Below are positions 1 through 64,000 of a stretch of 64,000 nucleotides of DNA, one piece after another. Source of the stretch: Marinitoga sp. 1197 (GTDB lineage: Bacteria; Thermotogota; Thermotogae; Petrotogales; Petrotogaceae). Position 1 is the first letter of the stretch; every line of letters begins with the position of its first letter. Below the pieces are notes generated by a model, which was given only the letters and a program-made list of their open reading frames with translations, was not told the DNA's origin and did not search any database. The stretch lies in NCBI RefSeq assembly GCF_001021165.1, contig NZ_AZAY01000015.1, positions 1 to 64,000 of the forward strand, written 5' to 3'. Position numbers and translations under genes: made by a program.

Positions 1-5
1 GGAAA

Positions 6-212
6 ATGAAAAAGGTAGTGATATATGCTATTTTGTTGATGATGTTTGTAAATATGATTCCAGTAAATATTTTTGCTGATTCAAAAGTTGTTAATGTAAA
101 AGTTTTAACTAATGATGAAATGAAAAACATTATAAGAATAGATATGCCATCTGGAACAAGAAGAGATAAATTAGAAGTGCTTGCTCCAAGATATGTTAAA
201 ATTAACTATTAA
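6..212 (+). CDS. Small secreted protein of unknown function
   Basis: This 68-residue protein is not recognised. Residues 1-24 form a signal peptide: a Lys-Lys start, a hydrophobic core and an Ala-Asp ending. The remaining 44 residues are charged, with an IDMPSGTRRDKLEVLAP stretch. The start ATG is only six bases into the window, so an upstream ribosome site cannot be judged. It is followed 14 bp later by another secreted-protein gene, so it probably belongs to the same transcript. A truncated larger secreted protein is an alternative. Confidence 0.55.
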   Translation: MKKVVIYAILLMMFVNMIPVNIFADSKVVNVKVLTNDEMKNIIRIDMPSGTRRDKLEVLAPRYVKINY

Positions 213-226
213 CGAGAGGTGAAAAA

Positions 227-1213
227 GTGAGAAAATTTATAATAGTATTAATAGTTTTTATTAATGTAATGATTTTTTCGCATAATTTATCAATGAAAAA
301 TAAAATATATATTGATCCTATTAAAGTTGATTTAGATAAGTATATTGGAACAAATAATGGTCAGATTTTTTTAATAAAAGATATTGATAATTTAAATATT
401 GAAAGATATAATATTTATAATGAAGAGGTAACTAATTTTTTTGAATTTTTTAAAAACTTTTCTCTACCGGTTTTAGTAAAAAGTAATCCATTTTCAAAAC
501 AACCATATTACACCGAATTTTTAAAAGTAATAAATGATAAAATTTATATAATAGATCAGATTGGTGAAAAAAGAAATTTGTATATATTTTCACCTAAAAA
601 TAATGAAGAAAAAACGATAAAAATAAAAGGAGAAATTCGCTACACTTCCTTTATTTCATTTGATGCCAGGGATAACGATATTTTTTTAATTAATGAAGAA
701 GGATATTTATATTATTATAATATAAATAATGGAGTAAGTAAAAAAGGAAATGGTTTTCCTAATAAAAACAAAATAATGATTGTAAATAATAATGTCTATG
801 TTATTGTATATGATACAACTTTTAAATATCCGCATATAAGTATAATAAAATATGATTTTGATTTAAATATTAAAAACTTTAGCAACAGAGAATATTCGGT
901 AATAGAAACACAGTTTGATTTTATATCAGAAAATGAAGAAAGAGAAATATATAGTAGTTTTATCGAAGATTATATAAAAATCACAAAATTTAAAAATTAT
1001 ATAATAATAATGGATGAAAAGAATTTTTATATAATAGACACAAGAACAGATGAAAAAGGATACTCAAAGTTATTTAAAAAAATACCGATAAAAGAAGTGA
1101 TCGATAAAAAAGTGGGAAGTATAAACAAATTAATACTAGATGCTGATGAAAAAAATATATATCTTATAAACAAAGAAAATTATATATTATATGTTCTAAG
1201 TTTAAATATTTAA
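227..1213 (+). CDS. Secreted beta-propeller-like protein
   Basis: The 328-residue product starts at a GTG behind a GAGAGGTG ribosome site and begins with a hydrophobic export signal (residues 1-20). The rest is rich in short beta-strand-like segments with recurring patterns such as DNDIFLINEEGYLYYYNI and KNIYLINKENYILYVL, typical of beta-propeller blades that end in 'hydrophobic-x-hydrophobic-D/N'. No catalytic motif is visible. It likely acts outside the cytoplasmic membrane. Its neighbours are also secreted and include a second propeller-like protein at 1628. The function is unknown and the fold assignment is inference. Confidence 0.55.
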   Translation: MRKFIIVLIVFINVMIFSHNLSMKNKIYIDPIKVDLDKYIGTNNGQIFLIKDIDNLNIERYNIYNEEVTNFFEFFKNFSLPVLVKSNPFSKQPYYTEFLKVINDKIYIIDQIGEKRNLYIFSPKNNEEKTIKIKGEIRYTSFISFDARDNDIFLINEEGYLYYYNINNGVSKKGNGFPNKNKIMIVNNNVYVIVYDTTFKYPHISIIKYDFDLNIKNFSNREYSVIETQFDFISENEEREIYSSFIEDYIKITKFKNYIIIMDEKNFYIIDTRTDEKGYSKLFKKIPIKEVIDKKVGSINKLILDADEKNIYLINKENYILYVLSLNI

Positions 1214-1217
1214 AAAA

Positions 1218-1244
1218 TATGGAGGAGTTATCAACTCCTCCATA
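1218..1244 (+). terminator. Intergenic hairpin, possible weak terminator
   Basis: A perfect 12-bp stem (TATGGAGGAGTT / AACTCCTCCATA) encloses a 3-nt loop, ATC. It lies directly after the stop of the 328-residue gene. No T-run follows, so it may instead be an RNA-stability hairpin or a partial terminator within the operon. Confidence 0.45.
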
Positions 1245-1266
1245 TAATAATGAAGGGTGGTAAGAC

Positions 1267-1623
1267 ATGAAAAGGATAATAATATTTTTTTATACAATAT
1301 TGTGTATAACTATATTTTCTAACAATGGAGAATATTTTAAGAAATATTTTTTAAAAATATTTAATGGAAAAGATTTTCAAGTAGTATTAGAAAACGAGAA
1401 AACTGAATTTTATGAATTATCGAATTTTTCCATATACACTAATTATCCTTATAATGATAGATTTTATGGTAATTTAAATGCCGGAATAAAATTAAAAATT
1501 TTTGATTACTCACATATGCTGGAGAATAAAAAATTAGAATATCGTAATAAAATTAGTATTGCAAATATTGAAGCAAGAAAAATGAATTATCAAGATATAA
1601 AACTTAGGGTGAAAGGATGGTAA
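1267..1623 (+). CDS. Small secreted protein, possibly a truncated TolC-like protein
   Basis: This 118-residue protein begins with a cleavable-type signal peptide (about residues 1-18) and has a GGGTGG ribosome site. The second half, about residues 75-118, looks like a strand followed by an amphipathic helix (NAGIKLKIFDYSHMLENKKL onward). That resembles the point in outer-membrane efflux (TolC-like) proteins where a barrel strand passes into the helical tunnel. TolC proteins are about 400-450 residues, so this would be a fragment. The resemblance is weak and the protein may be an independent small secreted protein. The next gene starts 4 bp after its stop. Confidence 0.4.
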   Translation: MKRIIIFFYTILCITIFSNNGEYFKKYFLKIFNGKDFQVVLENEKTEFYELSNFSIYTNYPYNDRFYGNLNAGIKLKIFDYSHMLENKKLEYRNKISIANIEARKMNYQDIKLRVKGW

Positions 1624-1627
1624 GAAA

Positions 1628-2917
1628 ATGAAAAAATATATAATCCTATACTTTTTTTTAGTTGCAATGTTGGTAATTATATTTCCTCATGAATTAAAAT
1701 ATTATTTTAGAGAAATAAAACCATTAAATTTAAAACCAATATATACAATAGCAACAGACAAAAAATATAAATTTGATGATGGTTCAGATATTTCAGAAGA
1801 AGAGATTATTACTATACCACAAGAAATAATAAATGAATATTTTCCATTATCTTCTATGTATTGGATAGTTAGCGAAGATGGTAATAATATATATATTTTT
1901 AAAGGAGTAGTTGTATCATATGGAATGCCCGTTGATTATTTAGATTTAAAAGAACGTAAAGCCTTTGTTTATGTTATCAATCTAAAAACTAAAAAAATAA
2001 AAAAAATACAAATTAAAAAATTTGCACCACCACCATTTGCAGAAGGACTTGCTGTTAGAGATATAAAAGAAAAAAATGGGAAAATATACTTTTTTACAAA
2101 CAGTGGAATAAGCGTATTTAACAAAGATTTTAAAATGATAGATTTTTATATTTTTGAAGATATTGCAAACCTTATTTCCAAGAAAACAAAAGAAGATTAT
2201 TATAATAAAAATATTTCTGTAGTTGGATATAGCCACGGAAAGGAAATGATGATAGATAAAAATGAAAATATTCATATAATTAGTAATGTATATGAATATA
2301 TAAATTCAAAAAAAATTCATAGTGTTATATATCGAAAATATAGTTCATTAAATAAAAAAGAAAAATACTTTGGATATACAATATATGGAATAAAAAAAGA
2401 ATATGAAATAAAGCAGGAATTATTTGAAACAAGTAAAATGGAATCATTTTTATTAGAAGATAAAGAAATACCATATTTACTGATATTTGAAGAAAATATT
2501 AATAATCAAGAATATAATCTTTATAAAAAAATAAACAGACTTGCTTTATGGAAGATTACAGAAGATGGAATAACTGAAAGAAATAAAATTATTGATACAA
2601 GATATTCTTTTAGATATGAACAAATTACGCATGCAGCAGAATTAATAGAAAATAATTTATATTTATTAACAACTGACCCAAAAATGGGATACACAAATAC
2701 AGGAAATTTGTGTTTTATAAAAAAATATGAAATTAAAGATATAGGTTTAGTTGAAAAAAATGCAAAAATATTTTTGAATTTTGGGGATAAAGAACCTGTT
2801 CAACCATATAAATTTATACCTACTGATATAAAAATAAAAAAAATAAACAATATACTATGTTATTATGTATATGATAAATTTTATGAAAGATTTGTAATAT
2901 TTAAAGAAATAGAATAA
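1628..2917 (+). CDS. Secreted protein with beta-propeller character
   Basis: The 429-residue product has a short basic N-terminus and a hydrophobic segment (residues 5-21) consistent with export or a membrane anchor. The body has repeated beta-strand blocks such as NIYIFKGVVVSYGMPV, FVYVINLKTKKIKKI and KIYFFTNSGISVFNKDFKMI, resembling six-bladed propeller proteins. No active-site motif is apparent. The preceding gene ends in ...AAAGGATGG, which supplies its ribosome site, so the two are probably translated together. It is paralogous in style, though not obviously in sequence, to the 328-residue protein upstream. Function unknown. Confidence 0.5.
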   Translation: MKKYIILYFFLVAMLVIIFPHELKYYFREIKPLNLKPIYTIATDKKYKFDDGSDISEEEIITIPQEIINEYFPLSSMYWIVSEDGNNIYIFKGVVVSYGMPVDYLDLKERKAFVYVINLKTKKIKKIQIKKFAPPPFAEGLAVRDIKEKNGKIYFFTNSGISVFNKDFKMIDFYIFEDIANLISKKTKEDYYNKNISVVGYSHGKEMMIDKNENIHIISNVYEYINSKKIHSVIYRKYSSLNKKEKYFGYTIYGIKKEYEIKQELFETSKMESFLLEDKEIPYLLIFEENINNQEYNLYKKINRLALWKITEDGITERNKIIDTRYSFRYEQITHAAELIENNLYLLTTDPKMGYTNTGNLCFIKKYEIKDIGLVEKNAKIFLNFGDKEPVQPYKFIPTDIKIKKINNILCYYVYDKFYERFVIFKEIE

Positions 2918-2929
2918 CAGGAGGAAGAG

Positions 2930-3097
2930 ATGAAAAAAAATATTTTTTTACTATTAACAATTTTTGGCATATTCATTATTGCGTATGGGGAAAATAATAT
3001 TAAAAATATTTTTTTAAATTATGAAGATGCATATAAATACTATGTCTCAAATTTAAATTCAGTCTATGAAATAAAAAATGAAAATAATATATTATAA
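2930..3097 (+). CDS. Short secreted ORF, probably a frameshifted remnant
   Basis: A 55-codon ORF follows a strong AGGAGGAAGAG ribosome site and encodes a signal peptide (residues 1-19) plus a helix-like tail containing NYEDAYKYYVSNLNSVYEI. Shifting frame by one base near 3089 gives a further protein-like stretch (YYNLKIEEFIETYTKIKNTN) that runs to a stop at 3159-3161. The gene therefore looks like the 5' end of a once longer protein that lost its frame. The EDAYKYYVSNL segment resembles the first helix of TolC-like proteins, which is only suggestive. Confidence 0.45.
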   Translation: MKKNIFLLLTIFGIFIIAYGENNIKNIFLNYEDAYKYYVSNLNSVYEIKNENNIL

Positions 3098-3157
3098 TTT
3101 AAAAATTGAAGAGTTTATTGAAACTTATACCAAAATAAAAAATACAAACAGCCTCTC

Positions 3158-3186
3158 TTGAAATAAAAGAAAAATAATGATATAAT
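3158..3186 (+). promoter_or_regulatory. Sigma-70-type promoter of the thiamine operon
   Basis: TTGAAA at 3158-3163 and a perfect TATAAT at 3181-3186 are separated by 17 bp. The riboswitch begins about 25 bp downstream, so transcription would start just ahead of the aptamer. Confidence 0.85.
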
Positions 3187-3210
3187 CAAAATGAAAAGTG
3201 AATAAAAAAG

Positions 3211-3304
3211 ATCCGCAGGGGAGCTACTAATCCGTAGCTGAGAGTGAGGTGGAAGCCTCTGACCCTTATAACTTGATCTGGTTAATACCAGCGAAAGGAG
3301 CGGA
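3211..3304 (+). promoter_or_regulatory. TPP riboswitch (THI element)
   Basis: The region carries the conserved TPP-aptamer landmarks in order: GGGGAGC near the 5' end, GCTGAGAG at about 3237-3244, CTGACCC at about 3258-3264, and CTTGATCTGGTTAATACCAG followed by CGAAAGGAG. A closing P1 stem pairs TCCGC (3212-3216) with GCGGA (3300-3304). It precedes thiamine biosynthesis genes and is followed by an intrinsic terminator, so binding of thiamine pyrophosphate should shut the operon off by transcription termination. Confidence 0.95.
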
Positions 3305-3320
3305 GCAGAGATAGAAATCA

Positions 3321-3349
3321 ATCTCCTGCTTCGTGCAGGGGATTTTTTT
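3321..3349 (+). terminator. Riboswitch-controlled intrinsic terminator
   Basis: A 9-bp stem (ATCTCCTGC / GCAGGGGAT, one G-T pair) with loop TTCGT is followed by seven T residues. It lies between the TPP aptamer and thiS and is the expected expression platform. The thiS ribosome site follows at about 3355. Confidence 0.85.
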
Positions 3350-3367
3350 ATAGCAGGAGGTGATCTC

Positions 3368-3565
3368 TTGAGAGTATATATAAACGGTAAAGAAAAAGAG
3401 TGTAAAAGCAGTACATTAAAGGAATTACTCGAAGAACTCTCTTTAAGTAACAAACCTGTCGTTGTAATAAAAAACAGCGAAATTATCTCAATCAAGAATT
3501 ATATTGAACATCGTTTATCCAAAAACGACAAAATTGAAATCATTACGGTAGTGGGAGGTGGTTGA
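3368..3565 (+). CDS. thiS: Sulfur carrier protein ThiS
   Basis: ThiS is the ubiquitin-like carrier whose C-terminal glycine is thiocarboxylated to donate sulfur for the thiazole ring of thiamine. The 65-residue product has the MRVYINGKE start of the family and ends VVGGG, the di-glycine tail needed for adenylation. The start is a TTG placed behind AGGAGGTG. Its 3' end overlaps thiG by 8 bp, and the last glycine codons double as the thiG ribosome site. It is the first gene of a TPP-riboswitch operon. No thiF adenylyltransferase is seen in the window. Confidence 0.9.
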   Translation: MRVYINGKEKECKSSTLKELLEELSLSNKPVVVIKNSEIISIKNYIEHRLSKNDKIEIITVVGGG

Positions 3566-4325
3566 TATTAATTTTTACGGTGAAGAAATCAATAATCTAT
3601 TTTTCATGGGAACAGGAAAATTTAGGGATTATAATATTATGAAAAAAGCCATAGAAGAATCAAATATAGAAGTAGTTACCGTTGCAATGAGAAGGGCTTC
3701 ATACAGCAACATGAATGAAAGTATTTTAGACTATATTAATGTAAAAAAAATAATGGTAAACACATCTGGGGCAAGAAATGCACATGAGGCATTGTTGATT
3801 GCAAAAGCTGGAAAAGAATTAATGAATACAGATTGGGTGAAAATAGAAATCATAAATGATTCAAAGTATCTAATGCCGGATAATCAGGAAACCATAAAAG
3901 CATGTAAATTACTAACTGAAAATGGTTTTAAAGTATTTCCTTATATGTATCCTGATTTATATGATGCGCGAAAAATGATAGAAAATGGTGCAGAGATCTT
4001 AATGCCACTTGGCTCACCAATAGGTACAAACAAAGGATTCAGAACAAAGGAGTTTGTAAAGATTCTTTTAAACGAATTTGATGTGAAGATAATAATAGAT
4101 GCAGGAATAGGAAAAACATCACATGTAGCAGAAGCAATGGAAACTGGCTGTCATGCAGTTCTTGCAAACACAGCAGTTTCGATAGCAGATGATCCCGTCA
4201 AGATGGTAAAGGCTTTTTCTCTTGCTGCTGAAGCTGGGAGACTCGCATATCTATCAGGAATGCCTGAAGAAAAAGAGGTGGCAGAAGCATCTTCGCCATT
4301 GTTCGATTATATAGGAAGAGATTGA
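3558..4325 (+). CDS. thiG: Thiazole synthase ThiG
   Basis: ThiG forms the thiazole phosphate moiety of thiamine from deoxyxylulose phosphate, dehydroglycine and ThiS thiocarboxylate. The 255-residue length fits the TIM-barrel family. Family motifs seen are FMGTGKF near the start, VTVAMRR, NTSGARNAHEALLIAKAG, a VKIEIINDSKYLMPD segment that holds the Schiff-base lysine region, EILMPLGSPIGTNKG, and VLANTAVSIADDPVKMVKAF for phosphate binding. The start is GTG, overlapping thiS. thiH follows immediately, consistent with a ThiG-ThiH partnership. Confidence 0.93.
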   Translation: MVDINFYGEEINNLFFMGTGKFRDYNIMKKAIEESNIEVVTVAMRRASYSNMNESILDYINVKKIMVNTSGARNAHEALLIAKAGKELMNTDWVKIEIINDSKYLMPDNQETIKACKLLTENGFKVFPYMYPDLYDARKMIENGAEILMPLGSPIGTNKGFRTKEFVKILLNEFDVKIIIDAGIGKTSHVAEAMETGCHAVLANTAVSIADDPVKMVKAFSLAAEAGRLAYLSGMPEEKEVAEASSPLFDYIGRD

Positions 4326-4326
4326 C

Positions 4327-5394
4327 ATGTTTTCTGAGAATGTTGAAAAAATCATCAAATATGTAGAAAATGAAAGAAAAAAAGAACACTATATCAACTT
4401 AAACAAAGAGTTTTTTGCTGTAAATGAAATATTTGGTTTACTTGAAAACATAAATCTTCGAACAATGGCGAAGAAAGTAATGAAAAATAATAGAAAATTC
4501 TTTGGTGATGTTATATTTCTATATGCGCCATTATATATATCAAATTATTGCATAAATGGATGTACATACTGCGGATTCAAGGCAACAAACAAGATCCAGA
4601 GAAAAAAATTAACATATGAAGAAATAGAAAAAGAGGCTTTATATTTAAAAAACACAGGCATAGACCATGTCCTCATATTAACAGGTGAAGACCCTGTAAC
4701 TACAGATTTAGATTATCTATATAATACAATAAAATTATTGAAAAGATTTTTCAAAGAGATTTCTATAGAAACGTATTCTTTAAAAGAAGATGATTATAAA
4801 GAACTTATTTCAGTGGGATTAATAGGTGTTACAATGTATCAGGAAACATATTGCATAAAAGAATATAAAGAAGTCCATCTTTTTGGCCCAAAAAGCAATT
4901 ATAAAAAACGCCTAGATACAATAGAACATGCAATAAAAGCCGGAATTAGGGAAATAAATATAGGCGCATTACTTGGATTATATGAACCAGAATTTGAAAT
5001 AATAATGCTTGCGTATCATATGGATTATCTATTAAAAAATTATCCTGAAATAGAATATGCAATATCCTTTCCAAGGATAAAATCTGCATACAATGTAAAA
5101 AACAATTTTTATATTATTCCTGATAAACAGCTTATACATTACATTCTTACTTTAAAATTGATTTTTCCAAGGGTTCATATAAATATTTCAACACGTGAAA
5201 ATGTTGATTTTCGAAATGCAATCGTGGGAATTGCAACAAAGATGTCAGCTGGTTCAACAACAAAAGTTGGTGGATATACAATATATAAAGAATCAACAAA
5301 ACAATTTGAAATAGAAGATAAACGAAACTTTCAGGAGTTTATTAACTATATAAAAAGTAGAGGATATAATCCTACAACAGTAAACTGGTTTTAA
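4327..5394 (+). CDS. thiH: Tyrosine lyase ThiH (radical SAM)
   Basis: ThiH cleaves tyrosine with S-adenosylmethionine to give dehydroglycine for thiazole formation. The radical-SAM CX3CX2C cluster motif is C75-C79-C82 (CINGCTYCGF). Other family segments are HVLILTGEDP, MYQETYCIKEYKEVHLFGPK and NIGALLGLYEPEFE. The 355-residue protein is strikingly similar in motif layout to HydG at 60216 of this window, but lacks the HydG C-terminal cluster cysteines, which supports ThiH. It starts one base after the thiG stop, indicating translational coupling. Anaerobic organisms use ThiH rather than the oxygen-dependent ThiO. Confidence 0.9.
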   Translation: MFSENVEKIIKYVENERKKEHYINLNKEFFAVNEIFGLLENINLRTMAKKVMKNNRKFFGDVIFLYAPLYISNYCINGCTYCGFKATNKIQRKKLTYEEIEKEALYLKNTGIDHVLILTGEDPVTTDLDYLYNTIKLLKRFFKEISIETYSLKEDDYKELISVGLIGVTMYQETYCIKEYKEVHLFGPKSNYKKRLDTIEHAIKAGIREINIGALLGLYEPEFEIIMLAYHMDYLLKNYPEIEYAISFPRIKSAYNVKNNFYIIPDKQLIHYILTLKLIFPRVHINISTRENVDFRNAIVGIATKMSAGSTTKVGGYTIYKESTKQFEIEDKRNFQEFINYIKSRGYNPTTVNWF

Positions 5395-5406
5395 GGAGGA
5401 AAGAAA

Positions 5407-6708
5407 ATGACACAATTGGAATTCGCAAAAATGGGCGTTATTACGGAAGAGATGATAATAGCAGCAAAGCATGAAAATATATCTCCGGAATTATTGAGAG
5501 AAAAAATAGCTTCTGGAAGAGTCGTGTTACCCAAAAATAAAAATCATAATTTTAAAAATATCAGAGCTATTGGTGAAGGACTAAAAACAAAGATAAATAT
5601 TAATATAGGTACTTCTCAGGGATACACGGATTTAAATGAAGAAATTAAAAAGTTGGGAATTGCAGAAAAATATGATGCGGATTCAATAATGGACCTTTCA
5701 ACATGGGGAGATTTAAGCTATATAAGAAGTGAAATAATCAAAAATTCAAATATCATGGTTGGGACGGTACCAGTATATGATGCTGCAACAAAAGCCGTAC
5801 AACAGAAAAAAAGAGTAATTGATTTTGAAGCTGAAGATTTCATTCAAATGGTAAAAGACCATGCCGAAGATGGTGTTGATTTTATGACAATACACGCAGG
5901 TATTACCAGAACAACCATTGAAAAATTGAGAAATTCAAACAGAATAACAAAAATAGTCTCACGTGGTGGTTCAATAATTGTTGGATGGATGATAAAAAAT
6001 CACAAAGAAAATCCATTTTACGAATTTTATGATAAAATACTGAAAATATGTAAGGAATACGATATAACAATAAGCCTTGGTGATGGTATGAGACCTGGAT
6101 CCCTCCACGATGCAACCGATGACCTTCAATTTGAGGAATTATTGAGATTGGGAGAACTTGTAAAAAGAGCCCGTGAAGCCGGAGTTCAGGTAATGGTTGA
6201 AGGTCCGGGCCATATGCCAATCGATGAAATTGAGGCCAATGTGATATTACAAAAGAAAATCTGTAATGGAGCACCTTTTTATGTACTTGGTCCAATCACA
6301 ACGGATATTGCCCCAGGATACGACCATATAACCTCTGCAATAGGTGGGGCTATTGCTGCAGCCAAAGGAGCGGATTTCCTTTGTGCAGTAACACCTGCGG
6401 AACATCTCAGATTGCCAACTATAGAAGATATAAAAGACGGGGTAATAGCAACAAAGATAGCAGCTCATTCAGCGGACATAGCTAAAAATAGAAAAAACAT
6501 GGATATTGATAATGAAATGAGCAAAGCAAGAAAACAGTTCGACTGGGAGAAACAGTTTGAACTTGCATTGGATCAGGAAAAAGCTAAAAAATTCTATACC
6601 GCAAGAAAAGGGAAAGAAAGTAATATGTGTTCTATGTGTGGACCATTATGCGCAATGAGAATTACAGAGGAATACCTCGAAAAAGCAGAAATATTGTTAA
6701 TAGAATAG
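5407..6708 (+). CDS. thiC: Phosphomethylpyrimidine synthase ThiC
   Basis: ThiC converts aminoimidazole ribotide into hydroxymethylpyrimidine phosphate, the pyrimidine half of thiamine, using an Fe-S cluster and SAM. The 433-residue protein has the family blocks INIGTSQGYTD, GTVPVYDAA, DFMTIHAGIT, RGGSIIVGWM, LGDGMRPGSLHDATDD, VEGPGHMPIDE and GPITTDIAPGYDHITSAIGG. The C-terminal cluster site reads CSMCGPLC, spaced CX2CX3C rather than the CX2CX4C typical of proteobacterial ThiC. It has a GGAGG ribosome site and sits between thiH and thiDN in the riboswitch operon. Confidence 0.96.
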   Translation: MTQLEFAKMGVITEEMIIAAKHENISPELLREKIASGRVVLPKNKNHNFKNIRAIGEGLKTKININIGTSQGYTDLNEEIKKLGIAEKYDADSIMDLSTWGDLSYIRSEIIKNSNIMVGTVPVYDAATKAVQQKKRVIDFEAEDFIQMVKDHAEDGVDFMTIHAGITRTTIEKLRNSNRITKIVSRGGSIIVGWMIKNHKENPFYEFYDKILKICKEYDITISLGDGMRPGSLHDATDDLQFEELLRLGELVKRAREAGVQVMVEGPGHMPIDEIEANVILQKKICNGAPFYVLGPITTDIAPGYDHITSAIGGAIAAAKGADFLCAVTPAEHLRLPTIEDIKDGVIATKIAAHSADIAKNRKNMDIDNEMSKARKQFDWEKQFELALDQEKAKKFYTARKGKESNMCSMCGPLCAMRITEEYLEKAEILLIE

Positions 6709-6716
6709 GAGGAATT

Positions 6717-7907
6717 ATGATGCTTGTATTTTCAGGATTTGATCCATCTGGTGGAGCAGGTATATTACAGGATATATCAATAATGAAAATGTTTAAAATA
6801 AGTCCAAAAGCTATTATATCAGCATACACAGTACAGAATGAAAAAGAATTTAAAAGTGTGGAGTTCAGAGAAAACTTTGAAGAATTTGACTTATTTGATA
6901 AATTCTTTTTAATAAAGGTGGGAATGGCAAATTCAAAACAAATTAAAATTTTGAGAAAAAGATATAATGAATCAAAAATAATATGGAATCCTGTAATTAA
7001 AACCTCTTCAGGATACAATATAATACCACCAGAAGATGTAAATGAAGGTTCAAAATACGTAGATTTAATGATAATGAACTCAGAAGAATATGAAGTGACA
7101 GATATCAAATGTGATGTAATAATCACAGGTGGTCACAAAAATACTGAAAAAATAGAAATAATATATAAAAATAAAAGATTCTATTCACCAAGATATAAAA
7201 AGGAATTGCACGGAACGGGTTGCGTATTCTCATCTCTAATATCAGCACACATTCATATTGGCTATACCATTGAAGAATCCATAACAGCCTCATTGTACTA
7301 TATGAATAAACTGGTTGAAAATTCTGAAAGTTCTGTAGAAACAGAAAGAATAACGTATGAAATTCATAGAGATTATATTATCAAAGAACTCTGGAAAATA
7401 AAACCTGAGATAATAAAATTGGGAAAATATACCATACCAGAAGTTGGTCAAAATATAGCATTTGCAATGCCAGAGGCAAAAAATGAAAATGATGTTGGAA
7501 AATTTCCCGGAAGAATACATAAACTTGGTGATGAAATAAATTTTATACATGAACCAGCATTTTTCGGAAAAAGCCATATGGCAAGGGCGGTTATCGCCAC
7601 AATGAAATACTTCCCATGGATAAGGTCTGGAATGAATATTATGTATAAAAAAGAATATATTAAAAAGGCTGAAGAAAAAGGTTATAAGACATTTTATCTT
7701 GATAGAAGTAAAGAACCGATAGAAATTCAAACTAAAGAAGGATATTCTATTCCATATGGACTTTCAAATATATATGAAACAACAAAAGAACCAGTAGATT
7801 TTGTTTGGGATGACGGTTTTTATGGAAAAGAAGCAATGATTAGAGTTTTTGGAAGAAATCCAAAGGAAGTTATTAAAAAAGTAAGGGATGTAGTTTTGTC
7901 TGATTGA
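6717..7907 (+). CDS. thiDN: HMP(-P) kinase fused to ThiN-type thiamine-phosphate synthase
   Basis: The N-terminal half (about residues 1-225) is ThiD, which phosphorylates hydroxymethylpyrimidine phosphate; it shows FSGFDPSGGAGILQD and the HGTGCVFSSLISAHI anion-hole motif. The C-terminal half (about 240-396) is a ThiN domain, with GKYTIPEVGQNIAFAMPEA, GKFPGRIHK and AVIATMKYFPWIRSGMN, which joins the thiazole and pyrimidine phosphates in place of ThiE. The start at 6717 is chosen because AGGAGGAATT lies just upstream and the ThiD motif begins at once; an upstream in-frame extension would overlap thiC. No thiE is present, so this fusion completes the pathway. Confidence 0.9.
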   Translation: MMLVFSGFDPSGGAGILQDISIMKMFKISPKAIISAYTVQNEKEFKSVEFRENFEEFDLFDKFFLIKVGMANSKQIKILRKRYNESKIIWNPVIKTSSGYNIIPPEDVNEGSKYVDLMIMNSEEYEVTDIKCDVIITGGHKNTEKIEIIYKNKRFYSPRYKKELHGTGCVFSSLISAHIHIGYTIEESITASLYYMNKLVENSESSVETERITYEIHRDYIIKELWKIKPEIIKLGKYTIPEVGQNIAFAMPEAKNENDVGKFPGRIHKLGDEINFIHEPAFFGKSHMARAVIATMKYFPWIRSGMNIMYKKEYIKKAEEKGYKTFYLDRSKEPIEIQTKEGYSIPYGLSNIYETTKEPVDFVWDDGFYGKEAMIRVFGRNPKEVIKKVRDVVLSD

Positions 7908-8035
7908 TAGAGTTTTTTTAATAGACAAATAAAATGTATAGGGATAGAAAATACAAAAAAGTTAATTAATTATACTGTATACACTAAAAACTCTAATTTA
8001 TATGGATTTTTATACAGGAAGAGGATTTTTTATTT

Positions 8036-8060
8036 GAGGTGCTCGAAGCACCTCATTTTT
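8036..8060 (+). terminator. Intrinsic terminator after the thiamine operon
   Basis: An 8-bp perfect stem GAGGTGCT / AGCACCTC with a CGA loop is followed by a T-run at 8056-8060. It lies about 130 bp beyond thiDN. Confidence 0.8.
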
Positions 8061-8135
8061 ATTAATAAAATTAGTATCTTCAAAAATTCTAAAATACCAT
8101 TGTTCACAATACTTTCATATTAGCTTTTTAAAAAG

Positions 8136-8221
8136 TTTACCTCCCTGGTGTGCAATATAATTGGTTAAATTATTATTTGATTCGGTAAAATCAAACTATA
8201 CACTTTTACAGGGAGGTTAAA
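8136..8221 (+). promoter_or_regulatory. Long-range inverted repeat covering the ribosome site of a decayed ORF
   Basis: TTTACCTCCCTG at 8136-8147 pairs with CAGGGAGGTTAAA at 8209-8221 with one unpaired T. The downstream arm is exactly the ribosome site of the short ORF starting at 8224. Such an arrangement could hold translation down or could be one end of an insertion sequence. This is inference from pairing only. Confidence 0.4.
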
Positions 8222-8223
8222 TC

Positions 8224-8492
8224 ATGAGTAATAATTCTAAACAATTTTATCTTGATAGGGTGTCCAATTAGTAAAGTAAGTGAAAACTCGAAAATTGCCT
8301 GAAAAAATAGCATATGAAGCCGGTCAATTTTGCATGGATGCAAAATTGAGTGAAGCCGAACATGGATGTGAGTCTGATACGACCGGCGAAAATATGCTAT
8401 TTTTGAAGATTAGCAATTAAGGTTTGAGCAACTTTACTTTTTGGACACTCTTTTATCTTGATTTTGTCTATATAGTATTAAATTTTTCCTGA
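8224..8492 (+). pseudogene. Short ORF stub interrupted by a miniature element
   Basis: An ATG behind GGGAGG opens a frame reading MSNNSKQFYLD, which is then broken at 8257 by the inverted-repeat element described at 8257-8451. Removing that element and one copy of the flanking repeat restores a 20-codon frame (MSNNSKQFYLDFVYIVLNFS) that stops at 8490-8492. It looks like the extreme 5' end of a transposase or similar gene whose remainder is gone. The identity is not recognised. Confidence 0.4.
8257..8451. mobile_element. MITE-like element, copy 1 (about 195 bp)
   Basis: The ends are inverted repeats: AGGGTGTCCAATTAGTAAAG at the left and, on the other strand, AGAGTGTCCAAAAAGTAAAG at the right. 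An 11-bp direct repeat TTTATCTTGAT flanks it (8246-8256 and 8452-8462), the mark of a transposition event. The element has no coding capacity. The interior folds as nested arms: CTCGAAAATTGCC region with the GATTAGCAATT region, AAAAATAGCATAT with ATATGCTATTTTT, and GCCGGTC with GACCGGC. At the tip are two small hairpins with ATGGAT loops. A related copy occurs at 39417-39615. A target repeat of this length is typical of IS4-type transposases, so mobilisation in trans is likely. Confidence 0.8.
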
Positions 8493-8501
8493 GTTTGACG
8501 C

Positions 8502-9851
8502 TTATACTTTTTTAATTGCCTGTGTTGCTGCTACAAGGTCAATATCCCATACTGGAGAAAATGGAGGTGAGTAAGCCAAATCCATATTTCTTAGCATATC
8601 GACTGTGCCGTTTGTATATAATAATGAAGTAATTGTATTTAACCTTGGGTGAGTTTCACCACCTACAAATTGTGCTCCTAAAATCTTTCCAGTCTTCTTC
8701 TCAAAAACAAGTTTAATTTTTAATTTTTTCGATCCTTTGTAATAATGGGCTTTGCTTCCAGATTTAATAAATACGGCATCTGCATCATATCCTTTTTCTT
8801 TCGCCTTTTTTAAAGTTAAACCAGTTTTTGCATATTCAATATCTTCAAATTTTGTAATTAATGATCCCACAACACCAATAAATGAATCATTTATACCAGC
8901 AATATTTTTTCCCGCAATCCTCCCCTGCTTGTTTGCGGTAGTTCCAAGCGGGATATAAACATTTTCTTTTGTAATAAAATGATTTACTGTTGCACAGTCA
9001 CCGGCTGCATAAATATCTTTTATATTTGTTTCCATTTTTTCATTTACTATAATAGCGCCATTTTTTGCCATTATTAAACCAGATTCTTTTAAAAATGCTG
9101 TATTTGGTTTTACGCCTATTGACACTATAATCATATCAGCAGTATAAACGCTATCTTTTGTTATTACTTTAAATATCCCATTTTCTTTTATAATATTTTC
9201 GGCAAAAGTATTCAATACAAATGTAATTCCTTTATCTTTTAAACTATTTATAAATTCCTCATGAATTTCAGGTTCGATTTCACCAAGAATATGGTCAGTT
9301 CCCTCAATTATAGTAATATCTATATTATGTTTTTTTAATGCTTCGGCAGTTTCAATTCCGATAAAACCTCCTCCAATTATAATTGCTTTTTTAGGGTTAT
9401 TCTTATGTATAAAATTTAAAATACTTCTTGCATCATCAGGATTTCTTAATTTAAAAATACCATTTTCTCCCCAGGTATCAAATGAAGGGATTATTGGAGA
9501 TGCACCGGTAGAAATCACTAGTTTATTATACGAAACAATTTTTTCATCGTTTTGTGATTTTATATATACAACTTTATTCGAAAAATCGATATTATAAGCT
9601 TCATGTTCTACAAAAACATCAGCACCTTTTTTTTCTTTAAACTTTTCAGGAGTTAAGGCAATTACAGATTCAGCGGATTCAACATCGCCGCTAATGACAT
9701 ATGGCAGCCCACACCCACCATAAGATATATATGGTTCTTTTTGAAAAATAGCTATTTTCAAATTTTTATTTATCCTCTTTGCACTTGCCGCTGCACTTGT
9801 TCCAGCGGCTACTCCGCCTAAAATTACAACATCGTATTCCATTTTTTTCAT
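8502..9851 (-). CDS. CoA-disulfide reductase / NADH oxidase family flavoprotein
   Basis: This 449-residue FAD and NAD(P)H-binding protein belongs to the pyridine nucleotide-disulfide oxidoreductases with a single active-site cysteine. Seen are an N-terminal FAD dinucleotide fold (VVILGGVAAGTSAAA), the redox cysteine C47 in SYGGCGLPY, a second dinucleotide fold at about 155 (AIIIGGGFIGIETAEAL), an FAD-binding YAAGDCA segment, and the C-terminal dimerisation block AYSPPFSPVWD. Members reduce CoA disulfide, polysulfide or oxygen, and the sequence does not decide among these. It has a strong GGAGGTG ribosome site. In an anaerobe, a role in oxygen or sulfur metabolism is plausible. Confidence 0.85.
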   Translation of the reverse strand: MKKMEYDVVILGGVAAGTSAAASAKRINKNLKIAIFQKEPYISYGGCGLPYVISGDVESAESVIALTPEKFKEKKGADVFVEHEAYNIDFSNKVVYIKSQNDEKIVSYNKLVISTGASPIIPSFDTWGENGIFKLRNPDDARSILNFIHKNNPKKAIIIGGGFIGIETAEALKKHNIDITIIEGTDHILGEIEPEIHEEFINSLKDKGITFVLNTFAENIIKENGIFKVITKDSVYTADMIIVSIGVKPNTAFLKESGLIMAKNGAIIVNEKMETNIKDIYAAGDCATVNHFITKENVYIPLGTTANKQGRIAGKNIAGINDSFIGVVGSLITKFEDIEYAKTGLTLKKAKEKGYDADAVFIKSGSKAHYYKGSKKLKIKLVFEKKTGKILGAQFVGGETHPRLNTITSLLYTNGTVDMLRNMDLAYSPPFSPVWDIDLVAATQAIKKV

Positions 9852-9911
9852 AACAACACCTCCGTTTATTATTAATGTTTTGCTATTAATATTAACATTA
9901 TCTTTAAATAA

Positions 9912-9932
9912 TTAAGGAGCATGGCCCCTTAA
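9912..9932 (-). terminator. Hairpin between the membrane-protein gene and the flavoprotein gene
   Basis: TTAAGGAGC and GCCCCTTAA pair with one A-C mismatch around an ATG loop. On the minus strand it follows the stop at 9957. The T-tract is poor, so it may be a weak terminator. Confidence 0.4.
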
Positions 9933-9956
9933 AATAATAACTATCTATACAAAATA

Positions 9957-10541
9957 TTAATTTAATATATCATAGTAAGACAGCAAAGATAAAAAAACAG
10001 AATAAGTCAAATATACAATGCTTGGTATATAAAATAATTGATTTTTTCCAAGTGAAGTTTTTCCAAATAATGAAATTCCAAACCATTGAATACCATATTT
10101 GAATATTAAATATAAAATCGAAAATATCATAATCATAGATATTAAAAATTTCATAAAAGCTGTAATTTTAGTTGCTCTTATTTTACCCTTTAAATAATAA
10201 ATAGCATTAAATTGTTCAAAAATACTATAAGAAAGATATAATATTCCAAGGATTATTATATTAAAAACATCAAGTGTGAATTGGTTTCCAAGCATACTTT
10301 GGATTAGCGGTTTTTGAAAATATATTATACTCATAAGTAAAGTTAAAAAAAAGGATATTAAAAAGTTAAAGCTTGAAAAAATAATTTTCAACCATCCAAT
10401 TAAAGCATTTCCAGAAGAAATATTTTCGACCATTTCTTTTTGTTGCTTAACGCTATTTTCAATTTTTTTAGTTGATTTAATTTTTTCAGACAATAAATGT
10501 TTTCTTTTTCTTTTTTCATTGTGGATTTTTAAAGTTGCCAT
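9957..10541 (-). CDS. Four-helix integral membrane protein of unknown function
   Basis: The 194-residue protein is not recognised. It has a basic cytoplasmic N-terminus of about 45 residues (KIHNEKRKRKHLLSEKIK) and four hydrophobic segments at about 50-75, 90-110, 125-150 and 165-185. A TAGGAGG ribosome site lies inside the end of the macro-domain gene, from which it is separated by one base, so the two are co-translated. The gene order transporter, macro-domain protein and this protein suggests one transcript. Confidence 0.6.
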   Translation of the reverse strand: MATLKIHNEKRKRKHLLSEKIKSTKKIENSVKQQKEMVENISSGNALIGWLKIIFSSFNFLISFFLTLLMSIIYFQKPLIQSMLGNQFTLDVFNIIILGILYLSYSIFEQFNAIYYLKGKIRATKITAFMKFLISMIMIFSILYLIFKYGIQWFGISLFGKTSLGKNQLFYIPSIVYLTYSVFLSLLSYYDILN

Positions 10542-10542
10542 T

Positions 10543-11094
10543 TTATCCTCCTATGATTTTCATAAATGTGAAAGCTCTATTTTTTTCTAAAAAACAAAAT
10601 CTCATTTCTTTTAAGTATAAGGATATTTTTGAAAAATCATTTACGGCTTTTAAATAAGTTTTGCATGCTTTTTCAAATGGATAGCCAAATATTCCAGAAC
10701 TTATTGCAGGTAAAGAAATTGAAGAAAGTTTCATTTCGTCAGCTTTTTTAAAAGAATTAAAAACAGAATTATAAAGCAATTTCTCTTCGTTGTCATTCCC
10801 TCCGTGCCATACAGGTCCAACTGTGTGAATGACATATTTAACAGGTAAAGAACCTGCTTTCGTAACAGCAACTTCACCTGTTTTTATTATACCATTATTT
10901 TTAATATATTCATCACTTTCTTTTTGAATTTGATATCCTCCTGCTTTAACGATGGCTGCAGCAACGCCACCACCATGAGAAAGATAAGAATTAGCCGCAT
11001 TTACAATTGCATCAACCTTTTCTTTTGTTAAATCGCCCATAATAATTTTTAAAACGATGTTGTTTATTTTCTTTTCAAATAATACTTTATTCAT
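10543..11094 (-). CDS. Macro-domain protein (probable ADP-ribose derivative hydrolase)
   Basis: Macro domains bind ADP-ribose; bacterial stand-alone forms deacetylate O-acetyl-ADP-ribose or remove ADP-ribose from proteins. The 183-residue product shows the diagnostic blocks GDLTKEKVDAIVNAANSYLSHGGGVA (first residues of the pocket), KYVIHTVGPVW and SLPAISSGIFGYPFEKACK. The NAAN and GGG(V)A residues of the active pocket are present. The start at 11094 (MNKVLFEKK) is preferred because GGAGGTG lies 7 nt upstream. It follows a transporter gene in the same operon; the functional link is unclear. Confidence 0.88.
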   Translation of the reverse strand: MNKVLFEKKINNIVLKIIMGDLTKEKVDAIVNAANSYLSHGGGVAAAIVKAGGYQIQKESDEYIKNNGIIKTGEVAVTKAGSLPVKYVIHTVGPVWHGGNDNEEKLLYNSVFNSFKKADEMKLSSISLPAISSGIFGYPFEKACKTYLKAVNDFSKISLYLKEMRFCFLEKNRAFTFMKIIGG

Positions 11095-11125
11095 AACAAC
11101 ACCTCCAGGTACAATCATTAGCAAA

Positions 11126-12391
11126 TTAAATAAAAAATAAATAGATAGTACCTAAAATCATAGGGATTAAAACAGGGAAAAAAGATTTTTTCATATACTC
11201 ATTAAAAGTAACTGTTTTGCTGTAATTCTTTTCAAGTAAAGATACTCCAACAATATTCTGAACAGCACCTAAAGGAGTTAAATTGGTGCCTAAATTTGCG
11301 CCAATAGCATAAGCGTACCATAATTCATAAGGAGCTCCGTTTAATACTAATAATTTAATAACAGGGGCTAATATGAGTGTTCCAGGTACTGCGCTCAAAA
11401 ATGGAATGACAATTGCAGAAGACCACATAATCACTATCATTAATATTATCGGAGAGCCCATTAAAGGGTTAAAAATATTTGCAATCATCTTAGTTACACC
11501 GATTTCTTCTAATGAAAAAGCTATTGTAAATAAGCCCGCATAAAAAAACATGGTATCCCAGTCTAAATCTTTTGACATGCTTTCAAAATCTTTTTGAGTT
11601 AACAACATAAGTATTAAAGCTCCAGAAAGAGCGATTAAAGCCAGATCTATCTTTATTATAGAATGAAACATAAAACCCATTAAAACAACAATAAATATTG
11701 TAACTCCTTTATACATCAATGACTTATTTTCAATAGCTTTTTCAGGATCCATATTAGATAGTGTTTTTAATTTTTCATTGAAAGTTTTTGTGTCTACTTT
11801 GTTGTTGAATTTAAACATAATAAGAACAGAAATAAAGGATAATGTTGTAATTGGAAGCATTGTAATTAAAAATTTTGTAAAATGAAGCTCCCCAATAGAG
11901 CCTAAAACAATATTAAGCGGACTACCGATTAAAGTACTCATTCCGCCGATATTGTCGATAGTTATTGTTAACAACATCAACGGAACAGGGTTTATTTCAA
12001 GCGTATCAGCAACTAAAAATATAATAGGAGCAATAAGCATAATTGTAATGAGATTATCTAAAAATGCAGAAAAAAGAGCGACTAATAGCATTAGTAAGGT
12101 CAAAACTACCCAAAATTTATATCTACTTAATTTTATTGCATTAACAGCGGCAAATGTGAAAAAACCACTTTCTTTTAATATTTCTACTATGATCATCATT
12201 CCTAATAGTATTCCGAGCGTTTCAAAACTTACAATTCTTCCAATATTTTCAAATTCTAGGCCGTCTACAGGCTTTAATATGAATAGTAGAATACCAAAGA
12301 GAAAGGTAATAATCGATTTTTTAACGTTTTTTGCAAAGATAATAAAATAATATGCTACTATGGTTATCAGTAAAACAATAAACGCTGACAT
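11126..12391 (-). CDS. Ion transporter of the ArsB/NhaD (IT) superfamily
   Basis: The 421-residue polytopic protein has about ten to twelve membrane segments and the two-fold repeat of the ion-transporter superfamily. Its re-entrant-loop motifs include DNIGGMSTLIGSPLNIVLGS in the first half and GANLGTNLTPLGAVQNIVG in the second, with SAFLDNLITIMLIAPI before the first. These resemble ArsB/NhaD/citrate-type carriers, so candidate substrates are sodium/proton exchange, arsenite or a dicarboxylate. The start at 12391 is set by GGAGG at 12399-12403. No arsenic-resistance genes are nearby, which makes Na+/H+ exchange or an organic anion more likely. Confidence 0.8.
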   Translation of the reverse strand: MSAFIVLLITIVAYYFIIFAKNVKKSIITFLFGILLFILKPVDGLEFENIGRIVSFETLGILLGMMIIVEILKESGFFTFAAVNAIKLSRYKFWVVLTLLMLLVALFSAFLDNLITIMLIAPIIFLVADTLEINPVPLMLLTITIDNIGGMSTLIGSPLNIVLGSIGELHFTKFLITMLPITTLSFISVLIMFKFNNKVDTKTFNEKLKTLSNMDPEKAIENKSLMYKGVTIFIVVLMGFMFHSIIKIDLALIALSGALILMLLTQKDFESMSKDLDWDTMFFYAGLFTIAFSLEEIGVTKMIANIFNPLMGSPIILMIVIMWSSAIVIPFLSAVPGTLILAPVIKLLVLNGAPYELWYAYAIGANLGTNLTPLGAVQNIVGVSLLEKNYSKTVTFNEYMKKSFFPVLIPMILGTIYLFFI

Positions 12392-12584
12392 ATAGACCGC
12401 CTCCAATTAGATAATTTTAACATTATAATTAAACTCTTTTTCTTTAAATTTCTCTTGAAAAATATTTTAAGGTTTAAAAAAGTTTTAAGAGTATATAGCG
12501 ATGAAAATCAATAATTTTAAAGGTATATTCTTCATAATTTAGTGAAAATGTGTTAAAATATCTATTAGATACGGAGGTGATAAT

Positions 12585-15080
12585 ATGTTTGATAACTTTA
12601 CAGATAGAGCGGCTAAAGTTTTTATTGAAGCCCAAAATGAAGCGAGATTTATGGGACATCCTTATGTAGGAACAGAACATCTGTTATTGGGACTTTTGAA
12701 AGTTAGTGGAAAATACTTAACTCAGATTTTTTCGTATTATAATTTAACATACGGAAAAATAAAATCAGAAATAACGAATATAGTTGGAGTAAATGCTTCG
12801 CATAATATTGTTGGGGCATCCCCTCAACCTACTCCAAGAGCTAAAAGGATTATAGAATTAGCTTATGATGAATCAGAAATTCTTGGAACTTCACAAATAG
12901 ATGCCGAACACTTATTGCTTGGGATATGTCGTGAAGGTGAAGGGATAGCAGCACATGTTTTACGAAGATTGGGTATAAACCTTGTTGAAATGAGAAAAAA
13001 ATTAGCAGATATAATGTTAAACAAAAATGAGAATGAAAAAGGAGTATCACCATTTGTTGAAAAGGATGATGAAAGGTTTAGACAGAGGCAAAATGCAATT
13101 AAGCAACTTGAAGGTTATGGAACTGATTTGACGGATAAAGCTGCAAAGGATGAATTGGATCCGGTTATTGGCAGAGAAGTTGAAATAAGAAGGTTAATGG
13201 AAATATTAGCGAGAAGAAAAAAGAATAATCCTGTTTTGATTGGTGAAGCAGGAGTTGGTAAAAGTGCTATTGTTGAAGGATTGGCTGAAAAGATAATAAA
13301 AGGTGATGTTCCAGAAGTTTTGAAAAACAAATGCATTTTTTCTCTTGATTTAACTTCTCTTGTTGCTGGAACAAAATATCGTGGTGAATTTGAAAAGAGA
13401 ATGAAAAAATTAATGCAAATACTTGAAAAAAATAAGGATATAATATTGTTTATAGATGAATTGCATATGATTGTGGAGGCTGGGGCTGCAGAAGGGTCTT
13501 CAATGGATGCTGCTAATGTTTTAAAACCAGCACTGGCAAGTGGGAATATTACGGTTATAGGTGCCACGACTCCGTCAGAGTATAGGAAATTTATTGAAAA
13601 AGATCCTGCTCTTGAGAGAAGGTTTCAAAAAATATATGTAAATGAACCGACATATGACGAGGCAATTGCGATTTTAAAAGGAATAAAATCAAAATATGAA
13701 GAGCATCATAAAGTAAAATATACAGATCAGGCGTTGGAAGCGGCTGTTAACCTATCTTTAAGATATATTACAGACAGATATTTGCCGGATAAAGCTGTAG
13801 ATCTTATAGATGAAGCTGGTGCAAGAATGCGATTGAATGCATTGACTTTACCAAAAAATTTAAAAAAGATGTTAAATAAAATAACGGAATTGGAGAACAA
13901 AAAAGAGTATTTTGTTCAAAAAGATAAATATGACGAAGTCGAAGAAATAAAAAATCAGATCAGTGAATTAAAGAAAAAATATTCAAAAAAATATTCAGAG
14001 TGGAGAAAAAATGCAGAAAAGGATATAATAGAAATTACAGAAGAGAACATTTCAGAGGTAGTTTCAGATTGGACGGGTGTTCCATTGAAAAAATTAGAAA
14101 TGTCTGAAATGGAAAGGCTTTTAAACCTTGAGGCAGTATTACATGAAAGAGTGATAGGACAGGATGATGCTATAAAAGCAGTATCAAAAGCGATAAGACG
14201 TGCAAGAAGTGGAATTAAAGATCCAAAAAGACCAACAGGGGTATTTCTGTTTTTAGGACCAACCGGTGTAGGAAAAACAGAACTTGCAAAAACAATTGCT
14301 GAATATTTATTTGGTGATGAAAAAGCATTGGTAAGAATAGATATGTCTGAATATATGGAGAAATTTAACGTTTCAAGATTAGTTGGAGCTCCTCCAGGAT
14401 ATGTTGGTTATGAAGAAGGTGGACAGTTAACTGAAGCAGTAAGAAGAAGACCATATTCCGTCATTTTATTAGATGAAATAGAAAAAGCACATCCTGATGT
14501 TTATAATATATTATTACAGATTATGGATGATGGACGATTAACAGATTCGCAGGGAAGAATAGTAGATTTTAGAAATGCTATTATCATTATGACCAGTAAT
14601 CTTGGCAGTGAAACAATTAATAAAACCAAGCGATCTATGGGATTTGTGGATGACGAATCTGAAGAGAAAAAGTATAATGAAATAAAACTATCCGTAATGG
14701 AAGAGGTTAGAAAAGCATTTAAACCGGAATTTTTAAATAGATTAGATGAAACGGTTGTGTTCCATCCTCTTACAAAGAAAGATATGAAAGAAATAATAAA
14801 AATTCAATTAAAAGATTTGGAAAAACGATTAAATGAAAAAGATTTGCATTTAAAATTCAAAGAAGAGGCTATAGGCTTTTTAGTGGAAAAAGGTTTTGAT
14901 CCAATATTCGGAGCCAGACCACTTAAACGAGCTATTCAAAGATATTTAGAAGATCCTTTATCAGAAGAAATATTAAAAGGTAGATTTAAAGAAGGAGATA
15001 GAATAATAATAGAAATTAAAAACGATAATATTCACTTTAAAAAAGGAAGAAAAATATCATCTAAGCAGAAGGTGCTATAA
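12585..15080 (+). CDS. clpC: AAA+ unfoldase ClpC
   Basis: ClpC unfolds substrates for degradation by ClpP. The 831-residue protein has two N-terminal Clp repeats (about 1-145), a first AAA+ module with Walker A GEAGVGKS at about 220 and Walker B ILFIDELH, a UVR-like coiled segment with KKEYFVQKDKYDEVEEIK near 440, and a second AAA+ module with GPTGVGKT at about 560, SEYMEKF and VILLDEIEKAHPDV. The C-terminal domain has DPIFGARPLKRAIQRYLEDPL. The start has GGAGGTG 7 nt upstream. Its stop overlaps the radA start by one base. No CtsR or McsAB gene precedes it, unlike the Firmicutes operon. Confidence 0.96.
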   Translation: MFDNFTDRAAKVFIEAQNEARFMGHPYVGTEHLLLGLLKVSGKYLTQIFSYYNLTYGKIKSEITNIVGVNASHNIVGASPQPTPRAKRIIELAYDESEILGTSQIDAEHLLLGICREGEGIAAHVLRRLGINLVEMRKKLADIMLNKNENEKGVSPFVEKDDERFRQRQNAIKQLEGYGTDLTDKAAKDELDPVIGREVEIRRLMEILARRKKNNPVLIGEAGVGKSAIVEGLAEKIIKGDVPEVLKNKCIFSLDLTSLVAGTKYRGEFEKRMKKLMQILEKNKDIILFIDELHMIVEAGAAEGSSMDAANVLKPALASGNITVIGATTPSEYRKFIEKDPALERRFQKIYVNEPTYDEAIAILKGIKSKYEEHHKVKYTDQALEAAVNLSLRYITDRYLPDKAVDLIDEAGARMRLNALTLPKNLKKMLNKITELENKKEYFVQKDKYDEVEEIKNQISELKKKYSKKYSEWRKNAEKDIIEITEENISEVVSDWTGVPLKKLEMSEMERLLNLEAVLHERVIGQDDAIKAVSKAIRRARSGIKDPKRPTGVFLFLGPTGVGKTELAKTIAEYLFGDEKALVRIDMSEYMEKFNVSRLVGAPPGYVGYEEGGQLTEAVRRRPYSVILLDEIEKAHPDVYNILLQIMDDGRLTDSQGRIVDFRNAIIIMTSNLGSETINKTKRSMGFVDDESEEKKYNEIKLSVMEEVRKAFKPEFLNRLDETVVFHPLTKKDMKEIIKIQLKDLEKRLNEKDLHLKFKEEAIGFLVEKGFDPIFGARPLKRAIQRYLEDPLSEEILKGRFKEGDRIIIEIKNDNIHFKKGRKISSKQKVL

Positions 15081-16420
15081 TGGCCAAAAAGAATCAAAAA
15101 TATTTTGTTTGTTCTGAATGTGGTTATGAAAGTACAAAATGGTTTGCAAAATGTCCTTCATGTAATGAATGGAATACCGCGGTGGAATTCACCGCGGATG
15201 TTTTTGATGATACGACTGTACAATCAACTTCTGAGATATTATTTTTAACCGATGATATAAAAGAACCTGTAAAAATAAAAACAGGATTTAAAGAATTAGA
15301 CGAAATTTTGTATGGAGGGTTAGTAGAAAGCGGTGTATATCTCCTAGCTGGTGAACCGGGTATTGGAAAAAGCACACTTTTAACTCAACTTTCTTCCAAT
15401 ATAGGAAATGAAAAAACAGTTATATATGTATCTGGTGAGGAATCTGCAGAACAGGTATTTCAGAGATTCAAAAGGTTAAAGGTAAAAACAAATAAGAGCA
15501 AAATAGGACTTGTTTTTGAAAACTCTATGGAAAAAATAATTTCATTAATAGAAAAATTGAAGGATAAACCAGATTTGTTGATAATAGATTCTATTCAAAC
15601 CATAAAATCAGAAAAGTTTTCATCATATGCAGGTAGTGTATTACAGGTAAAAGAAGTAACACGGTATCTTTCTGAATATTGCAAGAAAAAAGGTATAACT
15701 TTAATAGTTGTTGGTCACGTAACAAAGGAAGGTATTATAGCGGGTCCAAAAATATTAGAGCATATGGTTGATGCAGTTTTGCAATTTGAACTTGAAAAAA
15801 CTTCCGGATTAAGAATGCTCAGAATTTTGAAAAACAGATATGGTCCAACCGATGAAATTTTAATGTTTGAAATGACTCAAATAGGCTTAAAAGCTATTTC
15901 TGAATATACACAGTATTTTTTAAAAGATTATAAAAATGCATCTGGCAATGTTTTAACTATTGTTAAAGAAGGAAGTAAATTAATTCCTATTGAAATACAG
16001 GCATTGGTAAGCAAACCGGTATATGGAAATCCTAGGAGAGTAACCTCAGGTGCTCCACTTGATAGACTACTTATGATAATAGCTGTTTTGAGCAAAAGAT
16101 TAAGGCTCCCCTTTGAGTCAAAAGATATATTTTTAAGTACTTCAGGTGGTTTTAAAATATCAGATACTTCAAGTGATTTGGCAATTGCATATGCGTTACT
16201 TTCATCTTTATTTGATATTTCAACAGTTGATTCTATAGTTGTTATGGGAGAAATAGGGCTGGATGGGAATGTAAGGCATATTAGAAGTTTGGAGAAAAGA
16301 ATTGATTTTGCAAGAAAAATAGGAATAACAAATATAGTTATACCAAATTCAAAGTTAGAATATAAGGATATAATAAAAATAAAAAATCTTACCACTATGT
16401 TAAAAAAATTTTTTTCCTGA
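15080..16420 (+). CDS. radA: DNA recombination/repair protein RadA
   Basis: RadA (Sms) is a RecA-like helicase that drives branch migration during homologous recombination. The 446-residue product has an N-terminal zinc finger (C11, C14, C25, C28), Walker A GEPGIGKST at 91-99, the RadA-specific KNRYG motif (ILKNRYGPTDE near 254) and a C-terminal Lon-protease-like domain, with FLSTSGGFKISDTSSDLAIA. TAATG overlaps join it to clpC, and disA follows 16 bp later, so the three form one unit. Confidence 0.96.
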   Translation: MAKKNQKYFVCSECGYESTKWFAKCPSCNEWNTAVEFTADVFDDTTVQSTSEILFLTDDIKEPVKIKTGFKELDEILYGGLVESGVYLLAGEPGIGKSTLLTQLSSNIGNEKTVIYVSGEESAEQVFQRFKRLKVKTNKSKIGLVFENSMEKIISLIEKLKDKPDLLIIDSIQTIKSEKFSSYAGSVLQVKEVTRYLSEYCKKKGITLIVVGHVTKEGIIAGPKILEHMVDAVLQFELEKTSGLRMLRILKNRYGPTDEILMFEMTQIGLKAISEYTQYFLKDYKNASGNVLTIVKEGSKLIPIEIQALVSKPVYGNPRRVTSGAPLDRLLMIIAVLSKRLRLPFESKDIFLSTSGGFKISDTSSDLAIAYALLSSLFDISTVDSIVVMGEIGLDGNVRHIRSLEKRIDFARKIGITNIVIPNSKLEYKDIIKIKNLTTMLKKFFS

Positions 16421-16436
16421 ATAAGGGGTGATTTAA

Positions 16437-17522
16437 ATGAAACCAGCTTTTGATGAAATTCTCAGCATTCTTGCTCCTGGAAAAAGATTAAGAACAGGAA
16501 TAGATTTGATTATTTCTGCAAATTTAGGTGCATTGATTTTTTTAACAGATAAGGCAGAAGAACATCTTGAAAAAGGGTTAATACAACTTGGTTTTATTAT
16601 AGATTGTGATTTTGAGCCGGAAAGGTTATATGAATTGGCAAAAATGGATGGTGCTATTGTATTAAATAAAGATGCAACGAAGATTTTATATGCAAATGCA
16701 CAATTAAATCCGTCGAGTGATATTCCGAGTTATCAGACAGGAATGAGACATAGAACTGCAGAGAGAATGGCAAAACAAACAAATGAAATATTAATTGCAG
16801 TATCAAAAAGAAGAAATCAGGTTTCGATATATTATGGAAGTAATAGTAGAGTATTATATCCTGAGATAGTAATATTACCAAGATTAAATCAGGAGATAGC
16901 TGTCGCTCAAAGATATAAGCAGAGCTTTTTTGAATTATTATCTGAAATAAATATTGCAGAAATGGAGAATAGAGTTATATTATCAAATGTTGTAGAAGCT
17001 ATTTCAAAAGGATTTATGACTTTAAAGGTTGCAGAAAAAGCAGAGAAATACCTTTTAGAATTGGGTGAAGCAGCCGAAAGTTCAAGACTTGAGATTAATG
17101 AAATTTATAGAATAACCCCGAGATATCTAGGTGCTCTGATAATGGATTATTCCATGAATTTATTGGATTATCAATATCCGCAGGATTCGTTGGCTTTATT
17201 TAATGGTTTGAAAACAGAAGATTTTTTAAATATGAAAATAATTGCTCAAAAATTGGGGTATGATATAGAAACTGAAAATGATTTGGAAGAATTTTTTGTT
17301 TCACCGCGTGGATTTAGATTACTTTATTCAACCAGAATTCCTTCAATTATTGTGAGAAATGTTGTGGAAACATTTAAAAATTTAGATTCTTTAATGAAAG
17401 CAAATATGGATGAATTAATAAATGTACCAGGAATAGGTAAAAAACGTGCAGAAAGGATTAACAGAGCTATAAAGAGGAAAAGTGAATTTTCGGAGAAGTT
17501 ATCATCTGAAATGGAGGAGTAA
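16437..17522 (+). CDS. disA: DNA-integrity scanning diadenylate cyclase DisA
   Basis: DisA makes cyclic di-AMP from ATP while scanning DNA for branched structures. The 361-residue protein has the DAC domain, with DGA at 71-73 and RHRTA at 104-108, the two catalytic signatures. Next come a helical spine and a C-terminal helix-hairpin-helix DNA-binding domain (LINVPGIGKKRAERINRAIK). It is encoded directly after radA, whose product is known to work with DisA at recombination intermediates. A GGGGTGA ribosome site precedes the ATG. Confidence 0.95.
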   Translation: MKPAFDEILSILAPGKRLRTGIDLIISANLGALIFLTDKAEEHLEKGLIQLGFIIDCDFEPERLYELAKMDGAIVLNKDATKILYANAQLNPSSDIPSYQTGMRHRTAERMAKQTNEILIAVSKRRNQVSIYYGSNSRVLYPEIVILPRLNQEIAVAQRYKQSFFELLSEINIAEMENRVILSNVVEAISKGFMTLKVAEKAEKYLLELGEAAESSRLEINEIYRITPRYLGALIMDYSMNLLDYQYPQDSLALFNGLKTEDFLNMKIIAQKLGYDIETENDLEEFFVSPRGFRLLYSTRIPSIIVRNVVETFKNLDSLMKANMDELINVPGIGKKRAERINRAIKRKSEFSEKLSSEMEE

Positions 17523-17524
17523 AG

Positions 17525-17974
17525 ATGAAAATCATAACAAACAATAAACATGCAACATATCAATATCATATTTTAGAGAAATATGAGGCGGGAATAGAGT
17601 TAAGAGGCTCAGAAGTAAAATCTTTACGTGAAAGTAGAGTTAATTTAAAGGATGCATTTTGTAAGATAGAAAAAGGTGAAATATATTTATATAATGCACA
17701 TATAAGCCAGTATAAAAATGCATCATTATTTAATCATGATCCAGAAAGACCCAGAAGATTATTAATGCATAAATATGAAATACTGAAATTGGATCAAAAG
17801 GTTAAGGAAAAAGGGTTGACTATAGTACCATTGAAAATGTATTTTAATGAAAAAGGGCGTGTAAAGGTTGAAATTGCTCTTGTGAAAGGTAAAAAATTGT
17901 ATGACAAAAGAGAAGATATAGCAAAAAGAGATTTAGAAAGAAGATTAAGAAAGAATTTAAAGTATGATATGTGA
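17525..17974 (+). CDS. smpB: SsrA-binding protein SmpB
   Basis: SmpB binds tmRNA and brings it to stalled ribosomes for trans-translation. The 149-residue protein shows the family blocks NNKHATYQYHILEKYEAGIEL, GSEVKSLRES, NLKDAFCKIEKGEIYL, NAHISQY and PRRLLMHKYEI, and ends with a basic tail (REDIAKRDLERRLRKNLK) that enters the A site. It starts 2 bp after disA with GGAGG in the disA 3' end. No ssrA RNA is seen in the window. Confidence 0.95.
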   Translation: MKIITNNKHATYQYHILEKYEAGIELRGSEVKSLRESRVNLKDAFCKIEKGEIYLYNAHISQYKNASLFNHDPERPRRLLMHKYEILKLDQKVKEKGLTIVPLKMYFNEKGRVKVEIALVKGKKLYDKREDIAKRDLERRLRKNLKYDM

Positions 17975-17982
17975 GGTGTATT

Positions 17983-18906
17983 ATGAAAGCAATAGAAATA
18001 AAAAAAGTTACTCGTAATTTTGGCAATGTAAAAGCTTTAAAAAATATAAATTTTGAGGTGGAAGAAGGAAAGATTGTTGGATTATTGGGCCCAAATGGTG
18101 CTGGGAAGTCAACTTTGATGAAAATTGTTTCCACACTAATTTTACCTTCATCTGGTGAAGTTAAAAGTTTTGGAATTGATGTTATAAAAGAAAAAAACAA
18201 GGTCAGAAACTTTATAAGTCTTGTTTCTGATTATACAGTTTTAGAAGATGAATTAACACCATATGAAAATCTAATATTATTCGGGAAAATAAGTAATGTG
18301 AAAAGTGATTTGAAATCTAGAGCGTTAACGTTATTAGAAGACTTTGGGCTTTCTCAATATAAAAACAGATTAACAAAGAACCTTTCTTCTGGAAATAAAC
18401 AAAAACTCAATATTGCGCGCTCTTTAATAAAAGATCCTAAACTTCTGTTATTAGATGAACCAACAATAGCAATAGATGTAGAAACTTCGAGATTTATTAG
18501 AGAATACATATTGGATCAAAATTTAAAAAATAATAAAACAATTTTAATTTCATCACATTATATGTGGGAAGTAGAACAAATAGCATCTGAAATAGCAGTT
18601 TTGGTTGAAGGTAAAATTGTAGCGCATGATAAAATGATTAATATAATGAAAAAATTTGAAGATAAGTTTTCTATAATTGAAGTAGAATTAGAAAATGAGA
18701 AATATCTTTCCCAACTTGAGAAATTAAAAAATGAACCTGAAATATTTGGATTAAAAATTATTTCTACAACAACAGCTATAATAGAAACGCCTTTAAATAC
18801 AAAACAATTTGACGAAATTATAAATAAATATAATATAAAATGTATATATAGAAATATGAAAATTTCACTTGAAGATGTATATTCATATATAACAAAAGGA
18901 AGATAA
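17983..18906 (+). CDS. ABC transporter ATP-binding protein (NatA/CcmA type)
   Basis: The 307-residue ATPase has Walker A GPNGAGKST (about 35-43), a signature loop LSSGNKQKLNIARSL and Walker B LLLLDEPTIAID, with a Switch His in ISSHYMWEVEQIASE. About 90 C-terminal residues follow the domain, as in ATPases of ABC-2 exporters. The start at 17983 is set by GAGGTG lying just upstream, overlapping the end of smpB. No permease gene is adjacent, so its membrane partner must be encoded elsewhere or it acts outside transport. Confidence 0.85.
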   Translation: MKAIEIKKVTRNFGNVKALKNINFEVEEGKIVGLLGPNGAGKSTLMKIVSTLILPSSGEVKSFGIDVIKEKNKVRNFISLVSDYTVLEDELTPYENLILFGKISNVKSDLKSRALTLLEDFGLSQYKNRLTKNLSSGNKQKLNIARSLIKDPKLLLLDEPTIAIDVETSRFIREYILDQNLKNNKTILISSHYMWEVEQIASEIAVLVEGKIVAHDKMINIMKKFEDKFSIIEVELENEKYLSQLEKLKNEPEIFGLKIISTTTAIIETPLNTKQFDEIINKYNIKCIYRNMKISLEDVYSYITKGR

Positions 18907-18908
18907 TA

Positions 18909-19607
18909 ATGGATAGATTGGATAAGTTTTTATCAAATTCAAAAATAGGCTCAAGATCAGAAGTAAAAAGGTTGATAAAATCAGGAAAGATTCGAGTTAA
19001 TGGGAAAATTATTAAAAATCCTAACTATAAAGTTTCAAATTCTGATACTGTAGAATTTAATAATCAAATAATAGAAGGACATAAATTCATATATATTATT
19101 TTAAATAAGCCAGCAGGTTATGTGTCTTCAACATATGAAAATAAAAATAAATATGTAATTCAATTAATAAATCATAAATATAAAAACGAATTATCTATAG
19201 CTGGAAGATTGGACAAAGATGCACGGGGACTTTTGTTTTTGACAAATGATGGTGAATTAATTCATGAAATAATATCACCTAAGAAAAAAATATATAAAAC
19301 TTATGAAGTTAAAGTTATAGGAAATATTACAAAAGAAAAAATTGAAAAATTAGAAAAAGGTATACAATTAAAAGATTTTAAAACAAAGCCTGCAATTGTT
19401 GAAAAAATTGAAAATAATATAATTACAATAAAGATTTCAGAAGGTAAATATCATCAAATAAAGAGAATGATGAAAGCAATAAATCTTGCAGTAATTGATT
19501 TAAAAAGAGTAGCTATAGGAAATATATTTCTTCCGGCTAATTTAAAAGAAGGAGAATGGATTGAAATTAAAAAACCAGATATTTTCAACAACAGTTCCCC
19601 AAAATAG
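18909..19607 (+). CDS. RsuA/RluB-family rRNA pseudouridine synthase
   Basis: The 232-residue enzyme has an N-terminal S4 RNA-binding domain (about 1-60, MDRLDKFLSNSKIGSRSEVK) and the pseudouridine synthase fold. The catalytic aspartate lies in AGRLDKDARGLLFLTNDGEL. The family modifies 16S U516 or 23S U2605, and the sequence does not settle which. The C-terminal coding region overlaps the opposite-strand gene at 19542 by 66 bp, so the two transcripts converge and overlap. Confidence 0.88.
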   Translation: MDRLDKFLSNSKIGSRSEVKRLIKSGKIRVNGKIIKNPNYKVSNSDTVEFNNQIIEGHKFIYIILNKPAGYVSSTYENKNKYVIQLINHKYKNELSIAGRLDKDARGLLFLTNDGELIHEIISPKKKIYKTYEVKVIGNITKEKIEKLEKGIQLKDFKTKPAIVEKIENNIITIKISEGKYHQIKRMMKAINLAVIDLKRVAIGNIFLPANLKEGEWIEIKKPDIFNNSSPK

Positions 19608-20063
19608 AAAATAACCAAATGCAATTTTATTCTTTCTTTCAAAGATTAATGAAACAATAATAGAAAAAATTATTATATAAAACACATAAATACCATAAAT
19701 TAAACCAAGACCTAATAAAAGTTTAACATCTCCAAAGCCTAACTTTTTATTTTTAGCATATTGAAATAATATAAAAAACAGAAAAATGCTTATTGATATA
19801 TTAAGAATATTTGTATTTATTAAACCGTATAAAATTATTGTGTAATTTAATATGTCTGGGATATAAAGTGTATTATAATCAACAAATGCAATTAAACCAA
19901 GTAACAATATTATAATATTAAAATTTCCAAAAAATAGTACAAAAAGAACTCCCGACATAATCGGGAGAAATATTTTTTTATTTTTAAAAAACGATGAAAT
20001 AAAAAGTTCAATGTCTTCTTTAATCCATGAGAATACTTTTCTCATTTTCATCAAGCATTTCAT
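19542..20063 (-). CDS. Prepilin-peptidase-like (A24) membrane protein
   Basis: The 173-residue protein carries the two aspartate motifs of type-4 prepilin peptidases: VDYNTLYIPD (first Asp after a membrane helix) and GFGDVKLLLGLGLI (the GxGD-type motif). About five or six hydrophobic segments follow. It lacks the N-terminal cysteine/methylase domain of PilD, so it is a short peptidase-only form like those of archaeal or Tad systems. The start is uncertain: ATGs at 20063, 20051 and 20045 all lie within the end of the TPR gene and none has a clear ribosome site. No pilin genes are nearby. Confidence 0.7.
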   Translation of the reverse strand: MKCLMKMRKVFSWIKEDIELFISSFFKNKKIFLPIMSGVLFVLFFGNFNIIILLLGLIAFVDYNTLYIPDILNYTIILYGLINTNILNISISIFLFFILFQYAKNKKLGFGDVKLLLGLGLIYGIYVFYIIIFSIIVSLIFERKNKIAFGYFLFWGTVVENIWFFNFNPFSFF

Positions 20064-21093
20064 CTAAAATATTTTTCATTCCGTAGTAATACCATGGAAA
20101 TTTTTCTTTAATTTCTCTAATTATTAGTTTAGCTTCTTCTTTCTTTCCTGCTTTTAAAAATGGTATGGTCAATAAAATTTTAAAGTGTTCATACTCTTTG
20201 TTTTTATATAAAAATTTGCTGATAAATTTTTCAACATTTTCATATTTTTTATTCTGAAACATTATCTTTGCCCATATTTCAACATCACTTACATATTCTG
20301 GCTGGGATTTGGAAATCTCTTCTTTTAATTCGTCGGCTTCAATAGTTCTGCTTAATTTTTTATAAATATCGATTAATTCATATTTTGCTAAAATACTTTT
20401 TGGATATTTATTTAAGAACTTTTCTAAAATTCTTGCAGCCTTTTTGAAATTTTCGCATTGTCTATAAGCATCAGCTATCATGAAATAAGTAACAGAGTTT
20501 TCTGGCATTAATTCTACTTCCTTCATCCATATTTCAGCAGCTTTTTCATATTCTCCAAGATTAAAATATGTTTCTCCCAATTCAGATAATGCAGCAACAT
20601 TCCAAGGATCTTGTTTAACTGCCAATTCTAAATATTTTTTTCCTTCCTCTAAATTGCCTTCTTCAATCAAAACAGATCCAAGTATTTCATAAGCTGGTGT
20701 ATAATTTGGATCTATATCTATCATAAACTTAACAATCTTTTTTAGTTCGTCGAAATTATGATGATCAGCATAGTCCAGAATAATATCGTAGAGCTCATTT
20801 AAAGTAGCGTGGTTAAAATCACCAGGAGTTAAATTGAATTCATTAAGGTAAGAAAGAAATTCGGAGAATATAAAAGGTTTGGTAACAAAATTTGAAGAAA
20901 TTCCAGGGACATTTTCTGAAATAAATTTAATTTTTTTTGCTTCAGAAATCAATTTATTTTTTGATTTTAAATCAGCCATCATTAAATCTAAATCACCTTC
21001 ATACATAACATCTGCCAATATTACAGGAAAAACTGTATTTGTATTTATTTCAATCTTTTCACCGTTTAATTCTAAAATAGCCACTGTTTCCAC
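20020..21093 (-). CDS. Tetratricopeptide-repeat protein
   Basis: The 357-residue protein starts at GTG behind GGAGGAG. Its N-terminal 80 residues are a small mixed domain. From about 110 onward it is built of TPR units, for example ILGSVLIEEGNLEEGKKYLE, ALSELGETYFNLGEYEKAAE and FMIADAYRQCENFKKAARIL. There is no signal peptide, so it is likely cytoplasmic and acts as a protein-interaction scaffold. The function is unknown. Its 3' end overlaps the prepilin-peptidase-like gene by up to 44 bp. Confidence 0.8.
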   Translation of the reverse strand: METVAILELNGEKIEINTNTVFPVILADVMYEGDLDLMMADLKSKNKLISEAKKIKFISENVPGISSNFVTKPFIFSEFLSYLNEFNLTPGDFNHATLNELYDIILDYADHHNFDELKKIVKFMIDIDPNYTPAYEILGSVLIEEGNLEEGKKYLELAVKQDPWNVAALSELGETYFNLGEYEKAAEIWMKEVELMPENSVTYFMIADAYRQCENFKKAARILEKFLNKYPKSILAKYELIDIYKKLSRTIEADELKEEISKSQPEYVSDVEIWAKIMFQNKKYENVEKFISKFLYKNKEYEHFKILLTIPFLKAGKKEEAKLIIREIKEKFPWYYYGMKNILDEMLDENEKSILMD

Positions 21094-21283
21094 GGATATC
21101 TCCTCCTACATTTAATATAGTTGTAATTTTATTTTATCATTTTTTACATAGAATGATAAATGTTATAAGTCTTTGTCAAATAGTATAATGTTAAGTAAGA
21201 GTTAAATATCTATAATTATTTTAAAAATTCTTAGCATTCTAAATGGTTTATAAAATCTTTATAAATTATAAGGTGGTTAGAAA

Positions 21284-22081
21284 ATGCGGTTTTTAAAAAA
21301 TTCTGTAATTATCATTCTAATAATAATATTTTATGCTTTTATTATTGAGCCGTTTTCCATAAAAAAAAGTTACCTGAATATCAAATTATCAGAATTAAAT
21401 TTTAAAGAAAAATTTTTGAATGAAAAAAATATTAATATAAAAATAGTACATATTACAGACCTTCATATGTATAAATACATATTTTTCCATGATAAAATTT
21501 TAGATGAAATAAAAAAGGAAAACCCTGATATAATATTATATACGGGAGACACAATAATAAAAAATACAGATAAAAAAGATTTAAATATGTTTTTTAAAGC
21601 ATTAAGTGAAATAGCGCCTGTTTATGCTATTTATGGCAATTGGGACTATTATGATTTAGATATGATAAATGAGATTTATAATAAAAACAATATACATGTA
21701 ATTAATGATAATACAATTAGTATATATTTTAACAAATTCTCTTTAAAACTTATTGGTCTACCTATATATAAAAAATTGAGTTGTATTGATACAACTCCAG
21801 CAAGTTATACCATAGTTATGGAACATATACCAGATACAGTATTTTATAATAAAGAAGCATTTGATGAAGCTAATTTAATTTTAGCAGGGCACACTCATGG
21901 AGGACAGGTCTACATACCGATTATAACAAAATGGATATTAAAAAAATATGCTTTTTATCTAAGAGGTAAAAAAGAATTTGAAGATAATAAAATTATGTAT
22001 ATAAATAATGGTTTAGGAGCATGGTTTAACCTTAGATTTTTCGCAAAACCTGAGATTTTAGTAATAAAGCTGCAAAAATAA
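21284..22081 (+). CDS. Membrane-anchored metallophosphoesterase (YkuE-like)
   Basis: The 265-residue protein has an N-terminal membrane anchor (about 5-22) and a calcineurin-like phosphoesterase domain. Metal-binding motifs are THITDLH-like HITDLHMY, LYTGDTI, YGNWDYY, MEHIPD and AGHTHGGQVYIP. The usual GNHD motif reads GNWD here, so the histidine often implicated in protonating the leaving group is a tryptophan. The rest of the metal ligands are intact. The substrate is unknown; YkuE-like enzymes act at the membrane, some on lipid pyrophosphates. Confidence 0.8.
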   Translation: MRFLKNSVIIILIIIFYAFIIEPFSIKKSYLNIKLSELNFKEKFLNEKNINIKIVHITDLHMYKYIFFHDKILDEIKKENPDIILYTGDTIIKNTDKKDLNMFFKALSEIAPVYAIYGNWDYYDLDMINEIYNKNNIHVINDNTISIYFNKFSLKLIGLPIYKKLSCIDTTPASYTIVMEHIPDTVFYNKEAFDEANLILAGHTHGGQVYIPIITKWILKKYAFYLRGKKEFEDNKIMYINNGLGAWFNLRFFAKPEILVIKLQK

Positions 22082-22154
22082 ACTTTAAATAATTATTTGC
22101 GATTATTGTATACCATATTTTAATATAATTGTTTATTAAAATATAAATAGTTTC

Positions 22155-22183
22155 TTGACTATGAAAAAAGAATATGTTATAAT
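22155..22183 (+). promoter_or_regulatory. Promoter of rpmE
   Basis: TTGACT (22155-22160) and TATAAT (22178-22183) are 17 bp apart. This near-consensus promoter is followed by the small dyad TTTGTCAGACAAA and the L31 gene. Confidence 0.85.
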
Positions 22184-22221
22184 TTGTCAGACAAAAATAT
22201 TATAATATAGAGGTGAATAAC

Positions 22222-22437
22222 ATGAAAAAAGGAATACACCCAGAAATGAAGTTGATTACTGTAAAGTGTGCATGTGGTGCTGAACATCAACTTTATAGCA
22301 CAGAAGATAATTTCCGTGTTGATGTATGTTCAAAGTGTCATCCGTTTTATTTGGGTGAAACGAGTTCTCAGATTATAGATACTGAAGGTAGAGTACAGAA
22401 ATTCAAAAACAAATATGCAAAATTTCTCAACTCATAA
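22222..22437 (+). CDS. rpmE: Ribosomal protein L31 (zinc-binding type)
   Basis: L31 is a 50S subunit bridge protein. The 71-residue product has MKKGIHPEM at the start and keeps the zinc-binding cysteines (CACG and [10 protein letters not shown]), so it is the C+ form. The start at 22222 follows GAGGTGA. A hairpin lies directly after the stop. Confidence 0.96.
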
Positions 22438-22438
22438 G

Positions 22439-22456
22439 TGGGAGGATAACCTCCCA
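22439..22456 (+). terminator. Hairpin after rpmE
   Basis: TGGGAGG and CCTCCCA form a 7-bp perfect stem with an ATAA loop, starting one base after the rpmE stop. The following sequence is T-rich but has no clean run, so termination is probably partial. Confidence 0.6.
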
Positions 22457-22506
22457 TATTGTTATATATAAATTTTTTATTAAATTATTTTATGGAGGTA
22501 GTTTTT

Positions 22507-22872
22507 GTGGCTAAAAGTATGGCATTTGGAGAAACTGTGAAAGTAACGGTTAAAGACATTAAAAAATTCGGAGCTTTTGTTACATTAGAATCTGGAGAAG
22601 AAGGTTTTATTCACATTTCAAAGATTTCCAATGACTATGTAAAAAACATTTCTGACTTTTTAAAGGTTGGACAGGAGCTTGAAGGAAAAATCATCGGTAA
22701 AACAAAGGATGGTAAAGTAGAGCTTTCGTTGAAAACAGAAGACGTAAAAGAAGAAAAAAAGGATGAAGAGTTTGAAAAAAAACTTACCCGTTTTTTGAGA
22801 GACAGTGACAGAAAATTATCCGAATACTCAAAAAGGCTCGATAAGAAAAGAGGTGGCAAGGGTAAAAGATAA
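22507..22872 (+). CDS. S1 RNA-binding domain protein
   Basis: The 121-residue protein has one S1 domain at about residues 4-75 (GETVKVTVKDIKKFGAFVTL, EGFIHISKISNDYVKN, VGQELEGKIIGKTKDGKVELSL), then a charged helix rich in Lys and Glu. It resembles the small general-stress S1 proteins (YugI/GSP13-like) of Gram-positive bacteria. The GTG start at 22507 is supported by GGAGGT at about 22494. It probably binds RNA or the ribosome in the cytoplasm. Confidence 0.85.
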   Translation: MAKSMAFGETVKVTVKDIKKFGAFVTLESGEEGFIHISKISNDYVKNISDFLKVGQELEGKIIGKTKDGKVELSLKTEDVKEEKKDEEFEKKLTRFLRDSDRKLSEYSKRLDKKRGGKGKR

Positions 22873-22894
22873 TCTTTTATAATTTGTGGGGGAC

Positions 22895-22926
22895 ATAAGG
22901 CGGCAATAGCCGCCTTATTTTTTATT
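22895..22926. terminator. Convergent terminator
   Basis: GGCGGC and GCCGCC pair around AATA, extended by flanking A/T pairs, and a T-rich tract follows on the plus strand. The tract runs into the stop region of the opposite-strand FmdB gene. It ends the S1-protein transcript. Confidence 0.85.
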
Positions 22927-23164
22927 TTTTTGAAGTTGTATTTGAACTTTTAGATGTTTTTGAGCTATTTGAGCCTTTTGAATTACTTGTTTTCGAATCA
23001 TTTATATAAAACCCACTACCTTTAAAAGAAATACCAATTTTTCCAATACCTTTTTTCGCAGGACTTCCACATTTTTCACAAAATATTTCAGGAGTTTCAT
23101 TCATACCATGCATTACTGTAAATTCATGTCCGCAACTGTCACAAACATATCTATAGATAGGCAT
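22922..23164 (-). CDS. FmdB-family zinc-ribbon protein
   Basis: The 80-residue protein starts MPIYRYVCDSCGHEF and has a second CEKCG pair, giving the four-cysteine zinc ribbon of the FmdB regulatory-protein family. An ISFKGSGFYI motif follows, and a 25-residue Ser/Thr/Lys-rich tail ends it. The start at 23164 follows GAGGAGGTG. FmdB-like proteins are suspected regulators, but the specific role is unknown. Confidence 0.85.
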   Translation of the reverse strand: MPIYRYVCDSCGHEFTVMHGMNETPEIFCEKCGSPAKKGIGKIGISFKGSGFYINDSKTSNSKGSNSSKTSKSSNTTSKK

Positions 23165-23296
23165 ATAAACACCTCCTCTCATAATTTCTTGTAAATTTTA
23201 ACAATATTATGTTTAAAAACCTTTTCGAGCAAATTAATTTCACAAAACAATATTTCTAAAATATTTTATAAATTATTATCAAAGACCATTTTTTAC

Positions 23297-23325
23297 TTGA
23301 ATTATCAAAAGTTTTAGTGTATAAT
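23297..23325 (+). promoter_or_regulatory. Promoter of secG-tyrS
   Basis: TTGAAT (23297-23302) and TATAAT (23320-23325) are 17 bp apart, 45 bp upstream of the secG start. Confidence 0.85.
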
Positions 23326-23369
23326 ATTTTTTGAGAACATTAATATAAAAATCAAAGGAGGCAGTTGAA

Positions 23370-23609
23370 GTGTCAATCTTAACAATATTAGCTATTATTG
23401 TTCATATTATTCTATCGATTGCTTTAATTTATTTCGCATTGCAACGAATGCAAAAAAATGCTGAATTAGGTGGAGCATTTGGTTCAGGAGCTGCCCATAC
23501 AATGTTTGGAAGGGAAAAAGGGCTTGATCCTGCAGCAAAGATGGCATTATGGTCAGGAATATTATTTATGATATCTTCTTTTGTAGTCGCAGCGCTTCTT
23601 GCGAGGTGA
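23370..23609 (+). CDS. secG: Protein-export membrane subunit SecG
   Basis: SecG is the small accessory subunit of the SecYEG translocon. The 79-residue product has two membrane helices (about 3-22 and 58-76) and the family loop between them with LGGAFGSGAAHTMFGREKG. It starts at GTG behind GGAGGCAG. tyrS begins 7 bp after its stop. Confidence 0.93.
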   Translation: MSILTILAIIVHIILSIALIYFALQRMQKNAELGGAFGSGAAHTMFGREKGLDPAAKMALWSGILFMISSFVVAALLAR

Positions 23610-23616
23610 GTAAATA

Positions 23617-24807
23617 GTGGATTTTGAAAAGCAATTTGATATTATAAAAAGAAATACAATAGACTTAATATCATCAGAAGAATTAAAAGAGCGTTTAAAA
23701 TCCGGGAAAACATTGAGGGTTAAACTGGGTGTAGATCCATCGCGCCCCGATCTTCATCTTGGGCATGCTGTCGTATTAAAAAAGTTAAGAGAATTTCAGG
23801 ATTTAGGTCACCAGGTAGTCTTAATCATAGGAGATTTTACTGCAAGAATTGGTGATCCTTCTGGTCGTTCTAAAACAAGGCCGATGCTTACAAAAGAAGA
23901 GGTTGAAGCCAATGCCGAATCCTATAAAAAACAGGCTTTTCGTATATTGGATCCGGAAAAAACAGAAATAAGATATAATAGTGAATGGCTTGAAAAGATG
24001 TCTTTTTACGATGTAATTAAACTTTCATCAAATTATACAGTTGCGCGTATGCTTGAGAGAGATGATTTTGCAAAAAGACTTGCAAATAATGAACCCATAA
24101 GTGTGTCGGAATTTATGTATCCTTTAGCTCAGGCATATGACTCTGTTATGGTTGAAGCTGATGTAGAAATGGGAGGAACAGATCAATTATTTAATTTGCT
24201 GGTTGGTAGAAAAATCCAGGAAGCGTATGGTCAAAAACCTCAAATTGTTTTAACTATGCCTATTATTGAAGGGACAGATGGACATTTAAAAATGAGTAAA
24301 TCATATGATAATTATATAGCCTTTGAAGATGAGCCATTTAACATGTACGGGAAGGTAATGTCTATTCCAGATACATTAATATTAAAATACATGAGATTGG
24401 CTACAGATATTCCTGAAGAACAAATAAAAGAATACAGTGAAAAAATGAAAAATAATACCATTAATCCTCGAGATGTAAAGATGAAATTAGCTTATGAAAT
24501 AGTGAAATTTTTTCATGGTGAAGAAAAAGCTGAATATGCACAAAATGAATTTATAAAAGTATTTCAAAAAAAGGATATTCCTGATGAAATGGAAGAAATC
24601 ATTGTAGAAAATGAAATTAAAGCTATTGATTTAATTATGAAAACAAAATCGATTTCAAGCAAAAGTGAAGCAAAAAGGCTTATCAGTCAGGGAGCAGTAA
24701 AGATTAATGATGTTAAAATTAATGATCCTTTCCAATTATTAGAAATTAAGGGCGATGAAATACTAAGAATTGGGAAAAGACGATTTTTTAAACTAAATAC
24801 GAATTAA
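23617..24807 (+). CDS. tyrS: Tyrosyl-tRNA synthetase
   Basis: The 396-residue class I enzyme attaches tyrosine to its tRNA. It carries a HIGH-type motif (PDLHLGHAVVLKKL), the KMSKS loop (GHLKMSKSYDN) and a C-terminal S4 RNA-binding domain (SSKSEAKRLISQGAVKINDVK). It starts at GTG and is translated directly after secG. No T-box leader lies in front of it. Confidence 0.97.
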   Translation: MDFEKQFDIIKRNTIDLISSEELKERLKSGKTLRVKLGVDPSRPDLHLGHAVVLKKLREFQDLGHQVVLIIGDFTARIGDPSGRSKTRPMLTKEEVEANAESYKKQAFRILDPEKTEIRYNSEWLEKMSFYDVIKLSSNYTVARMLERDDFAKRLANNEPISVSEFMYPLAQAYDSVMVEADVEMGGTDQLFNLLVGRKIQEAYGQKPQIVLTMPIIEGTDGHLKMSKSYDNYIAFEDEPFNMYGKVMSIPDTLILKYMRLATDIPEEQIKEYSEKMKNNTINPRDVKMKLAYEIVKFFHGEEKAEYAQNEFIKVFQKKDIPDEMEEIIVENEIKAIDLIMKTKSISSKSEAKRLISQGAVKINDVKINDPFQLLEIKGDEILRIGKRRFFKLNTN

Positions 24808-24890
24808 AAGAAAATCAGTTTTTTATAGTATAATATAATTAGTGTATTTTCACAACTAAAATTCAAAATTTAAAAGAGGGGGTAGAGCGT

Positions 24891-25892
24891 ATGCGTAAAA
24901 CACTTTTAGTATTGGCATTAGTTCTTTTTGGAGTATTATCATTTGCATTTAAAGATGTACCTAAAGATCATTGGGCATATGATTATGTTATGGATTTAGC
25001 AAATAGGGGAATTCTTCCTATGGAAGATAACTTTAATCCCGATATCGTTTTAACGAAAGCTGAAATTGCAGTATTATTATCAGACACATTAACTTATATT
25101 GAAAACGACCCTGTATTGGCAAAAGCTGAAGATATCAAAAGAGTTGAAACAGTTTTGAAAATGTTAGATGAAAAATTAGCAGGATTATCCTCATTATCAG
25201 ATGATGTTTCTGTAAATATAGAAAATATTGACGGATTATGGGAAGAGTTAGATACTGTAAAATCTGATTTAGATTATGTAGCAGGTCAGAATATAAAAGA
25301 ACATCAAGAATTAAAAGATATGATATCTAAAAAAGCAGATAAAGAAGTTGTAAATGGATTATCAAAAGATTTAGAGAAAACAAATGCAAAATTAGAAACA
25401 ATAACAAAGGTTGCTTATAGAGCATTTAATAATGCAGATATGTTAGTAGAAGATATGTTAGATCTTCAAGACCAAGTTGATAGTTTATCTGATCAGGTTA
25501 GTTCATTACCTAAAAAAATGCTAGAATTACAATATTTGGTAAATGATTTAAGTGATAAATTAAATACTACAATAGATAACGCTAAACAAGATAAAGCAAA
25601 TACTTCAAGGGTTTTAATGGAAACAAAATATAAAATGCTTGATTTAGAAGATAAATTAGATGCATTATCAAATGTTAGATCAGATGTAAAAAATGTTTCT
25701 GAAAAACTAAATGCTGTTGAATCTGCAGTAACAGCAAATCAGACAGTACTAATTAATTTAACGAAAAAAGATAAAGAACTTGAAGGAAAAGTTGCTGCTA
25801 ATGAAGAATCATCAAACAAGGCTAACATGTTAGCAATGGTTGGAATAGCATTAGCAGGTGTAGCATTGGTATTACCATTTGTAGTAAAATAA
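24891..25892 (+). CDS. Omp-alpha-like SLH and coiled-coil rod protein of the toga
   Basis: The 333-residue protein has a signal peptide (1-18) and an SLH domain at about 20-80 (FKDVPKDHWAYDYVMDLANR), then a long heptad-rich coiled coil from about 95 to 305. The C-terminus is hydrophobic (about 312-333, ending LALAGVALVLPFVVK-like). This is the architecture of Thermotoga Omp-alpha, a rod that spans the periplasm, with the SLH domain on the cell wall and the hydrophobic end in the outer membrane. It precedes the barrel gene and follows tyrS, an order I recall from Thermotoga maritima. The ribosome site is GAGGGGGT. Confidence 0.85.
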   Translation: MRKTLLVLALVLFGVLSFAFKDVPKDHWAYDYVMDLANRGILPMEDNFNPDIVLTKAEIAVLLSDTLTYIENDPVLAKAEDIKRVETVLKMLDEKLAGLSSLSDDVSVNIENIDGLWEELDTVKSDLDYVAGQNIKEHQELKDMISKKADKEVVNGLSKDLEKTNAKLETITKVAYRAFNNADMLVEDMLDLQDQVDSLSDQVSSLPKKMLELQYLVNDLSDKLNTTIDNAKQDKANTSRVLMETKYKMLDLEDKLDALSNVRSDVKNVSEKLNAVESAVTANQTVLINLTKKDKELEGKVAANEESSNKANMLAMVGIALAGVALVLPFVVK

Positions 25893-25910
25893 TTAATCAC
25901 CTGATTAATT
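25891..25910 (+). other. AT-rich hairpin between Omp-alpha and Omp-beta genes
   Basis: AATTAATC and GATTAATT pair around ACCT immediately at the Omp-alpha stop. There is no T-run. It may be a weak terminator or an mRNA 3'-end stabiliser ahead of the strong Omp-beta promoter. Confidence 0.35.
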
Positions 25911-25929
25911 AATTTAACGTTAAGAACTC

Positions 25930-25958
25930 TTGACATTCTTTCGTTAATATGATAGAAT
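25930..25958 (+). promoter_or_regulatory. Strong promoter of the Omp-beta gene
   Basis: A perfect TTGACA (25930-25935), 17-bp spacer and TAGAAT (25953-25958) lie upstream of a perfect AGGAGGTTG ribosome site, as expected for a very abundant envelope protein. Confidence 0.9.
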
Positions 25959-26005
25959 ATTTACAGTTTAATTCAAAATAAATTATATTTAAGGAGGTTG
26001 TTTGA

Positions 26006-27577
26006 ATGAAGAAGATTCTCGTTTTAGTTATGGCATTAGCATTCATCGTATCTGCGTTTGCAGCTACTGAAGTGCCTGCAACATTGTCAGTTACAAATCC
26101 TGTGTTTGAAGGGGCAGTAAGTTTTGAGGTTGGATTTGATGAAAATGGGTTAGATTTAATGTTTGGAAATACTTTGAAGGTTACAACAGCGTTTTCATCA
26201 GGTTATTCAGCAACATTTGGTGGTAATGAAGGTGGGATGTTAACAGCTGTTTTAAGTGGTGATTTAGTTGGCTTAGCTAAAGATACTACTCCAGCTTTTA
26301 GTTTAGTTAGCATTACTTACGAAGACAATATGTTAAAAGCAGTATTTAATAACAGTGGGATCAAAGAATACTCAAAATACATTGTTTACAATGAAGATGC
26401 AAATGGAGATGGTGCTCTTGATTTATCAGCAGTTGGTGCTCATCATGCAATTGTAACATTAAAAGATTTAGGATTTGAATTTTTATATGTTGATTTAACT
26501 TCTACAGATGATGTTAAATCAGATGCTACACAAACAGATAATCCTGTAATGTTGAACGGTGATTTATTTGCAGCAAAATATTCTTTAAGTGTAGTTCCTC
26601 AATTTGATGTTGATTTAACAGCAGGTTTCTGGGCAGCAGATCCAGCAACAAGATTAGCAGTATCTACTCCTGCAACAAAAACAGGTTTTGCAGTTGCAGC
26701 AGCATTTACAGGTAAAGAAGCAGTTTCTGGGTTAACTGGCGAATTCTTCTTTGGATCACAGGAAGGTTCTTCAACATATTTATTATCAGCATCTTATAAA
26801 AAAGATTTCGAAGCAGGCATGTTTACTGTAACACCTCATACAACATTTGATTTTGCTAAAGCTACAACATTACCAGCATTTGTTAAACCGGTTTCTGATG
26901 CTACACAGGTAACCTTTGGTGCAGATTTATCAGCTGATTTTGGTGTTGCTGGTAGCATATCTTTAACAGATAAAGTTACATTACCATTGCCTGGCGATAT
27001 GACTTATACATATGCTGTAGAATATTCAAACAAAATCCATGATTTATTTAACATTGAAAGTTTAAAAGTTTCAAAAGCAGATGGAACAGAAATTGCTACG
27101 CCATTAAGCTTATCAGCTAAAGTATCAGGTTCCCAAACATTTGATGCAGTATCAGCAGCTTATGATGTAACATTGAATTCAGTTGATTTAGACAAAGTTT
27201 CTGACGAATATGCTGTTGATGCTCATAGTAAAGTTGGCTATGAAGCAGATATGGTTACAGTATCTTTAAATGCATGGTATAAATTACATGCAGCTACAAA
27301 AGATGCTACAAATAATTTAGCTTATGATGTTTCTGTTACAGTAAATCCTGTAGATAAGGTTGATGTTAAATTATCTATGAAGAACTATACAGATAGTGAT
27401 TCAGATGGAAATATTTTTGAAGAAACATTTAATGAACCAAGCGAATTCTTATACACAGCAGATGTAACATACTCACCAAATGATGTTATAACAACTGGAG
27501 TACATGTAAGCAATGCATCATTTGGAAGCAAAGATTTATATTGGAATGCATACATAAAAGGTTCAGTAAGCTTCTAA
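26006..27577 (+). CDS. Omp-beta-like outer-membrane barrel protein
   Basis: The 523-residue protein has a signal peptide (about 1-20, ending SAFAA). The rest is composed of alternating polar and hydrophobic beta strands rich in Ala, Thr, Val and Asp, ending in ...KGSVSF. The terminal phenylalanine is the usual signal for barrel insertion. Together with the preceding SLH rod protein it matches the Omp-beta porin of the Thermotoga toga. Codons are biased to GCA/GTT/TTA, and the promoter and ribosome site are near perfect, so expression is probably very high. Confidence 0.8.
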   Translation: MKKILVLVMALAFIVSAFAATEVPATLSVTNPVFEGAVSFEVGFDENGLDLMFGNTLKVTTAFSSGYSATFGGNEGGMLTAVLSGDLVGLAKDTTPAFSLVSITYEDNMLKAVFNNSGIKEYSKYIVYNEDANGDGALDLSAVGAHHAIVTLKDLGFEFLYVDLTSTDDVKSDATQTDNPVMLNGDLFAAKYSLSVVPQFDVDLTAGFWAADPATRLAVSTPATKTGFAVAAAFTGKEAVSGLTGEFFFGSQEGSSTYLLSASYKKDFEAGMFTVTPHTTFDFAKATTLPAFVKPVSDATQVTFGADLSADFGVAGSISLTDKVTLPLPGDMTYTYAVEYSNKIHDLFNIESLKVSKADGTEIATPLSLSAKVSGSQTFDAVSAAYDVTLNSVDLDKVSDEYAVDAHSKVGYEADMVTVSLNAWYKLHAATKDATNNLAYDVSVTVNPVDKVDVKLSMKNYTDSDSDGNIFEETFNEPSEFLYTADVTYSPNDVITTGVHVSNASFGSKDLYWNAYIKGSVSF

Positions 27578-27593
27578 TAATGTTGGTTTATAT

Positions 27594-27623
27594 AAAAAAT
27601 CCCGGCAATTGCCGGGATTTTTT
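27594..27623. terminator. Bidirectional intrinsic terminator after the Omp-beta gene
   Basis: The arms ATCCCGGCAA and TTGCCGGGAT form a perfect palindrome flanked by A6 and T6 tracts, a strong rho-independent terminator in both directions. Confidence 0.93.
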
Positions 27624-27644
27624 ATGTTTTCTCATTTTACTTTT

Positions 27645-28062
27645 ATGATAAATATTCATTTTTATTCAAATAATTATTATGATATCGACTATAAAGATAA
27701 GATTAGCACTTATTATAGAGATTTACCAAATGATTAAAACATATCTTAAGATAATTTGAAAAGATGTTTTTCAAAAATATTATTTCGAAGGCGTTTTAAT
27801 TCCTATTAAAAATTTTTATATTAATACTCAATTATGGGATTATGATTATGAAAAATTAAACGATATTAACCATGAAATAGGATATGAAATCAATTTATAT
27901 TATAAATTAAACGAGATGCGAACAGGTTTTGAATTTGGAAATACTATTACCGATAAAACGACAAAGCTTATTATTGGTTTTAAAGATAATCACTACTGGC
28001 AATTTTATATAAAAATAGATGTAACTCCATCAAGTTACGAAGCCTTTGAATATAATGAATGA
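27645..28062 (+). pseudogene. Decayed beta-strand-rich (outer-membrane-like) protein gene
   Basis: Two protein-like segments lie in different frames. The first, 27645-27737, reads from MINIHFYSNNYYDIDYKDK to LPND. The second, 27760-28062, contains FEGVLIPIKNFYINTQLWD, EIGYEINLYYKLNEM, KLIIGFKDNHYWQFYIKIDV and ends FEYNE. Both have the aromatic, alternating pattern of barrel strands. Stops and frame breaks separate them, and no signal peptide is left. It is probably a truncated relic of an envelope protein; the family is not recognised. Confidence 0.55.
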
Positions 28063-28080
28063 TATTGGTGATTCAAAATA

Positions 28081-28112
28081 AAAAAACTCCTGGATCTTTC
28101 CAGGAGCTTTTT
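28081..28112. terminator. Terminator following tRNA-Asp
   Basis: CTCCTGG and CCAGGAG pair around ATCTTT, flanked by A and T runs on both sides. It sits immediately 3' of the minus-strand tRNA and could also end readthrough from the left. Confidence 0.88.
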
Positions 28113-28189
28113 TGGCGGGGACGACGGGACTCGAACCCGCGGCCACCGGTGTGACAGACCGGCATGCTAACCAACTGCACCACGTCCCC
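28113..28189 (-). tRNA. tRNA-Asp (GTC anticodon)
   Basis: On the minus strand the 77-nt sequence begins GGGGACG, has a D-arm with AGTTGGTTAG, an anticodon arm CCGGTCTGTCACACCGG with GTC in the loop, a T-arm GGGTTCGAGTCCC, the matching CGTCCCC acceptor strand and an encoded CCA end. All stems are fully paired. Confidence 0.97.
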
Positions 28190-28350
28190 AACTGACCGAA
28201 TATATTCTACCAAAAGAAATATTACATTTCCAGTCCTGAGTGGTTTCTAAATGGTGACATGTTTTTTAGTATTATTTTAATTATTTTATATTGAAAAATA
28301 TGAATTAAAATACTTTAAATAGTAAAAAACTCTAAAATTTACATTACTGC

Positions 28351-28379
28351 TTGATTTTAAGCAAAAAATGTGGTAAAAT
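28351..28379 (+). promoter_or_regulatory. Promoter of the HU gene
   Basis: TTGATT (28351-28356) and TAAAAT (28374-28379) are separated by 17 bp, about 40 bp ahead of the start codon. Between the tRNA and this promoter (28190-28350) I see nothing else. Confidence 0.75.
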
Positions 28380-28421
28380 TCCTTTGAAATACGTTTATAT
28401 CAATATATAGGGGGTGCATGT

Positions 28422-28694
28422 ATGAACAAAAAAGAACTCGTTAGTGCATTAGCTGAAAAAGTTAATGTTACAAAAAAAGAAGCTGCTTTATTTGTTGATT
28501 CTTTTGTTGAAGTTGTATCCGAAGCTTTATCAAATGGTGAAAACGTAAAAATTGTTGGTTTTGGTACATTTGAAGTTGTAGAAAGAAAACCAAGAAAAGG
28601 TGTTAATCCACAAACAAAAGAAGCTATTGAAATTCCAGGCGGTAAAGTACCTAAATTTAAACCAGGTAAAGAATTAAAATTAAAAGTAAAATAA
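28422..28694 (+). CDS. hup: DNA-binding protein HU
   Basis: The 90-residue histone-like protein bends and compacts DNA. It has the MNKKELVSALAEK start, the VSEALSNGENVKIVGFGTFEV core and the DNA-binding arm RKPRKGVNPQTKEAIEIPGGKVPKFKPGKEL. It has a GGGGTG ribosome site and is transcribed alone or with the fluoride channel gene beyond a hairpin. Confidence 0.97.
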   Translation: MNKKELVSALAEKVNVTKKEAALFVDSFVEVVSEALSNGENVKIVGFGTFEVVERKPRKGVNPQTKEAIEIPGGKVPKFKPGKELKLKVK

Positions 28695-28726
28695 TCTAAA
28701 CGGGGCCAGAAGGCTCCGTTTAGATT
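28693..28726 (+). terminator. Hairpin after the HU gene
   Basis: A 15-bp stem, AATCTAAACGGGGCC with GGCTCCGTTTAGATT (one G-T pair), and an AGAA loop begin at the HU stop codon. Only a short T-tract follows, so readthrough into crcB is likely. Confidence 0.7.
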
Positions 28727-28746
28727 TAAATGGAGGAAGATAAATT

Positions 28747-29124
28747 ATGAGTTTGATATATATAGGCTTAGGAGGCTTTTTGGGAGCTATTTCAAGGTAT
28801 TTAGTATCAAAGTATATAAACTCGATGTTTTCGCTTGCAAACATACCGTATGGTACATTATTTGTAAATATTTTAGGGTCATTTGTTTTGAGTTTTATTA
28901 TGTCTTTAGGTATAAATAGGTTAGAAATACCAAAAAATTTTATGCTATTTTTTTCGACTGGATTTATAGGATCTTTCACAACTTTTTCAACTTTCATGTA
29001 CGAAACTATAATTTTAAATGAGGAATCGTTTAATTATTATTCTTTTGTATATTTAATAACAAGTATAATTCTTGGGCTTTTTTTTGCATTATTAGGATAT
29101 TCGTTAGGGAGGATAGGATCATGA
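28747..29124 (+). CDS. crcB: Fluoride channel CrcB/FluC
   Basis: The 125-residue protein has four membrane helices and the family signatures GGFLGAISRYLVSKYI, PYGTLFVNILGSFVLSFIM and GFIGSFTTFSTFMYE. Dual-topology homodimers export fluoride. The next gene (DUF190) overlaps it by 4 bp, a common pairing. No fluoride riboswitch is seen in the 50 bp upstream. Confidence 0.93.
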   Translation: MSLIYIGLGGFLGAISRYLVSKYINSMFSLANIPYGTLFVNILGSFVLSFIMSLGINRLEIPKNFMLFFSTGFIGSFTTFSTFMYETIILNEESFNYYSFVYLITSIILGLFFALLGYSLGRIGS

Positions 29125-29438
29125 AATTTTTAAGAATTTATCTGGGAGAGTCAGATCACTGTGGGCATGAACCAGCTTATAAACATATAGTTAAGTTATG
29201 TTATGATCATGGATTAAAAGGTGTAACGGTATTAAAAGGAGTTATGGGTTTTGGTGAAAAGCATCATGTGCATAGAGTTGACTTTTTTACTTTGAGTGAA
29301 GATTTGCCCATTATTATTGAAGTAATAGATGAAGAGGAGAAAATTCAAAGATTATTAAATGATGTAAAAAAATGCAATTTTGATGGGTTAGCAGTGTATT
29401 GGGATGTTGAATATATGAGGATAATTAAAGAAGAATAA
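29121..29438 (+). CDS. DUF190 (PII-like) protein
   Basis: The 105-residue protein has the family features LRIYLGESDHCGHEPAYKHIV, HGLKGVTVLKGVMGFGEKHH and LPIIIEVIDEEEKI. DUF190 proteins have a PII-like ferredoxin fold and are often encoded beside crcB. It is translationally coupled to crcB through an ATGA overlap. A role in sensing or modulating the fluoride channel is inference. Confidence 0.88.
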   Translation: MKFLRIYLGESDHCGHEPAYKHIVKLCYDHGLKGVTVLKGVMGFGEKHHVHRVDFFTLSEDLPIIIEVIDEEEKIQRLLNDVKKCNFDGLAVYWDVEYMRIIKEE

Positions 29439-29446
29439 AAGAATAT

Positions 29447-29474
29447 AAAAAAGAAGCCAAATGGCTTCTTTTTT
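29447..29474. terminator. Intrinsic terminator after crcB-DUF190
   Basis: AAAAAAGAAGCCA and TGGCTTCTTTTTT pair perfectly around AA. The T-run abuts the stop codon of the opposite-strand small ORF, so it may terminate both transcripts. Confidence 0.9.
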
Positions 29475-29613
29475 ATATCAAGTTATTGTTTATGTATAAT
29501 TCTTCTAAAGCTTCTTCTTTTAAGTTTTCTAATAAAGTATCTATTTCACTGTTAGAGGCTTTGTTTTCCATAAATCCTAATTTTCTGTTTAGATAATTTT
29601 TTATAATTTTCAT
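29473..29613 (-). CDS. Small protein of 46 residues, unknown function
   Basis: On the minus strand an ATG follows GGGGAGGGAGAG, a very strong ribosome site. It opens 46 codons: MKIIKNYLNRKLGFMENKAS, then an acidic amphipathic helix with SEIDTLLENLKEEALEELY. The stop lies in a terminator hairpin. The clean start, terminator and upstream palindrome at 29671 argue for a real small gene. It is probably a cytoplasmic helical protein; no family is recognised. Confidence 0.55.
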   Translation of the reverse strand: MKIIKNYLNRKLGFMENKASNSEIDTLLENLKEEALEELYINNNLI

Positions 29614-29670
29614 GTCTCTCCCTCCCCGTTATAATGTTTTCATCTTTATTATATATTTAATTTTATACAA

Positions 29671-29683
29671 TTCGGTATCCGAA
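29671..29683. promoter_or_regulatory. Perfect short palindrome upstream of the small ORF
   Basis: TTCGGTATCCGAA is a perfect inverted repeat (arms TTCGG/CCGAA) in otherwise very AT-rich DNA, 58 bp upstream of the minus-strand small ORF. It has the form of a transcription-factor operator. The protein that binds it is unknown. I see nothing else in 29684-29769. Confidence 0.4.
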
Positions 29684-29769
29684 CTATTATGTTATTTAAC
29701 ATTTATTATTTCATCTTCATTAATCAACAAGGATTTTATAAGGAGTAGACATGAATTTTTCAAATTATG

Positions 29770-31176
29770 TTAATTTTTATCGGATTTTTGATTTTTTGAT
29801 ATACTATTAAAAAATTCTATAGATTTCATAATTATATTTTTTATTTCATTTTTTGTATAATCATAATTTTTTTCTCCATATTCTTTTAGAACAAAAAGAT
29901 TAGTTAAAAGTTCAAATTCTTTTGGATAAGAAATCTTATATAATAATTCATAGGGAGTTAAATGTGAAAAGGATTTAAAAAATCTTTTTCTGATATATTT
30001 ATATCCTTCTTCTATAATATATGGAATATCTTCTTTTTCAATTTTTTCTATAGAAAATTTTCTGATTTTTTTAATATCTTCTTTTTGATTTTTAAAGAAT
30101 TTTTTTATAGCCATTATTACTAAAATTCCAAATAAAATTGATAATACTAAATATATCCATTTTATAGGTTGATATAGTTTTACATAGGCTGATTTAGGTG
30201 AATTAGCAATTTCTCTAAATATATCTGTTATTTTTGAGGTAGAAATATCGTTTATAGGTTTGTCTTTATCTGTTAAATTGATAGGATTTAGTGATTTATT
30301 CATCATTGGCTCACGTCCTCTTTCCATATATGATATACCCGTTCCAATCAATAACAGAATAGAAAAAAATATTATCAAAGATATAACAACTTTCTTTTTT
30401 TCGTTTTTTCCAAGTAATTTCCATATTATAATTGCCAAAATTATAGCGATAAACCCACCAATTGCAATATTTATTAAAATTATTGTATCCACTATTTTAT
30501 TATTTAATAATATTGTTTTTCTTTCTTCTGGAGCGATGTTATTTGAAAAATTATCTTTTATTTTTTTTATTTCGGTTTCATCTTTTTTTTGGGTTAAGCT
30601 GTTTTCTAAATTTATTTCTTCATCTCTTTTTTCATTTAGTAATTGTGTATCTGGAGAAAAATGTAATTCCTTAAAAGGATTATAATAATAATTAAAGTTT
30701 ATCAGTGAAAATAATATGAATATTAGATATAATGAAATCACCATTATTTTATTTTTCTGATCTTTTAATAATTCAAATAAAGATAATAATAAAGCTATAA
30801 GAGGGAATAAAGGATTTATTAAATTTCTAAGTAAAATTAATGCAATTAGGAATAAAAATGTGAATCTAATGATATCTTTTTTGAAAGTATCTTTTTGAAT
30901 TCCTGGTAGGTAATAGGATAATATGACTATTGCTATTATGTTTAAACTATAGTATAAATTTTTTGAACCTGTTGCGTTTAAAAGGAAAAATGTAAACATA
31001 AATATTCCAAATAAAGCTAAAAAAGCTATATAATATGGCATACCAAATTTTCTTATTCTAATATACAGGAATGAAAACAATGCACCAAATATAAAAAGGA
31101 CTAATCCTGAATTCCAATTAAATGGAATAAATGTCAAAAAGATTGAAATCAGATAAATCCATCTTTTTTTATTCAT
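29770..31176 (-). CDS. DUF4129-domain membrane protein
   Basis: The 468-residue protein has five or more membrane helices in the first 150 residues, a charged extracytoplasmic stretch (about 160-225), further helices near 230-275 and 335-355, and a cytoplasmic C-terminal domain. The C-terminal part (RRF-like KRFFKSFSHLTPYELLYKI) is the DUF4129 signature often found with MoxR and DUF58 genes. It is the last gene of the minus-strand unit. It lacks the transglutaminase domain commonly fused to DUF4129. A role in envelope assembly or stress is inferred from context. Confidence 0.7.
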   Translation of the reverse strand: MNKKRWIYLISIFLTFIPFNWNSGLVLFIFGALFSFLYIRIRKFGMPYYIAFLALFGIFMFTFFLLNATGSKNLYYSLNIIAIVILSYYLPGIQKDTFKKDIIRFTFLFLIALILLRNLINPLFPLIALLLSLFELLKDQKNKIMVISLYLIFILFSLINFNYYYNPFKELHFSPDTQLLNEKRDEEINLENSLTQKKDETEIKKIKDNFSNNIAPEERKTILLNNKIVDTIILINIAIGGFIAIILAIIIWKLLGKNEKKKVVISLIIFFSILLLIGTGISYMERGREPMMNKSLNPINLTDKDKPINDISTSKITDIFREIANSPKSAYVKLYQPIKWIYLVLSILFGILVIMAIKKFFKNQKEDIKKIRKFSIEKIEKEDIPYIIEEGYKYIRKRFFKSFSHLTPYELLYKISYPKEFELLTNLFVLKEYGEKNYDYTKNEIKNIIMKSIEFFNSISKNQKSDKN

Positions 31177-31186
31177 TCAATCACCC

Positions 31187-32431
31187 CTATATACTTTCGA
31201 AAATTTCAGTTAGAGAGTTGTTTGGCGATATGAGACGGACGATAATATAATTTTCTTCGAGTAATATTGCTTTTTTTTCCAGTTCTTTTGCTTCGACTCT
31301 AAATATTTCATGTTCTTTTATATCAAGTTTTCCTTCATGTTCAATTCTAAACCCATACGGCATTATAAGCACTATAACTTTAGAAGTTCTGGCTCTCAAT
31401 TTTATTAAATCCGGTATAATTTCATCAGTTAAATGAATGGAGATTATAATTACTGTATCTTCATATGTAAGATAAGGTAGTTCTTTTTTTAAAATATTTT
31501 CAAGTGTATATGTGGGTTTGTTTATTCCTTCTACTATAGAAAGAATATCATAATAATCTATCCAATCATTGGAGGAAATCTTTTTAATATCCTTTCCAAT
31601 AACAACTAAATTTACTTCCTGATGTTTAAGTTTTTGTGCTCTAATTATGCTTGCAGCAGCCTTTAGTGCGTATTCTTCATAGATTTTCCTTTCTTTTTTC
31701 CAGAAAATATTATTTTCTGGTATTCCAGCTGGGAGATTTAAATCTACAAACATAAATATTTTTCCAGTTGATGTATGCGAGAATTTTTTTACCATTAATT
31801 TATCATATTTTGCTGATATTTTCCAGTTTATTCGGTTCATTGGTTCATTATTATATTCATCTATATTTTCAACATATGTTACATCTTCTAATATTCTGAT
31901 ATTGGATTTTTCTCCTGGTAATAATTTTTTAAGACTTTCTTTGTTGAATTCGGAATATATGAATTCAGGTAAAACATCTATACTTTTATTAACCTTTATA
32001 TTTTTCCAGAATTCAAATCCCAGAGGTGTTTTATAATTTATACTGATAAAACCTATTTCCTTTTTCCCTCTTGTGCCAAAAGAAGTTATGAAAACAATTT
32101 TTTTTGTTTCATGAGCAGCTAATTTTATTTTTTGATATGGAGGTCTTAGTCTACTTAATAAATTGGAAGGTGACAGCGTAATAGTAATTTCTTCATCAGA
32201 AGGGTTGTTTAATATTACCCTATATTCAATTTCTTCTTCTATAAAGCATTTTTCATATTCAAGGTCATAATTAACCTTCAAGCTTTCAAATATGCGTTTT
32301 TTTTGAATAAATTCATACCAGCTAAATATTATAAGAGACAAAAGAATGATTGTATAATTACTGAAATAGAATATATTAAGTATTATGGTAAATATACTTA
32401 ATAGTACCAAACCTTTTATTTTATATTTCAT
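31187..32431 (-). CDS. DUF58 (von Willebrand-like) membrane protein
   Basis: The 414-residue protein has two N-terminal membrane helices (about 5-40), a beta-rich region and the DUF58 core: INWKISAKYDKLMVKKFSHTSTGKIFMFVDLNLPAG. DUF58 proteins sit beside MoxR ATPases and are thought to act with them as chaperone or maturation modules. It is 8 bp downstream of moxR and 10 bp upstream of the DUF4129 gene. The DxSxS-type metal site is not well conserved here. Confidence 0.85.
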   Translation of the reverse strand: MKYKIKGLVLLSIFTIILNIFYFSNYTIILLSLIIFSWYEFIQKKRIFESLKVNYDLEYEKCFIEEEIEYRVILNNPSDEEITITLSPSNLLSRLRPPYQKIKLAAHETKKIVFITSFGTRGKKEIGFISINYKTPLGFEFWKNIKVNKSIDVLPEFIYSEFNKESLKKLLPGEKSNIRILEDVTYVENIDEYNNEPMNRINWKISAKYDKLMVKKFSHTSTGKIFMFVDLNLPAGIPENNIFWKKERKIYEEYALKAAASIIRAQKLKHQEVNLVVIGKDIKKISSNDWIDYYDILSIVEGINKPTYTLENILKKELPYLTYEDTVIIISIHLTDEIIPDLIKLRARTSKVIVLIMPYGFRIEHEGKLDIKEHEIFRVEAKELEKKAILLEENYIIVRLISPNNSLTEIFESI

Positions 32432-32439
32432 ACTATCAT

Positions 32440-33372
32440 CTACTTTATTAGTTTTACTTCATTGAGTATATCCTTTATTAATCTATAAGAAGAAACTTTT
32501 TTAATTTTTGCTTCTGCTTTTAATATAATTCTATGTGATAAAACATAAGGAGCTATTTTTTTTATATCATCTGGTATTACAAATTCTCTTCCTTCAATTG
32601 CAGCTAAACTTTTTGAAAGCTGCATTAAAGCAATTGCACCTCTGGGGCTTGCGCCTACTTTTATATCTTTATGATTTCTTGTTCTGTTAACTATATCAAC
32701 GATGTATTGCTTTATTTCATTTGAAACCAGAATACTTTTTATTTCTTTTTTTGAGTTTAGCAGTTCTTCTTCATTTGATACACTTTTAATTTCATAGATT
32801 GGATGCTTCATTTCTTGAGAAGAAAGCATGTTTATCTCATTTTCTATATCGGGATATCCAAGACTCAGTCTTATCATAAATCTGTCTAATTGTGCTTCTG
32901 GTAATGGGAAAGTCCCCTCAAATTCTATAGGATTTTGTGTTGCTATAACAAAAAAATTATTTTCTAATCTGTGAGTAATTCCATCTATTGATACCTGATT
33001 TTCAGCAAGAGATTCTAATAATGCAGATTGTGTTCTTGGAGTTGCACGGTTTATTTCATCACCCAATAAAATATTTGTGAAAATTGGTCCTTTTTTTAGT
33101 ATAAATTCATTTTTATTTTTATCATAAATATATAATCCTATTAAATCATTTGGTAATAAGTCAGGAGTAAATTGTATTCTTTTAAATTCAAGATCAAATG
33201 ACTTTGCCAGAGCTCTGGCGAGCATGGTTTTTCCTGTTCCTGGAACATCTTCAAGTAAGACATGACCATTTGAAAGAAATACTGCTAAAACCATTTTTAT
33301 TTTTTCTTCTTTTCCTTTGATTACAATCTCAACATTATTTACAATCTTTTTAGCTAAAGTATCAGTTACCAT
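32440..33372 (-). CDS. MoxR-family AAA+ ATPase
   Basis: The 310-residue ATPase has Walker A DVPGTGKTM at about 42-50, Walker B with LLGDEINRATPRTQSALLE, sensor FVIATQNPIEFEGTFPLPEAQLDRF and a C-terminal lid with VGASPRGAIALMQLSKSLA. MoxR proteins act as chaperones for metal-centre insertion or complex assembly, generally with DUF58 partners, as here. It directly follows the ABC permease gene. Confidence 0.94.
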   Translation of the reverse strand: MVTDTLAKKIVNNVEIVIKGKEEKIKMVLAVFLSNGHVLLEDVPGTGKTMLARALAKSFDLEFKRIQFTPDLLPNDLIGLYIYDKNKNEFILKKGPIFTNILLGDEINRATPRTQSALLESLAENQVSIDGITHRLENNFFVIATQNPIEFEGTFPLPEAQLDRFMIRLSLGYPDIENEINMLSSQEMKHPIYEIKSVSNEEELLNSKKEIKSILVSNEIKQYIVDIVNRTRNHKDIKVGASPRGAIALMQLSKSLAAIEGREFVIPDDIKKIAPYVLSHRIILKAEAKIKKVSSYRLIKDILNEVKLIK

Positions 33373-33384
33373 AATGCACCCCTT

Positions 33385-34986
33385 TCATTCCCATTTCAAC
33401 ATACGTTCTTTAGTTTTCTTTATTTCTCTTTTTATAAGATATATGGTTAAAAAAAGCAAAAATAATGGAAGAACAGCTCCAATAAGATGATATAAAAGAG
33501 TTGAGTCAAATAAGAAATCAATTAATTGTTCTTTTATTTCTATATTTTTTAAAGAGGAAATATATAAATTTCCTGGCAAAAATATTCCAAGTCCAAGTCC
33601 AAGAGTAATGCCTTCAAGATAAAAAACTTCTTTTCCACTTATAATATTTTTTTGGGATAAATCTCTTTTAGGATTTTTTAAATAAAGGCTAATTCCGAGT
33701 ATGGAAGAATACATAATTATTAAAATTACTGGAATAATACTCCAAAAAACTTCTATAGATGCTTTTCCTGATAAATATATTAATATTGTTATAGCAATAT
33801 ACTCAACAACGTATATTATAAAAGGCATAAATGCTTTTGAAAAAATTAAATGTCCTATTTTGATAGGGTATAATTTTGGTACTGGCCATAATTTTCCTTC
33901 ATATGAAATGGCATAAATAGCAACCATTGAAGCATAAATAGCAGCGATCATAACAAAAATAATACTTATCATATCAAGTGATTTGGAAGAAAACATAAAT
34001 ATTATTGGAATAAATAAAGGATATAATAAAAGGAAAAACGTTTGTGAATCTCTAAAAAGCAGTCTAAAATCTTTTTTTAATATTGGGAATTTTGAACTTT
34101 TAAACTTAATTTCTGCTTTTTTCTTTTTTCCCTTTTTTCTTGATACAGAAAATTCAAGTGTATTTGATAAGTTATAAATTATATAAGATAATATAAGTAT
34201 AGTTGAATACAGCAAAATCAAGAAAGGGATACTACCTTTCATTACGTTAATTACCCATGTATGAGGCCAGAAAGTATTTAAAATTATATTTGACATTCTT
34301 TCAAGGGCATTGACTAACTGAGAAGGAGGAGTATTTGCAAAGTTTGGGAGTAAGTTGCTAATTCCAACATAGAAAAAAATACTTATAAAATACATAATCA
34401 TTGTCCAGCGCTTGGCGGACGTTTTTGTTAAAAATTTTGAAAATAATATACCTCCTAAATTTGAAATTAATAACAATAGAATTAAAAATCCAATGCCTCC
34501 AAGTATGCTGAAAATAATACTATTTTTAGCTATTAAAGCATAAACTGCAAAAATTGGTATCATCATTCCCAGAGGGAGCCCGGCCATTATTAAACTATCA
34601 ATGGCACTTGCTATATATATCGATGAACGCCTTATTGGCATAGAAAGCAATAATTGTGTCATTTCACTTTCATATAAATTTGCAACAATAGCAGGTGAAT
34701 AATTTAAGAAAAACATGAATCCCATAAGCAGAAACCACATTCCAAAAATCACATCTAAAATAGTCCAGGGCAAATTTATACCTAATTGAGAAAACGGAAT
34801 GTTTAATTCTTTAAACATAAAATACATCATTGGGGCGAGAGAACCTCCAAATATTATAGCAGGGAGTATATAAGCCATTAAAGCTCTCCATGGGCCTCTC
34901 TTTTTATATGTGCCATCTTTTTTCTGTTTCGGTCTTAATTTATTTTGATATGAATATTTTAATATTAATATAATCTTATTTTTCAT
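33385..34986 (-). CDS. ABC-2 type exporter permease
   Basis: The 533-residue integral membrane protein has about twelve hydrophobic segments and a cytoplasmic basic N-terminus (NKLRPKQKKDGTYKKRGPWR). A lysine-rich cytoplasmic loop occurs near residue 280 (SRKKGKKKKAEIKFKSSKFP), followed by a second half that resembles the first. It is paired with the ATPase gene at 34997, 10 bp upstream. The substrate is unknown; the context with envelope proteins and a LytTR regulator suggests a peptide, lipid or envelope-stress exporter. Confidence 0.8.
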   Translation of the reverse strand: MKNKIILILKYSYQNKLRPKQKKDGTYKKRGPWRALMAYILPAIIFGGSLAPMMYFMFKELNIPFSQLGINLPWTILDVIFGMWFLLMGFMFFLNYSPAIVANLYESEMTQLLLSMPIRRSSIYIASAIDSLIMAGLPLGMMIPIFAVYALIAKNSIIFSILGGIGFLILLLLISNLGGILFSKFLTKTSAKRWTMIMYFISIFFYVGISNLLPNFANTPPSQLVNALERMSNIILNTFWPHTWVINVMKGSIPFLILLYSTILILSYIIYNLSNTLEFSVSRKKGKKKKAEIKFKSSKFPILKKDFRLLFRDSQTFFLLLYPLFIPIIFMFSSKSLDMISIIFVMIAAIYASMVAIYAISYEGKLWPVPKLYPIKIGHLIFSKAFMPFIIYVVEYIAITILIYLSGKASIEVFWSIIPVILIIMYSSILGISLYLKNPKRDLSQKNIISGKEVFYLEGITLGLGLGIFLPGNLYISSLKNIEIKEQLIDFLFDSTLLYHLIGAVLPLFLLFLTIYLIKREIKKTKERMLKWE

Positions 34987-34996
34987 TAGATCCCCC

Positions 34997-35749
34997 CTAT
35001 AATTCCTTTATTATATCATCTAATTCCCCAGCACCTGTTAATTCAAGAAATAAATCTTCAAGTGTTTGTTTTTCACCAGTTTTTGATAGGCTTTTTAATT
35101 CTTCTAATGTTCCTTCAGCTATTAAATTACCACTTGATATTATACCAATTCTATCACACATTTTTTCTGCAATCTCAAGAATATGTGTTGTCATAAATAT
35201 TGTTGCACCTTCATGAGCGTATTTTTCTATTAGCATTTTTAATATTTTTGCAGATTTTGCATCGAGGCCAACTGTAGGTTCATCTAAAAATATAACTTTT
35301 GGTTTTCTCATTAATACAGAAGCCACCATTAATTTTTGTTTCATTCCATGAGAATAATCTCCAATAAAAGAATCAAGATAATCAATTTCAAAGGCATCAC
35401 AAATTTCATCAAGCCTTTTTTTTGCATCATCTTTTCTGACTTCATATATATCCATAATAAATTCAATAAATTCCGACCCTTTTAAGTTTTCATACATTTT
35501 TGGTTCGTCAGGAACTACTCCAATATTAGCTTTGATTTTAATTTCATGTGTTTTCATATTCATTCCAAGAATTTCGATATTTCCATCTGAAGGTTGTAAT
35601 GTTCCGGTTAGCATCCTTATGGTAGTGGTTTTTCCTGCACCATTTGGGCCTAAAAAACCATAGATTTCTCCGGGTTTGATATCAAGGTTTATGTTATTTA
35701 CCGCAGTGAAATCCCCAAATTTCTTCACCAAATTCCTTGCTTTAATCAT
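34997..35749 (-). CDS. ABC transporter ATPase, exporter type
   Basis: The 250-residue ATPase has Walker A GPNGAGKTT, signature YSHGMKQKLMVASVL, Walker B VIFLDEPTVGLD and the switch His in MTTHILEIAE. It belongs to the CcmA/NatA class that drives ABC-2 permeases. The start at 35749 is preferred because GGAGGTG lies just upstream. It is placed between the LytTR regulator and its permease. Confidence 0.9.
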   Translation of the reverse strand: MIKARNLVKKFGDFTAVNNINLDIKPGEIYGFLGPNGAGKTTTIRMLTGTLQPSDGNIEILGMNMKTHEIKIKANIGVVPDEPKMYENLKGSEFIEFIMDIYEVRKDDAKKRLDEICDAFEIDYLDSFIGDYSHGMKQKLMVASVLMRKPKVIFLDEPTVGLDAKSAKILKMLIEKYAHEGATIFMTTHILEIAEKMCDRIGIISSGNLIAEGTLEELKSLSKTGEKQTLEDLFLELTGAGELDDIIKEL

Positions 35750-35764
35750 AAGTTGCACCTCCGT

Positions 35765-36487
35765 TTAAAAATTGAATTTATTTTTTATATAATTTAAATG
35801 GCTTCTGCCAATTTTCAGTTCAGTTCCATTATCAAGTTCTAAAATATAATCCCGAACAAAAAATTTTTTAAATTTTTTTATATGTTCAATTGAGACAATA
35901 TAACTTTTGTGTATTCTAATAAATTTTTCCGGGTCTAATTTCATTTCTAAATTTTTTAAAGTATCATCATAGTAATATTCCTGATTTTTTGTACATAAAA
36001 AAACATATTTATCCTCTGCCTTGAAGTAATATACATCAGTTTCTGGGATTATTAATATAATGTCTCTGTCTTTTACCGAAAATTTATTTATGTATTGTAT
36101 ATTAATATTATCTAATATTTTTTTAGTTAATAACTTTTTTCTTTCCGTTATTCTATCTATAGCTATTTTTAATCGTTTTAAATCAAAGGGTTTTAGTAAA
36201 TAATCTATAGCATTTTCTTCAAAAGCTTTTATAGCATATTCTTGATATGCCGTTATAAAAATCACAAGTGGTTCATAAGATAAATTTTTTAAAATTTCAA
36301 AACCACTTTTTTCTGGTAGATTAATATCAAGAAATAATAGATCAGGTCTTTTTTCTTCTATTAAATCAATGGCTTCGTCACCATTTTTACTTTCACCTAT
36401 TATTTCAATACTTTCAAAATTTTCCAGCATTTTTTTTAATCTATTTAAAGATCTCTCTTCATCCTCGATTATAATACATTTAATCAT
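35765..36487 (-). CDS. LytTR-family response regulator
   Basis: The 240-residue protein has a receiver domain (1-120) with acidic pocket EDE (8-10), phosphoacceptor D54 in LLFLDINLP and the conserved Lys in DYLLKPFD. A C-terminal LytTR DNA-binding domain (about 140-240) has FIRIHKSYIVSIEHIKKF and IGRSHLNYIKN. Its start overlaps the stop of the kinase gene, so the two form a coupled two-component pair. LytTR domains bind spaced direct repeats, and the target is probably this operon. Confidence 0.95.
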   Translation of the reverse strand: MIKCIIIEDEERSLNRLKKMLENFESIEIIGESKNGDEAIDLIEEKRPDLLFLDINLPEKSGFEILKNLSYEPLVIFITAYQEYAIKAFEENAIDYLLKPFDLKRLKIAIDRITERKKLLTKKILDNINIQYINKFSVKDRDIILIIPETDVYYFKAEDKYVFLCTKNQEYYYDDTLKNLEMKLDPEKFIRIHKSYIVSIEHIKKFKKFFVRDYILELDNGTELKIGRSHLNYIKNKFNF

Positions 36488-37503
36488 TATATTTCCCCCA
36501 TATTTTGTATTGATATAATAACTTTTATACCTGATGGATTATTTTGATATATATTAAAATTAGCATTATTTTTATATATAAGATTTAGTCTATTGATAAC
36601 ACTTGAAATGCCAAAGCCATATCTTATATTTTCAACTTTTCCTATACCATTATCAGATATTTCTATTATAAATAAAGTATTTTTTAGATGTATATTTATA
36701 TTTATAAAACCTCCATTTTTTTTTGGAGCAATGCCATGGATTATGGCATTTTCCACCAAAGGTTCTATAATTAGTGTAGGAATTTTATAATTTAAAGTTT
36801 TTTTATCAATATTTATATAATATTTTAATCTATCTCCAAGTCTCACTTTTTCAATTTCAAGATATTTTGTTACTATATTTAATTCATCTTCAACAGTACA
36901 AAAATCTTTGTCTGAAGAGTATAATATTTTTCTATATATGTCTGAAAGATTTATAATAATTTGTTCAACTTTTTCAGGAGATTCATATGCCATATCTATT
37001 ATAGCATTCAATGTATTAAAAAGAAAATGCGGGTTTAACTTAGCCCTAAGCGCTATTAATTCTGATTTTAACTTTTCGCTTTTTAATTTTTCGTTTTCAA
37101 TGATTTTAATTCTGAGTTTTCTATATATTAAAATTATTGATACAATTAAAAAAATAAGTATAATATTAACAATTAAAAATAAGTATTTATATGAAGGGGA
37201 AAGATTAAATGATAATAAATTTGACATAATATATTCTGAAATAACTATACCAGAAAAAAAACTAAAAATCAAAATTAAAAATTGTAAAATTTTTCTTAAA
37301 AATTGTATTTCGATTTTTATAAACGAATACAACAATTTTTCCAGTAAAAAATATATTATTCCAATTGAATTAGAAAAAATTTCGGCAATTATTAATCCAT
37401 GCCAGAAATTAAAATAAGGAGAAAAAATATATATGAGAATTAATATAAATATAGAACTTATCTGATTTTCTATTAAAATAATGTGCAATTTTTTATTTTT
37501 CAT
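36487..37503 (-). CDS. LytS-type sensor histidine kinase
   Basis: The 338-residue kinase has four or so membrane helices in residues 8-128 with short loops and no large periplasmic domain. Then come a coiled linker, the His_kinase motif with H159 in LNPHFLFNTLNAIID, and an ATPase domain with EPLVENAIIHGI and ISDNGIGKVENIRYGFGI. Its partner is the LytTR regulator directly downstream. The small sensor region suggests it detects membrane state or a neighbouring membrane protein. Its 5' end overlaps the preceding gene by 11 bp. Confidence 0.93.
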   Translation of the reverse strand: MKNKKLHIILIENQISSIFILILIYIFSPYFNFWHGLIIAEIFSNSIGIIYFLLEKLLYSFIKIEIQFLRKILQFLILIFSFFSGIVISEYIMSNLLSFNLSPSYKYLFLIVNIILIFLIVSIILIYRKLRIKIIENEKLKSEKLKSELIALRAKLNPHFLFNTLNAIIDMAYESPEKVEQIIINLSDIYRKILYSSDKDFCTVEDELNIVTKYLEIEKVRLGDRLKYYINIDKKTLNYKIPTLIIEPLVENAIIHGIAPKKNGGFININIHLKNTLFIIEISDNGIGKVENIRYGFGISSVINRLNLIYKNNANFNIYQNNPSGIKVIISIQNMGEI

Positions 37504-38032
37504 AATATATCAACCTATAATAGTTTGGATATTCTTTTAATTTTTTTAATAAAGATTTTGCTTTTTCTTTATTATCTAATTCATATATCCGGTATAATTT
37601 ATACAATACTTCACCAAAGTCAAATTTATTTTTGAAATCATCATTCACTCTAATATAAATATATTCAAAATCATTAATAAAAATTTTTCTCGCAAAGTCA
37701 TATGATAAAATTTCAAATGCGGTTTTTCCTCTTATATATCGATATATGAGGTTGTCAAAATTCTCTTTGACAACCTCTTTCATTTCCAGCATTCCACTAT
37801 AAAGATAATAATATTTTAAAGGTAAAAACCATTCATGTTTTGCTTTTTTAACCAATACACTCCCATGGATTATTTTATTTAATCCATTTTTACTCGATTC
37901 TGTAATATTTAATATCTTATTTAATTCAGCCTTATTTAATTTATCAAAATTATTCAGATAGTAATTTAATATATTTTCTGAAAATACGTATGAAGAAAGT
38001 AAAAGTAATATAATTATAATCCGTTTTTTCAT
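37493..38032 (-). CDS. Secreted alpha-helical protein of unknown function
   Basis: The 179-residue protein has a signal peptide (1-18, ending YVFSE). The mature part is mostly helical and rich in Tyr, Lys and Asn, with LKYYYLYSGMLEMKEVVKEN and KEKAKSLLKKLKEYPNYY, perhaps TPR-like. It is not recognised. Its ends overlap both neighbours (ATG within the barrel gene stop, stop within the kinase gene), so it is translationally coupled to the two-component genes. It could be a periplasmic input protein for the kinase. Confidence 0.6.
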   Translation of the reverse strand: MKKRIIIILLLLSSYVFSENILNYYLNNFDKLNKAELNKILNITESSKNGLNKIIHGSVLVKKAKHEWFLPLKYYYLYSGMLEMKEVVKENFDNLIYRYIRGKTAFEILSYDFARKIFINDFEYIYIRVNDDFKNKFDFGEVLYKLYRIYELDNKEKAKSLLKKLKEYPNYYRLIYYEK

Positions 38033-38673
38033 TAGAACCCCCAGATAATTCCCGCTCCAAATGAATAATAATAGTTATAATTAGGCACATTATCCGTTAT
38101 TTGATATTCTCCTTCAATTTTCCAGTTTTCGGGTGAATAATTATATGTGAATTTACCTTCTATTACAACACTTAAGAATTCCATTAGATTTAAATAAATT
38201 TTAGCTCTTGGGGAAATAGAAACTTCTTCTCTTTTTAATTGTACCACATATGGAACAGAATCAATATTATTTACAATATCATCAATAGATTTTCCATTTC
38301 TTGATTCATCAACTTTTTTACTTACAATAGTTTCTCCGCCACCCAGGCCAATTCCAACATCAATATTTATTATGTTTAAATTAATTTGTTTTCCGAAAGT
38401 GAAATATCCTTGAGAAACATATAATTTATAATTTCCGTTTGTAGTTTCACCACTATAACCTTCTCCACCAAAGTAAGAACCGCCTGGTATTATACCAAAA
38501 CCGCCACCACCTTGTAAAATTAATTCATCGAAAGATAAATAATCTTTTAAAGGGTTAATCTGTTTTACCTGATCTTTAGGAATGTAATTAAGTATATATC
38601 CACCGCCACCAAAATTAATTGAAAATATTGAAACAGAAAATACCAGAGTAAAAATTAAAATCATTTTTTTCAT
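38032..38673 (-). CDS. Predicted outer-membrane beta-barrel protein, glycine-rich
   Basis: The 213-residue protein has a signal peptide (about 1-19). Its mature part opens with the glycine clusters FGGGGYILNYI and LQGGGGFGIIPGG, then amphipathic strands such as KLYVSQGYFTFGKQINLNII and RAKIYLNLMEFLSVVIEGKF, and it ends YYYSFGAGIIWGF with C-terminal phenylalanine. This is the profile of an eight- to ten-strand outer-membrane barrel. The start is set by GAGGAGGTG upstream. The function is unknown. Confidence 0.65.
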   Translation of the reverse strand: MKKMILIFTLVFSVSIFSINFGGGGYILNYIPKDQVKQINPLKDYLSFDELILQGGGGFGIIPGGSYFGGEGYSGETTNGNYKLYVSQGYFTFGKQINLNIINIDVGIGLGGGETIVSKKVDESRNGKSIDDIVNNIDSVPYVVQLKREEVSISPRAKIYLNLMEFLSVVIEGKFTYNYSPENWKIEGEYQITDNVPNYNYYYSFGAGIIWGF

Positions 38674-38686
38674 AATATACACCTCC

Positions 38687-39388
38687 TCAATATTTTATAA
38701 TTTGAATATTTTTATTTGAATTTATCTTACCAGTATTATTTTTATTCATTTTTACTGTTATATTTTCTGAAATAGAATTTATTTTAATATTTCTGGAATC
38801 ATTCCATGTATCCAGAAAAAAGATATTGCCACTTATAGATATGCTATCAAGATTTATATTTTTTAGCATTTTAACCTTTATGTCTATAATCAGTGAAACG
38901 CTATCAACATTTAAATTTTTTGCAAAAATATTTCCATTGATTCTTATACTTGTTCCATCAATATTTAGAGTATTTCCAATAAAGGTGAATGTATTTTTTA
39001 GTATAATATTAGTTCCAGATATTTCTGCAATATTACTATTTACATTGCCACTTACTGTTATATTTAATCCGTTTATTTCAATATTTTCATATGTATATTT
39101 AGTTCCAATAATTATTTCGAGATATCTGTTTCTATTTCCGCTATTTAAAATTAATTCTTTATCTCTCTTTTTAATTAATATTTTAGATGGATAATATATT
39201 TGCGTGGCTTCAGGATCGAATTTTATATTTACATTTAAACCAGTAATTTTTATTTCTTTAATATCTTTTAAATCCATGGTTTTATCTGGTATTACCGAAT
39301 AATCGTTAATACTATATTCTGTAATTTGAAGTGCCATTAAAATAAAAACGATACCAACTAAAGGTAAAAGATACCAGTATTCTCTCAT
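38687..39388 (-). CDS. Membrane-anchored beta-helix protein (DUF4097-like)
   Basis: The 233-residue protein has one N-terminal membrane helix (about 5-22), and the rest is a ladder of short beta rungs of about 18 residues: NIEINGLNITVSGNV, IAEISGTNIILKNT, TLNIDGTSIRINGNI, NLNVDSVSLIIDIKV, NINLDSISISGNIFF. This is typical of putative-adhesin/DUF4097 beta-solenoids found with LytTR or PspC-type envelope-stress systems. It is the first gene of the minus-strand unit, with GGAGGTGATAAC before the ATG. Confidence 0.7.
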   Translation of the reverse strand: MREYWYLLPLVGIVFILMALQITEYSINDYSVIPDKTMDLKDIKEIKITGLNVNIKFDPEATQIYYPSKILIKKRDKELILNSGNRNRYLEIIIGTKYTYENIEINGLNITVSGNVNSNIAEISGTNIILKNTFTFIGNTLNIDGTSIRINGNIFAKNLNVDSVSLIIDIKVKMLKNINLDSISISGNIFFLDTWNDSRNIKINSISENITVKMNKNNTGKINSNKNIQIIKY

Positions 39389-39408
39389 GTTATCACCTCC
39401 ATTTTCAT

Positions 39409-39437
39409 TATATATTAGAATGTCTAAAAAGTCTCAA
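39409..39437 (-). promoter_or_regulatory. Candidate promoter partly inside the miniature element
   Basis: On the minus strand TTGAGA (39432-39437) lies within the left end of the MITE-like element, and TATATA (39409-39414) is in flanking DNA, 17 bp apart. An overlapping TATAAT gives 19 bp. It precedes the first gene of the LytTR/ABC/MoxR unit. Confidence 0.45.
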
Positions 39438-39615
39438 ATGAAATGAAGGCTCGAAGATTGCCCTTAAAATTATGAATGAAGGCCGTCAAAAAAACAGGAT
39501 GTTTTTTTGAGTGAAGCTTTTTCATGGATGAAAAATCTGAGCGACGGCTGAGAATGAATAATTTTAAGGATAAGCAATCAAGCTGCCTGAATGAATTTGA
39601 CTTTTTAGACATCGT
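39417..39615. mobile_element. MITE-like element, copy 2 (about 199 bp)
   Basis: The left end (AGAATGTCTAAAAAGTCTCA) and, on the other strand, the right end (ACGATGTCTAAAAAGTCAAA) are inverted repeats. They resemble the ends of the copy at 8257, both fitting AG--TGTC-AA--AGT. An ATTATATAT direct repeat occurs at both flanks (39407-39415 and 39617-39625), though AT richness weakens this. The interior has the same plan as copy 1: GCTCGAAGATTGCC paired toward AAGCAATC, CTTAAAATTAT with ATAATTTTAAG, GGCCGTC with GACGGC, and two tip hairpins with loops AGGAT and ATGGAT, each followed by GAG(T)GAAGC-like sequence. It has no coding capacity. Confidence 0.78.
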
Positions 39616-39694
39616 AATTATATATGAAAAATGTTTTGATATAAAATTTTTTTTGATATATTGTCAATTTATATGTATAATATGCCTGTAAAAT

Positions 39695-39722
39695 AAAATG
39701 AACTGAGAAATCAGTTCATTTT
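39695..39722. terminator. Bidirectional terminator, first of a pair
   Basis: AAAATGAACTGA and TCAGTTCATTTT pair perfectly around GAAA. It separates the miniature element from the PHP-protein gene. Confidence 0.75.
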
Positions 39723-39754
39723 AATAAAAAAAAGAAAAAGATAAAATATTATAA

Positions 39755-39782
39755 AAAATGAGCTGATACTTCAGCTCATTTT
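39755..39782 (-). terminator. Terminator of the PHP-protein gene, second of a pair
   Basis: AAAATGAGCTGA and TCAGCTCATTTT pair perfectly around TACT. The stop codon of the minus-strand gene lies inside the stem. The stem nearly duplicates the one 60 bp to the left. Confidence 0.8.
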
Positions 39783-41506
39783 AGTTTTAGCAGTTTTTTT
39801 ATAAATAATTCATTTTTAGTATTTTCAAAAGGATTACCTGTAAATATTACATAGTTTTTATTAAGAATAAATCCTCTCTCTTTTCCTTTATATAAAATTA
39901 TTTTCCCATCATTGAAATATAAATTATTGATTTTTTGATTTTTAAAACTTTTATCTGTAACTTCAAATTTCGAAGGTATTAATTTTAATACCGTGTTATT
40001 TATTTCATCTAATACTATACCAACTTTTTTACTTCTTGCAAAATCCTGGATTTTATTAAACAAAGTTTCATCTTTTAATAAGCTTGAACTTATTATAACA
40101 ACTTCTGAATTTTCAATAGAACTTGTTAAATAATATTTGTCTTTTAAAAATCCAATCTCTACACCAGATGAATAAATTTTTATTCTATTTTTTAGTTCTA
40201 TAACATTTTCATACCATAATATATTATTAATATATAACATCAAATTAACGTTATTTGTGTTTGGAGTGTTTAAAATAGAATTTATTAATGTTTTTGAATA
40301 ACCGTTTATTACTAATGTATTTTCAAAGTTTAGTTTATCATTAATAAAAATTTTTATATGGGCTTCTTTTGATTCTTTTGATATATTGTAAACATAAAAT
40401 TTAAAAGGATTTTTTGCGTTTTTATAAAGTATATTTTTAGGTGTAGAGAAAATTCTAATACTATCTTGTGGTTCATACCATATTGCACTTGAAACTATTT
40501 TATCACCATCATCTTGAATAAATTTAGCAAATGCATAGAAATATGGAGAATCAACATTAATTTTAATTTCTTTTTTGAAATTTGAAGGTAAATTATTGTA
40601 AATATATGTGTGATTTGGCGTATATATTTCAAGAGTTTTAACATTTTCTTTATCAGGATCTGTATAATATATATTTAGCGAAACTTCCTGTGGCTTTTTT
40701 GTATAATAAAAAACATCGCCCATTTTTGCCTTGCTAGTTTCAAGCCATATTTGTACATTTTTATCCTCTGTTCCATAACTTTTTCTTTTAAAAAAAGCAT
40801 TTAATATATCTTTTTTATTTCTTGATTTTGTCCAGATTGCTGTTCTTGAATCATTTGCATCTCCCCAATTAGCGCTATGATTATCCTGACCTACAGTAGC
40901 TCCAACATGCCACCCCATTTTTAAAGCAGCGATGTAATTAGAAAACATTTCGTCATTTATTGTATCGTTTTTTGTCCAACTACCATTTCCAACTTCAATC
41001 ATGTTAATATATAAATCTGCTTCTGGATAATATTCAAAATTTTTGAATGTTCCAAACATAGAAATTGGATGATTGAATTGAGCCAGAGCTTTTTCGTTAA
41101 TCAACCATTTATAAAAATCTTCAGTAGTGGTGTTTATATTTCTACTTGTCCAATTTTTAGATTCAAAAACATTAATATGACCGCTACCAGAAGTCCATTC
41201 AAAACCGGCCAATGCTGTAAATTTATTTGTTGTTTCTTTATTTGCCATTTCTTTCATAACTTCAAATTTATCTCTACCTTTATATTTTGCTTCGAAGTAA
41301 TATGCGTGATCAGTAACAGCAAGAAAATCAATGTTTGCAATATCTCTTGCATATTCGTAAGCATCGCTTGGTACGTTGCCCGGTTCTCCGTCTGAAAAAG
41401 ACGTATGAGAATGAGGATTTCCAAATAATACAATCAAATTATTTGGAAAAGTAAATGTTATAATAGAAATCAAAATAAATATCCAGACAAAAAAAGTTTT
41501 TTTCAT
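39776..41506 (-). CDS. Secreted PHP-domain metallohydrolase (CehA/McbA type)
   Basis: The 576-residue protein has a signal peptide (1-20) and an N-terminal PHP domain with metal ligands H32, H34 and D39 (NPHSHTSFSDGEPGN), DH at 66-67 (FLAVTDHAYYFE), E109-like FEWTSG and a distal GQDNHSANWGD. The PHP/CehA group hydrolyses phosphoesters or aromatic esters. The C-terminal 250 residues are beta-rich, with an Ig-like part and a Rossmann-like end (EVVIISSSLL). The start at 41506 has AAGGGGAAG upstream. The substrate is unknown; location is extracytoplasmic. Confidence 0.75.
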   Translation of the reverse strand: MKKTFFVWIFILISIITFTFPNNLIVLFGNPHSHTSFSDGEPGNVPSDAYEYARDIANIDFLAVTDHAYYFEAKYKGRDKFEVMKEMANKETTNKFTALAGFEWTSGSGHINVFESKNWTSRNINTTTEDFYKWLINEKALAQFNHPISMFGTFKNFEYYPEADLYINMIEVGNGSWTKNDTINDEMFSNYIAALKMGWHVGATVGQDNHSANWGDANDSRTAIWTKSRNKKDILNAFFKRKSYGTEDKNVQIWLETSKAKMGDVFYYTKKPQEVSLNIYYTDPDKENVKTLEIYTPNHTYIYNNLPSNFKKEIKINVDSPYFYAFAKFIQDDGDKIVSSAIWYEPQDSIRIFSTPKNILYKNAKNPFKFYVYNISKESKEAHIKIFINDKLNFENTLVINGYSKTLINSILNTPNTNNVNLMLYINNILWYENVIELKNRIKIYSSGVEIGFLKDKYYLTSSIENSEVVIISSSLLKDETLFNKIQDFARSKKVGIVLDEINNTVLKLIPSKFEVTDKSFKNQKINNLYFNDGKIILYKGKERGFILNKNYVIFTGNPFENTKNELFIKKLLKLK

Positions 41507-41814
41507 AAAACTTCCCCTTTTCTTCATTATAACATAGCATTATATCATATTTTTGCTCTTTCTAAAATAGTAGAAAAGTTTTATTGAAATATTTATTATA
41601 AATCTGTTTTAATTAAAATAATTTAAACAGCTTAAATTTAACAATGAAAAAAATTTCATAAACGAGCATACTCACGCATACTGATAATAAAATTATATAA
41701 CCGTGAAAATTTTATCATACTTATAAAAATTTAAGGAATTTGGAACTTTTATTTTTTTAATACATAAAGTATAATAATATTTGGATTTAAATTTCAAATG
41801 TAGGGGGTAGAATT
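41507..41814. other. Divergent intergenic region with a 10-bp-phased direct repeat
   Basis: This 308-bp AT-rich region separates the minus-strand PHP gene from arcA. It contains GCATACT twice at 10-bp spacing (41666-41672 and 41676-41682) and, just beyond, an imperfect dyad of ATAAAATT with AATTTTAT. These may be operator sequences for arcA, but neither fits the usual ArgR box closely. No gene is seen. Confidence 0.35.
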
Positions 41815-43020
41815 ATGAGTATAAATGTGTATTCTGAAGTAAAGGATTTAAAAAGAGTACTTTTACACAGGCCAGGTCTTGAATTGGAAAATATGGAGCC
41901 AGATTTATTAGAAGAACTTTTGTTTGAGGATATACCGTATTTAAAAAAAGCGCAACAAGAGCATGATTATTTTGCAGAAATTCTCAGAACAAACGGAGTT
42001 CATGTTGAATATATTACAGATTTATTGGCAACAGCTTTAAGTGAAGAAAATATAAAAAAAGAATTTGTAGATGAATATTTGTTTTTGAGCGAAGTAAAGA
42101 ATGAATACATATTAGAAGCTTTGAAAGACTATTTATTGAGTTTTGATACAAAACAAATGATAAATAAAATTGTTAGTGGAATAAGGATAAATGAATTTAA
42201 ATTAAGAAAAGAGAATTTTTCCACAAAAGTAAGAATGAATAAGCAATTTTATTTATTGCCTCTTCCAAATCTTTATTTTCAAAGAGATCCAGTAGCTTTT
42301 GTTGGAAAAGGTATTGTTATAAATAAGATGATGACAAAGGCAAGAAGAAGAGAGTCTTTATTTATGAAGTATGTTGTAAAATATAACAGAGATTTTAAAT
42401 CCACACCTGTATATTATGATATGAACTATCATTTTGCTATAGAAGGTGGAGATGTTTTAGTTTTAACGGATAAAGTTTTGGCAATAGGTATTTCTCAAAG
42501 AACAGAACCAGAAGCAGTGGAAATATTAGCCAAAAAACTTTTTTATGAAACTGATGAGAGTTTTGATACAATACTTGCAATAAATATTCCTAAAAAAAGA
42601 GCTTATATGCATCTTGATACTATTTTTACAATGATAGATAATGATAAATTTTTGGCTCATTCAAAATTAGAATCCAGTTTATTAGTATATGTAATAAAAA
42701 AAGGAAAAGATGATTTGGAAGTTATAGAGGAAAAAATGTCATTAGAAGAAATTTTGCAGAAATACATGAATAATGGGAAAATTAAAATATTAAAATGCGG
42801 AGGAGAAGATGAAATTGCTGCTAAAAGAGAGCAATGGAATGATGGTTCTAATGTTTTAGCCATAAAGCCCGGAGTCGTAATAGCATATGATAGAAATTAT
42901 GTAACAAATACATTATTAAGAGAAAATGGAATTAATGTTATAGAAATTCCTTCAAGTGAATTATCAAGAGGTCGTGGAGGGCCTAGATGTATGTCCATGC
43001 CTATGAATAGAGGAAAATAA
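41815..43020 (+). CDS. arcA: Arginine deiminase
   Basis: The 401-residue enzyme hydrolyses arginine to citrulline and ammonia, the first step of the ATP-yielding arginine deiminase pathway. Seen are LKRVLLHRPGLELENMEP, LYFQRDPVAFVG, HFAIEGGDVLVL, MHLDTIFTMID and the catalytic cysteine C392 in GGPRCMSMPMNRG. The ribosome site is AGGGGGT. The antiporter gene follows 32 bp later. The ornithine transcarbamylase and carbamate kinase genes of the pathway are not in the window. Confidence 0.96.
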   Translation: MSINVYSEVKDLKRVLLHRPGLELENMEPDLLEELLFEDIPYLKKAQQEHDYFAEILRTNGVHVEYITDLLATALSEENIKKEFVDEYLFLSEVKNEYILEALKDYLLSFDTKQMINKIVSGIRINEFKLRKENFSTKVRMNKQFYLLPLPNLYFQRDPVAFVGKGIVINKMMTKARRRESLFMKYVVKYNRDFKSTPVYYDMNYHFAIEGGDVLVLTDKVLAIGISQRTEPEAVEILAKKLFYETDESFDTILAINIPKKRAYMHLDTIFTMIDNDKFLAHSKLESSLLVYVIKKGKDDLEVIEEKMSLEEILQKYMNNGKIKILKCGGEDEIAAKREQWNDGSNVLAIKPGVVIAYDRNYVTNTLLRENGINVIEIPSSELSRGRGGPRCMSMPMNRGK

Positions 43021-43052
43021 ACAATAATATTTTAATAATAGGAGGTGTAGGT

Positions 43053-44462
43053 GTGGGAACAAATAAGGTTTTGGGTTTATTTGCGTTAACAATGATTGTT
43101 ATTGGTTCTATGATTGGAGCTGGAATTTTTAATTCACCTGCTGATTTAGGTAGTGTAGCAAATCCAGGAGCTATTTTAATTGGTTGGTTGATAACAGGTT
43201 TTGGAGTATTTTCGCTTGCTATGGTTTTTCAGTTTTTGTCTTATAAAAAGCCGGAACTTGAGGGTGGAATTTATTCTTACGCCAAAGAGCAATTTGGTGA
43301 ATTTGTAGGATTTAACTCTGCATGGGGATATTGGTGGTCAGCATTACTGGGAAATATAGCTTTTTTTGCTGTTATAATGAAAATATTAAGTGGATACTTT
43401 CCGATTTTAGAAGAGAATAAACTTATTGCTTTGATTTTTTCAAGTATTATTTTATGGGTATATCATTTCTTAATTGTAAGTGGAATAAGAACTGCTGGAG
43501 TTACAAATGCGATTTTAACTATTTTAAAATTAATACCATTGTTTTTAGTAGCAATACTTTCAATATTTGCTTTTAATCCTGATCTTGTAAAAGATATATT
43601 CTTTTCAACAAAATTAGCAGCAACAGGAGAGACTTCTTCAATATTTAGTCAAATAAATAATAGTTTTGGTACTATGTTATGGGCATTTATTGGGATTGAA
43701 GGTGCAGTTGTATTATCCAATAAGGCAAAATCACAAAAAGATGTTGGTAAGGCTACTGTAATAGGATTTCTTATTACTTTAGTAATATATATATCTGTTT
43801 CAGTAATTACAATGGGAGTTGTTCCTCCATCTGAATTAGTAAATTCAACATCACCACTTGGAACTGTTTTAAGTAAGATGATGGGTAAAACTGGTCAATA
43901 TATACTTGATTTTGGATTCTTATTCTCAGTATTTGGTGCGTTATTGAGCTGGTTGTTATTGACTGCTGAAATTCCATATATCGCTTCAGTTAAAGATAAT
44001 GTATTCCCAAAAAGATTTGCTGAACAAAATGAACACGCCACACCTGTATTTTCCTTAACTATAACCAATATAATTACTCAAATATTCTTATTATCCTTGT
44101 TGTCAGATACACTGCAAAATGTATATAATACTATATTTTATATAGCAACTACGACAATATTATTACCATATTTATTTTCAGCAATTTTTGGAGTTAAAGT
44201 GGCAAGTGAAGAGCAAAGTGGATTGTATAAATTTTTTGGTTGGATTGCGGTTATTTACACAGCGTGGGTAATATATGCAGTTGGATGGATATATATTATT
44301 ACAGCATTGGTAATTTACTCATTTGGTATATTTGCTTATCCTATAGCAAAACGCGAAAAAGGGGAGCATTTAACAGGCACTCAAAAAATAATTTATTCTA
44401 TTATGTGGATAATTTCTATTGTTGTTATAATTTTGGTTGTAACTGGAAAATTAACTGTTTAA
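43053..44462 (+). CDS. arcD: Arginine/ornithine antiporter-like APC transporter
   Basis: The 469-residue protein has about twelve membrane helices and the APC-family first-helix motif VIGSMIGAGIFNSPADLG. The order after arcA and the basic amino-acid antiporter features (IGIEGAVVLSNKAKSQKDVGKAT) point to arginine/ornithine exchange. It starts at GTG behind AGGAGGTG. A strong terminator follows directly. The exact substrate is inferred from the arcA neighbour. Confidence 0.85.
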   Translation: MGTNKVLGLFALTMIVIGSMIGAGIFNSPADLGSVANPGAILIGWLITGFGVFSLAMVFQFLSYKKPELEGGIYSYAKEQFGEFVGFNSAWGYWWSALLGNIAFFAVIMKILSGYFPILEENKLIALIFSSIILWVYHFLIVSGIRTAGVTNAILTILKLIPLFLVAILSIFAFNPDLVKDIFFSTKLAATGETSSIFSQINNSFGTMLWAFIGIEGAVVLSNKAKSQKDVGKATVIGFLITLVIYISVSVITMGVVPPSELVNSTSPLGTVLSKMMGKTGQYILDFGFLFSVFGALLSWLLLTAEIPYIASVKDNVFPKRFAEQNEHATPVFSLTITNIITQIFLLSLLSDTLQNVYNTIFYIATTTILLPYLFSAIFGVKVASEEQSGLYKFFGWIAVIYTAWVIYAVGWIYIITALVIYSFGIFAYPIAKREKGEHLTGTQKIIYSIMWIISIVVIILVVTGKLTV

Positions 44463-44489
44463 AAAACACCCCGTTATGGGGTGTTTTTT
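44461..44489. terminator. Intrinsic terminator after arcAD
   Basis: AAAAAACACCCC and GGGGTGTTTTTT pair around GTTAT and begin within the arcD stop codon. It faces the convergent GH13 gene and can act on both strands. Confidence 0.93.
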
Positions 44490-44500
44490 TTGAAGATGAG

Positions 44501-46183
44501 TTATTTTATCCATAATGTTTCATAAGGTAATACTTCAATAATTAAATGCCCTGATTCAACATTAATCAACTTGTTTGATAATAAATCTTTTGGTTTTTCT
44601 GAATAAATATTTTTGACATTTATAACGAATTTTTCATTTGATACATTTGTTATAACAAGTATCCTTTCATTTTCATATTCTCTGATGAAAGAAAAAATTC
44701 TATTGTCTAAAAACAAAATTTTCTGATTTCCTTTTGGGTTAAACGCTTTTTGGTTAATTCTTATTGATAGCATATTTTTCATGGAATTAAATATTTTATA
44801 TCTAAATGATTTTTTATCAGTTAGTTCATTTTCAAGAGAATCAAAATTTAGTTTTTCTCTATTTATACTTCTATTTATACCAGTGATTTTAACGCCTTCA
44901 TAGTAATTTCTTGACCCTAATAGACTATGTATGTATATTCCAGGAACACCTTTCAATGAAGAAGCTATAGCATATGCAGAAACAAATTTTCTAATATTTA
45001 ATTCCATATCCTCACTTTCTTCATATAATGCATCAAAGTAATTTATATTTAATTCATATGGTGATTTGGAACCATCGGGATTACTTTTATATGAGACTAA
45101 TCCATTATTTTTTAAAGTATGAGTTACCAAATAATCTATTTCTTCATCTTTTAATATACCTTTTGCTGGCATTAAACCTATTCCATCATGTGAAGCCAAA
45201 AAATTAAAAAATGTAGTTTTATCGCTTGGTGTTTCCAGTTTATCCGCCCAATGGGAAATATAATATGCATTTTTTGATAAAAAAGAGTGTAAAACAAGGG
45301 GGGGTAATGAAAAATTATAAACCATTTGAGCTTCATTATATCCATTTCCAAAATACGAAATATTTTCTTTATGTGGAACGTTGGTCTCTGTTATTAAAAT
45401 TACATTTTTAGCTGTAAGGTTGAGAATATCCCTGAACAGTTGAATCATTTTATGTGTTTGTTCTAGATGAATACATGATGTTCCGATTTCTTTCCACAAA
45501 TATCCTATAGCGTCTAATCTTATTAATTTAGCCCCTTTTTTAGCATAAAAGAGTAATATTTCAACAATTTCTAAAAATACATCTTTTGACTTATAATTTA
45601 AATCGATTTGATCTTCGCTAAACGTAGTCCATATATGCTTTTTTCCATTAGATGTATCATATATATGTAGCAAAGGCAAAGCCCTAGGTCTTGTTACAAT
45701 TTTTAGCTCTTCAACTGGAGTTTGTTCAATAAAATAATTTTTGTATTTTGGATTTCCTTTTAAATATTCTTTAAACCATTCACTTTCTTTAGAAATATGA
45801 TTTATAACAGCATCAAACATTAAATTATAATCTTTAGATAAAGATTCAATATCTTTCCATGTTCCTAAATTTGGATTAACCATTTTGTAATCTATTACGG
45901 AAAAACCATCATCGGATGAATACGGGAAAAACGGGAGAATATGAACTGTATTTATAATACCCTTTACGTGTTTGTTCAAAAAATTATGGAGAGTTTGAAG
46001 AGTTTTTTCTCCTTTTTTTTGTATGGAGTCGCCATATGTTATTAAAATAATATCCTTTTCTGTTAAATTAATATCTTCATCTGAAATTTTGTATTTTTTA
46101 ATTAAATCCATTAATTTAATATAAATTTCGTTAGCTTCATCATGATATAAAAATTTTAGTTTATCTAGAATTTCTTGAGACAT
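44501..46183 (-). CDS. GH13_18 disaccharide phosphorylase (sucrose/glucosylglycerate type)
   Basis: The 560-residue enzyme belongs to the sucrose-phosphorylase-like glycoside hydrolases that split a glucoside with phosphate to give glucose 1-phosphate. Family landmarks are HILPFFPYSSDDGFSVIDY, FDAVINHIS, RPRALPLL, WTTFSEDQIDLN, the nucleophile Asp in LIRLDAIGYLWKE, the acid/base Glu in LITETNVPH and FLASHDGIGL. Candidate substrates are sucrose, glucosylglycerate or glucosylglycerol; the motifs do not decide. The operon has an ABC sugar importer and an RpiR regulator, as in ycj-like clusters. Start at 46183 follows GAGGTG. Confidence 0.88.
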   Translation of the reverse strand: MSQEILDKLKFLYHDEANEIYIKLMDLIKKYKISDEDINLTEKDIILITYGDSIQKKGEKTLQTLHNFLNKHVKGIINTVHILPFFPYSSDDGFSVIDYKMVNPNLGTWKDIESLSKDYNLMFDAVINHISKESEWFKEYLKGNPKYKNYFIEQTPVEELKIVTRPRALPLLHIYDTSNGKKHIWTTFSEDQIDLNYKSKDVFLEIVEILLFYAKKGAKLIRLDAIGYLWKEIGTSCIHLEQTHKMIQLFRDILNLTAKNVILITETNVPHKENISYFGNGYNEAQMVYNFSLPPLVLHSFLSKNAYYISHWADKLETPSDKTTFFNFLASHDGIGLMPAKGILKDEEIDYLVTHTLKNNGLVSYKSNPDGSKSPYELNINYFDALYEESEDMELNIRKFVSAYAIASSLKGVPGIYIHSLLGSRNYYEGVKITGINRSINREKLNFDSLENELTDKKSFRYKIFNSMKNMLSIRINQKAFNPKGNQKILFLDNRIFSFIREYENERILVITNVSNEKFVINVKNIYSEKPKDLLSNKLINVESGHLIIEVLPYETLWIK

Positions 46184-46198
46184 ATTAAACACCTCGAT

Positions 46199-47005
46199 TT
46201 AGAATTTCTTTGGTTTTATAACGTTTTTTAATTTATTAAAATGTTCATCATTGAATTTTTTTGAAATAACTATATTGTATAGTAATTCAACGATATACAT
46301 TTCTCCAATTCTGTCATGTGTGAACTCATTTTCTGAAGGATCACTTGGTGTTGTATAAATAACTTCATGAACTACGGTGCTTAGTGGAGAGTCAACACCT
46401 GATGTTATTGCGACTGTATAAGCTCCAGCATCTTTAGCAATTTGAGTGGATTTGAAAACATCTCTTATATATCCTGAATGACTGATAGAAATAACCATGT
46501 CATTATTGGTTAGGTTTGCACCAACAATAACTTGCATATGAGGGTCAGAATATGCAGTTGCAGCTAAACCGAGAGCAGCAAATTTCAAAGAACTATCCAG
46601 CGCAACAGGAAATGATCTCCCAACAGCAAAGAAGATTAGCTTTTTTGAGTTTAGAATTTTATCAGCCACTTTTTCAAGTAAGGTTTTGTTTAGATTTTTA
46701 TATACAGTATTTAAGCTATTACATATTTTATTATGGAATTCTGAAAATAAATCTTTTTTATCATTAATGTTTATGGAGGGTTCTGATAATTCTTTTGCAA
46801 GTGCAATTTTAAAGTTTTGATATCCTGTAAAACCTAATTTTTTTATTACTCTATATACGGTAGTTTCACTAACTTCAGACCAATTGGCTAATTCTGTTAT
46901 GCTGTAATGAATAACATCTGGAGCCCTTTCTATAATATAATCAGCCACCTTCCTTTCTCTTTTAGTCAGAGAATTATATATTCCTTTTATCTTGTTAATT
47001 ATCAT
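46199..47005 (-). CDS. RpiR-family transcriptional regulator
   Basis: The 268-residue protein has an N-terminal helix-turn-helix (about 1-75: LTKRERKVADYIIERAPDVI, SITELANWSEVSETTVYRVI) and a C-terminal SIS sugar-phosphate-binding domain (about 120-250: IFFAVGRSFPVALDSS, ISISHSGYIRDVFKS). RpiR proteins sense phosphosugars and bind palindromes. It lies inside the sugar operon between the transporter and phosphorylase genes, and the large palindrome at 50260 is a natural operator candidate. Confidence 0.93.
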   Translation of the reverse strand: MIINKIKGIYNSLTKRERKVADYIIERAPDVIHYSITELANWSEVSETTVYRVIKKLGFTGYQNFKIALAKELSEPSININDKKDLFSEFHNKICNSLNTVYKNLNKTLLEKVADKILNSKKLIFFAVGRSFPVALDSSLKFAALGLAATAYSDPHMQVIVGANLTNNDMVISISHSGYIRDVFKSTQIAKDAGAYTVAITSGVDSPLSTVVHEVIYTTPSDPSENEFTHDRIGEMYIVELLYNIVISKKFNDEHFNKLKNVIKPKKF

Positions 47006-47029
47006 AAAATCACCTCTCGATTTGGGGAT

Positions 47030-48001
47030 TTATTCTTTTACTCCCCCTGCGGTTAATCCACCTGTCAAATATTTTTCCATCATCATAAACATTACCACTA
47101 CTGGAACTGCTGTAACAACAGATGCAGCCATCATTTTTGCCCATATGGCGTGTTCTGAATTGAAAATTTCATTTAATCCCAGAGGTAATGTATAAAATTC
47201 TGGGAATGGTCTTACAAAGATGGAAGCAAATAAAAATTCATTCCATGCTATCATAAAAGCGTAAATATATACAGTAATAATTGCAGGTAAAGATAGAGGA
47301 ATAATTATTTTTGTAATAACTCCCATTCTTGTTGAACCATCTATAATAGCAGCTTCCTCAATTGATCTTGGAATGGTTCTAAAATAATTTCCAAGCATAT
47401 ACAGAGAAACTGGTATAGTTTGAACAATGTATATAACAAATAACGCAAAAGCAGATGATAGTCCAGAAGAAGTTAGACCTATTTTAACAAAGATTTGATA
47501 AAGTGGGACTGCTAATATTGTACCACCAAAAAGATAAACAATCAATACACCTCTTTGAATAGTTCCTCTACCTTTAAAGTCTATTCTACTAAAAGCATAG
47601 GCGCCAAATACGGAAAGTATTAAGCTCACCAGAGCACTTAATCCAGCTAGTACTAAACTGTTTCTAAAAAAACGTAAAAATGGGAAAGACTCTTTTTTTC
47701 TTTGCGCTTCAATTTGAGCTAAAACAGCTTCCTGCTGTTCCTTAGGCAGGGTTTTAATTATTTCCAGTAATTGTTGTTGTTCGTTGCTTAATTCTTCACG
47801 AAGTGATTTTTTAAATCCTAAAAGAATTGCATATGTATCTAGTGTAGGTCTCTTAGGAATTATTCCAGGTTCAAACGCATCAGTATCATGTCTGAAAGAA
47901 ACAGAGACCATCCAAACAAAGGGATAAGTTATAAAAATTACCAGGATTATTATTGAGAGCCAGAATCCGAATATTTTTAAAGGATTTTTTCTTTTTACCA
48001 T
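47030..48001 (-). CDS. Sugar ABC transporter permease (MalG type)
   Basis: The 323-residue permease has six membrane helices and the EAA loop EEAAIIDGSTRMGVITKIIIP that contacts the ATPase. Between the first and second helices it carries an unusual charged helical insert of about 55 residues (around 55-110, with LREELSNEQQQLLEIIKTLP) in the extracytoplasmic loop. It overlaps the preceding permease gene by 7 bp. Confidence 0.93.
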   Translation of the reverse strand: MVKRKNPLKIFGFWLSIIILVIFITYPFVWMVSVSFRHDTDAFEPGIIPKRPTLDTYAILLGFKKSLREELSNEQQQLLEIIKTLPKEQQEAVLAQIEAQRKKESFPFLRFFRNSLVLAGLSALVSLILSVFGAYAFSRIDFKGRGTIQRGVLIVYLFGGTILAVPLYQIFVKIGLTSSGLSSAFALFVIYIVQTIPVSLYMLGNYFRTIPRSIEEAAIIDGSTRMGVITKIIIPLSLPAIITVYIYAFMIAWNEFLFASIFVRPFPEFYTLPLGLNEIFNSEHAIWAKMMAASVVTAVPVVVMFMMMEKYLTGGLTAGGVKE

Positions 48002-48861
48002 TTTAACACCTTCTTTACATATAACCCTATTAATGAAATCATAATAATAAATAATATTGTTGCGATTGCCGCTGCAATACCTTGTTCAGGTATTCCAGAA
48101 AAGGCTTTTTCGTAGATATATATTGGCAAAGTATTAGCGAATTTAGACATAAGATATACTTCGTCAAATTTATAAAAATTCCATATACCTCTCAGTAGAG
48201 CAACGGAAGCGATAACAAAATATAATTCTGGTAATGTAATATAAAGGAATTTTTGCCAATCGCTTGCTCCATCTATTTCTGCTGCTTCATAATAGTCCGA
48301 TGGAATAGATTGTAATCTTGAAAGAAGCATTAAATAAACAAAAGGAAAATTACGCCATATATTAAAGATAGAAACAACCCAGAAAGCGTTATTTGGGTTA
48401 TTTACAAAATCATTTCCAGGATTCATTCCGAAATTAGCTAAAAATTGCATTAAAGGTCCATCTATGGGAAGGAATATATATTTCCATGCAAAAACTATGG
48501 CAATTAAAGGGGTTACATATGGTAATAATATTAAAGCTCTTACTATATTTCTTCCTGGAAACTCTCTATTCATAAGTAAAGCTACACCTAAACCAACTAA
48601 GATGCTTCCAATAACGGTTGTTAAAGTAAATAGAATAGTAATTCCAAAAGATTTCCAGAATGAACTGTCAAATAATATTTCTTTATAATTTTGCAGTCCA
48701 ACAAATTTATTTGGAGTATCAGAAATAGATACCTCGAAAAAACTTAAATATATATTATAAAATACAGGATATAGTATTAATAAAGAAATCAAAATAACTG
48801 TTGGCAATACCAATTTCCAACCAAATCTCGCATCTTTTTCACGCAAAGATAAAACCGCCAT
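47995..48861 (-). CDS. Sugar ABC transporter permease (MalF/UgpA type)
   Basis: The 288-residue protein has six membrane helices and the EAA motif YEAAEIDGASDWQKFLYITLP. It pairs with the MalG-type permease to form the channel. No ATPase gene is present in the operon, so a shared MsmX/UgpC-like ATPase must be encoded elsewhere. The ribosome site is AGGAGG. Confidence 0.94.
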   Translation of the reverse strand: MAVLSLREKDARFGWKLVLPTVILISLLILYPVFYNIYLSFFEVSISDTPNKFVGLQNYKEILFDSSFWKSFGITILFTLTTVIGSILVGLGVALLMNREFPGRNIVRALILLPYVTPLIAIVFAWKYIFLPIDGPLMQFLANFGMNPGNDFVNNPNNAFWVVSIFNIWRNFPFVYLMLLSRLQSIPSDYYEAAEIDGASDWQKFLYITLPELYFVIASVALLRGIWNFYKFDEVYLMSKFANTLPIYIYEKAFSGIPEQGIAAAIATILFIIMISLIGLYVKKVLKW

Positions 48862-48881
48862 CTTTGAACCTCCTTTTTAAA

Positions 48882-48906
48882 AAAAGGGGGAATACTTCCC
48901 CCTTTT
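48882..48906 (-). terminator. Hairpin between binding-protein and permease genes
   Basis: AAAAGGGGGAA and TTCCCCCTTTT pair perfectly around a 3-nt loop, and on the minus strand T residues follow. It probably stops a fraction of transcripts so that the binding protein is made in excess. Confidence 0.75.
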
Positions 48907-48940
48907 ATGAAAAAGACTTAAAATATTAATTGATACAAAA

Positions 48941-50221
48941 TTATTTACCCAGAACTTTTTCTGCTTCTTTTTGAGCCCACATTGCAGTTTGTTGTGGTGT
49001 CCAATCATTAGCAAACATATAATTAATAGCCTTACCTATAACGAAATTAGCGCTTAATTTACTCATATCTGTTATAACTTTTCCATTTATAAATTCAAAT
49101 CTTTCTACAGAATCCAATGCAGCTATAATTTCAGCAATTTTAGCCTTTCCGTATCTTTCTAATACAGGATTATCTAAGAAAGCATCACTTTCTGCAACAG
49201 ATTTTCTTGTAGGATTCATTCCACCTGGTGCCATATGTACCCAATAAACATAATTCTTATCTGACATTAAGAATTTAATAAATTTTTCAACTTCATCTTT
49301 ATTTGCATTTTTTGTAACTCCAAGAGCAACAACCTGTCCATAAGATGTAGGTCTTGTGTTTATCATCTTATTTGCAAATCCAGTGTTTTTAACTAATTGT
49401 GGATTGAATTTGTTTATTCTTCCTTTTTGTACTTCTTCAACTGCAATATCATCCATAATATATGTTGAATAGAATATCATGGCAGTTTCTCCATTTAGAT
49501 AACCTTTTAATGCATCTAAAACAGTCGTAAAACCAGGTTTTGAATATTTGCCTAATTCTTTGTAGAAACGAAATGCTTCAACCATTTCAGGAGTATTAAA
49601 TGTTATATTTCCATTTTCATCAATAGGCCTTGCACCGTTTGCTAATGCAACCTCAGTAAATACCTGTTCGGCATATGCATCAGCTTTTTTAGGTAAAATT
49701 ATACCATATACACCTTTTTGAGGATTGTTTAAAACTTTTGCAGCTAAAGCTATATTATACCAAGTTATAGGATCCCCTAAATCTTGTGAAACAAACATAT
49801 CTTTTCTATACCATATTCCTTGAACCCATGCATGGAAAGGAATTGCATAAAATTTATCTTTTCCGTTACTCAATAATTTTGCAGCACCACTATAAATATC
49901 ACCGAAATCATTAATTATTTTTGTTGATAAATCTTCATCTAAGAAATTTTGTGATCCTAACAAAATCATTGGTTCAATTCCAGATTCTAATACATCTGGT
50001 AAAGTTCCGGCATTTTTTGCAATTGGTATTTGTTTTAATAAATCATTTTCTTCTACAGGAACAACTTCTACATCAATACCCGTTTGAGCTTTGAAAATAG
50101 TTGCCAATGCTCTGATTCTTTGCATTCTGTTCGATTCAACCTCAGTTGTCCAGAATGTAATTTTTGCAAAAATAGAAGTTACCAACAATACGGCTAACAT
50201 TAATACAATAATCTTTTTCAT
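48941..50221 (-). CDS. Sugar ABC transporter substrate-binding protein
   Basis: The 426-residue protein has a signal peptide (1-18, ending SIFAK) with no lipobox cysteine, then an extracellular solute-binding family 1 fold: ITFWTTEVESNRMQRIRALA, FKAQTGIDVEVVPV, LPDVLESGIEPM, AIPFHAWVQGIWYRKDMF, and a C-terminal lobe with GLVGINF-like VIGKAINYMF. It is the first gene of the operon. The likely ligand is the disaccharide split by the GH13_18 enzyme. Confidence 0.93.
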   Translation of the reverse strand: MKKIIVLMLAVLLVTSIFAKITFWTTEVESNRMQRIRALATIFKAQTGIDVEVVPVEENDLLKQIPIAKNAGTLPDVLESGIEPMILLGSQNFLDEDLSTKIINDFGDIYSGAAKLLSNGKDKFYAIPFHAWVQGIWYRKDMFVSQDLGDPITWYNIALAAKVLNNPQKGVYGIILPKKADAYAEQVFTEVALANGARPIDENGNITFNTPEMVEAFRFYKELGKYSKPGFTTVLDALKGYLNGETAMIFYSTYIMDDIAVEEVQKGRINKFNPQLVKNTGFANKMINTRPTSYGQVVALGVTKNANKDEVEKFIKFLMSDKNYVYWVHMAPGGMNPTRKSVAESDAFLDNPVLERYGKAKIAEIIAALDSVERFEFINGKVITDMSKLSANFVIGKAINYMFANDWTPQQTAMWAQKEAEKVLGK

Positions 50222-50259
50222 GCCAATACCCCCTTATAAAGAATTATTTTTTTAAAAAA

Positions 50260-50291
50260 ATAATTATAAAGAAAATTTTCTTTATAATTAT
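50260..50291. promoter_or_regulatory. Perfect 32-bp palindrome, candidate RpiR operator
   Basis: The sequence is self-complementary over 32 bp with no spacer; the centre reads AAAGAAAATTTTCTTT. It overlaps the last base of the -10 box and covers the likely transcription start of the binding-protein operon, a classic repressor position. The operon encodes an RpiR regulator, the most likely ligand-responsive binder. Confidence 0.65.
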
Positions 50292-50315
50292 ACAATAAAA
50301 AAAATTTTTTATCAA
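50287..50315 (-). promoter_or_regulatory. Promoter of the sugar phosphorylase operon
   Basis: On the minus strand TTGATA (50310-50315) and TATAAT (50287-50292) are 17 bp apart, about 65 bp upstream of the binding-protein start. Confidence 0.85.
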
Positions 50316-50467
50316 TCGAAAAAAAAGCGGTTAATAATGATAAGAATAAATTTAAGCAGATTAAAGTCTATTAATGAAATATTTCTAAATTTTTTAAAAT
50401 AAAAGAAGGTATATAATAAATTTATGGTATAATTATTTTGAAAAATTAAATCGAAGGGGGGATTAAA

Positions 50468-50842
50468 GTGGAATTATTAAATCCAAAAAATGCTCCAAAG
50501 GCTGTTGGGCCATATTCTACTGCTGTAAAGAGTAATGGCTTTATTTTTGTATCAGGTCAATTACCTATTATTCCAGAAACTGGTGAATTTATACAGAGAG
50601 ATATAAAAAAAGCCACCAGAGTTATATTAACTAATATAAAAAATATTCTGGAAGAAACTGGAAGCAGTCTTAATAAAGTGGTTAAGGTGAATGCCTATAT
50701 GACAGATTTATCGAAGTTTAGTGACTTTAATGAAGTTTATGCTGAAATTTTTGAGGGACATAAACCAGCAAGAGCAGCTGTTCAGGTTGCTGCTTTGCCA
50801 AAAGGTGCAGATATAGAAATAGAAGTTATAGCAGAAGAATAG
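50468..50842 (+). CDS. ridA: RidA-family enamine/imine deaminase
   Basis: RidA hydrolyses reactive 2-aminoacrylate to pyruvate and ammonia. The 124-residue protein has the family blocks APKAVGPYSTAVKSNGFIFV, SGQLPIIPETGE, the arginine in KPARAAVQVAALPKGADIEIE and the typical C-terminal EVIAEE. It starts at GTG behind AGGGGGG. It is a single-gene unit with its own terminator. Confidence 0.95.
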   Translation: MELLNPKNAPKAVGPYSTAVKSNGFIFVSGQLPIIPETGEFIQRDIKKATRVILTNIKNILEETGSSLNKVVKVNAYMTDLSKFSDFNEVYAEIFEGHKPARAAVQVAALPKGADIEIEVIAEE

Positions 50843-50865
50843 TCAAACGGATATCCGTTTGACTA
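50840..50865. terminator. Palindromic terminator after ridA
   Basis: TAGTCAAACGGAT and ATCCGTTTGACTA pair perfectly, starting in the ridA stop codon, with ATTAATTTTATT following. The loop is very tight. Confidence 0.75.
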
Positions 50866-50913
50866 TTAATTTTATTATGGTATATAAATTTTTGAGCAGC
50901 ATTATGATTAATA

Positions 50914-51579
50914 TTATTTATTTACTCTGTTTTCAGCAGCTATTATGCCTTTTTCGGTTTTTTCTATTAGTTTTTTTAAATCTAAATTATTTTTTGAAGT
51001 TAATTGATTATACATATATCCTATTGCTTGCATATCAATTTTAGCATAAAATAAAGGTGAACCTTCTTTTTCGCTTCTGTTTCTTAGCAAATAACTGGGG
51101 TGAAATGTTGGAAAAATATATATTCCTCCATACCATTCTTTAAATCGACCTCTATGTTTCGTTATTGGAACAACTTGCTTTAAAAAATAATTTAATGCTG
51201 TTGATCCCAAAGCTACAATTATTTTCGGTTTTATTACCTCTATTTGGGCGATTAAAAAATGACTGCATTTTTCCATCTCGTCGGTTGTTGGAACCCGGTT
51301 TTTTGGAGGGCGACATTTTACAACGTTGGTAATATAAAATTGCTCTCTAGGCACTTTTGCAATATCTTTTAATAATTTATTTAGTAAATTTCCAGCTCTT
51401 CCAACAAAAGGTCTTCCTTGCAGATCTTCGTTTGCACCAGGTCCTTCTCCAACAAGCATGATTGGTGAATTCACATTTCCTTCACCAATTACAACATTTG
51501 TTCTTGATAAACTTAATGAACAATTATTGCAGTTTTTTATTCTTTCACTTATTAATTCTAAGTTTTCTGATTTTATCAT
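50914..51579 (-). CDS. Type-4 uracil-DNA glycosylase (Fe-S)
   Basis: The 221-residue enzyme removes uracil from DNA, important for cytosine deamination at high temperature. It has the cluster cysteines C17 and C20, plus those in VVKCRPP and MEKCSHF. Motif A is GEGPGANEDLQGRPFVGRAG and motif B is HPSYLLRN. These are the features of the thermophile (TTUDGA-like) family. It is the last gene of the ruvB-led minus-strand unit, 15 bp after the barrel gene. Confidence 0.94.
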   Translation of the reverse strand: MIKSENLELISERIKNCNNCSLSLSRTNVVIGEGNVNSPIMLVGEGPGANEDLQGRPFVGRAGNLLNKLLKDIAKVPREQFYITNVVKCRPPKNRVPTTDEMEKCSHFLIAQIEVIKPKIIVALGSTALNYFLKQVVPITKHRGRFKEWYGGIYIFPTFHPSYLLRNRSEKEGSPLFYAKIDMQAIGYMYNQLTSKNNLDLKKLIEKTEKGIIAAENRVNK

Positions 51580-51594
51580 AAGTACACCACCGCC

Positions 51595-52731
51595 TTAGAA
51601 AAAGTTTATGTCTATGCCCTTTTCTTCTGTATATCCAAAAGATTTTTCTGGTATATCTGTAATAAAAAATTTTAATTCAAAACTTTTTAAAGAAAACTGT
51701 GGAAGCATTTTTACATCTCCTTTAAAATAGATTGACCAGCATATTATTTGTTTGTTTATTTCAAATTGGGTAAAGTTCCAGACATTATTTTTAATATCAT
51801 AAATGAAAGATATTTTTGCCCAATCATATTTTGATGATGTGTCGTATCCTATACCTGTTTTTAAATATTCATTTTCAATATCATAATCAAGATTTATAGT
51901 AAGTGATTTTTCTGCTTTATTTGATTTGTATTTTAAATCATAGTGTATATTTTTGTATTGATTAAAGAAATTTATATTTCCTTCGTATTTTCCTCCATAT
52001 GAATCATATAATAAATATTTTGTTTTTATTTCCGGTATAGTTTCTTTAAAGGTTTCTTTTTTAAAATAATAATCATAATTTATCTGTATTTTATTTTTAC
52101 TAAATATAATTTCATCTTTATTTTTTATCATGATTATAGGATTTTCAATATCTTTATGATTATAATCAAACTGATAGTAGTGTTTTAATAAAGACACTTT
52201 AATATATCCATTGAAATTTGTACTTATGAACTCAAATGATTCTTTTTCAAGTGAAGTTTTAGTATTGTTTTCGATATTAATATACTCATGTTTAAAAGTG
52301 TATTTTGTTGTAAAAAAATGATTTAAAAATTGCTCTTCAGGATTTTTTTGCATAAAATCAAATGTTCTATTATATCTTAAATCAAAGTGATTTTTTGTTT
52401 TAAAAAAATTTAGATTAAATTCTATTCCCATAAAATCTGTAAGCTTATTTGTGTGAGTTGCTGGGTTTGACACCCACTTTGGCTCATTTACTAAAACTCT
52501 ATAATATTGATAATCTGAAATACCATATTGAAATATAAAAAGTTTTGATTTAAAGTTTGATTTTATGCCATAAGAGAAATAATTATATATATTATTTGGA
52601 TATTTGTTTTTAAATGCAAACTTTAATTCTGGGGTTATTGTACTGTCAAAATAAAAAAGGCCTTTATTATATTGCAAAGGTTTGTATTTATCTGTGATAT
52701 CATTTTTTATATACAGGTTATAGTTTTTCAA
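51595..52731 (-). pseudogene. C-terminal barrel part of an LptD-like protein, cut off by an in-frame stop
   Basis: This 378-codon frame is in the same frame as the LptF/G-LptD gene upstream and separated from it by one TAA (52780-52782) and 16 further open codons. It encodes only beta-strand segments (FSYGIKSNFKSKLFIFQYGI, HFDLRYNRTFDFM) and ends GIDINFF with a terminal phenylalanine, as expected for the second half of an outer-membrane barrel. Its only nearby start is TTG at 52731 without a convincing ribosome site. It therefore looks like the remainder of one larger gene. Separate translation or stop readthrough cannot be excluded. Confidence 0.6.
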
Positions 52732-52779
52732 TATATCTTTTTGAAAATAGCTGGAATAAGTAATTTTTATTGTGTTTTT

Positions 52780-55047
52780 TTAATTTTTCTGGTATATTTT
52801 TGAATCAAAGGATGTGTTTATTGAAACGTTTTTTTCTTTCCATGCTTCAAATATTTTGGTAGCAGGACCTGTGATTTTTATTTTTGTTGTGTTTAATTTA
52901 AAAAAAGTTTTTTTATATTTTTTTGACAAGGAAGGAGTTGTGAGATTTAAAAAATTAATATTTGATATTTTTCTATTTTTCCATGATAAAGATGATGAAA
53001 TTGAGAATTTTCCTAAATTAGTTTCAATATTTTTGAAATTGATAGATAATTTATCGGAATTATACAAAAAATTATGAGATAATATAGCTGAAAAATCAAG
53101 TTTTTTTAATTTGTTGGATAAAGTAAAATTAAGATTCGAAAATGCTTTATCTTTAATACTATTTGATATAGCTAATGTTCCTAAAACAAAAGGTATTTTA
53201 TAATTATAACTGAGGCTTTGCGAGATTGTATCTTTCTTAACATTTCTTGCATATTCCTGTGAAAAAGAGAGCTCTGAACCATTCTGAAAGGTATGGTTTA
53301 TCTTTATAGAAATATTCACAGTATCTTCTTTAAAAGCAAAAGCAGCGATAAAAGGAGCATCTTTTTCTCCAGCTAAACTCTGGAAATAAAATGGAAAATA
53401 AAAGACAGGAATTCCAAAAAATTCTAAAGTAGCATCCCTGGCAATTAAAAATTGCTCGGGATATATTGTTGCATGAGAGGCTTTGATATAATAAGTCACA
53501 CATTTCTTACAAGTTGTAATTTTAATTTTTTTTGAGAAAATAACCTTTTCATCAGTTTTTTTTTCAGAAAGTTCTGACCAAACCCTTATTTTAACATTTT
53601 TCTTTTTTTTATTTTTAAATGATTCTATGGAATAGGTATTATTTAATACAACATCTTTACTTTCAAAATTTACTGTCATTGCAGAAGCTTCAATTGTTTT
53701 TTTATCATATATATATATAACTTTACCATATAAATTGGCTTTTATTATTTTATTTTCATTATTTAATATGCCATATCCTTTTTCAGCTTTTATTATAGAA
53801 TCTTTGTAATTTATTGTAGTACTACCTTCAAAAGTAATTCTTGTTCCTTCAATACTAATATTAGATGAGTCTATATATACTTTTTCTGAAAATCCATGGG
53901 AACTTAAGACTATTAATATTATAATTGTTCCAAAAATCCGTTTTAAAGGTTCTATCAATTTATATGCAACCCTTGTGTCTAAAAGTGTAAATAACGTAAT
54001 ACCAACAATGCCAAAAAATATATTTGGCAGCCATGGTGCAAGATAAGGATTTAATATTTTCTCTTTTCCTAATGCGCTTAGCCAGGCACCTGAACCTTGA
54101 TAAAAAACAACAAGAACAAATGTGGATATTACACTCCAGGATTTACTTTTAAGATTTATAAAAAGCGAAAGAGCCACGCCTAACAGAGCTATAACAATTG
54201 GTGCGATTGAATTAGAAAATTTTTCCTGATATCCAACTATTAGTGCGGAAGCATCGCCACCTAATTTTTGAGTAATTTCAATTTTATGTTTTAATTCATT
54301 AGTTGTCATATCATTAGGACTTTTTGAAAATCTGAGATATTCTTCAACGTTTTTTGATATGTCTAATTCCAATTTTTTAAATGTAATATCTAATTTTAGC
54401 AGTCCATCATCTGTGAGTCTGAAAATTCTTCCATTTTCCATATACCATTTATCTTTATCTTTAAATGCTTTTTCTGCATGGAATACTGTAGTTTTGGCAT
54501 AATCTATTTCATATAACAAAAGTCCATATAATGTTCCTGAATCTTTGTCAATTTTTCTAACATAAAGATATTTTTTATTTTTTTCCACTTCAACAAATTT
54601 ATTCATTTCGATATTTGCTTCAACATTTTTATATACATATTTTGAAATGGCTTCTTTTGCTTTCATATTTGATTTTGGAACAATTGTATCATAAAGTGAA
54701 AAAGTTATAATTGATAGGATAGAAGCCAAAAAAAGAAAAGGAATAACAATTCTTTTTGAAGGTATCCCCAATGATTGTAAAGCAATTATTTCATTATCAT
54801 TTGAAAGTCTTGATAATACCCAGAATATAGAAAAAAGTATTCCAACAGGAATACCCATAACCAAAAAGTAAGGTATATGATATGCAATTAAGATAAAAAG
54901 TTTATCAATTCCAACTTTATTTCTAACGATTATATCTGAAAGTTGATAAAGTAATTCAACACTTACAAAAATAATAAATCCAATTAATCCCATAAAGAAA
55001 GGGGATATAAATTCTTTTGATATATATTTTATTAGTTTTATCATCAA
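52780..55047 (-). CDS. LptF/LptG permease fused to LptA/LptD-like domains (truncated)
   Basis: The 755-residue product has an LptF/G (YjgP/YjgQ) permease at about 1-365: six membrane helices, with IALQSLGIPSKRIVIPFLFL after the second pair and the periplasmic beta-jellyroll between. Residues 366-388 look like an internal export signal (basic PLKRIFG, hydrophobic IIILIVL, then SSHGFS). Next is an OstA/LptA-like fold (about 388-475), a CKKC pair at 513-516 and the LptD block IARDATLEFFGIPVFYFPFY, then barrel strands. The frame ends at TAA mid-barrel. Joining an inner-membrane permease to an outer-membrane barrel would require cleavage. It follows phoU directly. Confidence 0.75.
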   Translation of the reverse strand: MMIKLIKYISKEFISPFFMGLIGFIIFVSVELLYQLSDIIVRNKVGIDKLFILIAYHIPYFLVMGIPVGILFSIFWVLSRLSNDNEIIALQSLGIPSKRIVIPFLFLASILSIITFSLYDTIVPKSNMKAKEAISKYVYKNVEANIEMNKFVEVEKNKKYLYVRKIDKDSGTLYGLLLYEIDYAKTTVFHAEKAFKDKDKWYMENGRIFRLTDDGLLKLDITFKKLELDISKNVEEYLRFSKSPNDMTTNELKHKIEITQKLGGDASALIVGYQEKFSNSIAPIVIALLGVALSLFINLKSKSWSVISTFVLVVFYQGSGAWLSALGKEKILNPYLAPWLPNIFFGIVGITLFTLLDTRVAYKLIEPLKRIFGTIIILIVLSSHGFSEKVYIDSSNISIEGTRITFEGSTTINYKDSIIKAEKGYGILNNENKIIKANLYGKVIYIYDKKTIEASAMTVNFESKDVVLNNTYSIESFKNKKKKNVKIRVWSELSEKKTDEKVIFSKKIKITTCKKCVTYYIKASHATIYPEQFLIARDATLEFFGIPVFYFPFYFQSLAGEKDAPFIAAFAFKEDTVNISIKINHTFQNGSELSFSQEYARNVKKDTISQSLSYNYKIPFVLGTLAISNSIKDKAFSNLNFTLSNKLKKLDFSAILSHNFLYNSDKLSINFKNIETNLGKFSISSSLSWKNRKISNINFLNLTTPSLSKKYKKTFFKLNTTKIKITGPATKIFEAWKEKNVSINTSFDSKIYQKN

Positions 55048-55773
55048 TTATTCCCCCAAAGAATAAAAAATATCAAACCCTTCTTTACTACATTTGTACC
55101 TATCTCCAGTAAGGATAAATATTGAATATTCTGCAATATTTGTTGTTAAGTCAGAAAACTTTTCTAAATTCGATAATATCTCTATATTAGCCATAATAGA
55201 TCTAAAATTGTCTTTTCGAGCTTTCCCCATAAGGTTTCTCTTAAATGCATTATATAGTGCATCAACTTCTGTATCTGTTTTGCAAATTATTTTAGCTAAT
55301 TCAATGGATTCTCTTGTAATATGAGTGTTCTTGTTTTCAATGATATTGGAAAATAGTTTTAAAGATTCACCTAACATATTTTGTGATATATCAAATAAAT
55401 CTTCAAATTGATAAGGGTTTATTGAATTTGGATAGGATAACAAATCCAGATTATTTTTAGCCATAGTTTCACACAGATCAGCCATGTTTTCGAGAATTCC
55501 AATTATCTTATTTCCTAAAAAAACAACTTTAAAGTAAATTCCATATAAATTATTTGTTGCTAATATTTCCATTGATTTATATTCAAGGCGTGCCTCGATA
55601 AAATCAACTCTCATATCCTGTTTGATTATTTCTTTAGAAAGTTTAGCATTTTTTTCAAAAAATGCGTCTTTGAATTTTAAAAACATTCCTTGAACAAGTC
55701 TTCCCATTTTTAATATTTCATTGTGAAAAGAGATAACTTCTTTTTGAGTTTTTTCAGATAATAATTCTATCAT
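55048..55773 (-). CDS. phoU: PhoU-family protein
   Basis: The 241-residue helical protein has the two three-helix PhoU repeats: about 8-100 (ILKMGRLVQGMFLKFKDAF) and 110-210 (EDLFDISQNMLGESLKLFSN), with acidic/Asp positions such as KQDMRVDFIEARLEY and CKTDTEVDALYNAF that bind metals. PhoU modulates phosphate transport or signalling. It overlaps nadK by 4 bp; no pst genes are nearby. Confidence 0.88.
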   Translation of the reverse strand: MIELLSEKTQKEVISFHNEILKMGRLVQGMFLKFKDAFFEKNAKLSKEIIKQDMRVDFIEARLEYKSMEILATNNLYGIYFKVVFLGNKIIGILENMADLCETMAKNNLDLLSYPNSINPYQFEDLFDISQNMLGESLKLFSNIIENKNTHITRESIELAKIICKTDTEVDALYNAFKRNLMGKARKDNFRSIMANIEILSNLEKFSDLTTNIAEYSIFILTGDRYKCSKEGFDIFYSLGE

Positions 55774-56597
55774 ATAATTCTCCTTCCAAAACCCAATTTG
55801 TTATTTAATACCTTAAAAAAAGAATAATCATTTTTTTGGGCAAGAGTTACTTTTTTTTCTGATGAAGAAACTACAACTGCCATTCCAGCTTCTATTCTGT
55901 GTACAATATCACCGTCGACAGTAACATAAGCATTTCCAGCATCAATATGATGTATAATAATTTCAATATAATTATCTGGAGAAATTACCAGAGGTCGAAT
56001 ATTTAATGAATGGGAAGCAAGTGGATTTATGGTTATCAAGTTTAATGTTGGTTCTATAATAGGTCCTCCCATAGATAAAGCATAACCTGTAGAACCAGTT
56101 GGAGTTGATAAAATCACACCATCTCCAGAATAGTTTAAAACACTTTCTCCTTTTATCAGTATTTCAATATCAACAGTTCCAATTGGTTGACTTTTTTGAA
56201 TTGTAATATCGTTTAGAGATATAAGTTTTTTTCCACCAACATAACATTCCAGTAGATATCTATCTGAATAGTGTAAATTATTAGAAGATATATCTTTAGC
56301 GGCCTGTTCTATTTCTGTACTATCATAGGCTGTTAAAAATCCTAATGTACCTAAATTAATACCAATAATAGGTACAGAATTTTCTGCCGAGAGTTCTGCT
56401 ACTCTTAATACTGTTCCATCTCCACCTAAAACAATAAATATATCAGCCTGTTGATATAAAGAATTATCAGCTAACGCAGAGCCAGCAGGCATAATTTTTA
56501 AGATTTCAATATCATTATTATGAAATATATCAAAAAATTGTTCTTGAATTTCATCTTTTCGTGCTTTTAAAGGATTAAAAAATAGAATAGCTTTCAC
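55770..56597 (-). CDS. nadK: NAD kinase
   Basis: The 275-residue enzyme phosphorylates NAD to NADP. The GGDGT motif is at 58-62 (IVLGGDGTVLRVAEL), followed by GINLGTLGFLTAYD, SGDGVILSTPTGSTGYALSMGGPI and SLNIRPLVI. It lies between yggT and phoU in the minus-strand unit and overlaps phoU by 4 bp. Confidence 0.96.
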   Translation of the reverse strand: MKAILFFNPLKARKDEIQEQFFDIFHNNDIEILKIMPAGSALADNSLYQQADIFIVLGGDGTVLRVAELSAENSVPIIGINLGTLGFLTAYDSTEIEQAAKDISSNNLHYSDRYLLECYVGGKKLISLNDITIQKSQPIGTVDIEILIKGESVLNYSGDGVILSTPTGSTGYALSMGGPIIEPTLNLITINPLASHSLNIRPLVISPDNYIEIIIHHIDAGNAYVTVDGDIVHRIEAGMAVVVSSSEKKVTLAQKNDYSFFKVLNNKLGFGRRII

Positions 56598-56603
56598 AAA
56601 ATA

Positions 56604-56903
56604 TCACCTCAATAGTCTGGCAAGATCAAATAATGTTGTGACAAGGAAATTATCCAGTAAAACTAATAGTAATATAGCAACAAATGGTGTAAAATCAAAC
56701 ATTCCAAAGGTTAGATTTAAATATCTTCTAATAGGTCTTTCTATAATTTCTGATATTGAATCAAAAAATTGCCTAATAGGATGATGATAATTAAATGATA
56801 TAAAGCTAAATAACGCTGAGATAATTATTGAAATTTCAAAAAAATTTATAACAATCCTTAAAACTACTGCCAATGCATAAAATAAATTACCAAATATAAA
56901 CAA
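56604..56903 (-). CDS. YggT-family membrane protein
   Basis: The 99-residue protein has two to three membrane helices and the YggT pattern: LRIVINFFEISIIISALFSF, then HPIRQFFDSISEIIERPIRR and FDFTPFVAILLLVLLDNFL. A TTG start at 56903 is chosen because GGAGG lies 9 nt upstream at the very end of yggS; a longer upstream frame would overlap yggS. YggT genes usually follow yggS, as here. Suspected roles are in envelope or division processes. Confidence 0.82.
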   Translation of the reverse strand: MFIFGNLFYALAVVLRIVINFFEISIIISALFSFISFNYHHPIRQFFDSISEIIERPIRRYLNLTFGMFDFTPFVAILLLVLLDNFLVTTLFDLARLLR

Positions 56904-56908
56904 AGTTA

Positions 56909-57607
56909 TCAACCTCCTGGATTGTAATTTCTTTTTCCGAAAATAAGAGAACCTATTCTTAACATAGTAGAGCCACATTCAATAGCGATAGCATAATCAT
57001 TGCTCATTCCCATTGATAATTCTTTTAAATCAGGGAATTTTTTTATAAAAGAGTCCCTTAAATTTTTTAACTCGCAAAAAACATTTTTTATAGTATCATG
57101 ATCATCAGTATAAGGAGCCATTGTCATTAAACCAACCACTTTAACATTTTCATATTTTTCTGCTTGTTTTAAAAATTCATTTAATTCATTAGGTTTAATT
57201 CCGCCTTTTGTTTCTTCACCGGAAATATTTACTTCTATTAATATTTTTTGAATTTTGTTATATTTTTTTGCTATTTTATCTATTTCTTTTATTTCTTTTT
57301 CTCTATAAACAGAATGAATATATTCTGAAATTGGTACAATATATTTAATCTTATTTGTTTGAATTCTACCGATAAAGTGCCATCTAATGTTATAATCTTT
57401 TAATTCTGCGGCTTTATTTCTTAATTCCTGAGCCTTATTTTCTGCAAAATCTTTAATACCTGTTTCATATGCTTTTTTTATATACTGAATAGGAAAAGTT
57501 TTTGAAACTGCTATTAATCTAATATTTTCAAAATTTCTATTGAATTTACTAGAGTGTTCTTTAATATTAGTTTTTATGGTTTTTAAATTGTCAATAATAA
57601 ATTCCAT
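56909..57607 (-). CDS. yggS: PLP homeostasis protein YggS/PROSC
   Basis: The 232-residue single-domain PLP-binding barrel has LIAVSKTFPIQYIKKAYETG with the PLP-binding lysine, FAENKAQELRNK, WHFIGRIQTNKIKYI, LIEVNISGEETKGGIKP, GLMTMAPY and LSMGMSNDYAIAIECGSTMLRIG. It buffers pyridoxal phosphate. The start at 57607 is set by GGGGGAAG. It sits 1 bp after ruvB. Confidence 0.95.
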   Translation of the reverse strand: MEFIIDNLKTIKTNIKEHSSKFNRNFENIRLIAVSKTFPIQYIKKAYETGIKDFAENKAQELRNKAAELKDYNIRWHFIGRIQTNKIKYIVPISEYIHSVYREKEIKEIDKIAKKYNKIQKILIEVNISGEETKGGIKPNELNEFLKQAEKYENVKVVGLMTMAPYTDDHDTIKNVFCELKNLRDSFIKKFPDLKELSMGMSNDYAIAIECGSTMLRIGSLIFGKRNYNPGG

Positions 57608-57608
57608 A

Positions 57609-58628
57609 TTACTTCCCCCATAATGAATATAATTTTTTATTTGAAGAAAAACCAAGATGTTTTAAAGCTTTTTCAGTTATCATTCTTCCGCGATGTGTTC
57701 TTACTAAAAACCCCTTTTGAAGCAAATATGGTTCATAGACTTCGCTAATACTATCGCTTTCAATACCAAGAGAAGCAGCCAAAGCTTTTAAACCAACAGG
57801 GCCTCCATTGTAGAAATTTATTATAGTTTTCAATATTCTTCTATCCATATCATCCAGACCTTCATTATCTATTTCAAGTAATGTCATTGTTTTTTCAACA
57901 GAATTTATATCTATAATACCGTTATTATTTATCTGTGCATAGTCACGAACTCTTTTTAATAATCTATTTGCAATTCTGGGAGTTCCTCTTGAACGCATGG
58001 CTATAAGCAAAGCAGCGTCTTTTTCTATTTTCACATTTAATAATTTTGCGCTTCTTATTATTATATTTTTTAATTCCTCTGGAGGATAAAAATTCATTTC
58101 CATTATTATTCCGAATCTACTTCGCAATGGTGCCGCAATTAATCCTGTTCTTGTAGTTGCACCAATTAAAGTAAAATGATTAAGATCAATTCTTATCGAT
58201 CTGGCTCCAGGACCTTTTCCAATGACAATATCCAGTTGAAAATCTTCCATAGCAGAATATAAAATTTCTTCGACTGATCTATTTATTCTATGTATTTCAT
58301 CTATAAATAGAACATCGCCATTTTGTAAATTTGTTAAAATAGCAGCCAAATCACCAGCTCTTTCCAGAACTGGTCCACTTGTTATTTGTATATTGGCTCC
58401 CATTTCATTTGCTATAACATTTGCCAATGTGGTTTTACCAAGCCCCGGAGGTCCAGCCAACAAAATATGATCAAGAGGTTCTTTTCTCTCTTTTGCTGCG
58501 TTAATAGTAATTTTTAATTTTTCTTTAACTTTTTCCTGACCTATATATTCTTTTAAATATTGTGGTCTGAGGTTTATTATAGTATTTTCCTCATTTTTTT
58601 CTGCTGGATCCAATATTCTATCATCCAT
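57609..58628 (-). CDS. ruvB: Holliday junction helicase motor RuvB
   Basis: The 339-residue AAA+ motor drives branch migration with RuvA. Motifs are [19 protein letters not shown], Walker [17 protein letters not shown], Walker [35 protein letters not shown] and the C-terminal winged helix [13 protein letters not shown] with [16 protein letters not shown]. The ATG at 58628 follows CGGAGGG; the longer open frame upstream is not protein-like. It is the first gene of the minus-strand unit. Confidence 0.96.
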
Positions 58629-58892
58629 AAATTCCCTCCGATTATAAATGCTTCTTATAAGTTTCTCTATTATAAGTCTCATATTATTATAACATACATT
58701 TATTTTAAAATCATAATAGTTTATAAAATAATAGAAAAAATAAAGGTAAAAATTCGATTCTGACAAAATTAATTTTAAATTAATTTGGTTAACTGATAAT
58801 TTACTTAAAAGAAACAATTAGTTAAATTATAAGATATATACTTATTCTGTAATAATTTTAATTTTGTAATAAACTTTATAGGGGGTGGAAAT

Positions 58893-59402
58893 ATGGTGAA
58901 AAGAGAAATGACAAGGAAGTTTTTAGAAGATGCATTTTGTGGAGAATCAAAAGCACATATGAAATATTCAATTTACGCAGAAGATGCTGAAGCACAGGGG
59001 AAAGAAAATTTGGCGAGATTATGGAGAGCAATAGCATATGCTGAATTTGTTCATGCAAGAAACCATTTCAAGGCTTTAGGATATTTAGGAGCTATAGATG
59101 CTAATTTAGAAGATTCTGCTGCTGGAGAACATTTTGAAGTTGAAGAGATGTATCCAGTATATAAAAATTCATCAGAGTTTCAGGAAGAAAAAGAAGCAGT
59201 AAGAAGTGCTCATTTTGCTTTGGAAGCAGAAAAGATACATGAAAAAATGTATAGAGAGGCGAAAGAATATTTAGAAAAAAATGAAGATTTAGAAGATAAA
59301 AAAATATTTATATGTGAAATATGTGGATATACAACATTTGATGAAGTTCCGGATAAATGTCCAGTTTGTGGTGCTTCAAAAGAAAAATTTAAAGAATTTT
59401 AG
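58893..59402 (+). CDS. rbr: Rubrerythrin
   Basis: The 169-residue peroxidase reduces hydrogen peroxide in anaerobes. A four-helix di-iron domain has CGESKAHMKYSIYAEDAE, LARLWRAIAYAEFVHARNHF and EKEAVRSAHFALEAEKIHEK with the Glu/His ligands. The C-terminal rubredoxin domain has CEICGY and CPVCGAS. The ribosome site is GGGGGTGG. It is paired with superoxide reductase 13 bp downstream. Confidence 0.95.
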   Translation: MVKREMTRKFLEDAFCGESKAHMKYSIYAEDAEAQGKENLARLWRAIAYAEFVHARNHFKALGYLGAIDANLEDSAAGEHFEVEEMYPVYKNSSEFQEEKEAVRSAHFALEAEKIHEKMYREAKEYLEKNEDLEDKKIFICEICGYTTFDEVPDKCPVCGASKEKFKEF

Positions 59403-59415
59403 TGAGGTGAAAAAA

Positions 59416-59772
59416 ATGAAATTAGGTGATGTAATTAAAAGTGCAGATTTTAAAAATGAAAAACATGTACCTGTAATAGATGCTCCAGAAAAAGTTAAAG
59501 CTGATGAATTATTTAAAATTGAAATTCAAGTTGGAAAGGATATACCACACCCTAACACAGTAGAGCATCATATATCCTGGATAGATTTATATATTCATTA
59601 TGAAAATGACCCAAATACAGTTCATTTAGGAAGATTTGAGTTTGGTCCATCAGTAACAGAACCACATGTATTAACTTATGTAAAATTATCAAAAAAAGGA
59701 ACATTAATAGCTCATTCGTATTGTAATATACATGGGCTTTGGGAATCAGAAAAAGTAATTGATGTTGAATAA
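59416..59772 (+). CDS. Superoxide reductase (neelaredoxin type)
   Basis: The 118-residue protein reduces superoxide to peroxide without making oxygen. It has the mononuclear iron ligands in NEKHVPVI, PHPNTVEHHISWI and SYCNIHGLW, and lacks the N-terminal desulforedoxin domain, so it is the one-iron form. The start at 59416 follows GAGGTGA. Peroxide formed here would be removed by the adjacent rubrerythrin. Confidence 0.94.
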   Translation: MKLGDVIKSADFKNEKHVPVIDAPEKVKADELFKIEIQVGKDIPHPNTVEHHISWIDLYIHYENDPNTVHLGRFEFGPSVTEPHVLTYVKLSKKGTLIAHSYCNIHGLWESEKVIDVE

Positions 59773-59800
59773 AGGAATAGCCGTCTGGCTATTCCTTTTT
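59771..59800 (+). terminator. Intrinsic terminator after the superoxide reductase gene
   Basis: AAAGGAATAGCC and GGCTATTCCTTT pair perfectly around GTCT and end in a T-run. Confidence 0.92.
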
Positions 59801-59821
59801 AATATTTTTGTAATAAACATT

Positions 59822-59830
59822 TGTTATAAT
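59822..59830 (+). promoter_or_regulatory. Extended -10 promoter of the hydrogenase maturation operon
   Basis: TGTTATAAT provides a TG-n-TATAAT extended -10 box. No good -35 is visible 17 bp upstream. Transcription would start near 59837, ahead of the structured leader. Confidence 0.6.
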
Positions 59831-59851
59831 AATCACATATAAAGTGAATAA

Positions 59852-59957
59852 TTTCTCCTGAGATGAAGGGAGTAATCCTAACATCAAGGGAGGGGAAATA
59901 ATACGGGATAATAATATTCCCCTTCCTTTGATGTTATATAAGGAAGGGGGATTTTTT
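59852..59957 (+). promoter_or_regulatory. Two-state attenuator-like leader RNA of the hydrogenase maturation operon
   Basis: Two mutually exclusive hairpins share one strand. In one state 59881-59897 (ACATCAAGGGAGGGGAA) pairs with 59917-59934 with one bulge. In the other, 59916-59928 (ATTCCCCTTCCTT) pairs with 59940-59952 and is followed by T residues to 59957, making an intrinsic terminator that also buries the AAGGAAGGGGG ribosome site. The start codon follows at once. A small hairpin CTCC/GGAG with loop TGAGATGAAG lies at 59855-59872. The arrangement is that of a riboswitch or protein-controlled attenuator, but I do not recognise a known aptamer. Confidence 0.7.
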
Positions 59958-60206
59958 ATGGAAAATAAAATTAGTACAGTATCTATAATAGTGTATAACA
60001 GGGAGTTGGCTTACCAAAAAGCAAGTGATATTTTACACAATTATGGAGAAAAAATACTTTTAAGAGTAGGATATCCAATGAGAGAGAAAGATGTAGCGAT
60101 AATATTTTTGGTTGTTGAAATGACGACCGACGAATTAGGAGCATTATCCGGGAAAATTGGGCAGATAGAATCTGTTAAAGTAAAAACAACAACATTAAAG
60201 ATATGA
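59958..60206 (+). CDS. TM1266-type [FeFe]-hydrogenase system regulator
   Basis: The 82-residue protein has an ACT/NikR C-terminal-like fold: ISTVSIIVYNRELAYQKASD, ILLRVGYPMREKDVAIIFLVVEM and LGALSGKIGQIESVKVKT. This matches the TM1266 family, predicted regulators of iron-only hydrogenase systems, which carry no DNA-binding domain. The start is at 59958, where the ribosome site lies in the leader terminator stem. hydG follows 9 bp later. Confidence 0.9.
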   Translation: MENKISTVSIIVYNRELAYQKASDILHNYGEKILLRVGYPMREKDVAIIFLVVEMTTDELGALSGKIGQIESVKVKTTTLKI

Positions 60207-60215
60207 GGTGATAGT

Positions 60216-61631
60216 ATGTTTTATATTAAAGATAAAGATAGTTTGAAATCATTTATTCCTCAGGAAACAATATCTGAATTATTGGAGAAAACTAAAAATC
60301 CTGATCCAGCAAAAGTAAGAGAAATCATTCAAAAGTCATTAAATAAAAATAGGCTTGAACCAGAAGAAATGGCAACATTACTTAATGTAGAAAATAAAGA
60401 TTTATTGGAAGAAGTATTTGAAGGCGCGCGAGAATTAAAAAGGAGAATATATGGTAATAGAATAGTTTTATTTGCTCCATTATATATAGGTAATGAATGT
60501 ATAAACAATTGTCAATATTGTGGATTTAGAATTACCAATAAACATATTGAAAGAAGGAGTCTGTCTTTAGATGAAGTTGTTGAAGAGGTAAAAGCGCTGG
60601 AAACCAAAGGACATAAACGTTTGATAGTGGTTTTTGGGGAACATCCTAAATATGATGCTAAATTTATGACAGAAACAATAAAAACTATTTATGAAACAAA
60701 AGTAGGTAAGGGTGAAATTAGAAGAGTAAATGTAAATGCAGCACCTCAGACAGTTGGAGATTATAAATTATTTAAAGAAGTAGGGATTGGTACATTTCAA
60801 ATATTTCAGGAAACGTATCATTATGAAACATATAAAAAATATCATTTAAGTGGTCCAAAATCTAATTTTCACTGGAGATTGTATGGTTTGGATAGAGCGT
60901 TTGAGGCAGGACTTGATGATGTAGGAATTGGTGCGTTATTTGGGTTATATGATTGGAAATTTGAAGCTATGGGATTATTATATCATACAATTCATTTTGA
61001 AGAAAGATTTAATGTTGGTCCGCATACTATATCTTTTCCTCGTATGGAACCAGCATTAGATACGCCTCTTGCTGAAAGGCCTCCATATACAGTTTCAGAT
61101 GATGATTTTAAAAAATTAGTAGCAATATTAAGATTGGCGGTACCTTATACAGGGTTGATTTTAACAGCACGCGAACCGGTAAAAATACGAAATGAAGTAA
61201 TGAAATTTGGAGTTTCTCAAATTGATGGTGGATCTTCAATTGGTGTTGGGAGTTATCATGAAAGTGATGATGAAAAATTAAAAAGAAGTCAATTTTTATT
61301 AGGAGATAATAGAACATTAGATCAAATTATTGAGGAATTAGCTGAAGAAGGTTATTTGCCATCTTTTTGTACAGGATGTTATAGACTTGGAAGAACAGGA
61401 GAACATTTTATGGAATTTGCTATTCCAGGTTTTGTGAAAAGATTTTGTACTCCAAATGCAATATTAACATTTTTAGAATATATAGAAGATTATGCACCTG
61501 AAAAAACAAAAATAATAGGTATTAGAAGAATAGAAGAAGAAATAAAAAATATGAAAAATAATCCATTGAAAGAACAATTACTTGAAAAAATAGAAAAGGT
61601 TAAAAATGGAGAAAGAGATTTATATTTTTAA
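60216..61631 (+). CDS. hydG: [FeFe]-hydrogenase maturase HydG
   Basis: HydG cleaves tyrosine to make the CO and cyanide ligands of the H-cluster. The 471-residue protein has the radical-SAM cluster C95-C99-C102 (CINNCQYCGFRITNK), HKRLIVVFGEHPK, FQIFQETYHYETYKKYHLSGPK and the HydG-specific C-terminal cluster site: CTGC in PSFCTGCYRLGRTGEHF and the later cysteine in FVKRFCTPN. It follows the TM1266-like gene and precedes hydE. Confidence 0.96.
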   Translation: MFYIKDKDSLKSFIPQETISELLEKTKNPDPAKVREIIQKSLNKNRLEPEEMATLLNVENKDLLEEVFEGARELKRRIYGNRIVLFAPLYIGNECINNCQYCGFRITNKHIERRSLSLDEVVEEVKALETKGHKRLIVVFGEHPKYDAKFMTETIKTIYETKVGKGEIRRVNVNAAPQTVGDYKLFKEVGIGTFQIFQETYHYETYKKYHLSGPKSNFHWRLYGLDRAFEAGLDDVGIGALFGLYDWKFEAMGLLYHTIHFEERFNVGPHTISFPRMEPALDTPLAERPPYTVSDDDFKKLVAILRLAVPYTGLILTAREPVKIRNEVMKFGVSQIDGGSSIGVGSYHESDDEKLKRSQFLLGDNRTLDQIIEELAEEGYLPSFCTGCYRLGRTGEHFMEFAIPGFVKRFCTPNAILTFLEYIEDYAPEKTKIIGIRRIEEEIKNMKNNPLKEQLLEKIEKVKNGERDLYF

Positions 61632-61646
61632 GATTTATATTTTTAG

Positions 61647-62750
61647 GTGGTGATTATAATATCAAAGAGAGTTGAAAGAGTATATGAAAAATTAACTAAT
61701 ATAAGATTAGAGATGCCTGATGAAATAAAAAATATTATAGATTATTTTTTAGAAAATCAAACGTTAGATTATGAAAGGATATTATGGATATTATCTTTAA
61801 AAGATGAAAGTCAAAGAGAAAAAATTTTTAAAATATCAGATATTGTTAACAAAGGATTAAATACAGATATAATAACTTTGAAAGGAGTAATAGAATTTAG
61901 CAATTACTGTAAAAAAAGTTGTTATTATTGTGGAATAAGAGCGCAAAATAAGCAGGTAAAAAGGTATAGAATCCCTTCAGAAGAAATATTTGAAATAGCA
62001 AGAAATGGAGTGAACATGGGGTTGACCACTATAATATTACAATCTGGGGAAGATGATTATTATAGTGATGAAGAGTTAGAGAATTTGATTTATAAAATAC
62101 ACCATGAATTAAAAACAGCGGTTTCTATATCTATAGGAGAAAGAAGCAAAAAAGCTTATGAAAGGTTTAGAAAAGCAGGAGCTTCAAAGGTTTTATTAAA
62201 ACATGAAACGATTAATAAGAACCTATTTGAAAATATACATCCAGATAAAGATTATAATAAAAGAATAGAATTGTTGGATTATCTTGTAAAATTAGGATAT
62301 ATTACCGGGTCTGGGAATATTATAGGTCTTGTTGGTCAGACGATTGAAGATATAGCAAAGGATATAATATTCATGAAAAACCATAATATAAAAATGATAG
62401 GTATAGGTCCTTTTATCGCAACACATAATACACCACTTGAAGAATATAAAAATGGTTCTGCAGAATTAACTTTAAATGCATATGCAGCAACGAGATTAGC
62501 AATACCATATGCTCAGATGCCAGCAACAACAGCTTTGGGAACAATAGATAGAAAATATCAATTTAAAGCGCTTAATTGTGGCTGTAATGTTATTATGGTT
62601 AATTTAACACCTGATAAATATAGAGAAAATTATAATATATACGATGAAAAGATAAAAGTTGATTTATTAGATACTGCCAGACAAATTGTTAATATGGGAT
62701 TAAGAATTCCACCATATACATTAAGAAAATTACCATTATTAAATAGTTAA
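61647..62750 (+). CDS. hydE: [FeFe]-hydrogenase maturase HydE
   Basis: HydE is a radical-SAM enzyme that acts on the iron synthon on the way to the H-cluster. The 367-residue barrel has CX3CX2C at C88-C92-C95 ([12 protein letters not shown]), [29 protein letters not shown] and [17 protein letters not shown]. The start is uncertain: tandem GTG codons at 61647 and 61650 overlap the only ribosome-site-like sequence (AGGTGG), which is instead ideally placed for the ATA at 61659. A 15-bp tandem duplication lies just upstream. Confidence 0.93.
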
Positions 62751-62764
62751 TAAGGAGGAAAGCT

Positions 62765-63973
62765 ATGGCTTCGGCAATAAAAGGATATAGAAAATATATA
62801 GCAATTACCGGTAAAAGAAATGTTGGAAAATCAACGTTAATAAATGCAATATTAAATCAAGAGGTTGCAATTACAAGCGATATGCCAGGCACAACGACAG
62901 ATCCAGTTTATAGAAGTATGGAACTTGCACCTTTAGGACCGGTAACATTGGTTGATACTCCGGGTATTGATGATACTGGAATAGTTGGTGAAAAAAGAGT
63001 AAAAAAAGCAAGTAAAGCTTTGTATAAAGCAGATATAGCATTATTGGTTGTAACTGATAATATTTCTGAATATGAAAAAATGCTGATAGATAATTTCAAA
63101 AAACTTGATATTCCTTTTTTAGTGGTTATAAACAAAATAGATGAAATAAAAAATATTGATATTATTAAGAAATCATATTTAAAATATACAAAAGAAATTA
63201 TTGAAATTTCGGCAAAAGAGAAAAAGAATATAGAAAGATTAAAAGAAAAAATAGCTATGATTTTACCGCCTTTAGAAGAAGTCCCGTTAATAGCCGATTT
63301 AATTGAACCAGGGCAGTTAATAGTATTAGTAGTACCTATAGATTTAGGGGCACCAAAAGGAAGATTAATAATGCCTCAGGTAACAGCAATAAGAGAAATA
63401 TTAGATAGAGAAGCAATTGTAATAGTTACAAAAGAAAGAGAGTTAAGATATACAATAGAGAAATTGAATCAAAAACCAGATCTTGTAGTGACAGATTCAC
63501 AAAGTGTAATGAAAGTTGTTTCTGATATAGACATAGATATTCCCTTAACAACATTTTCAATTTTAGAAGCCAGACATAAAGGTGATCTGGCAATTTTATC
63601 TGAAGGTGTAAAAGCAATTGAAAATTTAAAAGAAAATGATAAAATTATTATTATGGAAGGATGTTCTCATAGACCTTTAACAGAGGATATTGGAAGAGTA
63701 AAAATACCAAGATGGCTTACCAACCATCTGGGTATAAATTTAAATATAGAATTTTTTGCTGGCACAGAATTTCCAGATTATGAAATTGTTAGAGATGCAA
63801 AACTAATAATACATTGTGGAGGATGTACACTTACCAGAAAAAGTATGTTAAGGAGAATAAATATAGCAAAGATGTATGAAATTCCAATAGTAAATTACGG
63901 GGTAATAATATCTTATTTACACGGTGTATTAAATAGAGCACTTGACATTTTTCCAGAATTAAAAAAAGTATAA
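62765..63973 (+). CDS. hydF: [FeFe]-hydrogenase maturation GTPase HydF
   Basis: HydF is the scaffold that carries the assembled di-iron subcluster to the hydrogenase. The 402-residue protein has a GTPase domain with P-loop GKRNVGKST at 16-24, DTPGID and NKID. A dimerisation domain follows, and a C-terminal cluster domain has [12 protein letters not shown] and [12 protein letters not shown], the CxH...CxxC ligands. It follows hydE by 14 bp with AAGGAGG. Confidence 0.96.
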
Positions 63974-63983
63974 GGAGTGGATT

Positions 63984-64000
63984 ATGAGAGTAGAAAAAGA
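63984..64000 (+). CDS. Start of a further gene, cut by the window edge
   Basis: An ATG 10 bp after hydF follows TAAGGAGTGG and opens MRVEK. Only five codons are visible. Its position suggests it continues the hydrogenase maturation operon, but no identity can be given. Confidence 0.6.

Follow-up and report, generated by a model that had tools for sequence, protein, structure and literature searches.

The hyd Locus and Its Leader

The window, the whole 64,000-nucleotide stretch of Marinitoga sp. 1197 DNA that was analyzed, contains genes for rubrerythrin and desulfoferrodoxin and a terminator (59771-59798), then the leader studied here and the TM1266-hydG-hydE-hydF operon. The features of the leader and operon are as follows.

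59822-59830, + strand: extended -10 box TGTTATAAT, from sequence
59853-59894, + strand: two-fold-symmetric hairpin (anti-antiterminator), from folding, covariance and symmetry; covariance-model match 59849-59899
59879-59895, + strand: antiterminator 5' strand, overlapping the hairpin 3' half, from folding and co-evolution with its partner strand
59920-59936, + strand: antiterminator 3' strand, overlapping the terminator 5' arm, from folding
59916-59957, + strand: terminator (stem 59916-59928/59940-59952, T-run 59952-59957), from folding and sequence
59958-60206, + strand: TM1266-like protein, 82 aa, putative regulator and proposed binder; TIGR03959, 88.9 bits (cut-off 60.8); PF21699, 97 bits (cut-off 27)
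60216-61631, + strand: HydG; TIGR03955, 501 bits
61647-62750, + strand: HydE; TIGR03956, 309 bits
62765-63973, + strand: HydF; TIGR03918, 526 bits

The first gene product scores above the curated cut-offs of both of its models and is thus a member of the TM1266 family. Far upstream, a TPP riboswitch scored above the Rfam cut-off at 3207-3316, and a ThiH-like gene follows at about 4459.

A preliminary description of this DNA had proposed an extended -10 box, and TGTTATAAT was recovered as such; since it ends at 59830, transcription is predicted to start near 59837. A weak Rex-like operator, TTGTTATAATAATCACAT (59821-59838), overlaps the -10 box and fits 10 of the 14 consensus positions, a score equaled by ~1 in 10 background stretches. 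Rex-like sites are similarly placed in several relatives. In Caldicellulosiruptor bescii, a CopG-family regulator and HydG are encoded in a two-gene unit whose ATG is 181 bp away from a Rex operator (PMC6391272), and we infer that the CopG-family gene of that unit is TM1266. For the promoter region there is a second genomic match (locus L002), which has no hairpin motif.

The Leader Folds into Alternative Structures

When the segment 59836-59961 was folded, the hairpin 59853-59894 formed together with the terminator at 59916-59952 (-39.8 kcal/mol, z -3.4). With the terminator 3' arm absent (59836-59939), folding gave the antiterminator (-33.4 kcal/mol, z -3.6, 0/200 shuffles). The strand 59916-59934 had been predicted to pair in two alternative ways, and the folds agree, with 59879-59895/59920-59936 as the upstream pairing and 59916-59928/59940-59952 as the downstream one. 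Sequence and fold also bear out the proposed terminator whose T-run touches the start codon and whose stem holds the ribosome site: the Shine-Dalgarno lies inside its 3' arm, and the T-run (59952-59957) directly precedes the ATG at 59958. A small hairpin proposed at 59855-59872 did not stand as the functional element, and appeared in the fold as a remnant only once the antiterminator forms; in relatives, conservation and covariation fall on the larger hairpin 59853-59894, which is the conserved element.

Hairpin, antiterminator and terminator are mutually exclusive in the way that a switch needs, a pattern seen in about 45 leaders, and the attenuator layout first suggested for this leader is upheld. 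The hairpin can coexist with the terminator and not with the antiterminator, which is the layout of a PyrR-type anti-antiterminator. Across the Thermotogota leaders analyzed, the median energies were -17.6 (hairpin), -28.2 (antiterminator) and -21.6 (terminator) kcal/mol, in a table of 55 rows of which a few are Shine-Dalgarno-type leaders wrongly assigned a terminator; a median of 17 pairs can form between the hairpin 3' half and the terminator 5' arm. A LicT/SacY-type ribonucleic antiterminator was considered and rejected: the hairpin ends at 59894 and the terminator begins at 59916, so that they do not overlap, and the logic does not fit.

The expression platform differs by lineage, with termination in some and Shine-Dalgarno hiding in others. 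In Mesoaciditoga-like genomes, KSB1 and others, the hairpin 3' strand runs directly into the Shine-Dalgarno (GAGGAGG, then ATG). In Athalassotoga-type genomes (L142, L156, L166, L170), the motif masks the Shine-Dalgarno of a short ORF; next come a terminator and, after it, hydG, apparently with a promoter of its own. Because hairpin and antiterminator share 59879-59894, whatever holds the hairpin should favor termination, and since the hairpin excludes the antiterminator, binding should mean OFF. Where the hairpin 3' strand is joined to the Shine-Dalgarno, a held hairpin should again mean OFF. Judged from the anatomy of both platforms, OFF is probably the direction of control.

The Hairpin Is Symmetric, Conserved and Covarying

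In the window, the hairpin is built of three helices (59853-59859/59888-59894, 59862-59865/59882-59885 and 59868-59871/59876-59879) and carries the half-sites CTGA-GATG-AAGG (59858-59869) and CTAA-CATC-AAGG (59878-59889). Throughout the motif, each strand reads 5'-CURA-NNNN-RARG-3', with two 2x2 purine loops around a 4-bp helix. The flanking CURA and RARG are constant, and the central helix is free in sequence with pairing kept (GAUG/CAUC, GGUG/CACC, AAUG/CAUU, UUGC/GCAA, GCUC/GAGC, GUCA/UGAC and others). Since the consensus is identical on both strands, the RNA is two-fold symmetric. A kink-turn was rejected, because both loops are symmetric 2x2 loops and there is no three-nucleotide bulge next to tandem G.A pairs.

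The preliminary description had suggested looking in relatives for covariation of the alternative stems, and we found it for both the hairpin helices and the antiterminator. Aligned hairpin cores contain compensatory changes, with covariation in three helices and fixed loops. In 92 sequences, which include other phyla and one chance match, 97.1% of cells were paired, vs. 82.5% in shuffled controls and no more than 65.7% in slid ones; cells changed on both sides numbered 153 vs. a shuffled mean of 41. This alignment leans toward the model, because it was fitted to the covariance model; MAFFT alignments gave the same picture. The antiterminator strands co-evolve: matched duplexes had a mean of -25.0 kcal/mol vs. 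-19.2 kcal/mol when arms were swapped between species (0/5000 permutations, in a test that treats species as independent, which they are not).

The hairpin element is absent from the RNA-family databases searched. An Rfam 15 search of the leader, also proposed earlier, brought no known class to its gathering cut-off, and no Rfam family reached this cut-off in the leaders of 16 relatives. Whether thresholds were strict or relaxed, Rfam scans yielded nothing beyond chance hits to microRNA models and leaders below threshold. The PyrR binding site (RF00515) was rejected as the identity of the RNA (19.8 bits vs. a cut-off of 54).

Distribution of the Element and Its Target Genes

A covariance search (model R2, E below 1e-4) detected the element in 64 of 103 Thermotogota genomes. 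It was present in 64 of the 65 genomes with both HydG and TM1266, and in 0/38 outside this set: 0/5 with HydG and no TM1266, 0/2 with TM1266 only (82-83% complete), and 0/31 with neither. The five HydG-only (Petrotoga-type) genomes count as one event, since they form a single clade in which leader and TM1266 were replaced together. Each of the 12 TM1266 loci above the family cut-off in the family to which the window belongs has the leader. A second, distant TM1266 relative (L029, L023-L031), below the family cut-off, occurs in many Thermotogota, with no motif found beside it.

Within Thermotogota, the element precedes TM1266, hydG (in Kosmotogaceae and others), a separate hydF, or hydE. In one genus (L154, L155, L168) another gene follows it, in L154 the NADH-dependent [FeFe]-hydrogenase A6. 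Kosmotogaceae have the motif at hydG and their TM1266 gene at another place in the genome, so that control there would be in trans. One clean motif (locus L175, 601-631) precedes an SsuA/NMT1-like ABC transporter substrate-binding gene, the sole clear non-hydrogenase target.

The element also occurs upstream of TM1266 in Bacillota, KSB1, Neomarinimicrobiota, Riflebacteria and others, and its targets are almost only TM1266, hydE, hydF, hydG or the [FeFe]-hydrogenase itself. Of 80 TM1266 loci drawn from many phyla (some Thermotogota included), 35 had the motif ≤400 nt upstream according to a simple descriptor, whose weights were set after many copies had already been seen; the remaining 1.1 Mb gave 2 matches. 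Among 30 whole bacterial genomes, nearly all from other phyla and in part the source of training sequences, the top R3 match was usually a hyd leader. Weak R1, R2 or R3 matches inside unrelated ORFs were judged to be chance and excluded from the counts (including loci L047, L048, L172, L185, L188-L195, L313, L314, L318, L319, L321-L323 and L325-L329). A made-up TM1266 consensus had no match in viral contigs.

In 293 Clostridia, 13 of the 15 matches with E below 1e-4 were at hyd genes, one of them preceding an aspA-hydF-TM1266-hydG operon. The motif was found at 12 of the best 30 clostridial TM1266 loci vs. 2 of 33 genomes with HydG and no TM1266 (Fisher p 0.0018, in a test that ignores kinship and reads the upstream region from a different gene in each group). 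Many Clostridia with TM1266 have no detectable motif; two (G300 and G143) have it at hydG with no TM1266 detected, and assembly gaps are possible there. Tandem copies ~50 nt apart lie upstream of TM1266 in some Clostridia (L333, L341, L346, L351). Folding, covariation and these searches establish the alternative structures, the presence in many phyla and the target genes.

Candidate Binders of the Hairpin

We favor, with a probability of about 0.6, the reading that the leader is a protein-controlled attenuator, in which TM1266, perhaps with an effector, would bind the hairpin and repress. In many phyla the motif lies directly upstream of TM1266. The same consensus on both RNA strands is what is expected of a symmetric protein's site, and a TM1266 dimer would match the symmetry of the RNA. 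The high-confidence structure model of TM1266 matches first its own crystal structure, 2nzc, and next the C-terminal domain of NikR (Foldseek); by model and fold match, TM1266 consists of a NikR-like regulatory domain alone and lacks a DNA-binding part. Its conserved positions include basic residues and no His or Cys. Co-occurrence may not mean contact, because TM1266 shares one gene module with the motif. The preliminary description had left the choice between a ligand and a TM1266-like protein; the distribution, the two-fold symmetry and a central helix of free sequence favor the protein, and a metabolite riboswitch stays its main rival.

Such a new small-molecule or cluster-sensing riboswitch, whose hairpin would bind an H-cluster assembly metabolite (SAM, a tyrosine-derived product, iron or a cluster precursor) in the same OFF structure, with TM1266 merely a gene of the module, is in our judgment unlikely. 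It would account for the switch layout, which is that of transcription-attenuating riboswitches, for the conserved loop bases and for targets confined to one pathway, and it could accommodate the tandem clostridial copies and the two Clostridia in which no TM1266 was found. However, the presence of the motif tracks TM1266, not HydG, the RNA is structurally simple, a symmetric helix that is broken by two 2x2 loops and lacks both a junction and any predicted tertiary pocket, and no Rfam riboswitch matches it. Several trans-encoded pathway proteins co-occur with the motif, and another RNA-binding protein, or HydE, HydF or HydG itself, might hold the hairpin with unchanged logic. Yet HydG occurs without the motif in Petrotoga-type genomes and in most Clostridia that have HydG and no TM1266, and TM1266 is the only member annotated as a regulator; we consider a different binder quite improbable. 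Folding by itself yields both structures, as a plain attenuator or thermosensor without a specific binder would need, but the unpaired loop bases are fixed across phyla while paired bases vary, which calls for a recognizing partner, and the same motif is attached to unrelated expression platforms. We give this last explanation hardly any credence.

Discussion

In the TM1266 model, the nascent RNA would first fold into the symmetric hairpin 59853-59894. If it stays unbound, the antiterminator would capture the hairpin 3' half, polymerase would read on, and TM1266, HydG, HydE and HydF would be made. The TM1266-like protein, probably as a dimer, would bind the two purine loops and hold the hairpin, possibly only with an effector that reports sufficient H-cluster precursor or hydrogenase. 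With the hairpin held, the antiterminator could not form, the terminator would, and the operon and its ribosome site would be shut. In other lineages the same hairpin would directly cover the Shine-Dalgarno. The outcome would be negative feedback, as with PyrR; we infer the OFF direction, the binder and any effector from the arrangement of leader and genes.

In annotations, TM1266 figures as a putative regulator of the iron-only hydrogenase system, and a solved structure exists (2nzc); no reported target was found in the open literature. Nor was any paper found there that connects TM1266 or hyd operons with RNA control, and these genes are not named in the main text of either of two broad RNA-motif surveys. 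In Thermotoga neapolitana under CO2, TM1266, HydE and HydG are up-regulated together (5.98, 7.52 and 6.39), and HydF less (1.28) (PMC7039931). TM1266 now gains a concrete candidate RNA target, and the [FeFe]-hydrogenase maturation genes, which are central to biological hydrogen, gain a candidate post-initiation control common to many phyla. The chances are about even that there is a widespread class of RNA-binding attenuation regulators with TM1266 as its founding member. In this class, a stand-alone NikR-like sensor domain acting on a symmetric hairpin would match the maturation of [FeFe]-hydrogenase (in some lineages also the hydrogenase itself) to the supply of H-cluster in many phyla. Strong covariation, defined half-sites and absence from the searched RNA-family databases make binding, effector and regulation directly testable.

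Several known systems resemble parts of this arrangement. On rplJL, L10(L12)4 is an operon protein that binds its own leader and favors termination (PMC4538822); the likeness is an operon-encoded (here putative) protein acting on its own leader, but the window leader scored 23.4 vs. 44 with the L10 leader model. Transcription-attenuating riboswitches share the exclusive antiterminator and terminator and, in other lineages, the versions that hide the Shine-Dalgarno; no known class matches, however, and the element here is a symmetric helix, not a junction or pocket. The NikR C-terminal domain resembles the TM1266 model (Foldseek TM-score 0.84), and a clostridial member has a weak Pfam NikR_C match; TM1266 (82 aa), in contrast, has only the C-terminal-type fold, without a ribbon-helix-helix DNA-binding domain and with no conserved His or Cys. 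In PyrR attenuation, an upstream hairpin held by the protein keeps the antiterminator from forming, so that the terminator can. The hyd leader is alike in that the first gene of the operon encodes the proposed regulator and the held hairpin would block the antiterminator, and it differs in its RNA, in the fold family of its protein and in its two-fold symmetry.
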